From a virus, in the IMG/VR virus record IMGVR_UViG_3300032516_000087, positions 1-35,722 of that record: 35,722 bases of DNA; one strand, given 5' to 3'. Positions 1 through 35,722 of this stretch are shown one piece after another. Made by a program: the position numbers and the translations under genes. Every line of letters begins with the position of its first letter. Position 1 is the stretch's first letter. The notes beneath the pieces were generated by a model. That model did no database searches. It saw nothing but the letters and a program-made list of their open reading frames with translations, and was not told the DNA's origin.

Positions 1-3000
1 CGGGTCGTCCGAAGTCATTGCCGCCGCCGTCGCATAGTCCGACTCGGGCGACAAATCCTCGATCGTGCGCAGGTTCGGATCCCCGCTCATGGCCTGGTCG
101 ATGAATCGCTGTTTGGCGGCGACCATCTGCCACATGGTTTGATCGTAGGAGCCTTTGGTCGAATAGGCGTGTAGGTACACGACCGGGTTCTGGTTGCCGG
201 TGCGCACGATGCGCCCCTCGCGTTGCTCCAGGTCGGCCGGATACCACGGCACATCCATGTGGTGCTCCGCGAACAGCCGGTTCTGCGCGTTGGTGCCCAC
301 TCCCATGCTGATCGTGGTGCCGACCAGCACCTTGATCTTGCCATCGTTGACGGCGGTGAATAGCGCCTGCTTTTTCAGGCCCGTCTTGTGATCGGCCATG
401 AACGCGATTTCGCTCGGCTTGATGCCGCCCTGGATCAGTCGTTTGGTGAACCACGCGCGCCCGTCGAAACCGTGCTTGACAGTGACCCCTTCGCCGAAGC
501 CAAGATCAGCGAACACCATCTGCGTGCCACCTTTCAGCGGCGACAGAGCTTTGCGGTCGCGGGTCTGGTACTCGATGTTGGCCGATTTATGGTAGTCCGC
601 GATCACGCCGTCAGCGAGCACGTTGAGCTTGGATTGCGGATCGTTCGGCGCGCTCGGTTCCATGTAGCGCACGTCCATGGCCGCCAGGCGCCCGTCGCCG
701 ATGATGGCAATCACCGGGTCGGGATTGTGCGGTTGGGCGAAGGAGCGCCGGAATGCCTTGCTCGCATCCACCCGCGCCTTGAGCACTGGCTTGTACTCGT
801 TGTAGCTGTTGGTTTCCGCAATGTGAATGGCGCGCGCGCCGTTGAACACCTTGGGCCGCCGGTCACCGAGCTTCTTGGCCAGGTCGTCGGACGTCAAGAC
901 GTCAGCGAAGGAGCGGAACATTTGCGTCATTTCCGGCACGTTGACGAACGACGTAAAGCGCGTCACGTTCTCGTAGTCGCCGCTGACCGTGGGCTCGACC
1001 TCGGTTTGCTCGCGCCCAAACATGGTGGCCCAATCATCGAACCTGGACAGGCCCTTTTCATGCAACAGTTGCGGGGCCATGTACCGCTTGACCGTGTAGA
1101 GCTCGGCGATGGTGTTGGTAACCGGCGTCCCCGAGGCCATCACCAGCGAGCGGCCCGGATTGCGCTCGTCGAGCCAGCGGGTTTTCATCCACAGATCGAA
1201 GGCGCGATCCGAGCCGTTCGGGTCCAGCCCCTTAACCTTGCGCTGGGTGGCAAATTCCAGCTTGCGGTACAGGTGCGCTTCGTCGACGTAGAGCATATCC
1301 ACGCCAAGATCGGAGAACATGGCCCCCTGATCCTTGCCCACCGAACTCGCCGCCGCCGTCAGGCGTTGTTTCAGCCTTTCGATCGTCGCCTGGATCTGCT
1401 TGACGGTCGGATCTTGAGAATAGGCCATCGCCGGCTTGCCGGTGCTCGTAACCCTGCCGGTAGGCTGCGCTTCGGTGCCGCCGGCTTCCGCCAGCGCAGC
1501 GCGAAACTCGTCCAGCTGTTGTTCGATCAGCTTTACCTTGAAGGCCGGATCCAGGTCGAGCAGCTTGAAGGAGGAATGCGTCATCACTACGCCGTCCAGG
1601 TCGGACAGCGCGACGCGGCCAACCCATTCCCTGCGCTTGGACGTGTGGAAACCGTTTTCGTCGGCGAGCATCAGCCGCGCCGTGGGGTACAGATCAAGCC
1701 ACTCCTGCGCGATCTGTTGCAGCATGTGACGCGGCACGATGAACATGGGTTTGCGAAGCAGCCCCAGGCGCTTTTGCTCCATCGCCGAGGCCACCATTTC
1801 AATGGTCTTGCCCGCCCCGACCGCATGCGCCAGGTAGGTGTTGCCGTCCTGGATGATCCGCCAGATCGCGCGCTTGACGTGATCGAAGATGGCGCCGCCG
1901 CCATACTTGAGCGCGGTTCCCGGCAGGGTCAAATGGCGGCCGTCGAACTGGCGCGCGACGGTGGTGTTGAAATTCTCGTTGTAGTGTTCGACCAGCGTGG
2001 CCCGGCGCTTGTCGTCACTCCAGAGCCAGGTCTTGAAATCGTGGCGCATCGCATCCAACGCCGCGTTGGCGGTGGCCGTGAGCTCGGGATTGAGCACGTG
2101 ACGAACCGGCTGGCCCCGTTCCCTGATTGTGTCCATGACGAGCAGCGGGGCCTTATTCAAGGCGTGCTCGAGCACCAGGCTCGCCGGCACCGTGGCCACC
2201 GTGGCGTACTTGCTGTTGTGGTCCTCCGTCCAGGCGTTGCCCTTGTCCACGGTCCAGATGCCACCGGCTTTGTTGTAAGTGGACGTGACCCCTGGCACGC
2301 CGGCCTCACTGGCCATGAACTCCTGGTAATGCTCGGACGGGATCCAGGACATGCCAAGCTCGGCGTCAATCTGATCGAAGGTCAGATTGCTCGGAAGCAC
2401 GGTACGCAACACGGCCACGTTCTTTTCAAACCGGCGATCGACCGCCGCCGCCGCTTCGGCTTCGGACAGCTTCTTGCGCACGTTGCCCGACAGGTATTGA
2501 TCGGCAACCTGGTAGGTGCCGGCCGGCGTTTTCCACACCGCATCGCCCAGGGCGTCGACGGTCTGCGCTTCGGTCAATCCCATCTTGGCTGCGATCGCTG
2601 GCATATCGACGCGCCCGGTTTCGTTGAGCACGTGGAGCATGGCATCCTGCGGGGTGCGGATTTCCGGCACCTTCGGCGCCATCAGCACGCGTTCATGCAA
2701 GATCGGCGCGTCGGTGATCTGATCGGTTTCCTCGTTCAATCGCTCGAGCGCGCGCACGAAAACGAACTCGGGGTCGGTCTGGAACTTGGGAAGATGCTTC
2801 CAGCGCCGGTATTTGCGCTCGACCTCACGATCCTCGCCGGTGATCGGATCTTCCTCGATTACGGTGCGGGTGTAGGGCGTGTTCGCCATGAGGCGCCCGT
2901 TTTTGGCCACGAACCGCTTGTACTCGGCGAGCATCGCCTTGCGCGACTTCTCCCAATCGCCGTCGTTCAACTGATCCAGGTGCGCTTGCTTCACCGCATC

Positions 3001-6000
3001 GCGCAACGGGACGTAATCCTTGATGACCTGATCCTGCACTTCGGCCCGCTGGCCGATGCCGGCATGGGTGAGCATCAGCACGCCGGCCTTGCTCAAGTAG
3101 AAGGCGCCTTCCTTCTTATTCGCCGGGTCCAGGTCGCGGACCAGGGTTTGCATGTTGCCGGCCGCGCTACCGGCCTGCGCCGCAAACACGTTTTCGGGCA
3201 GCGTGGCCACGGCCGCCGCGAAGTGATCGGCGATGTTGCCCTCGCGCGGGAGCACCGTGTATTCCAGCGCCTTGCGCATGGACCCTTGCAGCGAGTGGGA
3301 GCCGAGCACCATTTCGGGATGGGCGACGAAATACTCGTTGACGATCGCCGGGCCTTCCGTGGTCTGCACTTCGCGCAACTCGGCCCACGGCTGCGCCTGC
3401 GCGAACTCGGTGCCGGCCACCTTTTTGCGCAAAAACAAGACGTCGGTTACCACTTCGGTCCCGGCATTCTTTTTGAACGCCGTTTGCGGCAGGCGCACCG
3501 CGCCGATCAGGTCCGCGCGCTCGGCCAGGTATTGCCGCGCCGCAGCGTTGCCCTTGTCCATGGTGCCGTGCGACGTCACCGCGATCATCAGGCCGCCCGG
3601 CTTGATGCGATCCATGGTTTTGGCGAAGAAGTAATCGTGCAGCAGGAAGCCGTTGCGCTTGTACTCGGGATCCGCGATCACGCGCCAGTTGGCGAACGGC
3701 CAATTGCCGATCGCCACATCGTAGAAGTCGTGCGGCAGCTTGGAATCGAAGTAGCTTTCAACCCGGATCCGCTCGTCGGGCATCAGCTGTTTCAACATGG
3801 CCCCGGCGATCGGGTCGAGCTCGATTCCGGTGTACGCGCTGTTGACGGCGATGCCGGCTGGCATGAGGCCGGGGAATACCCCGATGCCGGCGCCAGGCTC
3901 GAGCACGGTGCCGCCGTGGAAGCCGAGCCGTTGTGCGCCGGCCCACATCGAGCGCACCACATCCTTGCTCGTCCAGTGCGCGAACTGTGTCGAGGCCGCC
4001 GCCTCCTTCCATTCCTCGGGCGTGAGCAACGCCTTCACTTCATCGTAGAGCTTGCCCCACGACGTATCGAACACCTTGAGGGTTTCGCTTTCGCTGTGCG
4101 TCGGCGAGCGCCAGCGTTTGTTTTTCTCAATCGTGGCGCGCAGCTTGTCGGCCGCCTGCATCTTGGTGCCGAAGATGCCATTGGCGAGCTCGGACGCTCC
4201 CCATCCGGTGTACTGCCCGAGGATTGCTTGCTCGTCAGGCGTGGCCTGGCGGCCGGCCGTGGCGAGCTCCTTGACCAGCTTTACCGCGGCGACGTTCTGC
4301 CGGGCTTTGGTGAGCCAGCCGCCCTCATAGGATAGGTCGGTAGGCCGGGAGAAGTAGTAGTTTCGTCCTGACTTGGTAGGGATTTCAGGGCCCGAAACTG
4401 GAGCATTTCCGAGAACACCAATTCCTGCGCCTGGTTCTGCTGTTGGGTGAACATCGCCAGGCGTTGCAGGTGCGGCAGGTTGTTCGCCTTCGCGTGGTCC
4501 TGCATCGACAGGTCCGTTACCTGTTGCGCCATTTCCTCCGCGTACTGGACCACCCACGGCGCCAGTTGGCCCGACTTCTCCATTTCCCGGTACAGCTGCG
4601 GGTTCTGATCCCGCAATGCCAGTCGGACCATTTCCCGGTAGTTGCTCATCGCTTACTCCGGTTTGAACGGCGGGGGGTTGACCAGGGGAAGTTTCGGGTG
4701 GCCGTACTTCGGTATCCCCAGGTTCTCCAATTCCTCGTCCCGCTTGATACGTTCGGACACCGCTTTCGCTGATGCTAGGCCCTCGGGGCTCGCCGAAAAT
4801 TCCTTGCTGCCGATCTTGTCGATGACCCTCCGAGATTCCTCCGAGGACATCGTAAAGGGTTTTAGTGCCATCGTTGAACTCCTTTGCGTTTGCCGTAGTG
4901 ACCTGGATATTCTCACCGTCCCTACGCCACCAATTATACGCCTGCTTGTCGGTGACGTCTATGCCATCGGGTGTAACAGCGTTGCGAGCGACAAGGAACG
5001 GATCCGCGCCATTACCGTCCCACAGTGAGAGCTCGTCGGCGATGCCGGCGTAGCGCTGGAAATCGGCGGCCAGCGCCTTGTGCGCCAGGAGCACTTCTCC
5101 CCACGGCACCCAGCGATTGTTTTCGAGCGCGCGATTGTAAGCACGGATCACCGCGGTTTGCGGATCGGTGGCCACGCCATGGACCCGGATTTCGTAGCCA
5201 GCATCGCGCCAGGCTTGCAGCACGCCCAGGCCCTTTCCGACGTTGGCCATCGTGGCATCAAACACCACATCGAGGCCCTTGCCGCGCGCCGTTTCCACGA
5301 TGAGTTTCGCCAGCGCCGACGATTCTTCATGCAAGCGGGAACCGCCACGGCCATCCTTCGCCGCCGCAAACAGATCCCACTCGGGCGCCTGCATCTTGAT
5401 GTTGTCGGCATCCACGAACACGACGTTGTGCCGTTTCACCGGCAGAACGCCGTGCTCTTGCAGCTTGCCCATGACGTAGCCCTTGCCCGAGCCGCCGCCG
5501 CCGGCCATCACCCACAAGATCGGCTTGCGCCCAGGTGGGGTGACCTGGCCGAGAACGTGGTCGAGCACACTCTGGCGCCAGGCGCCGCGTTCGGCAGCGA
5601 GCGACTCGGGATAGGCTGTGTCGAACAACGCCGCGTGCGGCGCATGCGCCGGGAACGTATCGCGCATCAGCGGATCGTCCGCGGCCAGCGTGCGCGGAGT
5701 TTTCGGCAGCTGCCAGGTCAACGGGTACTCTTTGCCGTTCACTACGATGTTGCCGGCGTGCGCGAGCTCGATGCGCTTCGGCGCTGGCTTGATGCCGGCC
5801 GGCTTGAGCACCTTGTCGCGGTAGTAGGCTTCGACCGCAGGAACCAGTACACCAGCCGGCGCCGGCCGGCCTTGCAGCATTTCCCTGCGCGCGACGCTCG
5901 AACTCTTGGCCGCCATTTGCTCGTCGCTGCGCGCCATGGCCAAGTAGTAATACCCGTCGTGGCTGGTGTCCACGTCGCCCATGTAGATCGACGGGAAGCC

Positions 6001-9000
6001 GGGCGGGTGGCCTACGGCCTGGTCCTCGCCGGTGATGTTGACGATGGTGGCGCCCGGATAGTGCGCGGCGCCCCAATCGGCCAGCTGCGTGCGCTTGAGC
6101 TTGCCTACCCAATTGTCAGCTTCGGTGCCTGGCCCCGCGGCAACCTCGATCCCCGCATGCCCGGCGACGGCCAGGTTGAGCATGGCCGCGCGGTGCGCCA
6201 GCGACACCGAAGGCTCGCCCTTGGCTTGGGTTTTCGCATCGGCAAGCTTCTGTCCCACCGGCGCCATCACCACGGCCTGGACCGTGTAGCCCTGCGCCTC
6301 GGCGTACTGTTTGGCCTCTTCGGCGGCCTGGACGTGCCCGGTTTGAACCGGGTTATAAGTGCCGCCGAACATCAGCACCAGCGGCTTGCCCTTCGGCGGC
6401 ATGCCGCTGGCGGGGCGCTCGTACTTGGCGCCGCCAGGGGGTGATTGCCCGCGCTGCACCGTAGCCGGCTTGGCGGCCACGGCCTCGACTGGCGCGGGCG
6501 CCGCGGGCACCCCAGGCGAGCGCGTGCCGGCGGGGAACATCGTGGCCTGGGTGGCGAACAGATCGGTCTGATCGACCTTGACCGCCGGGCCGGTGGCGGG
6601 CGCCGGCTTCGCCGCGGCCTTGGCCGCCTGTTCCTTCGCCGCCGCCGCCGCGCGAATCTCGGCCGGGGTGTGGGATTTGAGCCCGAAAACTGCCGGCGCG
6701 GCCGGCGCCGCAGGCGCGGGTTTCGCGGGCGGCGCCGGTTCCTCGCCGAACATCCCGCCGGTGGCTTGTTCTGTCGCGCGCGCCACGCGCGCGGCCAGCG
6801 GCAGATCGGTTACTTCCTGAACGGGTCTTTCAGGGGTGGCTCGTTGACCGGCAGCGCGTTCGCCTTCTCGTGGCCCGCCGCCATTATCTGGCGCAGCTTG
6901 GCCTCGACCCGAAAGTTTCTGCGCACGCGTGGCCGGCGCGGCGGTTGCGGTTGCCTGTTCAAGAATTTGCTCCTTTGACCTGGGCGCTACCGCGAACATG
7001 CTGGCGCGGTTGCTCAATTCTACCTCGGCCGCTTCGGCGATCGCCTGCAATCGGGCGGCCATGCGCTTGGGCGACCGGACGTTTTCCACGAACAGCCGCG
7101 TGAACGCGGTCTGCATCGGGTCGGCCCCGAGCAAGTCTGCTTGGCGCAGCACTTCGGAAGGCTTCATCCCGCGGGCCTTGGCGTCGACCAGGGCCCAGGC
7201 GCCGTGCACCAGCGGCGTGCGCAGATCCAGGTCGCCCATGGCCGGCAGGCGGGCCCAGGCCGGCGCCGCTTCGCGCATCGCGCGCAGCACGTTGCCGATT
7301 TCCGGGTCCGCGGTTTCCACGGCCAGCGACACGATTTCGGGCGAGCGGTAGGCCCGCGCGACCAGGGCATCCTCGACGCGCGTACGCAACTGCTTGGTGT
7401 ACGACCCATCGGCCGCGATCAGGTCGGCGCGCTCGTTGGCCGGGACCGACTCCAGGAAGGAGCGGATCAGAGCGTCGTTGTCGGCGTGCAGCACGTCGCC
7501 CTCAGTGCGCGAGAGCTTCGATACATCCAGGAGCCGGCCGTCGTTCATCGCCCGCTCGGCGCTCGAGGTTCCCAACGCGTGCGACGCGTTCGACAGCCGG
7601 CCCAGGTCTTTGTTGGCGTTGATCTTGTCGTCGTACACCCGGACCAGCAGCGGCGCCTTCATGGCGGCGATCACCGCGGGATCTAGTTCGAGGCCCGGCG
7701 CCGCGGCGACCAGCTGCGCCCGGTAGTTGTTGGCCGTGCCGCGCTTGTACCCTTCGGTGATCCCGATGGTGCGCGCGTTGTTCAAAGCCACGATCGAGCC
7801 GGCCGGCGGGTTGCCGTACTCCAGGACCGAGCTCCCGTCGACCCGGTTGGACGCCAGCACCGAATCGGCCTCGACCACGGCATACCTGGCCGGCACCTTC
7901 GAACCGTCCGGGAAGATCACCGTTTCCGCGCGCCCGGTCTGCGCGGGCGGGATCGCTTGGTCGGCCGAGCCCTTCACCGACGCCATCGGCGCGCCGAGCT
8001 CGCTGCTGTTCGAAATCCCGGCGCGCTCGAAATCGGGGTTGCCGGCGATTGCCGCGATCTGCGTGCGCGAGGCCGCGCGCTCGCGGTCCCGGTTCTGCTT
8101 GGACAGATCCGGCATGTCCTCCGCGTACACGGTAGGCTGCGGCGCGGGGGCAGGTGCAGGGGAAGGCGCGGGCGCGGCGCCCGCGGGCGGGGCCGCAGGG
8201 GCAGCTGGCGGGGCCGGCGGCGGGACTTTCCGCCCGGTCGACAGCCCTTCGTCGCGCCATTTTGTGATCGCGTCGTTGCGCGCCACGCGCGCCGCTGCGG
8301 TCGCCGCTTCGGTTTCGGCCGCCGTTTTGGCGTCAGCGGCATCCTGGATGTTCTGGCCGGTGGCGCGGCGCCTGATCTGATGCCCGGCGCCGAGCACCCC
8401 GGCGGTCAGCACGGTTTGCGCCGTGGTGACGCCCGCGACCTCGCGCGCCGATTGCCACCAATCTTCCGGCGACGTGAACGAGCGCCGCTCCCCGCCCATG
8501 CCGGCCTGCGCTTCGACGTCGGACTGGCCCAGCTGGGTGCCCGCTTCGGACAGGTTCTCGAGGCCCAGGCCCAATGCCGTCTTGGACAGGAATCGGGTGG
8601 TGGTGGCCTTGCCGAACAGCCGGCCCAGGCGCGAGCGGACCGCGGCGCGAAAGATTGCGAGCTCGGCGGTGTTGCCGACCGCTTCGCCGGCCCCCTCGTA
8701 GTGGCCGTAGGCCGTCGCCAGGTCGCCCCACCAGGCGCGCGCGTTGTTCCATTCCTCATCAGTGATCGGCCCGACCTTGTTGCTCTTGCGGATCTGATCC
8801 AGGTGCTCGCGCCAATCGGTCTGGAACTGGTTGGCTGCCATCCGAAACCCGGACCAGTAGGACGCCCCAGCGGTCGATGCAAAACTCGCGGCCTTCGCTC
8901 CCGCGGCGCCACCAGCGGCGCCCATGACTCTGCCGATCGCGCCCGCGATCGCGGACGAACCCAGGCTGACCACGGAAAACGCCACCGATGGGCCGAGACT

Positions 9001-9762
9001 CGCAATCTCCCCCAGGCTCAAGCCGGGGATCGTCGTCGCGTAATCGCCTTTGCCGGCGGGTGCCCCCGCCAAAGTGAGCGCCTTCGATGCTGCTCGCGCT
9101 GTTTTCACCCACTCGGGCGCGGACGCATCCATGCCCTGATAGAACCCGCCGCCCGCCGCTTGCAGGTGCGTAGGCTGATCGTGGATCTGCTTGCCGATGG
9201 CGCCCGCGGTTTGGATCGCCGACAGCTTGAACGGGTCGCCGGTGGCGCCGGGCGCCGGGCCAGCAACCACGCCGCCCGGTTGCGCCAGGCGCGCGGTGTC
9301 GGCCGCCGCCGCATCGTCGGCCACGCGCTGCGCCGCCGAATCGGCCTTGAAACTGCCGCTGCGCGCCACCGGATCGGCGACGATCTTGCGCGGCACGTCC
9401 GGGAACCCGGACATCACCGAGCCGGGAATCGGCACCGTGGCCGGTTCCACGACCCCGCTTGGGATCAGTCCGCTGTCCGCGGCGGCGGTCGACATCGGCG
9501 CGCCGGTGGTGTCCTGGCCGGAAACCCCGAGCTTCCCGATCACCCCGAGCGCCGCCGATTTGGTGCGCTCGAGCACGCTCGGCCGGGTCTTGGCATCGAA
9601 CGCCTCACGGAATTTGCCGACCGTGGCATCGTCGGCGCCTTCGGTGAACAGCGTTTTTGCTACGTTGTCGGCGAACCAGTTGACGCGCTTGGCCTCACGC
9701 GTGGCACTGTCGGCCTCCCCGGCGAACTCGGGCGAAGCAGCGTATTCCGACCAGCCGGCCAT
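1..9762 (-). CDS. Giant polyvalent virion protein (ParB-like, nucleotidyltransferase, zeta-type kinase, N6-methyltransferase, SNF2-like helicase), 3' end outside window
   Basis: One minus-strand frame is open from the ATG at 9762 to the window edge, giving 3,254 visible residues. Domains in order: Ala/Gly-rich hydrophobic stretch (about 245-300); Ala/Pro linker (about 570-595); ddrB/ParB-like domain (about 620-790) with a helical extension to about 920; second Ala/Pro linker; nucleotidyltransferase (about 1125-1330) with GGTYNPVQTGH at 1133-1143 and SSSVARR from 1287; zeta-toxin-type kinase (about 1410-1570) with Walker A GGGGSGKG at 1421-1428; Gly/Pro linker (about 1650-1797); N6-adenine methyltransferase with EPGAGIG at 1955 and IGNWPF around 2020; SNF2-like helicase with GAGKT at 2649, DEAH at 2827 and QREGR at 3180. 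Families of this build (DarB, Bcep22-type giant proteins, 'polyvalent proteins') are packaged and injected to shield phage DNA from host defenses. That role is inferred here. The start lies 3 bases after the upstream stop. Two small genes overlap the Gly/Pro linker in another frame. Confidence 0.9.
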   Translation of the reverse strand, partial: MAGWSEYAASPEFAGEADSATREAKRVNWFADNVAKTLFTEGADDATVGKFREAFDAKTRPSVLERTKSAALGVIGKLGVSGQDTTGAPMSTAAADSGLIPSGVVEPATVPIPGSVMSGFPDVPRKIVADPVARSGSFKADSAAQRVADDAAAADTARLAQPGGVVAGPAPGATGDPFKLSAIQTAGAIGKQIHDQPTHLQAAGGGFYQGMDASAPEWVKTARAASKALTLAGAPAGKGDYATTIPGLSLGEIASLGPSVAFSVVSLGSSAIAGAIGRVMGAAGGAAGAKAASFASTAGASYWSGFRMAANQFQTDWREHLDQIRKSNKVGPITDEEWNNARAWWGDLATAYGHYEGAGEAVGNTAELAIFRAAVRSRLGRLFGKATTTRFLSKTALGLGLENLSEAGTQLGQSDVEAQAGMGGERRSFTSPEDWWQSAREVAGVTTAQTVLTAGVLGAGHQIRRRATGQNIQDAADAKTAAETEAATAAARVARNDAITKWRDEGLSTGRKVPPPAPPAAPAAPPAGAAPAPSPAPAPAPQPTVYAEDMPDLSKQNRDRERAASRTQIAAIAGNPDFERAGISNSSELGAPMASVKGSADQAIPPAQTGRAETVIFPDGSKVPARYAVVEADSVLASNRVDGSSVLEYGNPPAGSIVALNNARTIGITEGYKRGTANNYRAQLVAAAPGLELDPAVIAAMKAPLLVRVYDDKINANKDLGRLSNASHALGTSSAERAMNDGRLLDVSKLSRTEGDVLHADNDALIRSFLESVPANERADLIAADGSYTKQLRTRVEDALVARAYRSPEIVSLAVETADPEIGNVLRAMREAAPAWARLPAMGDLDLRTPLVHGAWALVDAKARGMKPSEVLRQADLLGADPMQTAFTRLFVENVRSPKRMAARLQAIAEAAEVELSNRASMFAVAPRSKEQILEQATATAAPATRAQKLSGRGQAAPDNGGGPREGERAAGQRATPERPVQEVTDLPLAARVARATEQATGGMFGEEPAPPAKPAPAAPAAPAVFGLKSHTPAEIRAAAAAKEQAAKAAAKPAPATGPAVKVDQTDLFATQATMFPAGTRSPGVPAAPAPVEAVAAKPATVQRGQSPPGGAKYERPASGMPPKGKPLVLMFGGTYNPVQTGHVQAAEEAKQYAEAQGYTVQAVVMAPVGQKLADAKTQAKGEPSVSLAHRAAMLNLAVAGHAGIEVAAGPGTEADNWVGKLKRTQLADWGAAHYPGATIVNITGEDQAVGHPPGFPSIYMGDVDTSHDGYYYLAMARSDEQMAAKSSSVARREMLQGRPAPAGVLVPAVEAYYRDKVLKPAGIKPAPKRIELAHAGNIVVNGKEYPLTWQLPKTPRTLAADDPLMRDTFPAHAPHAALFDTAYPESLAAERGAWRQSVLDHVLGQVTPPGRKPILWVMAGGGGSGKGYVMGKLQEHGVLPVKRHNVVFVDADNIKMQAPEWDLFAAAKDGRGGSRLHEESSALAKLIVETARGKGLDVVFDATMANVGKGLGVLQAWRDAGYEIRVHGVATDPQTAVIRAYNRALENNRWVPWGEVLLAHKALAADFQRYAGIADELSLWDGNGADPFLVARNAVTPDGIDVTDKQAYNWWRRDGENIQVTTANAKEFNDGTKTLYDVLGGISEGHRQDRQQGIFGEPRGPSISESGVRTYQAGRGIGEPGDTEVRPPETSPGQPPAVQTGVSDEQLPGNGPTGIAGSEPAAVPGNGEVGPTGAVGGPVRGGNGATGNGPVDAGPREGEQPAAPATPGDVHPTAEPGAGIGVLGNAPVSGPEIPTKSGRNYYFSRPTDLSYEGGWLTKARQNVAAVKLVKELATAGRQATPDEQAILGQYTGWGASELANGIFGTKMQAADKLRATIEKNKRWRSPTHSESETLKVFDTSWGKLYDEVKALLTPEEWKEAAASTQFAHWTSKDVVRSMWAGAQRLGFHGGTVLEPGAGIGVFPGLMPAGIAVNSAYTGIELDPIAGAMLKQLMPDERIRVESYFDSKLPHDFYDVAIGNWPFANWRVIADPEYKRNGFLLHDYFFAKTMDRIKPGGLMIAVTSHGTMDKGNAAARQYLAERADLIGAVRLPQTAFKKNAGTEVVTDVLFLRKKVAGTEFAQAQPWAELREVQTTEGPAIVNEYFVAHPEMVLGSHSLQGSMRKALEYTVLPREGNIADHFAAAVATLPENVFAAQAGSAAGNMQTLVRDLDPANKKEGAFYLSKAGVLMLTHAGIGQRAEVQDQVIKDYVPLRDAVKQAHLDQLNDGDWEKSRKAMLAEYKRFVAKNGRLMANTPYTRTVIEEDPITGEDREVERKYRRWKHLPKFQTDPEFVFVRALERLNEETDQITDAPILHERVLMAPKVPEIRTPQDAMLHVLNETGRVDMPAIAAKMGLTEAQTVDALGDAVWKTPAGTYQVADQYLSGNVRKKLSEAEAAAAVDRRFEKNVAVLRTVLPSNLTFDQIDAELGMSWIPSEHYQEFMASEAGVPGVTSTYNKAGGIWTVDKGNAWTEDHNSKYATVATVPASLVLEHALNKAPLLVMDTIRERGQPVRHVLNPELTATANAALDAMRHDFKTWLWSDDKRRATLVEHYNENFNTTVARQFDGRHLTLPGTALKYGGGAIFDHVKRAIWRIIQDGNTYLAHAVGAGKTIEMVASAMEQKRLGLLRKPMFIVPRHMLQQIAQEWLDLYPTARLMLADENGFHTSKRREWVGRVALSDLDGVVMTHSSFKLLDLDPAFKVKLIEQQLDEFRAALAEAGGTEAQPTGRVTSTGKPAMAYSQDPTVKQIQATIERLKQRLTAAASSVGKDQGAMFSDLGVDMLYVDEAHLYRKLEFATQRKVKGLDPNGSDRAFDLWMKTRWLDERNPGRSLVMASGTPVTNTIAELYTVKRYMAPQLLHEKGLSRFDDWATMFGREQTEVEPTVSGDYENVTRFTSFVNVPEMTQMFRSFADVLTSDDLAKKLGDRRPKVFNGARAIHIAETNSYNEYKPVLKARVDASKAFRRSFAQPHNPDPVIAIIGDGRLAAMDVRYMEPSAPNDPQSKLNVLADGVIADYHKSANIEYQTRDRKALSPLKGGTQMVFADLGFGEGVTVKHGFDGRAWFTKRLIQGGIKPSEIAFMADHKTGLKKQALFTAVNDGKIKVLVGTTISMGVGTNAQNRLFAEHHMDVPWYPADLEQREGRIVRTGNQNPVVYLHAYSTKGSYDQTMWQMVAAKQRFIDQAMSGDPNLRTIEDLSPESDYATAAAMTSDDP
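4281..4649 (-). CDS. Nested small protein of unknown function, overlapping the polyvalent gene in another frame
   Basis: A 122-residue protein is read in a different frame from the polyvalent gene that covers the same DNA. GGAG at 4656-4659 sits 6 bases before the ATG, inside the last codons of the preceding small gene. Residues 1 to about 88 look like an ordinary folded, mostly helical protein rich in Gln, Met, Leu and Glu, starting MSNYREMVRLALR. By hand count about 51 of the first 61 codons after the start end in G or C, against about 19 of 61 for the polyvalent frame over the same bases. After about residue 88 the sequence becomes Ser/Thr/Pro-rich and runs over the methyltransferase N-terminus to a TAA at 4281, so the tail may be incidental. 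I do not recognise a family. Its position beside a zeta-type kinase domain makes an antitoxin-like role conceivable, but nothing in the sequence shows it. Confidence 0.7.
   Translation of the reverse strand: MSNYREMVRLALRDQNPQLYREMEKSGQLAPWVVQYAEEMAQQVTDLSMQDHAKANNLPHLQRLAMFTQQQNQAQELVFSEMLQFRALKSLPSQDETTTSPGLPTYPMRAAGSPKPGRTSPR
4653..4871 (-). CDS. Nested 72-residue protein of unknown function, overlapping the polyvalent gene
   Basis: The protein begins MALKPFTMSSEESRRVIDK and is charged, with no membrane segment and a Pro-rich C-terminus. AAAGGAG at 4879-4885 lies 7 bases before the ATG, one of the best ribosome-binding sites in the window. The gene is in the same frame as the next nested gene, whose ATG follows its TAA by 3 bases, so the two look like a small operon. 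It starts where the zeta-type kinase domain of the overlapping polyvalent protein ends. By hand count roughly 73% of its codons end in G or C, against roughly 43% in the polyvalent frame. No family recognised. The alternative is a fortuitous ORF, but start-site quality and codon bias argue against that. Confidence 0.65.
   Translation of the reverse strand: MALKPFTMSSEESRRVIDKIGSKEFSASPEGLASAKAVSERIKRDEELENLGIPKYGHPKLPLVNPPPFKPE
4879..4885 (-). promoter_or_regulatory. Strong ribosome-binding site of the first nested gene
   Basis: AAAGGAG is spaced 7 bases from the ATG at 4871. It lies inside the coding sequence of the polyvalent protein, at the end of the kinase domain, and marks a translation start internal to that gene. 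Confidence 0.65.
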
Positions 9763-9765
9763 GGG

Positions 9766-11250
9766 TCAATACCCGAACCGTTGGGTGTTGACCGCGGGCG
9801 CGGCAGGGCCCGGACCAGGCTTCGCGGCGCCAGGCATCGGCACCCTCATCTTTCCGGCCTTCACCGCAGCCTCGGTTTCGCGCACCGCGCGCTGTGCCGC
9901 CGCCGCCGGGTTCATCGGCGACTCTCCGGTGGCGTAGTCGGCCGCCAGCGACGCCGCTCCGGCTTTGGCGAGCTCGGAGTTCTCGCCGGTCATTTCCCCG
10001 AGCGGCCCCGACTTGAGGATCTTGTAAACCTCGTCCGACGCGCGCGAAGCGCGCGGGTCGTTCCGCACCTTTTCCGCCAGCGCCCCCTTGATTTGGGCCA
10101 CCGCCTCGCGCGAGTCGGCGCCGATCGTCGCCGCCTTGATCGTGGCCCCGGCATGGATCCCGGCCGCCTGCACCGTGGCCGCTGCCGTGACTTTGGTGCG
10201 CGCCATCTCGTTCGGAGCCTTGACCCCCTCGAGCGCGATTTCGCGCTTGCCGATGGCCTGCTCTTTGGCCAATTCCTTGGCCGTTTCGGCTACCTGCTTC
10301 GCCCGTTCCTTGGCCATATCGAGCCAGGTTTTCGGGTCGAGCATCGCCACCATCTGCGCCTGCGCCTGGTCGGGCGTCATGGTCCGCTCGATCAACGGGC
10401 GCGGGCCTGGCCGCGGGTCGTATTCCGACACCACCACGCCGCCATCGGGCAGCGGCTTGATGTCCGCAACCCGGTGCCCGTTCGGATACCGCTGGTTGTA
10501 TAGCTGCACCATCGGCCGCGCGTCGCCGCCCGCGAGTGCTGCGGCGGCGCCTTTCAAGGCGTCGGCGTAATTGAGCCGCGCCGAATCGGCCATGCCTTGA
10601 ATCGCCTGTTCCTGGTAGCGCATCGAACCGCGCGCGCTGGCGATGCGGTACATCGTTTCGAAGTACGTCACCGGCGAGGCCGCGCCCAACTGCGCCGGCT
10701 GGCCCGGCTGGGTACGGGTGGCCGGCCGACTAGGCGTCATGCCCCCAGGTCCAACCCCTGCCATCGGCCCGACCGCGCCAGGGGCACTCTGAACTGCACC
10801 ACGAATCCCAGCGGAGACTGGCGAGGCGACCTCGCCGGGCCCCGCCGCGACCGGCGGCGCGCCGCCCTGATCCGGCATCGGCGCGTAGGCCGGCGGTTCC
10901 CCGTTCGGCTGCGGCAACTGCATGGTCGCAGGCGGCGGCACGCCGACGTCGGCCCCCGGTCCCATGGCGCCCGCGGTCGGCGCGGGGCTCGCCCCCGGCT
11001 GTTGGCCGAAGGTCGCCTTGCCAATCGTGGCAGAAATCTCGGCCTCAGTCGCCAGATCATTTTCGCGCTGCTTGCGCTCGCTCGCGCTGGCCGCGCTTTG
11101 ATCCTGGAGCAGCGACAACCGTTGCTTGCCTTCCTCGAGCGCCAGGTCGCGCTGCGACTTGGCGTACTCGTCGGTGGCCGCCTGCCGCCGAAAATCGTTG
11201 AGGCCGCGAATTGCGACCCCGCCGGCTGCCATCGCTGCGCCGAGATTCAT
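9766..11250 (-). CDS. Candidate internal virion/ejection protein, 494 residues
   Basis: The N-terminus is a short hydrophobic Gly/Ala stretch (MNLGAAMAAGGVAIRG) followed by a charged helical region. A long Pro/Gly/Ala-rich low-complexity segment runs from about residue 80 to 190. The C-terminal half is Ala/Lys/Glu-rich and predicted helical, broken by repeated Ala-Thr-Ile runs around residues 350-385. No enzyme motif is visible. Composition and position, between another putative ejection protein and the giant polyvalent gene, suggest a DNA-ejection protein packaged inside the capsid, as with the gp14/gp15/gp16 set of T7. This is inference from context. The start has a GAGGG 7 bases upstream, and the gene follows the previous stop by 10 bases. 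Confidence 0.75.
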   Translation of the reverse strand: MNLGAAMAAGGVAIRGLNDFRRQAATDEYAKSQRDLALEEGKQRLSLLQDQSAASASERKQRENDLATEAEISATIGKATFGQQPGASPAPTAGAMGPGADVGVPPPATMQLPQPNGEPPAYAPMPDQGGAPPVAAGPGEVASPVSAGIRGAVQSAPGAVGPMAGVGPGGMTPSRPATRTQPGQPAQLGAASPVTYFETMYRIASARGSMRYQEQAIQGMADSARLNYADALKGAAAALAGGDARPMVQLYNQRYPNGHRVADIKPLPDGGVVVSEYDPRPGPRPLIERTMTPDQAQAQMVAMLDPKTWLDMAKERAKQVAETAKELAKEQAIGKREIALEGVKAPNEMARTKVTAAATVQAAGIHAGATIKAATIGADSREAVAQIKGALAEKVRNDPRASRASDEVYKILKSGPLGEMTGENSELAKAGAASLAADYATGESPMNPAAAAQRAVRETEAAVKAGKMRVPMPGAAKPGPGPAAPAVNTQRFGY

Positions 11251-11260
11251 GGTCTGACCC

Positions 11261-12064
11261 TCATCCGTACCACTGATCGCCGCCGGGAGATACGCCCCAG
11301 CCCGCTGTCGGATTGTTCCAGTTGATGCCGGTGCCCGTGTTGTTGTTGATTACGGTGCTGCCACCGATCAATTTGCCCCAATCGACCTTGCCGGCGGCGT
11401 TGCCAATCGCACCGATCACCTGCCCGGTGTTGTACGCCTGGTTCTCCGCCACCCCGTAATTCAGACCGGCGTTCGAGGAATACTGATTGCCGGCCGAGCC
11501 CAGGCCAGCGACCACGGAACCCGGCAACCCGCGGCCGATGTTGGCGATTTGCAGGCGTTTGTTCCAGGCGCTCTCCGATACCGAGCGCCGCGCCGTGTTG
11601 GCCGCGCCAGCTTCCGCCCCGGCGCCCTGCCCAGCCAGGATCCGATATTGCGAGCTTGCCGCGCCGCTGGTCGGGTCGACGCCGTAGCCGGCCATGCGCC
11701 GGCCCAGGCCCGCCGCGGCGCGCCCGTAGGCCCCGGCGACGTCGGCCTTCGCCGCCCCCGCTTCCGATTCGATCCGGGCCGGGGAGTCCCAGGCTTGCGC
11801 TTCGCCGACCATGCTTTTCTCGAGCGGCGCGTAGACGTCTTTGTACGTCTGCCATTGCTCGTTGGCGATCGCCTGTTGCTGGCGGGCAATCTCCAACTGC
11901 CCCGCATTGGCATCTTTGGCTTGGTTGCTCGCCTTGCGCGAGGCGTTCGCGCCAAGCACGGCGCCTCCGATGCTGACAGCGGCCATCACCCCGGTCGCCA
12001 CCTGGCAGGTGTGCCGCAAGCGCAAACCGCACTCGTAGTCGTGTTCGCGGTCGACGTGGCCCAT
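11261..12064 (-). CDS. Candidate internal virion/ejection protein (T7 gp14-like context), 267 residues
   Basis: This is an Ala/Gly/Gln-rich protein. A hydrophobic glycine-zipper segment at residues 27-40 (MAAVSIGGAVLGANAS) is followed by a helical Ala/Gln region, then a Gly/Asn-rich C-terminus ending in a Trp-Asn-Asn-rich stretch. Small proteins with one N-terminal hydrophobic segment and an Ala/Gln helix are common just before the large ejection proteins of podoviruses, and that is the role I infer. The ATG at 12064 follows the GNAT stop by one base and has a GGGGGA about 5 bases upstream. An internal ATG at 11986 (residue 27) is a possible alternative, since residues 1-26 are His/Cys/Arg-rich and not typical of the family. 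Confidence 0.72.
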   Translation of the reverse strand: MGHVDREHDYECGLRLRHTCQVATGVMAAVSIGGAVLGANASRKASNQAKDANAGQLEIARQQQAIANEQWQTYKDVYAPLEKSMVGEAQAWDSPARIESEAGAAKADVAGAYGRAAAGLGRRMAGYGVDPTSGAASSQYRILAGQGAGAEAGAANTARRSVSESAWNKRLQIANIGRGLPGSVVAGLGSAGNQYSSNAGLNYGVAENQAYNTGQVIGAIGNAAGKVDWGKLIGGSTVINNNTGTGINWNNPTAGWGVSPGGDQWYG

Positions 12065-12065
12065 A

Positions 12066-12527
12066 TCAATCCCCCAGGTACTTGGTGAAAAGGCGCTCGG
12101 TTTCCCGCCAGCCCAGGCGCAGGAGGATCGGCCCCATATTCAATGACAGTTTGGTGCCGGTGAAAATCTTGCGCACGCCGCGCGCGCGCAATTCTTCTTC
12201 GGCGCGAATGAACAGCTGGATCCCGGTGCGCCCTTTGCGGTACTCCGGGGCGATGAAATAAATGTCCGTGAATCCCATCAGCGTCGATTTGTAATGCGGG
12301 TGCGTACGGATGATCGAAAGGTGGTAGCCGACCAACTCGGTGCGATCGGCGCGTGCGGTGAGCACTTGCAGCATGTCCTGGCGGTCGCACTCGGCGTACC
12401 ACTCCCAATCGGGGTCGAGTTTGATGTGGTCGCGCTCGCCGGCCACTTCCGCCCAATGCAGCGGCAGCAGGCGCTCGATTTCAGAGCGCACGGTCGACCA
12501 GGGTTCGATTTGGAAGCTGATCGTCAT
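12066..12527 (-). CDS. GNAT-fold acetyltransferase-like protein, 153 residues
   Basis: The central part matches the GCN5-related N-acetyltransferase fold. A beta strand (FTDIYFIAPEY) leads into the acetyl-CoA loop RKGRTG (residues 97-102), followed by a long amphipathic helix and a terminal region (GPILLRLGWRETE) typical of motif B. The N-terminal about 60 residues are Trp- and Glu-rich. GNAT-like proteins occur among virion genes of several podoviruses next to ejection proteins. Whether this one acetylates a host target or is only a structural derivative cannot be told from sequence. Its ATG overlaps the stop of the preceding small gene as ATGA, which implies coupled translation. Confidence 0.82.
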   Translation of the reverse strand: MTISFQIEPWSTVRSEIERLLPLHWAEVAGERDHIKLDPDWEWYAECDRQDMLQVLTARADRTELVGYHLSIIRTHPHYKSTLMGFTDIYFIAPEYRKGRTGIQLFIRAEEELRARGVRKIFTGTKLSLNMGPILLRLGWRETERLFTKYLGD

Positions 12528-12709
12528 GGTTTTGGGATGCGCTCACGGAGCGAACGCAAGCGGTCCAACATCACCGCCGAGTCGTTCGGTATGGGGTGGC
12601 CGTTTGCCAGAGCTTCGATCGCGCTCCAGATGGCATCCAGCTGATCCCCGACCGGGGGGTATTGTTCGGCCCGCTTGCGCCGGTAGTCGGCAGGGTGTTC
12701 GATTTTCAT
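12524..12709 (-). CDS. Small protein of unknown function, 61 residues
   Basis: The reading frame could start farther upstream, but the ATG at 12709 overlaps the stop of the previous gene as ATGA and gives a compact helical protein (MKIEHPADYRRKRAEQYPP). The GNAT gene in turn overlaps its stop with ATGA, so it sits inside a translationally coupled chain. The Tyr-Pro-Pro-x-Gly-Asp-Gln-Leu-Asp motif near residues 17-25 is one I associate with small phage proteins encoded beside tail-fiber genes. A tail-fiber assembly or accessory role is possible but not shown. Confidence 0.75.
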   Translation of the reverse strand: MKIEHPADYRRKRAEQYPPVGDQLDAIWSAIEALANGHPIPNDSAVMLDRLRSLRERIPKP

Positions 12710-13095
12710 ACCGTGACGCTCCCGGTCCAGTCCAAGTAACGCGCCGATGCAATTATCACTGAATACGTGCCCGCGCTGCCGAAAACAATCTCCGCCGATC
12801 CGTCCGTGACGACATAGCTGGTGTTGTCCACGAACACCCGGCACGGCCGCGGCACCGGGTCGAGCGTGGCGTGCAGCGAACTCGGATACGTGATGGTTGG
12901 CGTCGGGCACGTGGTCTTGTTGGTGAAATCGTGCAGGTTCAGGTCGAAATACTGCGTGGCCGGGTCCAGCTGGCCGTCCGTTTGCACCATCGTCAGGGTG
13001 GGATCGGCTGGGGGGCGCACCCACTCGAAGCGTGGCGCGTGGCCAACCTCGACGATCGCCCCGGTCTGATTGTTGAACACGGCGAAGTCACTCAT
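12706..13095 (-). CDS. Small tail-associated protein, 129 residues
   Basis: This is a mostly beta protein. The C-terminal about 45 residues (from PCRVFVDNTSYVVTDGSAE) resemble a short Ig-like or fiber-end sandwich, and the N-terminal part starts MSDFAVFNNQTGAIVEVGH. No signal peptide or enzyme motif is seen. It is coupled by ATGA overlap to the tip protein upstream and by another to the 61-residue gene downstream. Placement right after a J-like fiber gene suggests it caps or helps assemble that fiber. Specific function unknown. Confidence 0.75.
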   Translation of the reverse strand: MSDFAVFNNQTGAIVEVGHAPRFEWVRPPADPTLTMVQTDGQLDPATQYFDLNLHDFTNKTTCPTPTITYPSSLHATLDPVPRPCRVFVDNTSYVVTDGSAEIVFGSAGTYSVIIASARYLDWTGSVTV

Positions 13096-14609
13096 CGTTT
13101 GAGCCCGAGAATGAAGGCCGTGGTGCTCACGATGTCGCCATAGCCCAGCAAGTCAGCGCCGCGCTCGCGCGCCCACAGTACCACCGTATTCCAGGCCGGA
13201 TCGGCCATGAACACGCACTGTCCCGGCGCGGCGAAGCGGTTGATGTTGTTCGGGTAGCCCACCTGCCGGCTGATGGTCTGCCCGTTGTTGCAGGTGACGA
13301 AAAAGGTCAGGTAATTGCCGTCGCCGCCGCTGCCGGGGGAGAACTCCGACACCCAGGAAAACGAACACGGCACCCGCTGCTCGTCGTTGTTGTAGAACAC
13401 CATGACCCAAATCGGGATTTCGTCATTCTGCATCCGGTAGGTGTTGGCGTCGGTCTTGCCGTAGGGGAACGTCACGGCCTGCCCGTCGATGGTGAGCGTG
13501 GTGACCGCGGCCTTGCGGATATAGGCGGTGTCGACGACGAGGCGCTCGATCATCGCCCGGCGCATGTAGACCCCAGGCGGTTGCGCGATGCCGGCGTCGT
13601 CGAACCAGTAATCGGTTTTGACGATGAATGGCACCTGCACCTGGCCGGCGCGCCCGTCCGGGTTATTGATCGCCGCGGCGACCAGCGCGTTGTTCGACGC
13701 CACGATGGCATCGCCCCAGGCGTTGACGCGAATCTCCCATGCCTCGAGCGTTTCGTCGGCTGGCACGCCCAGCCCCTGGCCGCGCACTGGCGGGGTTAGG
13801 TACTCGTCGGCCGCCGCCGTGGTGCCGGCGATGGCGAAGGTAGTGGCGCGCACCAGGAACATGGATTCGACGTGCTGGCGGGTGCCCGAGGCTTCCATGC
13901 CGAAGCCGGAAACCATGCCGTTCAGATCCATGCGCACGGTCCAGCGCGCCAGCATGTTGCCGTTGACGTTGGCTTGCGCCAGCTGCGCGGTCTGCACGCT
14001 GACCTTGATGCCGTCGACTGAATCGCCGATTTGCCCGATCGTGGCCTGCGTGGTGATGCTCCAGGTGGCCAGCGAGGTAACCGCGTTGGCCGCGGTGAAG
14101 GTCGATTGCTGCACCAGGGCCACCACTTCGCCGAACTGCGACAATTGCGTGTCGAGCACCACCAGACTGGAGCCGTAGCTGTTCAGCGTCGGAATGATGT
14201 TCTTGTAGATTTCCGAGCCGATGCCGGTCAGCTGGGCTCCTTGCGCGCGGATCGAGCCCTCGGCGTTGCCGATGCGATACACCAGGCCGGTGGTCGGCCG
14301 GTCGATCAGGTCGATACGAGTGCCGAGTTCGCGGAACAGCGCCGAGTTTCTAATCTGATTTTCCAGACTGGAAATGATGGCGCCAACCTCGCCCGGTTTG
14401 GGCGGCCGGTTCCACACCCCAGGCAGATTGTCATTTTGCAGCGGTACGCCCTGATTGCGACCGCCGCCAGAGTTTTTGGCGGCATCAAGGAAATCCTGCG
14501 CCGACAGGTAATCGGTCTTGCCGAAGTGATCGACCAGGGCGCGGAAGGCCGCGCGGACCTCGGGATCCGCGATCGAATCCAGCGGCGGCAGGGCAATGGG
14601 ACGCTTCAC
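13092..14609 (-). CDS. Tail tip/fiber protein with lambda gpJ-like C-terminal fiber region, 505 residues
   Basis: Starts with GTG at 14609, overlapping the stop of the nozzle gene as GTGA. A longer frame exists upstream, but its extra residues are Arg-rich antisense-like sequence within the nozzle gene. Residues 1-80 are a linker/anchor region and 80-200 are helical, coiled-coil-like. Residues 221-240 (ARWTVRMDLNGMVSGFGMEA) followed by an Ala/Thr-rich sandwich match the central fiber of lambda-type tip proteins. The repeat-like YIRKAAVTTLTIDG at 363-376 is the usual 'fiber triple-helix' register. The last 120 residues form a separate beta domain that could contact the receptor or help trimerise. 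The role is host-recognition fiber or tip, inferred from these resemblances. Confidence 0.78.
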   Translation of the reverse strand: MKRPIALPPLDSIADPEVRAAFRALVDHFGKTDYLSAQDFLDAAKNSGGGRNQGVPLQNDNLPGVWNRPPKPGEVGAIISSLENQIRNSALFRELGTRIDLIDRPTTGLVYRIGNAEGSIRAQGAQLTGIGSEIYKNIIPTLNSYGSSLVVLDTQLSQFGEVVALVQQSTFTAANAVTSLATWSITTQATIGQIGDSVDGIKVSVQTAQLAQANVNGNMLARWTVRMDLNGMVSGFGMEASGTRQHVESMFLVRATTFAIAGTTAAADEYLTPPVRGQGLGVPADETLEAWEIRVNAWGDAIVASNNALVAAAINNPDGRAGQVQVPFIVKTDYWFDDAGIAQPPGVYMRRAMIERLVVDTAYIRKAAVTTLTIDGQAVTFPYGKTDANTYRMQNDEIPIWVMVFYNNDEQRVPCSFSWVSEFSPGSGGDGNYLTFFVTCNNGQTISRQVGYPNNINRFAAPGQCVFMADPAWNTVVLWARERGADLLGYGDIVSTTAFILGLKR

Positions 14610-16852
14610 ACTTGCTGCAAATCGAGGACGGTCCCGGCCAGATACGCCTCTTTGACGATGCCGGTCACGTTGAGTTTGACCGACCAGCGGCGGGCAATTA
14701 CATCGGTCGGCATGCGCTTGATAACGGAATCGGTAAACGGCCAGGCGTTGAGCACCGCGACCCCATCGGCGTACACGGTGGCCGTGCACGCCCCCTCGCA
14801 GAGCACTTGCAGACAACCGATGTTACGCGGCTTCGGCAGCACAATCTCCCGCGACCACCAGGACGCCGTTCCAACCTCGCCGCCGTCGAAGGCGTAGAGC
14901 TCTCTGCCGCTGCCGACGTACAGGGCGTCGGTGTCGGGCAGCACGAACGCGGCCGTCATGGGGAAGGTGTGCTCGGTGAGCATGCCGGTGGCCTCGTCGA
15001 ACCGGACCATGAACTGCCTGTCGCCGCCGGCCTCGAAAAAGCACACCAACTGCCCATCGTTGGCGGCGAAGCGCATCAGGTGTAGACGCCCGCCGTAGAG
15101 CTCGCGCCACTTCTTGCGACCCCACAGGGACAGGCTTTGCGCGATCGACACCTGGCCGCCAGCGACCAAAGCGATGCCGTCGTTGGTGGCGTAAGCGATG
15201 AACTCGCCCAGGTCGGCGTGGGCGTGCTTGCTCACCGCTCCTTGTTGCGCGGCGAGGCGTTGCTGCACCATGCCGTCCGGGGTGCTGCCGGTGAGCAGGT
15301 ACGGGTAGCCGGTGGTGGTGACTACCACCGAGTTTTGATTCGGCATCAACCGTACCGGCGTCGACGGGTGCAGCTTGGCGTACTCCTTTGGCCAGGCGTG
15401 CGGCCGGTAGGGCTCGCAGATGCAAACTTGCGTGCCTGAAATCCCCGCCAGCATGCCGTTGCCGATGTAGGTCAGGCCGTGCAGATCTGCCGGTGGGACT
15501 TCCCAGGTCCACGATTCGATGATGTCCGAGCCCAGGGCACTGGTCTTGACCCTATCGAGGAACACGTACCCGCCCGACAGGTCGCAATCCAGAGCATAGA
15601 AAAACTCGGTCACTCCACTGGTGCCGGTGGCGGTGCGGTAGACGCGCGCCTTGGTGATCGGCGCGTAGAGGCCGGCGGCTATTGGCGTGACGATCAGGCG
15701 CACCTGCTCGAACACGTTGACGTCGATGCTGGCCGTGGGCGCGGGAATGCTTTCCTCGCCATAGGCGTTGATGAAGGTGTAGGTGTAGGCCCGGCTTTCG
15801 AGCAGGCTGGCGGAAGAATTGGACGTGCCATATTGAATGGTCACGTTCATGCGTGACGTGATGCTCGGGTCGGCAGCGAGGGTGATGACGGCGGCCGGCT
15901 GCGCCAGGTTGAAGCTCGATCCCGACGAGTAGCAATCGAACACGGTCACGGCATCGTCAGCACGCACCGCGATGATCTGCAACATCGGCATCGCCCCTTC
16001 CGGGGTTTTGCCGGCCGGCGTGCTGGTCGGATTCGGTTGGGTTGGATCATCGGAACTGACCGGCACCGCGGGCGCCCCAGCGTCGGAATCGTAGAGAACC
16101 CCGAAGCGCGACAGCGACCACAGCGCCGACACCAGATGTTCGCGGCCCTCGCCGTCGTAAATCTTGACCGCGTAGGCTGGCGAGCCAAGGCTGTCGATGA
16201 TGATGTCCGGGCCGCCGATGGTGATGTTGTCCCTGGCAGTAACCAGGGCCCCTGCGGGGGTCTGGTAAGCGGTCATCAGCAGCGCTTCGGCGGCCACGCT
16301 GCCCGGCGTGGTGGTGGTGAGCACCGCGTTTTTCAGTGGCGGGGTGAACCAATACTTCTTGGCCGGCGTGACCACGTTCAGGTTGACGGTTTGCTCTTGA
16401 TACTTGACCCCGGCGGCCTCGTAGAAGAACTTGGCGGTGATGGTCATGCCGTCGATCGTGCTGTTGATCGAGAGCACCAACGGGGCGGTCGGCGCCGGCA
16501 CCCCGGCCTTGTACTGAACGGCGGGCGCTCCGCCGCTTGGACGCGCCTGGTCCTGAAACGTGAACCACAGGCCATGCGCATCAGTGAAGTAAATGCGGTG
16601 GTACGTATCCTCGATCGCCGGGCCGCGCACCGCATCGACGTCGGTGCTCCAGGACAGGAAATTGATGCCGTCCATCGTGAACAGCGAACGGATGGTGTCG
16701 GTGAACGTGGCGACTAGCCCCATCGCCGGCAGCGGGCGCAGATCGCCCTCGCTGAAATCGACGTGCATGGCCTGGCGACATGCCGCTTGCGGCAGCTTGT
16801 CCGGTTTTAGCCGCGGTATTTCTCCGTTGAAAGCGCGCCAGTCGATGAGCAT
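14606..16852 (-). CDS. Tail nozzle-like protein (P22 gp10/T7 gp12 type), 748 residues
   Basis: The N-terminus (LKPDKLPQAACRQAMHVDF, then GDLRPLPAMG) has the pattern of podovirus nozzle proteins, in which an opening strand is followed by 'K-L-P-x-x-A...G-x-L-x-P'. The rest is beta-rich and repetitive, with Gly/Asp turns at roughly regular spacing and aromatic pairs such as YRTATGTSG and PYLLTGSTPDG, consistent with a beta-propeller-bearing nozzle. Length is within the usual 600-900 residues. It would form the hexameric end of the short tail through which DNA leaves. It overlaps the upstream gene as TAATG and the downstream gene as GTGA. Confidence 0.78.
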   Translation of the reverse strand: MLIDWRAFNGEIPRLKPDKLPQAACRQAMHVDFSEGDLRPLPAMGLVATFTDTIRSLFTMDGINFLSWSTDVDAVRGPAIEDTYHRIYFTDAHGLWFTFQDQARPSGGAPAVQYKAGVPAPTAPLVLSINSTIDGMTITAKFFYEAAGVKYQEQTVNLNVVTPAKKYWFTPPLKNAVLTTTTPGSVAAEALLMTAYQTPAGALVTARDNITIGGPDIIIDSLGSPAYAVKIYDGEGREHLVSALWSLSRFGVLYDSDAGAPAVPVSSDDPTQPNPTSTPAGKTPEGAMPMLQIIAVRADDAVTVFDCYSSGSSFNLAQPAAVITLAADPSITSRMNVTIQYGTSNSSASLLESRAYTYTFINAYGEESIPAPTASIDVNVFEQVRLIVTPIAAGLYAPITKARVYRTATGTSGVTEFFYALDCDLSGGYVFLDRVKTSALGSDIIESWTWEVPPADLHGLTYIGNGMLAGISGTQVCICEPYRPHAWPKEYAKLHPSTPVRLMPNQNSVVVTTTGYPYLLTGSTPDGMVQQRLAAQQGAVSKHAHADLGEFIAYATNDGIALVAGGQVSIAQSLSLWGRKKWRELYGGRLHLMRFAANDGQLVCFFEAGGDRQFMVRFDEATGMLTEHTFPMTAAFVLPDTDALYVGSGRELYAFDGGEVGTASWWSREIVLPKPRNIGCLQVLCEGACTATVYADGVAVLNAWPFTDSVIKRMPTDVIARRWSVKLNVTGIVKEAYLAGTVLDLQQV

Positions 16853-18261
16853 TACAGGGCCGCCATGAGTGAAGGGGGCCGCCGCTTGGCCCGGTTGGTG
16901 AGTGCCACCAGCAGGCTTTCGTTGACGCCCCAGGTTTGGATTGCCGGGGCGATCGGTCCTGTGGGGCCGGCAGCGCCAAGCTGCTTGTAGACCGCTTCGA
17001 CGTTGGTGCTCGAACTCACGTCTTGCAACTGAACAATCTCGGTGTGGCCGGCCGGCGGGGTCCAGTGGGCATTGCCCACGGTGGCGAAGAAGGACGCCAG
17101 CATGCAGTTGGCATCGGTCGGCGTGAGCCCGTTGGAACCAGGCGCATTGATCGCTTGGTGCGGGTCATGCCGCCAAGCGTCGATGGTGTCGGCCCCGGTC
17201 CACGATTCTACGACCGCGGTAACGTAGCACCAGTTGTTCCAGACCCACTCCCACGTTCCGGCAAACGACGGACCTCGACCGAGCCGATAAAACGCCGCCA
17301 CGTACACGTCGGGCGACACGGAGTACAGCGGCAGCAATTGTGACCAGCCGGCCGGGATAGTCAGCAACAGCAGCCCTGGACTGATCGACCAAAATTGCAT
17401 GAAGCACAGCAGAAAATCACCTTCCAGCGGTGACAGCGCGGCCCCGTGACCGAACCGGACCCTGATCCGCGTGGCGAGCGCAGCTTGCGCGGTGCCGACA
17501 GATTGAATTTTGATGCCGTCCGGTGGGACTGGCGGCGGGATTTCGCTGACCACGATCGAGCGAACCTTAGTGTCGATGTGATCGCCAACCACAGCACCAA
17601 AGGCGAAGAACGGCATCACATAGACTTCGCCGGCCGAGCGCAAATTGACTTGCGCGATGGTCAGCGAGTTGGAAAAGATCTGGTCGGCGCTCGAATACGC
17701 TACGGTCAAAATGTTGTTGGTGACGCTGAGGGTAAACGTCCAGGGGATTTTCCCGGACGATGCGGAAGTGTCTTCGAAACTTTCCCCGGTGTTGGCTTGG
17801 GCGCCGTTGTAAACCTCACGCCGATAGACGCTTAGAAACCCCGCGCCATCGAAGTGAAACGTCGCGCCGATCCAGTTTTTCGCTTGCGGGTTCCAGGCTC
17901 CGCTTCCCATGGGGGACGCGTGGACCGCCAACAGCAAATCGAAATCCGCCGTTGCCCCGTCGAGCTCGATCGTGAACGAAACCGAGCAATCCGGGGAACT
18001 CGGGGCCGGCGATGCTTTGAGCAGCGCGAAGTTGTAGCCGCCGGTGGTGAGGTTGTACCAGTATTCCCCGGCCCCGGTCAGTTGGTTCGCCGCCAGAGGG
18101 GCTAAATCGTGGCCGAAAGGCGGCATGCCGTTGCCATTGTTCGCATGGGTGCCGTTATCGAAATCGCACGCCTCCGTGGCCCAGGCATTGCCGGTGCCCG
18201 GCAGGTGGTTCGATAAATCGCCAGTGCCGGGGAACTCGTCGTAAACGACAAGGGTAGTCAC
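16852..18261 (-). CDS. Tail fiber-like protein with probable lectin-type sandwich, 469 residues
   Basis: GTG start at 18261 overlapping the TAG of the upstream gene by one base. A longer frame exists, but it would lie inside that gene and is Arg-rich. Residues 5-70 are Gly/Asn-rich. Residues 70-270 contain alternating hydrophobic strands (for example SVSFTIELDGATADFDLLLA) typical of concanavalin/LamG-like jellyroll domains. The second half has many Trp and aromatic residues (GTWEWVWNNWCYVTAVVESW) and could be a second carbohydrate-binding sandwich. No catalytic motif recognised. A cell-surface binding role is inferred from these traits and from neighbouring fiber genes. Confidence 0.7.
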   Translation of the reverse strand: MTTLVVYDEFPGTGDLSNHLPGTGNAWATEACDFDNGTHANNGNGMPPFGHDLAPLAANQLTGAGEYWYNLTTGGYNFALLKASPAPSSPDCSVSFTIELDGATADFDLLLAVHASPMGSGAWNPQAKNWIGATFHFDGAGFLSVYRREVYNGAQANTGESFEDTSASSGKIPWTFTLSVTNNILTVAYSSADQIFSNSLTIAQVNLRSAGEVYVMPFFAFGAVVGDHIDTKVRSIVVSEIPPPVPPDGIKIQSVGTAQAALATRIRVRFGHGAALSPLEGDFLLCFMQFWSISPGLLLLTIPAGWSQLLPLYSVSPDVYVAAFYRLGRGPSFAGTWEWVWNNWCYVTAVVESWTGADTIDAWRHDPHQAINAPGSNGLTPTDANCMLASFFATVGNAHWTPPAGHTEIVQLQDVSSSTNVEAVYKQLGAAGPTGPIAPAIQTWGVNESLLVALTNRAKRRPPSLMAAL

Positions 18262-18971
18262 TACGCGCAGCCCTTCGCCAATTGGTAGATCCAGAAGGTT
18301 CCATTCCAGCGCGCAAACAGCAGGTCGAGCGCACCAACGCCCGCCGACAGCTGCTTGTCGGCCGCTGCATACAGCGCTTCCCACTTCCCGGCCGGCAGCG
18401 TCCAGGTGTACGCGCCTGCGCCTTGCGTGACTTCCAGGTGGCACACCGCGGGGCCGGCCGGCGGGATGAAGGTGAGCACGCAATTCGCGCTCATGGCCAG
18501 CTTGTGATACAGGCCGGATGTGAAGTACACCGTGTACGCGCCGCCGCTTGCGCCATCGTCGACCGGATCGTTGAAGGAAATCGCCTTGACCCTGGATAGG
18601 TCATTGTTGGTCATATCAATGGGGCCGACCATAGCCCCGCCGATGAGCGGCAACGCCACTACCGCGATCCCCGCCGCCGCCGCGGTCCAGCGCAACTCGA
18701 TCGGGGTGGCGTTGGCGAACGCTCGCCCCTTGGTGCCCTCCTGGGCGCGCACCACGGTCAAGGCGTCGGCCGTGCGCGCCGTGCACTTGACGATTTCATG
18801 GTTGATTTCAATATCCCCGCTCATTTCCCACAGGGTTACGAGGAAGAAGTCGCCGCCGGTGGGGAAGGGAAACTTGTCGCCGGTGTCCGCCGCGACGTTG
18901 ATCGTCGTCGCCGAATTAGAAATGGATCCGGCGAGGGTCGTGCGCGAATTGTTGGAGAACACCTGCGGCAT
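18261..18971 (-). CDS. Tail fiber/collar-type protein, 236 residues
   Basis: The N-terminal half has the form seen in many phage fiber-associated proteins: a start with 'SNNSRTTLAGSIS', then 'FFLVTLWE', then an RAQEGTKGRAFANATPIELRW block in which the Gln-Glu-Gly-Thr...Ala...Phe...Gly/Asn motif is conserved. The C-terminal half has a beta-sandwich ending in a Trp/Tyr motif (FARWNGTFWIYQLAKG), also typical of tail-fiber units. AAGGAG 7 bases before the ATG gives a very strong start. I call it structural and probably a fiber segment or fiber-collar connector. Confidence 0.75.
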   Translation of the reverse strand: MPQVFSNNSRTTLAGSISNSATTINVAADTGDKFPFPTGGDFFLVTLWEMSGDIEINHEIVKCTARTADALTVVRAQEGTKGRAFANATPIELRWTAAAAGIAVVALPLIGGAMVGPIDMTNNDLSRVKAISFNDPVDDGASGGAYTVYFTSGLYHKLAMSANCVLTFIPPAGPAVCHLEVTQGAGAYTWTLPAGKWEALYAAADKQLSAGVGALDLLFARWNGTFWIYQLAKGCA

Positions 18972-18972
18972 G

Positions 18973-19260
18973 TCATAGCTCCTTGACCGTCACGTACACT
19001 TCGTCCTCGAAGCGCTGCCCTTCGGCGGTGTCGACGATCGCCGTGACCTTGTACTTCGTGCGATCCGTACCGGAGTAATAGGCCACCTTGAGCGAGCGCC
19101 CATCACCGAGAATGACCGGCGACACCGACAGCCCGGCGGGCGCGGCGACACACGACACCACCGCGGATACGGTGTCGGTTTTGCTGATGTCCTTGCTGTA
19201 ATTGATGGTGAAGTAATCGCGTTCGCTCGGTTGCTTGGTGACGGTTCCAAGGGTGCTCAT
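18973..19260 (-). other. Possible internal in-frame start for a free 95-residue fiber-tail adaptor
   Basis: ATG at 19260, in frame with the longer gene, preceded by GGAG at a spacing of 10 bases. It begins exactly where the fiber repeats end and the adaptor-like domain starts. An in-frame short product is plausible but not proven; it could equally be a plain fusion. Confidence 0.4.
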
Positions 19261-20427
19261 TTTGTCGGTTCTCCAGATTCTTTGATGCAGCGGCCGGTTG
19301 AATATCCTCACCGCGGCAGGACGGTAGAACAGGGCCCCTTGCGTGCCATGCAGACCAAGGTTGATGTATCCCTCCGCGGCCACGCTTGCGCTCCCGGAGC
19401 ACTGCGCGCTGCCACGGTGCAGCCGGTTGCCGTCGCCTGTCATCGCGGCGGTCCCGGCGAAGGTGGACGTCGCAAGAAGTCGCGTCGCTCCGAGCGCTGC
19501 AATGGTCGCGGTTCCTGCCGGCGCCGCCGCTGCAAACTGAACCCGACGTGACTTCCCAAACACGAACCCTTTGCCGATGATATTTGATAGAGGGAGTCGT
19601 GTGCGCAACGCGCTCGACGCATACGTGCCAGTGCCGACGGCAGCGCCGGCCGCCTGCTTGATCGTGGTGGCAGCTGCCGTCACGGTGCCGGTGCCGTGTG
19701 GCGTTGCTGCCGCCCCTCGAATGATCGTGACCGTCTCCCAATTCCCATCCGACTCAGGAATCTCAATGCCCGCGGTGCCGGTCGGAACTGCCGCGATATT
19801 CCAGCGCACCTTGGTCATGTCGACCGCGAACGCGCCGACCCCGACGACTGGCTGCCGAATGTAGTAGTAGTGAGCGTTGATCTTGACGTCGGACACCCAT
19901 AGCGATCCGACCCCACCGAACGCCACGCTCGGCATGTGGACGCGGACTGCTTTGGGTACAAACAAACCCTTGCCGACGATCGACTTGCTGCTTTTCGGTG
20001 GCTTGAAATACCGCGTGCGCACGGCCGTCGCGCCGATGGTGCCACGGCCAAGAAAACCAGTAGCCGACGTGTTCAGGAATCGAGCGGTCGCCAGTCCGGT
20101 GAACCCTGCACTCGCTTGCTCCGTGCGCAGCGCAGACGCTTGAATGGTCGCCGTTGCCAGTAGCGACGCGGCGCCGGGAACGGCGACGCTGATGGGCGCC
20201 ATGTAGATCGACGCCGCGCCCACGACGGCCGCGTCGCCTTGTTGCATTTTTATCAGCTTGGCAAAAGCAACCCCTTTGCCGATGATCTTCTTAGGCGTGG
20301 TGATGATAACGGTATGCGACGGCGCGGCCGATGCCACACCCACCCCGCCCAGCGTAGCCGATGCGGAGTGGACGTTGCCGAGCCAGCCACCGTTTAGGGC
20401 AGGCCCGTTCAGCTGCCCCAGGTTCAT
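18973..20427 (-). CDS. Repeat-containing tail fiber protein with C-terminal fiber-tail adaptor-like domain, 484 residues
   Basis: Residues 1-385 are Ala/Gly/Thr-rich with recurring 'G-x-G-x-x-A-x-A' strands. They also hold three copies of a longer motif: KIIGKGVAFAK (47-57), KSIVGKGLFVPK (148-159) and SNIIGKGFVFGK (281-292). Residues 390-484 (from MSTLGTVTKQPSERDYF) have the form of a phage fiber-tail adaptor: short Tyr/Lys strands, then 'V-S-V-V-S' and 'Y-K-V-T-A-I-V-D-T' strands. Such adaptors are often separate genes of about 100 residues. The Met at 390 (19260) has a GGAG 10 bases upstream, so the adaptor may also be made alone. The start at 20427 follows the previous stop by 13 bases and has only a weak ribosome-binding site. 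Confidence 0.72.
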   Translation of the reverse strand: MNLGQLNGPALNGGWLGNVHSASATLGGVGVASAAPSHTVIITTPKKIIGKGVAFAKLIKMQQGDAAVVGAASIYMAPISVAVPGAASLLATATIQASALRTEQASAGFTGLATARFLNTSATGFLGRGTIGATAVRTRYFKPPKSSKSIVGKGLFVPKAVRVHMPSVAFGGVGSLWVSDVKINAHYYYIRQPVVGVGAFAVDMTKVRWNIAAVPTGTAGIEIPESDGNWETVTIIRGAAATPHGTGTVTAAATTIKQAAGAAVGTGTYASSALRTRLPLSNIIGKGFVFGKSRRVQFAAAAPAGTATIAALGATRLLATSTFAGTAAMTGDGNRLHRGSAQCSGSASVAAEGYINLGLHGTQGALFYRPAAVRIFNRPLHQRIWRTDKMSTLGTVTKQPSERDYFTINYSKDISKTDTVSAVVSCVAAPAGLSVSPVILGDGRSLKVAYYSGTDRTKYKVTAIVDTAEGQRFEDEVYVTVKEL

Positions 20428-20440
20428 GTTGAACCCGGCG

Positions 20441-20866
20441 TTACTGCACGGTCAGGATGAGCGATCCGATCGCAAACGAGAGCACATCGCTGACCGACAG
20501 TGCTTTGCTCGACGACAGCGCGGAGTGCATGATGAGATTGCCGCCCGAACTGGCGTCGTAGAGCCCCACGTGCGTCACGGTGACCGTGCCCGATCCATTG
20601 TTGGCGGGGTAGGTGAGCGTTTTGGCGTTGCTGCTGACGCCGTTCGCCGGTGCACTCCAGCCGGTAGAAATGGCGGCGCCGGACGCCGCATCCTGGCGCA
20701 CGTAGGCCGGCCAATTCGCCACCTGGACCTCGTTCGCGGTGGTGTTCGCATCGCTCGGGTCCGCAGTGAACAAGGCCACGTAGGACGACGTGGGCACCGA
20801 GGCGCCGCTGCCGCGGAAGAAGTGATTGATGATTGCGTTCTCGGAGTAGTCGCTGAAAGCGGACAT
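20441..20866 (-). CDS. Tail fiber-type small virion protein, 141 residues
   Basis: The opening (MSAFSDYSENAIINHFFRG) followed by YVALFTADPSDA and then a V...G-LYDASSGGNLI block is the standard layout of a widespread small phage structural family often annotated as tail fiber protein. A second member lies at 29142-29588. The protein is a predicted beta-sandwich. GAAGGGGG just upstream of the ATG is a good ribosome-binding site. It follows a terminator-like hairpin, which may limit its expression. Confidence 0.75.
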   Translation of the reverse strand: MSAFSDYSENAIINHFFRGSGASVPTSSYVALFTADPSDANTTANEVQVANWPAYVRQDAASGAAISTGWSAPANGVSSNAKTLTYPANNGSGTVTVTHVGLYDASSGGNLIMHSALSSSKALSVSDVLSFAIGSLILTVQ

Positions 20867-20884
20867 GCTGGCCCCCTTCGGGAT

Positions 20885-21517
20885 TTAGAAAAAATCCGGG
20901 GGGTGGTTCCCCGGTCGCTTGGTAAAGCCCTTCGACACGCGCCAGCCCAGCGCGGCGATGGCCGCGTCGAACTTGCCTCGTTCCAGCCCGGCCAGCGGAG
21001 CGTTTAGCCACGTCGGCAGGGTGAGGATGTTTGACTTGGCCCCGCAGATGAACGCCGCATACTGATCCGCGAACAGCCAATCGGGGATGTCGCTGGTGTC
21101 CTGCCCTGGGCGCACCGACAACTTGAAATCGAGCGCCCAGGCTTCCCCGTTCAGGTTCGGCACCTGCGACAGCACGATGCGGTTGGTGGCGATTTGCGCA
21201 TAGGTCTCGGGCTTCCCGGTGGTGGCATCGGGCCACGCATTGGTGTTGTTGAACCAATCGGGAATCGCCGCGGGCTTGAGAACTTTTCCGTCGAGGCGAA
21301 CTTCGCCAATCTCGATCGGCACCAGCCCCGCACTCAGCGGAATGGTGTAGCGCGGTTCCCCATCCTCGACGTCGACGGGGCCGGGCTCGTCGATCCAACA
21401 TTTGGTGCGCAGCGCGAGCTCGTCGACGGCGAGACGGATCTGCTCGACGATGATCGGCAGCGGCGCCGAGGGAGCCACCAGGGCGACATGGCGCGCCAGG
21501 TCACTGAGGCTTGCCAT
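20885..21517 (-). CDS. Head-tail connector-type protein of unknown family, 210 residues
   Basis: The N-terminal helical part (residues 1-45, with many Leu and Ala) is followed by a beta region including RYTIPLSAGLVPIEIGEVRL and then a helical Trp/Asp-rich segment. Size, mixed fold and position beside a DUF6682-type adaptor gene suggest a connector or adaptor between portal and tail. No sharp motif lets me name it. GGAGG 5 bases before the ATG. The gene overlaps the end of the upstream gene by 17 bases. The last codons carry a terminator-like hairpin. Confidence 0.7.
   Translation of the reverse strand: MASLSDLARHVALVAPSAPLPIIVEQIRLAVDELALRTKCWIDEPGPVDVEDGEPRYTIPLSAGLVPIEIGEVRLDGKVLKPAAIPDWFNNTNAWPDATTGKPETYAQIATNRIVLSQVPNLNGEAWALDFKLSVRPGQDTSDIPDWLFADQYAAFICGAKSNILTLPTWLNAPLAGLERGKFDAAIAALGWRVSKGFTKRPGNHPPDFF
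20889..20914 (-). terminator. Intrinsic terminator overlapping the end of the connector gene
   Basis: On the minus strand CCGGGG pairs with CCCCGG across a 7-base loop, followed at once by A then six T. The stem and T-run encode the last residues (Pro-Pro-Asp-Phe-Phe) and the stop lies next to the T-run. It would separate the connector genes from the fiber genes downstream. With a short 6-bp stem it may act as a partial terminator. Confidence 0.55.
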
Positions 21518-22118
21518 TGCCGCCTCCCGCGGGGGCCGGGCGGGTCACGCCGACGGCCGCGAAAAACGCTTGCAGCAGGCCCGCGGCGCGGTTGCTGTTG
21601 ACGTGTTCCTCGTCGGCCATCTCGGCCATCCCCACCACGTAATCGGCCAGCGGTGGCAGAAAGGAACTCGGCAGATTGATCGGATCGATGCCGGCGTAGG
21701 TGTCCTTGATGTTGACGTGGCGCAGCAGCGCCGCCACGCCCGCACTCGGCGGCGGGTAGAGCACGTAGCGGTCGCGGTCGATGACCACGCCCTGCCGCGG
21801 CACGCCGGCGGTGGTGCTGCGCCAGGTAGGATCCCAGGCCGACAGAGATACAACATCGAGCGGCAGCAGACCGCGCTCATCGGTGCCGCTGCGCACCGCG
21901 GTCACGTTGAGGATTTTCCGGGTGGCGTAGCTTTGCTCTACGCTGTTGGCAACGGTGGGGGCCCACACGTTGACGGCGAACAACTCCGGTTTGGCTTCGC
22001 CCAGGCGCAGCACCCCGTTATTGGCGTGCGCCAGCAATCGGGGCGCTGGGTAACGATCGCTCGCGCCCTGGCCGACCAAGTGCATGGCGCTTGCCGTGAC
22101 GTCGGCCAGGGTGAACAT
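21501..22118 (-). CDS. Head-tail adaptor protein, DUF6682-like, 205 residues
   Basis: The layout fits the DUF6682/phage-adaptor family. An N-terminal helix with L-A-H-A-N-N-G in the position of the usual 'WLNDGQR' is followed by a region with the LLPLDVVSLSAWDP motif and then RYVLYPPP. After that come PSSFLPPLADYVVGMAEM and a C-terminal helix with ANR-type repeats typical of helical-bundle adaptors below the portal. In the family such proteins form a ring bridging portal and tail. The start overlaps the stop of the upstream gene as TGATG. The role is inferred from the family pattern and genome position. Confidence 0.75.
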   Translation of the reverse strand: MFTLADVTASAMHLVGQGASDRYPAPRLLAHANNGVLRLGEAKPELFAVNVWAPTVANSVEQSYATRKILNVTAVRSGTDERGLLPLDVVSLSAWDPTWRSTTAGVPRQGVVIDRDRYVLYPPPSAGVAALLRHVNIKDTYAGIDPINLPSSFLPPLADYVVGMAEMADEEHVNSNRAAGLLQAFFAAVGVTRPAPAGGGNGKPQ

Positions 22119-22483
22119 CAGGCACCCGTGATCGCTTGCAGCGGCGCCAGCGGATCGTCCACCGGCGCCGGTTTCGGCGGCCGGCCGCGGCGTGGTTCAG
22201 GCTTCGCGTCGAGTTTCTCGGCGGCCTCGTCGGCGATGGTCTGCGTTTCGTTGGCCGGCGTCGGCGTGTTGGCGGCCTTCGAGTCGCCCGGTTCCGCCTC
22301 GTAGAACGCGAAGCCCTCGGTGATCGAGAGCAGACGGATCATGTGCGCCAGATCCTTGACTGAGGCAACGTGATCGCCTTTGGCGTTGGGCTTGAAGGCG
22401 TACTCGGTGTCGGGCGACCCGTCCGCGTTCGGCATCGTGATGAACGTGCCGCCGCCGCGGACGATGATGGACCTGATAAGCAT
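22118..22483 (-). CDS. Small virion-operon protein with AT-hook-like C-terminus, 121 residues
   Basis: ATG at 22483 is preceded by AAGGA at 7 bases and is preferred over a GTG eight codons upstream. Residues 1-60 are a compact mixed fold (MLIRSIIVRGGGTFITMPN). The C-terminal half is Pro/Ala/Glu-rich and disordered, containing RRGRPPK at 98-104, which is the core of an AT-hook (Arg-Gly-Arg-Pro with flanking basics). Whether it touches DNA is unknown. It sits between the capsid block, which ends in a terminator just upstream, and the adaptor genes. Confidence 0.7.
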   Translation of the reverse strand: MLIRSIIVRGGGTFITMPNADGSPDTEYAFKPNAKGDHVASVKDLAHMIRLLSITEGFAFYEAEPGDSKAANTPTPANETQTIADEAAEKLDAKPEPRRGRPPKPAPVDDPLAPLQAITGA

Positions 22484-22511
22484 GTAACGATCCTTGGAAA
22501 CAGACACGTTG

Positions 22512-22541
22512 AAAAAAGCGGGGGCGCCATCCGGCGCCCCC
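22512..22541 (-). terminator. Strong intrinsic terminator after the capsid block
   Basis: On the minus strand GGGGGCGCC pairs perfectly with GGCGCCCCC across a 4-base loop, followed by G-C and six T (22512-22517). It lies between the decoration-like gene and the next gene, about 40 bases after the decoration stop. It would end or reduce transcription after the highly expressed capsid genes. Confidence 0.85.
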
Positions 22542-22583
22542 CTTTGACGCCACCGCAGAGGGGAGAAATGGCCTGCGCGGTGA

Positions 22584-23069
22584 TTACGCTCCGTTGATCG
22601 ACGGCCGGTAGAGCATGGTCAGGCCGATCTTCCCGGTCGTGGTCCCGGTGGCCGGCGCCGCCTTGACCAAGATCCCGATCGAGCGATCGAGCGCCTTGTC
22701 GGGCGCGATGCGCAGTGCGGTGACCAGCGTGGGGCGCACCAGGCCGCCGGCTTGCGCCACCGTGCTGGCTGCGAAGATGACCGCCCCGGCGATGGTCCGG
22801 TTGGCCAGCACCGTATCGCCCGGCGTGCCGGCCAGCAGATCGACGTCAAAGGTGATGGTCGGCGTGCCGGTGTCCAGGTCGTCGGCGTCGAGGATGAAAT
22901 CCACCGGCACGCAATTCGCCGGCAGCACGACCATTTCGATCAGGTCGTTGATGACCAGGGCCGCCGCCAGGCTATATTCCGCCCGGACAGCCACCACGTC
23001 GTTCGCGCCTTCCGGGGTCAGCACCGGGCCGTTCTGCGCGACGTTCTTGCTTTGGAAAAGGGATGCCAT
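22584..23069 (-). CDS. Capsid decoration-like protein, 161 residues
   Basis: A compact, mostly beta protein begins MASLFQSKNVAQNGPVLT, with DVVAVRAEYSLAAALVINDL following. It is Ala/Thr/Val-rich, with little charge and no membrane segment. Position immediately after the major capsid gene, length and composition are those of small decoration or stabilising proteins encoded beside capsid genes. I infer that role; no family signature is sharp enough to name. It is the last gene before a terminator. AAAGGA lies upstream of the ATG. Confidence 0.7.
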   Translation of the reverse strand: MASLFQSKNVAQNGPVLTPEGANDVVAVRAEYSLAAALVINDLIEMVVLPANCVPVDFILDADDLDTGTPTITFDVDLLAGTPGDTVLANRTIAGAVIFAASTVAQAGGLVRPTLVTALRIAPDKALDRSIGILVKAAPATGTTTGKIGLTMLYRPSINGA

Positions 23070-23113
23070 GTGGAATGTCCTTTGGAGAGGGGAGGGGTTG
23101 GACTGGTGGAACT

Positions 23114-23133
23114 GCGCGCGAGGCTCCGCGCGC
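23114..23133 (-). other. GC-rich hairpin between capsid and decoration genes
   Basis: GCGCGCG and CGCGCGC at 23114-23120 and 23127-23133 pair across a 6-base loop, with no T-run. It may stabilise the capsid transcript end or modulate flow into the downstream gene. No more than that is visible. Confidence 0.4.
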
Positions 23134-23149
23134 GAGCTCTACGCCTGGA

Positions 23150-24259
23150 TCAGTACGGTTGGGCCGCGGCGACGTCGACCGCCAACAGCCCGTAGTCCTG
23201 GCTGTTGAAACGCGACTTCTTGATGCCGAACACGGTCTTGGTCGTCACGACGGGTTCCTCGCCGCGGTCGTCCATTTCCTCGAACCAGTCGAAACGCATG
23301 CCCGAGCCCTTCATGCCGAAGGCGATGGCGCCGGCTTGCGCGCCCAGGAACAGGCAGCGCGCGGCGGCGACGTTGCTGCCCGCCCCGTAGTCGGTGAAGC
23401 GGATCACGTTGCTGTGCTCCTGGAGCACCGTGCCCGAGTAGTCGCCCAGCGCGCCGCTGAAGATCGGGGAATTTTCCCCCACCGCGGCGGTGAGCGCCTT
23501 CTGGATGTCCAGCCAGGTGTTGGTGCCGCTGGCGATTTTCAGGTCGTAGCGCGCCCAGGGCGAGAGCAGCAGGACGTACTTGGGCCGGCCGCCGACCGGG
23601 ATGGGTTGGATCTTCGCCCCCTTCTTGTCGATGCCGGTCATCATCGCCGCCTTCGCCTGCACCTTTTCGATCAGGGCGAGGGTCATCTTGCCGGCGCTCG
23701 TCAGCGTCGCTTTGGTCGTCCCGTCCCCGTACATGACGTGATTGGTGTCGGGCGCGGTGACCGCGTTGATGCTGAAGGTCGGATCGGTCGACGTGTCGAG
23801 GCCGGTGATGAAGTCGTCGTTCGCCCCGCGCGCGCCGGACAGGTAGACCATGAACAACTCGTCGAACAGCGCGGCCCAATAGTCGCGCAGGCGGGCCTTG
23901 GCCACGTCGCGGAGTTGGTGCAGCGTGCGCTTTTGCGTCATCGAGTCGCCGGTGTTGACGCCGTGACGCATCTTGTCGATCACGATCTTGTCCGAGAAGA
24001 AGCGCAGCGCTTCCTCGCGGCCGGCCAGCTTTTCCGACCCTACCGCGGGCCGCTGGCGCAGCTGCACCGACAGGTCATAGGTCACGGCATCGCCGGCACC
24101 AGCTTCAAGATCGGTTTTGACGGTGATCGGCAGCATGCTCGCTTCGCCGCCCATCATCTTGCCGGTGAAAAAACCCTGCCGGATTGTGTCGACGGCCAGG
24201 TTTGCGGACCACCTCTTGACGGCCTTTGCATCGTTCAGGCCGATGATCGTTTGCGCCAT
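23150..24259 (-). CDS. Major capsid protein, N4 gp56 family, 369 residues
   Basis: The N-terminal region through GDAVTYDLSVQL, GSEKLAGREEALRFFSDK and IDKMRHGVNTGDSM, then QKRTLHQLRDVAKARLRDYW, reproduces the recurrent pattern of the N4 gp56-type major capsid family. The rest (KYVLLLSPWARYDLK, FLGAQAGAIAFG) fits the outer domain of an HK97-fold shell protein. Length (369) is usual for the family. It is preceded by scaffold-like and CsrA-like genes and followed by a decoration-like gene, which is classic order for a head module. GGAGG 5 bases before the ATG makes a strong start, as expected for the most abundant protein. Confidence 0.9.
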   Translation of the reverse strand: MAQTIIGLNDAKAVKRWSANLAVDTIRQGFFTGKMMGGEASMLPITVKTDLEAGAGDAVTYDLSVQLRQRPAVGSEKLAGREEALRFFSDKIVIDKMRHGVNTGDSMTQKRTLHQLRDVAKARLRDYWAALFDELFMVYLSGARGANDDFITGLDTSTDPTFSINAVTAPDTNHVMYGDGTTKATLTSAGKMTLALIEKVQAKAAMMTGIDKKGAKIQPIPVGGRPKYVLLLSPWARYDLKIASGTNTWLDIQKALTAAVGENSPIFSGALGDYSGTVLQEHSNVIRFTDYGAGSNVAAARCLFLGAQAGAIAFGMKGSGMRFDWFEEMDDRGEEPVVTTKTVFGIKKSRFNSQDYGLLAVDVAAAQPY

Positions 24260-24313
24260 GTGAACCTCCGTTTGGCGTTGTGACTACCATAACGAAAGCA
24301 CTCATGCGCTTTC
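24260..24313 (-). promoter_or_regulatory. Capsid leader with hairpin and CsrA-type motif over the ribosome-binding site
   Basis: The gap before the capsid ATG holds a 6-bp stem (GAAAGC/GCTTTC at 24294-24299 and 24308-24313). It also holds ACGGA at 24267-24271, overlapping GGAGG at 24265-24269. ANGGA is the core recognised by CsrA-family proteins, and a CsrA-like gene ends just upstream. GGA occurs in most ribosome-binding sites, so this is suggestive only. Confidence 0.35.
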
Positions 24314-24518
24314 ACCGTGCTGCTTTTTCCGCTGGCGGTAGGCCGCCTTTGGCCATCGCCGCGCCCATCCTCGAGCGCGGCCTTTCAATCTTCATGTTCG
24401 GTGGCGCCTCGATCGCCAGGCGGGCGAGGCGCCCCGAGCGTTCTTCCAGCCGGACGGTTATCCTGCCGTCGTCAATGGTGAGCACTTCACCCACTCGAAT
24501 GTCGACAAGGATAGCCAT
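24312..24518 (-). CDS. CsrA-like RNA-binding regulator, 68 residues
   Basis: From the ATG at 24518 the protein reads MAILVDIRVGEVLTIDDG, ITVRLEERSGRLARLAIEAP and NMKIER. That tracks the CsrA/RsmA fold strand by strand (RVGE, then 'I-x-D...I-x-V', then 'G-x-x-x-R-L-x-I-x-A-P', then a closing 'x-I-x-R'). The Arg of LARLAIEAP corresponds to the critical Arg44 of CsrA, but the Arg just before RVGE (Arg6) is Ile here. CsrA proteins are small dimers that bind GGA motifs, often over ribosome-binding sites. Length 68 is typical. An earlier in-frame GTG at 24569 exists, but the family alignment supports 24518. No clear ribosome-binding site precedes it, so translation may be coupled to the scaffold gene, which ends 33 bases upstream. 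Confidence 0.8.
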   Translation of the reverse strand: MAILVDIRVGEVLTIDDGRITVRLEERSGRLARLAIEAPPNMKIERPRSRMGAAMAKGGLPPAEKAAR

Positions 24519-24550
24519 GGTTGCGCTGGTTGTGGGGGAAAATTTGCGGG

Positions 24551-25414
24551 TCAGCCTGTCCGAAGCCACTTTTCGCGTGCGGCCGCGGTCATTTTGGCGA
24601 CGGTCGCCTCCAATTCCTCGCCGGTCAGTCCGTCCAGATGCGAGAACTCCCCGCCGTCGCCACTTGGCCCGGCCGGCGGGACCAAGGCCAAGGTCTGCGG
24701 CACGCGTGCGACCGCTTCGCGCGCGCCGGGCACGCCGGCAGCGGGAGCCGCAGCCGGGGCGGCCGTTTTGAACACGTCGGCCACCAGGCGATCGCCTTCG
24801 GTCAGGAACCAGCGCATCGGCTTGTCGGAGTTTTTTTCGTCGGCGGCGAGGCCCTTGACCGCGCGATCGAAGGCGGCGTTAAGCAGCGGGTTTTCCCGGT
24901 ACGCCTTGTGCGAATCAAGGAAGGAGTCGACCTCCCACTCCCACCGCTGTCTTGCTACCGCTTCATTCTGTTTAACCGCGAACTCGGCCTGGGATTGCGC
25001 GGCTTTGATCGCATCGCGCTGGCTGTTGTAATCGTCGAGCGTGATGTCGCCGGCCTCGACCTGGGCTTTCAATTCGTCCAGCTTGGCGTCGGCATCGGCC
25101 ACATCGGGGGCCTCGAAGCGCGGCACGAACGGATCGCGTTCGAGCTCCGGGGCGCCGGCCGCGGCAGCTACGGCATCGACCGCCCCCGGCGCAGCGGCAG
25201 GCGCAGCGGCAGGCGCGGCGGCAGGCGCGGCCGGTGCGGCGATCGCCCCGGCGTCGGGCGCAGCGGACGCCGCAGGGGCAGCACCAGGCGCATGCGGGTC
25301 TGCCACCGTGACCACTTTGGCGGGTTTCCCGTCCGAATCTGTCGTATCGGAAGCGAGTGCATCGGTTTCCTCTTGAGAGAGGCCAGGGAGAATGTGGTCT
25401 TGAAGGGTATCCAT
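24551..25414 (-). CDS. Scaffold-like protein, 287 residues
   Basis: Three parts are visible: an acidic Thr/Asp-rich N-terminus (residues 1-40); a nearly pure Ala/Pro linker (about 45-90); and a charged helical, coiled-coil-like region from about 95 to 215 (for example DAKLDELKAQVEAGDITLDD), followed by another Ala/Pro linker. The last 40 residues are acidic then basic (ATVAKMTAAAREKW), a common capsid-binding end for scaffolds. Location immediately before the major capsid gene is the standard place for a scaffold, and composition fits. No protease motif. AAAGGA overlaps the stop of the upstream gene and sits 5 bases from the ATG. Confidence 0.75.
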   Translation of the reverse strand: MDTLQDHILPGLSQEETDALASDTTDSDGKPAKVVTVADPHAPGAAPAASAAPDAGAIAAPAAPAAAPAAAPAAAPGAVDAVAAAAGAPELERDPFVPRFEAPDVADADAKLDELKAQVEAGDITLDDYNSQRDAIKAAQSQAEFAVKQNEAVARQRWEWEVDSFLDSHKAYRENPLLNAAFDRAVKGLAADEKNSDKPMRWFLTEGDRLVADVFKTAAPAAAPAAGVPGAREAVARVPQTLALVPPAGPSGDGGEFSHLDGLTGEELEATVAKMTAAAREKWLRTG

Positions 25415-25423
25415 AGCGATCCT

Positions 25424-27934
25424 TTAGTCGTCGATCATGGTTAAAAGCATGGCGATGGCCTGGGCGTTGCGCCGTTGCCGCCACACGGCCGCGGGAACCG
25501 CCGCGGCGTCGGGTACGTCATCCGAGGGGGGCGTCGAGGGGGTCGTCGTCAGGTCGGTTTCGCGCAGCAACGCCGGGGCCCGCGTTGAGAACGGTGAGTG
25601 ACCATCGCGTAGTAGCTCGTTGGATCGAGTCGGTGGGGCATGAATCCGCCCGGTTTCGTGCACCGGCGGGGGCATTTCGCGCCCGATCCAGAACGCATCC
25701 GACGCCTTGATCGGGCGCGGGACCGCCCCGAATGGCGCCCAGGAGTCCGACCGCAGGCCACCATAAAACTGCGAGCCGCCCTCGCTGACCACCGTTATCC
25801 GCTCGGCCGGGACCAGGTGCGTCGCTACGGCGCTCAGCGTCGCGGTTGCGACGAGCGCCGCGGCGCCGCTGATGATGCTGGTTGTGGCTTGCCCGCTGGC
25901 GGTACTCGATCCGATCGCTTGTCCAACCGCGCCGGCCAGGGCCACGGTCGCGCCGCTTGCGGCGCCAGCGCCGGCCGCAGCACCGAGCGCCGGGTGCACC
26001 CGGACGCTATCCGCCGCCCCGGAGCCGAGCCCGCTGGACGCCCCTACTGCGGGGAGAACGAGCGCCGCTACCCCGAGCGCGACCCCGGTTCCGGGCGCCG
26101 CGGCGGCGCTCTGTACCAGGGTGGCACCGACTCCAGCGACGCTGGAACTCCCCACCGCAACCGCGTCCGAGCCGGCGGTCCCAGCATCGGTGGCTTCGGC
26201 GCTCGCCGTTGCGCTCCCGGCCGAACTCCCGACCGCTGCCACGATCCGGGCGGCTTGCACGATGGCACTCGCGCTTCCCGAGCTCGCCGCGGACGCACCA
26301 GACCAGGCCCCGCTTACGCCGCTCGCGCTACCCGTCCCGGTGCTCGCAGCAACCGCCGGTGCGGTCAGGGCGGCCTGGGCGCTGGCCGTGGCCGCTGCGC
26401 TCGCAGAAGCCTGCGCACCGCTGCTCGCCCCGCTGCTCGCGCTGGCTGTTGCCGATCCAGCGGTCGCGGCCACGGCCGCGGCAAGCACCGCCGCCGCCCC
26501 CGTCGCCACAGCGATCCCGGTGCTCTGCGCGAGTGCGGCAGCGATGTTGCCCGCCACGCCCGTCGCCACGCCCGTCCCCAGCGAGCTCGCCAGGTCGGCG
26601 TCGGTGCTGCCACTCTGCCCGCTAACCGTCGCGCTGCCGGCCGCCGCCGCCACGCTGCCCGCAAACGCCCCCGCGGTGCTCGATACGCTCGCCGCCCCGG
26701 TCGCGCTGGCGATCGCTGCCGCCACGCTCGCCGCAACTGCGCTCGCGCTGCCCGCGCCGCTGCTCGACGCGACCGCGCCGACTACCTGCCCCGATACCCC
26801 GCTGGTGCCCGCGCTCGCGCTGGCGGCGGCCGTCGCAACGACGGTGCGCGCCGCGGCCCCGGTCGCCACACCAGCGCCGGTGCTCGCGGCAGCGGATCCC
26901 GCTGTGGCCCCGCTGACCCCGGTGGCCGAACCCGCGCCGACGCTCGCGCCGGTGGCCTCGACGAAATTGGATGTCGAGGCAGACCACAGAAGGTATCCGC
27001 CGAACGAGTCAACCGCAACGGGTGTGGCGGCTCGCGGTGAGGCGAAGTTGGCCGCGAGTGGTGTGGGGCCGCTGTCGCTGAGTTGGGTGAAACTTCCTGC
27101 TGCGCCCGCCGGTTCGTAGGTGATGACGATGACACCGGCCCCGCCCGCGCCGCCGAGAGTGTCGGTGCCGTTTAATCCGCCGCCACCGCCACCACCGTAA
27201 TTTCCGCCAGCGCCGCCAACCCACGCCCCGCCTTGGCCGACGCCCGCGCCGCCGCCGCCAGAGCCATGCGTCGCATCCCATTCAATGCCGACGCCGCCGT
27301 TACCATTGGCGCTGTTGACGCCTGTTGCACCGGTGGCACCGCCCCCTCCAGCAACGCCGTTGTTGCCGCCCGCCACTGCGTAGTCTCCGCCGCCATAGCG
27401 AAGATAATTGTTTCCACCTAAAAAGACGGACCCGTCAGACCCACCGCCATTACCGCCGCCTCCGCGTTCTGTGTTGTCGCCACCATCGCCAAACGGCCCG
27501 CCTGCGCCGCCACCGCCGCCACTACGGCTGTTGGTGCTCGGTGTCGTAGTTGAGCCGCCACCAAATGCCTTATCACCAACGCAGTTTGCGGTTCGACCCC
27601 CGTTTACACCGGGAGGCGACGTGCCAGCAGCAGGGGACCCCGTGCGCCCGTAATCGGCAACGAGCGTACTTGAATCGCGGAATTGCGTGACTTGCTGTAC
27701 TCCGCCCGCAGGGATTTGGACGGTGATGCTGGCGCCTGGAGTCAGCGCGACGTTGTTGCGGACAGCGTAGGCCCCACCGCCGCCGCCACTACCCCCTTTG
27801 TATGTCTGTGTGCTATTACCCAGCCCGCCCGTACCGCCGGAGCCGATGGCCGCAATCGTGTTGTGATTGCTGTTCCAATCGCTAGGAACAACCCATGTGG
27901 TTGTGCCCGCCGCGAGGTAGATGCGCGTTGCCAC
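25424..27934 (-). CDS. Fiber-like protein with Gly-rich head and 20-residue repeats, 836 residues
   Basis: GTG start at 27934, close behind the previous stop. Residues 1-275 form a glycine-rich domain: an opening strand with TTTWVVPSDWNSN and IAAIGSGGTGG, then many Gly runs between short strands, ending VIVITYEP. This pattern is common in phage adhesins and fiber ends. About residues 329-672 are an Ala/Ser/Gly region built of 20-residue units, about 17 in number, most with Gly at the fifth position (see the repeat entry). The last 150 residues are Pro/Arg/Thr-rich and end in a helical IAMLLTMIDD. A receptor-binding or fiber role is likely. Its position between minor virion genes and the scaffold gene is unusual. 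Confidence 0.75.
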   Translation of the reverse strand: MATRIYLAAGTTTWVVPSDWNSNHNTIAAIGSGGTGGLGNSTQTYKGGSGGGGGAYAVRNNVALTPGASITVQIPAGGVQQVTQFRDSSTLVADYGRTGSPAAGTSPPGVNGGRTANCVGDKAFGGGSTTTPSTNSRSGGGGGAGGPFGDGGDNTERGGGGNGGGSDGSVFLGGNNYLRYGGGDYAVAGGNNGVAGGGGATGATGVNSANGNGGVGIEWDATHGSGGGGAGVGQGGAWVGGAGGNYGGGGGGGLNGTDTLGGAGGAGVIVITYEPAGAAGSFTQLSDSGPTPLAANFASPRAATPVAVDSFGGYLLWSASTSNFVEATGASVGAGSATGVSGATAGSAAASTGAGVATGAAARTVVATAAASASAGTSGVSGQVVGAVASSSGAGSASAVAASVAAAIASATGAASVSSTAGAFAGSVAAAAGSATVSGQSGSTDADLASSLGTGVATGVAGNIAAALAQSTGIAVATGAAAVLAAAVAATAGSATASASSGASSGAQASASAAATASAQAALTAPAVAASTGTGSASGVSGAWSGASAASSGSASAIVQAARIVAAVGSSAGSATASAEATDAGTAGSDAVAVGSSSVAGVGATLVQSAAAAPGTGVALGVAALVLPAVGASSGLGSGAADSVRVHPALGAAAGAGAASGATVALAGAVGQAIGSSTASGQATTSIISGAAALVATATLSAVATHLVPAERITVVSEGGSQFYGGLRSDSWAPFGAVPRPIKASDAFWIGREMPPPVHETGRIHAPPTRSNELLRDGHSPFSTRAPALLRETDLTTTPSTPPSDDVPDAAAVPAAVWRQRRNAQAIAMLLTMIDD
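25919..26950 (-). repeat. Tandem 60-base (20-residue) repeats in fiber-like gene
   Basis: About 17 degenerate units of 20 residues, most in exact register. The consensus is a small residue at 1-4, Gly at 5, small-x-small around 7-9, Thr/Ser-Gly at 10-11, seven variable residues, then Ala-hydrophobic at 19-20. One unit is 22 residues. At DNA level they are diverged, so they are protein-level repeats. Confidence 0.8.
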
Positions 27935-27936
27935 GC

Positions 27937-28386
27937 CTAGCTATTCCGCGCCGATCCTACTTCCCATGCAGAAATGCTCTGGCCGAACACGGAACAGACG
28001 TTGCTCGTCGTGAACATCGCCTCAAAGCGCGACGCGCCGCGCTGCGCGAGCGCGGTGAGTGCGGTGAGCGTGGCTCCGGCGCCGAACACGGTATTGAATC
28101 CGTTGCGAATGTTCACGCTGGTCGCATCGACCGGGCCGCTTTGCAACGCGAAATAGGTGTTCTGCTTGGCGACGGTGAGCGCGGCAAACGCTGACCAATC
28201 AATTACCGCTGCCATTTCCGCCGCCGAAACCACTGGCCTCCAGACCATCGTAGGCGAGGCCGGGACTGTGTTGAGATAGGTGGCGAGTGCTTGATTGCCG
28301 CTGTCGCCGTTCTCGAAAGCTGCCGCCGTAGGATCGCCATTGATTGCCGCTTTTATTGTGGCAAGCTGCGCCGTGGTCATGTTCAT
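27937..28386 (-). CDS. Virion-operon protein of a recurrent phage family, 149 residues
   Basis: The opening MTTAQLATIKAAINGDP, then ALATYLNTV, ASPTMVWRP and later VNIRNGFNTVFG fits a family of short phage proteins I have often seen between portal and tail genes. In these, an N-terminal 'TTAQL...LKAAI' helix is followed by a Trp-x-x-x-Val block and a helical C-terminus. Function is unknown; a structural or assembly role is likely from context. The first ATG has a GGG-type ribosome-binding site. A second Met lies two codons in. Confidence 0.72.
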   Translation of the reverse strand: MNMTTAQLATIKAAINGDPTAAAFENGDSGNQALATYLNTVPASPTMVWRPVVSAAEMAAVIDWSAFAALTVAKQNTYFALQSGPVDATSVNIRNGFNTVFGAGATLTALTALAQRGASRFEAMFTTSNVCSVFGQSISAWEVGSARNS

Positions 28387-28397
28387 GGTGAATCCCT

Positions 28398-29072
28398 TTA
28401 CGCGGTGTCGATTTCATCCCACAGCAAAGCAATGTTCGCCTTGCGGGTGTCTGAGGTTGTGCCTGCGGTATCCTGCCAAATGACAAGTCCTTCGCCCGGA
28501 GCGAACGTCCAATACTCGTCCTCTGACTTCCCCTCCATAACCGCAAACATGGGGGTGACATAGGCCCCAACAGCGGTAAGCGCACCGCCATAAGGCGCCG
28601 TCGCCAGTGCCCCGACCAATGAGACAGTGAGCCCGGTTACTGCCGTTCGCAAATCAGCGACCGGGGTTGGCGCGGTAGCGTCCAGCTTGATAGCCGTAAC
28701 GGCTGCCCCTGACGCCGTTCCAGTGAACGTCATGCGGGTAAGCGCCAGCCGGGGAGCCGTTGGGGTCGCCAGCGCCGTCGAGTGCTGCATCGTGACGTTG
28801 ATCTGCCGGATTCGCGCCTTCTTGTTGCTGATTGCGGTCGGGACGTGGAACCACAGCGATCCGGTAGAAGTCCCGTTTTCCGCCGCGGCAAGGGCGGTGA
28901 CTTGCGCCATTGCCGCCCGGTACACCCCCAGGACGACGGCGCTGGTGGATTGGACAAAGAAATGCTCATGGACGGTATTCCCGCCCACAACCTTTGTTTG
29001 CGTCCTGACCTTCGGCCCGGTGTTGCCCGAGTCAAGCGGGAGAACGATCTGTGCTACTACTGGTCCGGCCAT
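28398..29072 (-). CDS. Virion protein of unknown function, 224 residues
   Basis: An Ala/Thr-rich, mostly beta protein begins MAGPVVAQIVLPLDSGNTGP, with 'VHEHFFVQSTSAVVLGVYRA' near residue 35. It resembles minor virion or head-fiber proteins rather than an enzyme; no motif or membrane segment is visible. GAGG 7 bases before the ATG. It is one of four genes between portal and scaffold whose products look structural. Family not recognised. Confidence 0.68.
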   Translation of the reverse strand: MAGPVVAQIVLPLDSGNTGPKVRTQTKVVGGNTVHEHFFVQSTSAVVLGVYRAAMAQVTALAAAENGTSTGSLWFHVPTAISNKKARIRQINVTMQHSTALATPTAPRLALTRMTFTGTASGAAVTAIKLDATAPTPVADLRTAVTGLTVSLVGALATAPYGGALTAVGAYVTPMFAVMEGKSEDEYWTFAPGEGLVIWQDTAGTTSDTRKANIALLWDEIDTA

Positions 29073-29104
29073 GGGATTACCTCGTCGTGGATTCTATTCG
29101 TGGC

Positions 29105-29126
29105 GGCGCGGCCCGCAGGCCGCGCC
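29105..29126 (-). other. Perfect GC hairpin between two virion genes
   Basis: Nine-base arms, GGCGCGGCC at 29105-29113 and GGCCGCGCC at 29118-29126, pair perfectly across a 4-base loop. There is no T-run, so a rho-independent terminator is unlikely. An mRNA-stabilising or pausing element is possible. Confidence 0.5.
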
Positions 29127-29141
29127 CTCCCCCCGTCCCGA

Positions 29142-29588
29142 TCAATCTTCGGTGATCGTCGACGTGGTTTTGATCCGCGGGATTACGCCGACCGCCATCG
29201 TCACGTTCGGCGTCATGGTGCCCGAGTACAGGATGATGCCGGCGCCGCTGGCGGTGTTGACCACCGAGAAATGGGTGATCGGCCCACCGGCCGCAGCGGA
29301 ACACTCGCCGAAGTCGATGTTTTCGAACGGACTGACGCTGTTGGCGGTGACGGTGAATCCGCCCGCACCGCTCGCGCGCGCCTTCGCCACCCGCGCATAG
29401 CCGGTGTACGCGGTTTCGCTGGTGACGGCGGATCCGGCCTCGCCGGGGTCCGCGGTGTGCAGCGCCCAATAGAGGCTACCTGGCGTGACGGTCGCGCGCA
29501 GCCCGCCAGCATCGCCGATGTTGGCGACCGCGGTGTTGTTGAACAGCAGCAGCAGCAACGAGTTTTCGAACGTGTCTGACTTGCTCAT
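29142..29588 (-). CDS. Tail fiber-type small virion protein, paralogue of 20441-20866, 148 residues
   Basis: The layout is the same as the protein at 20441-20866: MSKSDTFENSLLLLLFNNT, then YWALHTADPGEAG, then a central GFTVTANSVSPFENIDFG and a T-HFSVVNTASGAGIILYSG end. The shared pattern is an N-terminal amphipathic helix, then 'x-A-L-x-T-A-D-P', then a beta-sandwich ending 'G...I-L-Y-S'. This makes two members of one family in one genome. GGAG is 7 bases before the ATG. Structural role inferred from the family. The family's exact place in the virion is not clear to me. Confidence 0.75.
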   Translation of the reverse strand: MSKSDTFENSLLLLLFNNTAVANIGDAGGLRATVTPGSLYWALHTADPGEAGSAVTSETAYTGYARVAKARASGAGGFTVTANSVSPFENIDFGECSAAAGGPITHFSVVNTASGAGIILYSGTMTPNVTMAVGVIPRIKTTSTITED

Positions 29589-29606
29589 GGTGTCGCTCCG
29601 AGATTG

Positions 29607-32267
29607 TTACTTCTTCGGCTTCGGCGGTGCGGCGCTGCTTCCACCGGAGTCCGAAACCTTCGCCCCGATGATGTTGCCATTGTTGTCGAACTGGAATTGC
29701 ACGTTGCGATCCGGCCGGCTGTTGTCGACCTGAACCACGATCGGGGCCGGCGCGGGCGTGGGCGCCGCTGCGGCCGGGGCCGGCGCCGCCTTCGCCGCCT
29801 CCTGTCCTGACCGCGCGACCTCTTTTACCGCTGCCGAGTGCTCCTTGCCCTGGGCGGTCATATCGGCTTTGAGGGTCTTTACCTGGAGTGCCAGCGAGTC
29901 GATCACCTTGCCGAGCCGCGTTTCGACGTCGGCGGAATCCTTGGCGATGCTGGCCGCCTTGACCGTCGCATCGGCGCGCAACCGTTCGGCCTCGACCACG
30001 GCATCAGCCGCAGCCTTCGCCGCGTCGCGCGAGGCCGTGGCGGTGGCGTCGACCTTGTAGCGTTCGGCCGCGGCCCGCTCGCGCGCCTCGTCGGCCTTGA
30101 CCGCTGTTTGGTCGGCCTTGTCCTTCAAGGAAACCTGCATCTGTGCCAACTGTTGTTTCGAATCCTCCAGCTGGGTTTGCAACTGTTGAATCTCACCGTA
30201 GAGCGGGTGCTGGGTCGCATCCTGGCCATCGGCGCCGATCTTGGCCAGCGCCGCTTTCGTTTCTGCCTGGAGCTTCTCGACCATCGCCTGTTTCGTCGCC
30301 AGGTCGAGCTCGACCGCCCGCTGTTGGATCGCCGCGGCCTGTTGCTCGGCCTGCGCCTTGGCCTGCGCTTCGGCCTGCGCTTCCGGCGTGTCGGGCGCAT
30401 TGGGATCGGCGTGCCCGGTGATTTTGCGCAACCGCTGTACGAACTCGTCTTTGTTGGGGATGTCGGAGAACTCGATCGCCAGGTCCAGCAGTTGCACCGA
30501 AAGCTCGGGCGGCAGCTGGGTTAGCAATTGCATCAGCGTGTCGAACATCGCCTGGCGCACGCCGGCCCGGAAGTCCTGTTCGGACACCACGAAATCGCTT
30601 TGCGTGGCGGTGATGTCGTTGACCTTGCCGGTGTCAGGATCCTGTTGGTTCAGGTACAACCATTCGGCATTGCCGCGCGCATCGGTGAGGCGCATCACCC
30701 TGGCTTCGGTCATAAACTGGCGCACCAGGGACAGCTTCTTTTCCCCGCTGGCCTGCACCGCCATGCGCAGGTTGTCGAAAATGCGCTCGGTGATGATCGA
30801 GCCCTGGGTCTGCCGCGCCAGCACCGCGCGCCCGCTGACGGCGTTGGTTTCGCGGCCCATGTTCTCGTTGGTGAGGCCGCCCGACTCCTGGAACAGCGCA
30901 AGCTCTTGCGCCATCAGCTTCAGGTCGCCCTCGGCCATGTTGAAGTCGGTACGGTATTCCAACTTGGCGCCGCGCTTCACCCGCACGATGCCGTTGGGAT
31001 CGCGCACCTGTTCGATCAATTCGGTCCAGTCGTCGGTGGCGTCATCGTCGACTACCACCTGTTGCGAGGAAACTCGGTACAGCGAGCGGGCGAAACGCTT
31101 GTTGACGTCCTCCTGGATCCCACGCAGGTTGCGGGTGGCCCCGTAGGGTTGGTTGTCGCGCGCGCGGCGGTAGCACCAGATCGGCGTCAGGCTGAAACCG
31201 TCGTGCTTGTACGGGGAGCGCCCATGCCCAAGCATGCCGCGCTCGGTCATCATGGCGTAGTGCATGCGCAGCTTCGAGGTTTTCCACAGCCGCGTGTTGC
31301 CGATCGCCGCGGCCGACGTGTGGGCCGTGTTCGTGTCGTCGAACTCCTGGCCGTTGTGCTCGCCCACGCACAGGGTCACGCTGCACGGCGCCCGGTACTG
31401 AAACTCGATGAGGCGCACCCGCTGACGGTTGCCGTAGCGCAGCATGGTGCCGCTGGTCTGGTAGACAAACCCGTTCCAGGTGCGCCCGGTGTAGGGCTCC
31501 CAATCGCCCAGCTTTTGGCCCAGGTAGAACTGCTCGTCCCTCTCCTTTTCCGGGTCGTAGCCTTCGGCCACCAGTTTCAAGTGCGCGGCCTTGTCCGGGT
31601 ACATCGAAATGGACACGTCCAGGTCCACCCACCGCTCGCGGAAAATGTACCTGGCGTCGGCCATGTCGAGCTCGTTGCTGGCCGAGTCGTGCCAAACATT
31701 GCGCCACGATTCATAGCGGCAAGTGAGCGGTTCGGCCGTGGGGTCCGGGTTGATCGAGTCCTCGATCCAGCCCACTCCGACCGTGACCGCATCATCGAAC
31801 GCCCGCGACCGATGGAACCGGGATTTGTTCACATCGTCCACGTACTTCAAGACATCCGACTGTGCTTGCGCCCCGTCGACGTCGTCCTTCGTCCGCGGCA
31901 GGATCTTGTAATCGGTGCGGGTGCGCCGTTCGGTCCCGAGCAACCATTCGATGTGCGGCAGGATCCGGTTGAAGGAAACGGGCTCCTGGCCGCGATCGCG
32001 CAACACCTTGGCATCAGCCGCCGACCATTGCAGCCCGTCGCGGAAATCCGCATCCGTCGACATTTCATCGCGCCCGGCCTGGCTGCGCTCTTTCTCGGTG
32101 GTACGCCAGTCGAGCAGCTTGTTGAACAGGTCGCGCTCGGCCTCGCTCGGGTCAATCTCGACGGTGGTATCCGCGCCGGCCTTGCGCGCGCTGGCTTCCG
32201 CGGCGGCCACGAACGGATCGTGCGCGCCCTCAGTAGCCCAATTCTCGACGCCGTTGATGATGTTCAT
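29607..32267 (-). CDS. Portal protein, P22 type with long C-terminal coiled coil, 886 residues
   Basis: The N-terminal 'W...D...F..GLQW...D' block (residues 60-85), then EWLLGTERRTRTDYKILPR (107-125) and the VTVGVGWIED and TRNLRGIQEDVNKRFARSL blocks, are the signature of P22-like portals. Residues 450-510 match the crown/wing region (QESGGLTNENMGRETNAVSGRA). From about residue 628 to 835 the protein is an Ala/Gln/Glu/Lys-rich coiled coil, then a Pro/Ala linker and a short disordered end. P22 has a long helical barrel here; a coiled coil of about 200 residues is compatible with that. The portal forms the dodecameric gate for DNA and docks the terminase. Its ATG overlaps the upstream stop as ATGA. 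Confidence 0.9.
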   Translation of the reverse strand: MNIINGVENWATEGAHDPFVAAAEASARKAGADTTVEIDPSEAERDLFNKLLDWRTTEKERSQAGRDEMSTDADFRDGLQWSAADAKVLRDRGQEPVSFNRILPHIEWLLGTERRTRTDYKILPRTKDDVDGAQAQSDVLKYVDDVNKSRFHRSRAFDDAVTVGVGWIEDSINPDPTAEPLTCRYESWRNVWHDSASNELDMADARYIFRERWVDLDVSISMYPDKAAHLKLVAEGYDPEKERDEQFYLGQKLGDWEPYTGRTWNGFVYQTSGTMLRYGNRQRVRLIEFQYRAPCSVTLCVGEHNGQEFDDTNTAHTSAAAIGNTRLWKTSKLRMHYAMMTERGMLGHGRSPYKHDGFSLTPIWCYRRARDNQPYGATRNLRGIQEDVNKRFARSLYRVSSQQVVVDDDATDDWTELIEQVRDPNGIVRVKRGAKLEYRTDFNMAEGDLKLMAQELALFQESGGLTNENMGRETNAVSGRAVLARQTQGSIITERIFDNLRMAVQASGEKKLSLVRQFMTEARVMRLTDARGNAEWLYLNQQDPDTGKVNDITATQSDFVVSEQDFRAGVRQAMFDTLMQLLTQLPPELSVQLLDLAIEFSDIPNKDEFVQRLRKITGHADPNAPDTPEAQAEAQAKAQAEQQAAAIQQRAVELDLATKQAMVEKLQAETKAALAKIGADGQDATQHPLYGEIQQLQTQLEDSKQQLAQMQVSLKDKADQTAVKADEARERAAAERYKVDATATASRDAAKAAADAVVEAERLRADATVKAASIAKDSADVETRLGKVIDSLALQVKTLKADMTAQGKEHSAAVKEVARSGQEAAKAAPAPAAAAPTPAPAPIVVQVDNSRPDRNVQFQFDNNGNIIGAKVSDSGGSSAAPPKPKK

Positions 32268-32659
32268 TCGAACCTCTGCGCCAGATTTTCGCGGCCGTTG
32301 ACGCTGATTATGGCCTCATCGACCACCCGCTTGAGTTCGTTCGGTTTGGGCGGCATGGCGATAAGTAACGGTATCCATTCAAGAATTGCATCCCGGATGC
32401 GCCACGTGGTGTGCTTGGTCAGGTCCATCCCGAGGGTGTCGGCGATCGCCAAGGTTTTGAGGATCCACTGTGGTTCGGTCAGGTTCAGATACCACGGGAT
32501 CGCCGATTCGCAGATCACGTGGACGCCGCCGCTCGGTTTGGGGCGAACCGGGCAAAGGATCAGCGCAGGCTCGCTACCCACGTACTGGAAGGTTCCAAGG
32601 ATGTCCCCCTTGACCCGCTGCTCGGTGCAATTCAAACCGACGACGATGCTCTCAGGCAT
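32264..32659 (-). CDS. Small protein of unknown function, 131 residues
   Basis: A mixed alpha/beta protein: residues 1-60 are beta (MPESIVVGLNCTEQRVKGD, GTFQYVGSEPALILC), then a helical 'TLAIADTLGMDLTKHTTWRI' and a charged C-terminus. GGGGAG is 8 bases before the ATG. It overlaps the portal start by 4 bases, so it is translationally coupled to the portal. No enzyme or membrane motif. Function unknown; conserved placement next to the portal would suggest a head-assembly role. Confidence 0.68.
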   Translation of the reverse strand: MPESIVVGLNCTEQRVKGDILGTFQYVGSEPALILCPVRPKPSGGVHVICESAIPWYLNLTEPQWILKTLAIADTLGMDLTKHTTWRIRDAILEWIPLLIAMPPKPNELKRVVDEAIISVNGRENLAQRFE

Positions 32660-32671
32660 GGCTGCGCTCCC

Positions 32672-32854
32672 CTATCGCCGCTGCGGCGGGCCCCGTTTGG
32701 TGACCCCTTGCGAGGCGATCATCTGGCGCATCATGTTGCGCTGCGTCGCCTTGGGTGGCGGCGCCATTGGCGGGGCTCCCGCGGGCATCATAGGCTGGCC
32801 CTGCTGCTTTTTGACGGCCATGGGGGAATCGGTGTGGACGATCGTTTTTGCCAT
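32672..32854 (-). CDS. Small basic Met/Pro-rich protein, 60 residues
   Basis: ATG at 32854 is preferred over an upstream in-frame start because GAGGA precedes it at about 5 bases. The protein (MAKTIVHTDSPMAVKKQQG, then a Met/Pro-rich middle and a basic RGPPQRR end) has no hydrophobic segment long enough for a holin and no recognised family. It lies just downstream of the endolysin gene. Its basic, disordered character fits a nucleic-acid or membrane-surface accessory protein, but this is a guess. Confidence 0.6.
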   Translation of the reverse strand: MAKTIVHTDSPMAVKKQQGQPMMPAGAPPMAPPPKATQRNMMRQMIASQGVTKRGPPQRR

Positions 32855-32885
32855 GTGGATCCTCAATTGGTCCAGGCGAGCGCGG

Positions 32886-33353
32886 TCACGCGAGCGACCC
32901 ACCAGCGTCCGAATAGGCGTCGAGCGCGTACTGAAGCGATCGCTTCGGCTGGGGGTAGTGGCTCGCCGGCAAGGATGCCCATATGCTAGAGCACTTGTCC
33001 AAAGCTTCCTGCACCCGGCCGGCTTTCACATCGGCCATCGCATGGGCGTCGGCGATCAATTCCATTGCGGCTTTGTCCTGCGACTCGGGGGAAAAGTCGG
33101 GCAGCTTGAGCCTGGACTGGAGCCGATCCCAGGTCCAACGGATGAACTGGTACGCTCCTGCCGCGGTGGTGTAATTGACCACGCCATCGGTTTGGGTGAA
33201 GGGGAATTTCCGCCTGGGATGATCGGCAAAGCTGGTGAAGGTGCGCCCCGGCGCCGGGTAGCCGAAAAGTGCCCGATACCCATCCGGCCCGGCCGTACCT
33301 TCGCATTTTCGGATCAGCATAAGGAAGGCGGCGACGTTTTGATCCTGGGCCAT
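32886..33353 (-). CDS. Endolysin, lambda R-like lysozyme/transglycosylase, 155 residues
   Basis: The layout is that of lambda R: MLIRKCEGTAG with catalytic Glu at residue 18, then FTSFADHPRRKFPF, then the YTTAAGAYQFIRWTWDR block and FSPESQDKAAM, then a C-terminal CSSIWASLPASHYPQ. The spacing of Glu18, the 'D-H-P-R' segment and the 'A-G-x-Y-Q-F' segment agrees with the family. Length is right. These enzymes cleave the glycan strand of peptidoglycan to release progeny. No signal peptide is visible, so a holin-type partner is required. Translation appears coupled to a tiny ORF that ends 4 bases upstream, since no good ribosome-binding site precedes the ATG. Confidence 0.88.
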   Translation of the reverse strand: MAQDQNVAAFLMLIRKCEGTAGPDGYRALFGYPAPGRTFTSFADHPRRKFPFTQTDGVVNYTTAAGAYQFIRWTWDRLQSRLKLPDFSPESQDKAAMELIADAHAMADVKAGRVQEALDKCSSIWASLPASHYPQPKRSLQYALDAYSDAGGSLA

Positions 33354-33357
33354 GGTT

Positions 33358-33432
33358 TCACGTGGAGCAAGGCGCCCCGAGGCCGAGTTGGAGCGCGATC
33401 GCCGCCGCGAGCACGCCGAGCAAGTGCATCAT
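33358..33432 (-). CDS. Tiny hydrophobic peptide, candidate lysis-related, 24 residues
   Basis: ATG-ATG at 33432/33429 overlaps the stop of the DUF2829 gene (ATGA), and TGA at 33358-33360 lies 4 bases before the endolysin ATG. The product (MMHLLGVLAAAIALQLGLG, ending APCST) is one hydrophobic stretch of about 18 residues with no charge except His3. It fills the gap exactly and would supply coupled translation into the endolysin gene, which otherwise lacks a ribosome-binding site. It could be a minimal pinholin-like or leader peptide. It is too short for usual holin families, so I call it a candidate only. Confidence 0.45.
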   Translation of the reverse strand: MMHLLGVLAAAIALQLGLGAPCST

Positions 33433-33662
33433 GGCGCCAGCAAGATGGTCACGGCCCAATCGTCGGCCAGGGCATCAGTCTGCGTGCACAACCAGGGCAC
33501 CATGTCGCCGGTGACGGTGCGCATGTAGATGTACGGCAGGGTCATTTTGCTGTTGGCGTCGGGCCGCTGAATGGCGATCCACATGCCTTTGCCGTCCCAC
33601 CCGGAGCGCGAAACCCTGGCCCCGGCCTGCATCGCCTCCAAGGCTTGCGAATAATTCATCAT
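33429..33662 (-). CDS. DUF2829 protein, Tad2-like anti-Thoeris candidate, 77 residues
   Basis: The sequence (MMNYSQALEAMQAGARVSRSG, W22, MWIAI, then the C-terminal 'W-L-C-T-Q-T-D-A-L-A-D-D-W-A-V' at 57-71) matches the DUF2829 pattern 'AL..L..G..V.R.GW...MW...........L..T..D..A.DW'. DUF2829 is the family of Thoeris anti-defense 2 (Tad2), which binds and sequesters the NAD-derived gcADPR signal of Thoeris. Some members also bind CBASS cyclic nucleotides. Older annotation names the family a type I TA toxin. Length is close to known Tad2 proteins. AAGGA about 6 bases before the first of two adjacent ATG codons. It follows a second DUF2829 gene and precedes the lysis genes. Activity is inferred from family. 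Confidence 0.75.
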   Translation of the reverse strand: MMNYSQALEAMQAGARVSRSGWDGKGMWIAIQRPDANSKMTLPYIYMRTVTGDMVPWLCTQTDALADDWAVTILLAP

Positions 33663-33672
33663 CGTTTTTCCT

Positions 33673-33954
33673 TCACGGTTGGACGGCCTGCCAGTCCGTC
33701 GCCAACAGGTCGGTTTGACCAATCAGCCACGGTGACAGGGTGTTGTTCGGCTGGCGTTGCATGATCGGGTTGGCGTAAACCCGACCGTCATTGCCGGGGA
33801 GCGCCACTTGCAACCACATCGACAGGTCTTGTGCTGGGACCGCTGGATTCGGAGGGTTGGCCGGGACGGCGGGGATTTTCTTGACCCAGCCGACCCGCTG
33901 GACGAACGCGGCGCCGGTGCGCAGCTGGGTGAGCGCCCAGGAGAAATCTGCCAT
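33673..33954 (-). CDS. Second DUF2829/Tad2-like protein, 93 residues
   Basis: The same family layout as the next gene: MADFSWALTQLRTGAAFVQR, GW at 22-23, a Pro/Ala-rich insertion (29-41), DLSMWLQVALPG at 43-54 and the C-terminal WLIGQTDLLATDWQAV (76-91). It differs from its neighbour mainly by the Pro/Asn-rich insertion between the Trp and the MWL strand. The ATG at 33954 overlaps the TerL stop as TAATG. A longer frame upstream would run antisense-like through terL and is not supported. Two adjacent, clearly diverged copies suggest specialisation, for example for different signal molecules, which is inference. Confidence 0.75.
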   Translation of the reverse strand: MADFSWALTQLRTGAAFVQRVGWVKKIPAVPANPPNPAVPAQDLSMWLQVALPGNDGRVYANPIMQRQPNNTLSPWLIGQTDLLATDWQAVQP

Positions 33955-35480
33955 TACACCCGTCCCGTCGAGGGTAGCCGGTTGCGCCCGCGGCCACCGA
34001 GTTTCCAGCCCATTGCGAACTGCTGGAAGGCGTCGGCCAGGTGGGAAAACTCGTCGTGTTTTGGTTCCTCGCGCCAAATGCCCTGCTTGTCGTCCCAAAC
34101 CTTGGTGTACGTGTCCAGGGCGACGAGGCCCTCGGCGCAGCCTTCCGGGTCGAACCAGCATTGCGGCAGGATGTTGCGCGCGGCTTCGATGCTGTTCTGC
34201 TTGAGCGGGGTCCGGGGCACCACGATCACATCCGAGCTCGGGACGTTCATTTCCCGGAAGTAGTCGACCGCGGCTTTGCCGCCGGCCGCGGTCAGGTGTT
34301 GGTGTTCGGCATCGTGCGGCAGGTAGAATTTGCCGCGCAGCCAGCCCGTAGCGTTGATGATGTTCAGGAAGTGGGCGAAGCCCTCGCCGGATTGCTGGTA
34401 GGTTTTGAGGAAACGCGGTTGCCCGGCAACCTCCTGCATGAACCAGAGCGCCATGCGATCGCGGTGCCCCAAGTCCCAAAACGTGTGCACCGGCACCGAG
34501 AGGGCAACCGGGATGCGGCGGATCTGGCCGGCGTGGCGTATTTGCGCCATCTGGTTGCGGAAGTAGGCCCCTTCGATTGATTGCTCAAACGCCTCGTCGA
34601 TCGTGCTCGGGTATTCCTGCTTCATATCCTGCTTCAATTCGCGTTCCTTGAGCACGTACCAGGCGCGTTGACCTGGGCTCAGGGTGGTGCGGGTGCTCGC
34701 TTCGACGCGATCGAAATAGGCGGTTTTTTCGGACGGGATCACTACCCCTTCGGGGTCCGCGGTGTAGTCAAGGTCATCGAACCAGGCGAAGAAGTGCAGC
34801 TTCCACTCCATTTCACGCAGCGGCGCCGGGTCGTCAGCGCGCTCGCGCGCCGTCTTAACCATTTCGAAAAACTCCCCGGAGCGGCCCTCGGCCGTGCTTT
34901 CGACAAAGCCGAATTGGCCGGCGGCCAGCGTTTGCAGGGTGCCGGTTTTGACCTCCTTGGCCCGGTCGGGGTTTTTCTTGCAGATCTTCCCGTACTCGGA
35001 AACGTGCAGCACTTGGGTTGTGCCTGAGCGCAACGACGTGGCCACGCGAGTCCTCGAGCCGTTGGAGAAGGCTAACTCCCCCGCTCGATCGTTGATCGCT
35101 GGGCGCTGCTCCTTCAACCAGTCGGGCAGAGAATCATAGGCGAATTTGATCTTGAGCTCGAAAATCGCCTGCGCCGATTCAAGGTCATGGGCGACCACGC
35201 CAGCCTGCACATTGGCGGTGAACAGGCAGGTATCGAGGATCAAAAGCTGGATGAGGGTCGAGAATCCCAATTGCCGAGCCTTGACGATGATGTTCAGAAA
35301 ATGCAGGTTGGCCAGTAGGCGCTGTTGTGCGAGGTTTGGCACAAAGCGAACTTTGTGGCCCTGCTTATCTAGGATCCAGTAAAGGTTACAGAGTCGCCAC
35401 TCCCGGTCACCGTAGAGGGTTACCAACTCCTGGGCTTCGGGCGAGAATGGCCGATCGGCGTCAGGCGGCATTGCGCGCAT
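33954..35480 (-). CDS. terL: Terminase large subunit, 508 residues
   Basis: This is the packaging motor and nuclease. ATPase motifs: Walker A variant ARQLGFST (68-75), the aspartate/glutamate motif HVSEYGK (159-165) and the coupling motif VESTAEG (193-199). Nuclease motifs: Asp336 in FWDLGHRD, Asp390 in YLPHDAE and Asp476 in KHDEFSHLADAF, the usual acidic triad of the RNase H-like domain. Length is normal. The large-subunit variant with Gly-Phe-Ser-Thr in place of Gly-Lys-Thr/Ser is common in this group of phages. An in-frame TGA lies 12 codons upstream of the ATG at 35480, so the gene starts here or at Met4. No strong ribosome-binding site is visible. No small subunit was recognised in the window. 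Confidence 0.93.
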   Translation of the reverse strand: MRAMPPDADRPFSPEAQELVTLYGDREWRLCNLYWILDKQGHKVRFVPNLAQQRLLANLHFLNIIVKARQLGFSTLIQLLILDTCLFTANVQAGVVAHDLESAQAIFELKIKFAYDSLPDWLKEQRPAINDRAGELAFSNGSRTRVATSLRSGTTQVLHVSEYGKICKKNPDRAKEVKTGTLQTLAAGQFGFVESTAEGRSGEFFEMVKTARERADDPAPLREMEWKLHFFAWFDDLDYTADPEGVVIPSEKTAYFDRVEASTRTTLSPGQRAWYVLKERELKQDMKQEYPSTIDEAFEQSIEGAYFRNQMAQIRHAGQIRRIPVALSVPVHTFWDLGHRDRMALWFMQEVAGQPRFLKTYQQSGEGFAHFLNIINATGWLRGKFYLPHDAEHQHLTAAGGKAAVDYFREMNVPSSDVIVVPRTPLKQNSIEAARNILPQCWFDPEGCAEGLVALDTYTKVWDDKQGIWREEPKHDEFSHLADAFQQFAMGWKLGGRGRNRLPSTGRV

Positions 35481-35548
35481 GATGCCAGCAACGACGGCCG
35501 GCCGGGCGGAAAATCAAGCGAAGGGGCGGGGGCAGACGAGCGCGCGGT

Positions 35549-35722
35549 CTACCTGGACAGCACCCAATACGGCCGCAACTCGACCGACTCGGGCGGTGGC
35601 ACCACGCCAGGACAAACGAGCGTCACGGTCGCGCCGTCCGCGCTGCGCCAGAATTTCCACCCCGAGCAGATGCCACGAATCGTAACCTGCCGCGACCCGC
35701 TGGCATCCCAGGCGATGCAGCG
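35549..35722 (-). CDS. 3' end of a gene of unknown function (57 residues visible)
   Basis: The minus-strand frame entering from the right edge is open for 57 codons and ends in TAG at 35549. The visible end (RCIAWDASGSRQVTIRGICSG ... PYWVLSR, internal residues omitted) is beta-rich with Trp, Cys and Gly. Nothing lets me name it. Upstream of terL one often finds the terminase small subunit, but this fragment does not resemble the helix-turn-helix end of one. About 68 bases separate it from terL and hold no recognisable element. Confidence 0.5.
   Translation of the reverse strand, partial: RCIAWDASGSRQVTIRGICSGWKFWRSADGATVTLVCPGVVPPPESVELRPYWVLSR

Follow-up and report, generated by a model that had tools for sequence, protein, structure and literature searches.

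Adjacent near-canonical and loop-variant Tad2-family genes beside terL in an uncultured podovirus-like phage

Tad2 proteins, sponges that take up signal molecules of bacterial immunity, exemplify the means by which phages counter nucleotide-signalling defences, and how far a single sponge can reach is a question of current interest. Tad2 is a tetramer with pockets that span protomers of two dimers. Two protomers contribute their strand 1-strand 2 loops to the gcADPR pocket, which is completed by the strand 3-strand 4 loop and by strand 4 and helix 3 with the loop that joins them; cyclic dinucleotides are bound through a separate long insertion after strand 2 (reviewed in PMC12043709). Ligands differ within the family, since SPO1 Tad2 binds gcADPR and Myroides Tad2 binds His-ADPR (PMC13299392). 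Solved members include SPO1 Tad2 (gp34.65; PDB 8sme, 8smf, 8smg), Myroides odoratus ModTad2 (PDB 8v3e, and 9eib with His-ADPR), and HgmTad2/AcrIIA7 and SptTad2 (PDB 8kbi-8kbk, 8wjd). Two phages are also informative with respect to gene arrangement. Staphylococcus phage SpaA1 carries an adjacent and overlapping DUF2829 pair, genes 60 and 61 (L251:3762-4267), in which gene 60 has a variant WGGYWF loop and gene 61 the canonical WNGKNMF, and a third copy, gene 7, lies among its head genes. That pair was already published in 2012, without function (PMC3398947), and a Tad2 pair is an uncommon arrangement. In Klebsiella phage vB_KpnM_IME346 (Jedunavirus), the DUF2829 gene gp52 directly follows terL and precedes the next head gene with overlapping ends, its start overlapping the terL stop.

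The locus described here shares features with each of these systems and differs from all of them. Unlike the SPO1 Tad2 case, two copies, here called gene A and gene B, stand beside terL. The IME346 gene is a single copy with a canonical loop, unlike the pair. The SpaA1 pair is located at the other genome end and not by terL, and its variant loop is of a different kind from that of A. The window, that is the whole stretch of DNA that was analysed, comprises 35,722 bases and is a single linear IMG/VR virus record, whose source is an uncultured podovirus-like phage. On the minus strand, the gene order was observed to be terL, gene A, gene B, a mini-ORF, the endolysin gene, a small ORF, a phrog_10057 gene and the portal gene, with the following features:

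33954..35480, minus strand, terL (terminase large subunit), immediately upstream of gene A; phrog_2, E 5.7e-27
33673..33954, minus strand, gene A, encoding a loop-variant Tad2-like protein of 93 aa (PF11195)
33429..33662, minus strand, gene B, encoding a minimal, near-canonical Tad2-like protein of 77 aa (PF11195)
33357..33432, minus strand, hydrophobic mini-ORF of 24 codons (MMHLLGVLAAAIALQLGLGAPCST), from translation
32886..33353, minus strand, endolysin gene, downstream of the Tad2-like pair; phrog_90, E 2.4e-39
32264..32659, minus strand, phrog_10057 ('DNA methyltransferase') gene, 131 aa, just before the portal gene; E 8.7e-6
29607..32267, minus strand, portal protein gene, 42% identity to the portal of Serratia phage Parlo

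The terL product shows 47% identity to the terminase of Sphingopyxis phage VSN-002. The ATG of gene A and the terL stop codon have one base in common (TAATG), and gene B starts 10 bases past the stop of gene A, with an AGGA ribosome-binding sequence just upstream; from this spacing, we infer that A and B are co-transcribed. Coding-like codon usage was observed in the annotated frame only (+0.249 per codon for A and +0.268 for B, against negative values in every other frame), and the GC3 values of 0.80 for A and 0.86 for B match those of the structural genes. The initial annotation had proposed two neighbouring, diverged DUF2829/Tad2-like genes at 33429-33954, and the open reading frames do lie there on the minus strand. 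Both products pass the PF11195 cut-off, confirming that A and B are two real Tad2-family genes and not chance. Their position between terL and the lysis genes stands in so far as terL is upstream and the endolysin gene downstream, and is better described as a packaging-lysis-portal block than as a lysis cassette alone.

Three further observations concern the surroundings of the pair. The start of the 24-codon mini-ORF (33357-33432) overlaps the stop of gene B and its end lies just before the endolysin gene, so that it fills the gap; it could encode a tiny membrane peptide tied to lysis. Genes of the same name and similar size as the phrog_10057 gene are found between terL and portal in related podoviruses, in PEp14 and DC1 just before the portal gene, and the name 'DNA methyltransferase' looks doubtful since the protein is so small. 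A frame that stays open for at least 3254 aa (positions 1-9762, minus strand) continues beyond the end of the record, and may be compared with the giant virion proteins of some podoviruses.

Membership of both proteins in the Tad2/DUF2829 family was supported by profile searches and by fold matches to solved Tad2 structures. Against the PF11195 profile (Tad2-like, formerly DUF2829), for which the curated Pfam cut-off is 25 bits, A scored 38.6 bits (E 1.6e-9) and B scored 86.9 bits (E 1.4e-24). A direct BLASTP comparison of the two gave 30% identity (E 2e-9), and PADLOC and NCBIfam searches returned no match. By sequence, the best solved relatives of B were SptTad2, HgmTad2, ModTad2 and SPO1 Tad2, with phmmer E-values of 1.5e-14 for SptTad2, 3e-11 for ModTad2 and 8e-10 for SPO1 Tad2, to which B is ~31% identical; the match of A to solved Tad2 proteins was weak (E 0.02). 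The AlphaFold2 model of B (mean pLDDT 94.2) shows, by DSSP, a helix at 4-12, strands at 17-19, 28-32, 44-48 and 54-56, a helix at 61-65 and a strand at 69-71. Its best 24 Foldseek matches were all Tad2/AcrIIA7 chains (SPO1 Tad2, E 7e-8), and its query-normalised TM scores to Tad2 chains were 0.78-0.86. The model of A (pLDDT 84.8, with lower values across the insert) repeats this succession of elements, and matched SPO1 Tad2 in Foldseek with an E-value of 1.1e-4. In VIA-align, Tad2 chains were retrieved by A with Z scores of 10.3-11.3, the top one being ModTad2 (Z 11.3 over 71 residues) and the first unrelated chain scoring 3.6; since the models were guided by family alignments, these fold matches are not independent of the homology or the profile match. 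Family and fold are thus common to A, B, SPO1 Tad2, HgmTad2/AcrIIA7 and SptTad2. On its sequence, B is a minimal, near-canonical Tad2, and its closest relative among the contigs searched is found in contig L008 (67% identity). No close homologue of A, and no relative carrying the same insert, was detected when viral contigs, genome contigs and phage records were searched at the sensitivity applied; near same-virus records may have been left out of this search.

An insertion in one of the two copies had been noticed earlier, and we could locate it in A, between the invariant W23 and M46, where 22 residues, mostly Pro and Ala, take the place of the W-NGKG-M loop. The corresponding segments are:

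33820..33885, minus strand, gene A insert, residues 24-45 (VKKIPAVPANPPNPAVPAQDLS), which in the alignments replaces the four-residue NGKG loop between strand 1 and strand 2
33585..33596, minus strand, gene B DGKG loop, residues 23-26, placed by alignment and DSSP between the strands at 17-19 and 28-32

The distance from the invariant W after strand 1 to the strand-2 aromatic is exactly five residues in 225 of the 229 family domains surveyed. In A it is 23 residues, including PAVPANPPNPAVPA, and a comparable insert was seen in no other of the 229 domains, the nearest being that of L139 with seven residues. The pocket loop W-[ND]-G-K-G-M is present at standard length in B (WDGKGM) and absent from A; SPO1 Tad2 has NGKG where A has its 22-residue segment, and the loop of ModTad2 is likewise standard (GWNGKGM), unlike that of A. 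The second position of this loop is N in 219 of the 229 domains and D in B (N to D at 23). A second rare change in the pocket segments of B, S to T at 60, lies before QTD, and both changes are rare but conservative.

The C-terminal pocket segment PW-x-x-x-Q-T-D-x-L-A-x-D-W (strand 4, loop and helix 3), of which SPO1 Tad2 carries the W-x-x-x-Q-T-D-x-L-A-x-D-W motif, was found in both proteins, as PWLCTQTDALADDW in B and PWLIGQTDLLATDW in A, with T or G at the usual serine. In A it reads WLxxQTDLLATDW, and the residues R20, G22, W23, P75, W76, Q80, D82, L84, A85, D87 and W88 are kept. On alignment, the pocket segments of Tad2 are recognisable in the loop of B and in the C-terminal segment of both proteins, and not in the strand 1-strand 2 loop of A. 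On the models, the insert of A maps to the strand 1-strand 2 loop and the helix 3 side is kept, the strand numbering of the review having been matched to the models by element order and its pocket description being at the level of segments, not of single ligand-contact residues. With the insert in a pocket loop and the helix 3 side retained, the modelled pocket of A should differ strongly from that of B. Since this loop contributes to the gcADPR pocket, A probably has another ligand, serves as a subunit of a mixed oligomer, or is decaying.

The gap between strand 2 and strand 3 is 11 residues in the model of B and 13 in that of A, and the loop of ModTad2 at this place is longer than that of B. 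HgmTad2 and SptTad2 carry here the long post-strand-2 insertion reported to hold cyclic dinucleotides, which is absent from both A and B. With their short strand 2-strand 3 loops, both proteins lack the feature that is associated with CBASS nucleotides, and the suggestion in the initial annotation that such nucleotides might be bound is weakened. A reading of A's insertion as the cyclic-dinucleotide insertion was also considered, and was rejected because it occupies another loop, one lining the gcADPR pocket.

Our tentative reading, which as a whole statement we hold at somewhat less than even confidence, is that these are tandem Tad2-family nucleotide-sponge genes, B being a usual ADP-ribose-type Thoeris sponge and A a fold-preserved second sponge with altered specificity. 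Judging from its sequence, B would most likely form the usual Tad2 oligomer and sequester an ADP-ribose-type Thoeris signal. A would retain the fold of Tad2 and the pocket's C-terminal half, with a flexible Pro/Ala-rich loop between strand 1 and strand 2, and on its model it would most likely act as a second sponge, the altered pocket holding a different or bulkier nucleotide signal. Together, A and B would protect against more than one signalling defence while the structural proteins are made. Such coverage of two signals by the pair is plausible, and we infer for it co-expression, the oligomeric state, ligand binding, a difference in specificity and anti-Thoeris activity. Its kept residues and coding-like codon usage indicate that A is not an obvious wreck, and adjacent canonical-plus-variant copies recur in unrelated loci, which favours a second sponge. 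Against it, A forms a long branch, as would be expected of a relaxing copy, and B itself carries the two rare pocket-segment substitutions.

This recurrence was assessed among 329 loci (partly redundant), 11 distinct ones of which have at least two Tad2-like domains. In eight of the 11, namely this phage, SpaA1, L038, L111, L139, L183, L260 and L319, a canonical copy is accompanied by a loop-variant copy; the copies in L111 are ~0.8 kb apart, and L183 has a marginal Pfam score. All copies are canonical or nearly so in L077 and L315, and both are variant in L234. Single-copy loci comprised 249 canonical versus 9 variant ones, a contrast that is inflated because most searches were anchored on a canonical sequence and a variant is more easily noticed beside a canonical copy. 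Standalone variants were found in a profile-based genome survey, and a scan with the SpaA1 variant identified copies with 93-94% identity in contigs L255 and L258, with no canonical neighbour within the stretch searched. Since a loop variant can stand by itself, it does not require a canonical partner, and an exclusive occurrence of loop-variant copies beside canonical ones is ruled out. Other arrangements were also seen: in the single protein encoded at L319:3697-4206, an N-terminal PF11195 stretch with a WAGYW loop is followed by a second, canonical stretch at the C-terminal side, and a further canonical copy lies 1.3 kb upstream; L315:2407-3190 holds three consecutive Tad2-like genes whose frames touch or overlap. 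A canonical-plus-variant Tad2 module is a suggestion, not a result. It appears quite unlikely that a recurrent two-gene module of canonical and loop-variant copies exists in unrelated phages, in which the variant would supply a hybrid or second pocket and widen the sponge to a signal beyond that of Tad2 alone, the proline-rich loop here being unique among the members surveyed.

Alternatively, A might assemble with B into a mixed tetramer; since Tad2 pockets are built from two protomers, this would create a hybrid pocket whose specificity or stability would be new. The published tetramer architecture (PMC12043709), the adjoining of the two genes on one strand, the recurrence of canonical-plus-variant tandems and the order of variant then canonical stretch within the single L319 protein are all consistent with this arrangement, but the close homologues of the SpaA1 variant in L255 and L258 stand without a neighbouring canonical copy, and we consider it unlikely. 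It is also unlikely that A is a decaying or neutral duplicate without ligand binding, with B alone at work. Loss of a highly conserved loop, a low-complexity insert and the long branch would suit decay, but the open frame, with its coding-like codon usage and GC3, and the preserved fold-defining and C-terminal motif residues in a model that is confident outside the loop argue against it. In the tree test, a single clade of A and B, and hence their single origin by duplication, was not rejected (p-AU 0.49); both duplication in place and separate acquisition are thus compatible with the tree.

The reading as two sponges also has to accommodate the position of the pair, which the initial annotation regarded as odd among late genes. 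This is not so, given the precedents and the existence of capsid-triggered Thoeris. In addition to IME346, contig L008 shows the order terL, Tad2-like gene, portal; in phiAH14a, a Tad2-like gene is flanked by head morphogenesis and capsid genes; and one Tad2-like gene of SpaA1 lies between the minor head protein and the scaffold (PMC3398947), with a head-cluster setting in L255 and L258 that looks similar. Thoeris cyclases of staphylococci and streptococci sense the major capsid protein (PMC12578639), so that for at least some systems late expression would be sensible, as a sponge made with the structural proteins would arrive with the signal. Neighbours across ~65 distinct loci are otherwise mixed, and include ribonucleotide reductase, HNH endonucleases, helicase and portal. 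Viral contigs yielded no relative in a terL scan. In related podoviruses whose terL-portal block is similar, namely Parlo, PEp14, Atu_ph08, DC1 and POI1126, the interval from terL to the portal gene carries no annotated Tad2, and the pair therefore gives the impression of accessory genes added to a variable slot. It is very unlikely that A and B are not defence sponges here and have a virion or host-metabolic role, such as binding of an NAD-derived metabolite. Their placement by terL, lysis and portal genes and the frequent occurrence of family genes among head genes would fit such a role, but the diffuse neighbours suit a mobile accessory gene better than a structural component, and solved family members are described as Tad2 or AcrIIA7, in part with nucleotide ligands.

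If A binds nothing, the locus would hold an ordinary duplicate beside an ordinary Tad2. If loop variants hold other signals or build mixed pockets, counter-defence would be widened by duplicating and re-cutting one small fold, and if A binds another signal, its ligand could point to a signal so far unrecognised.
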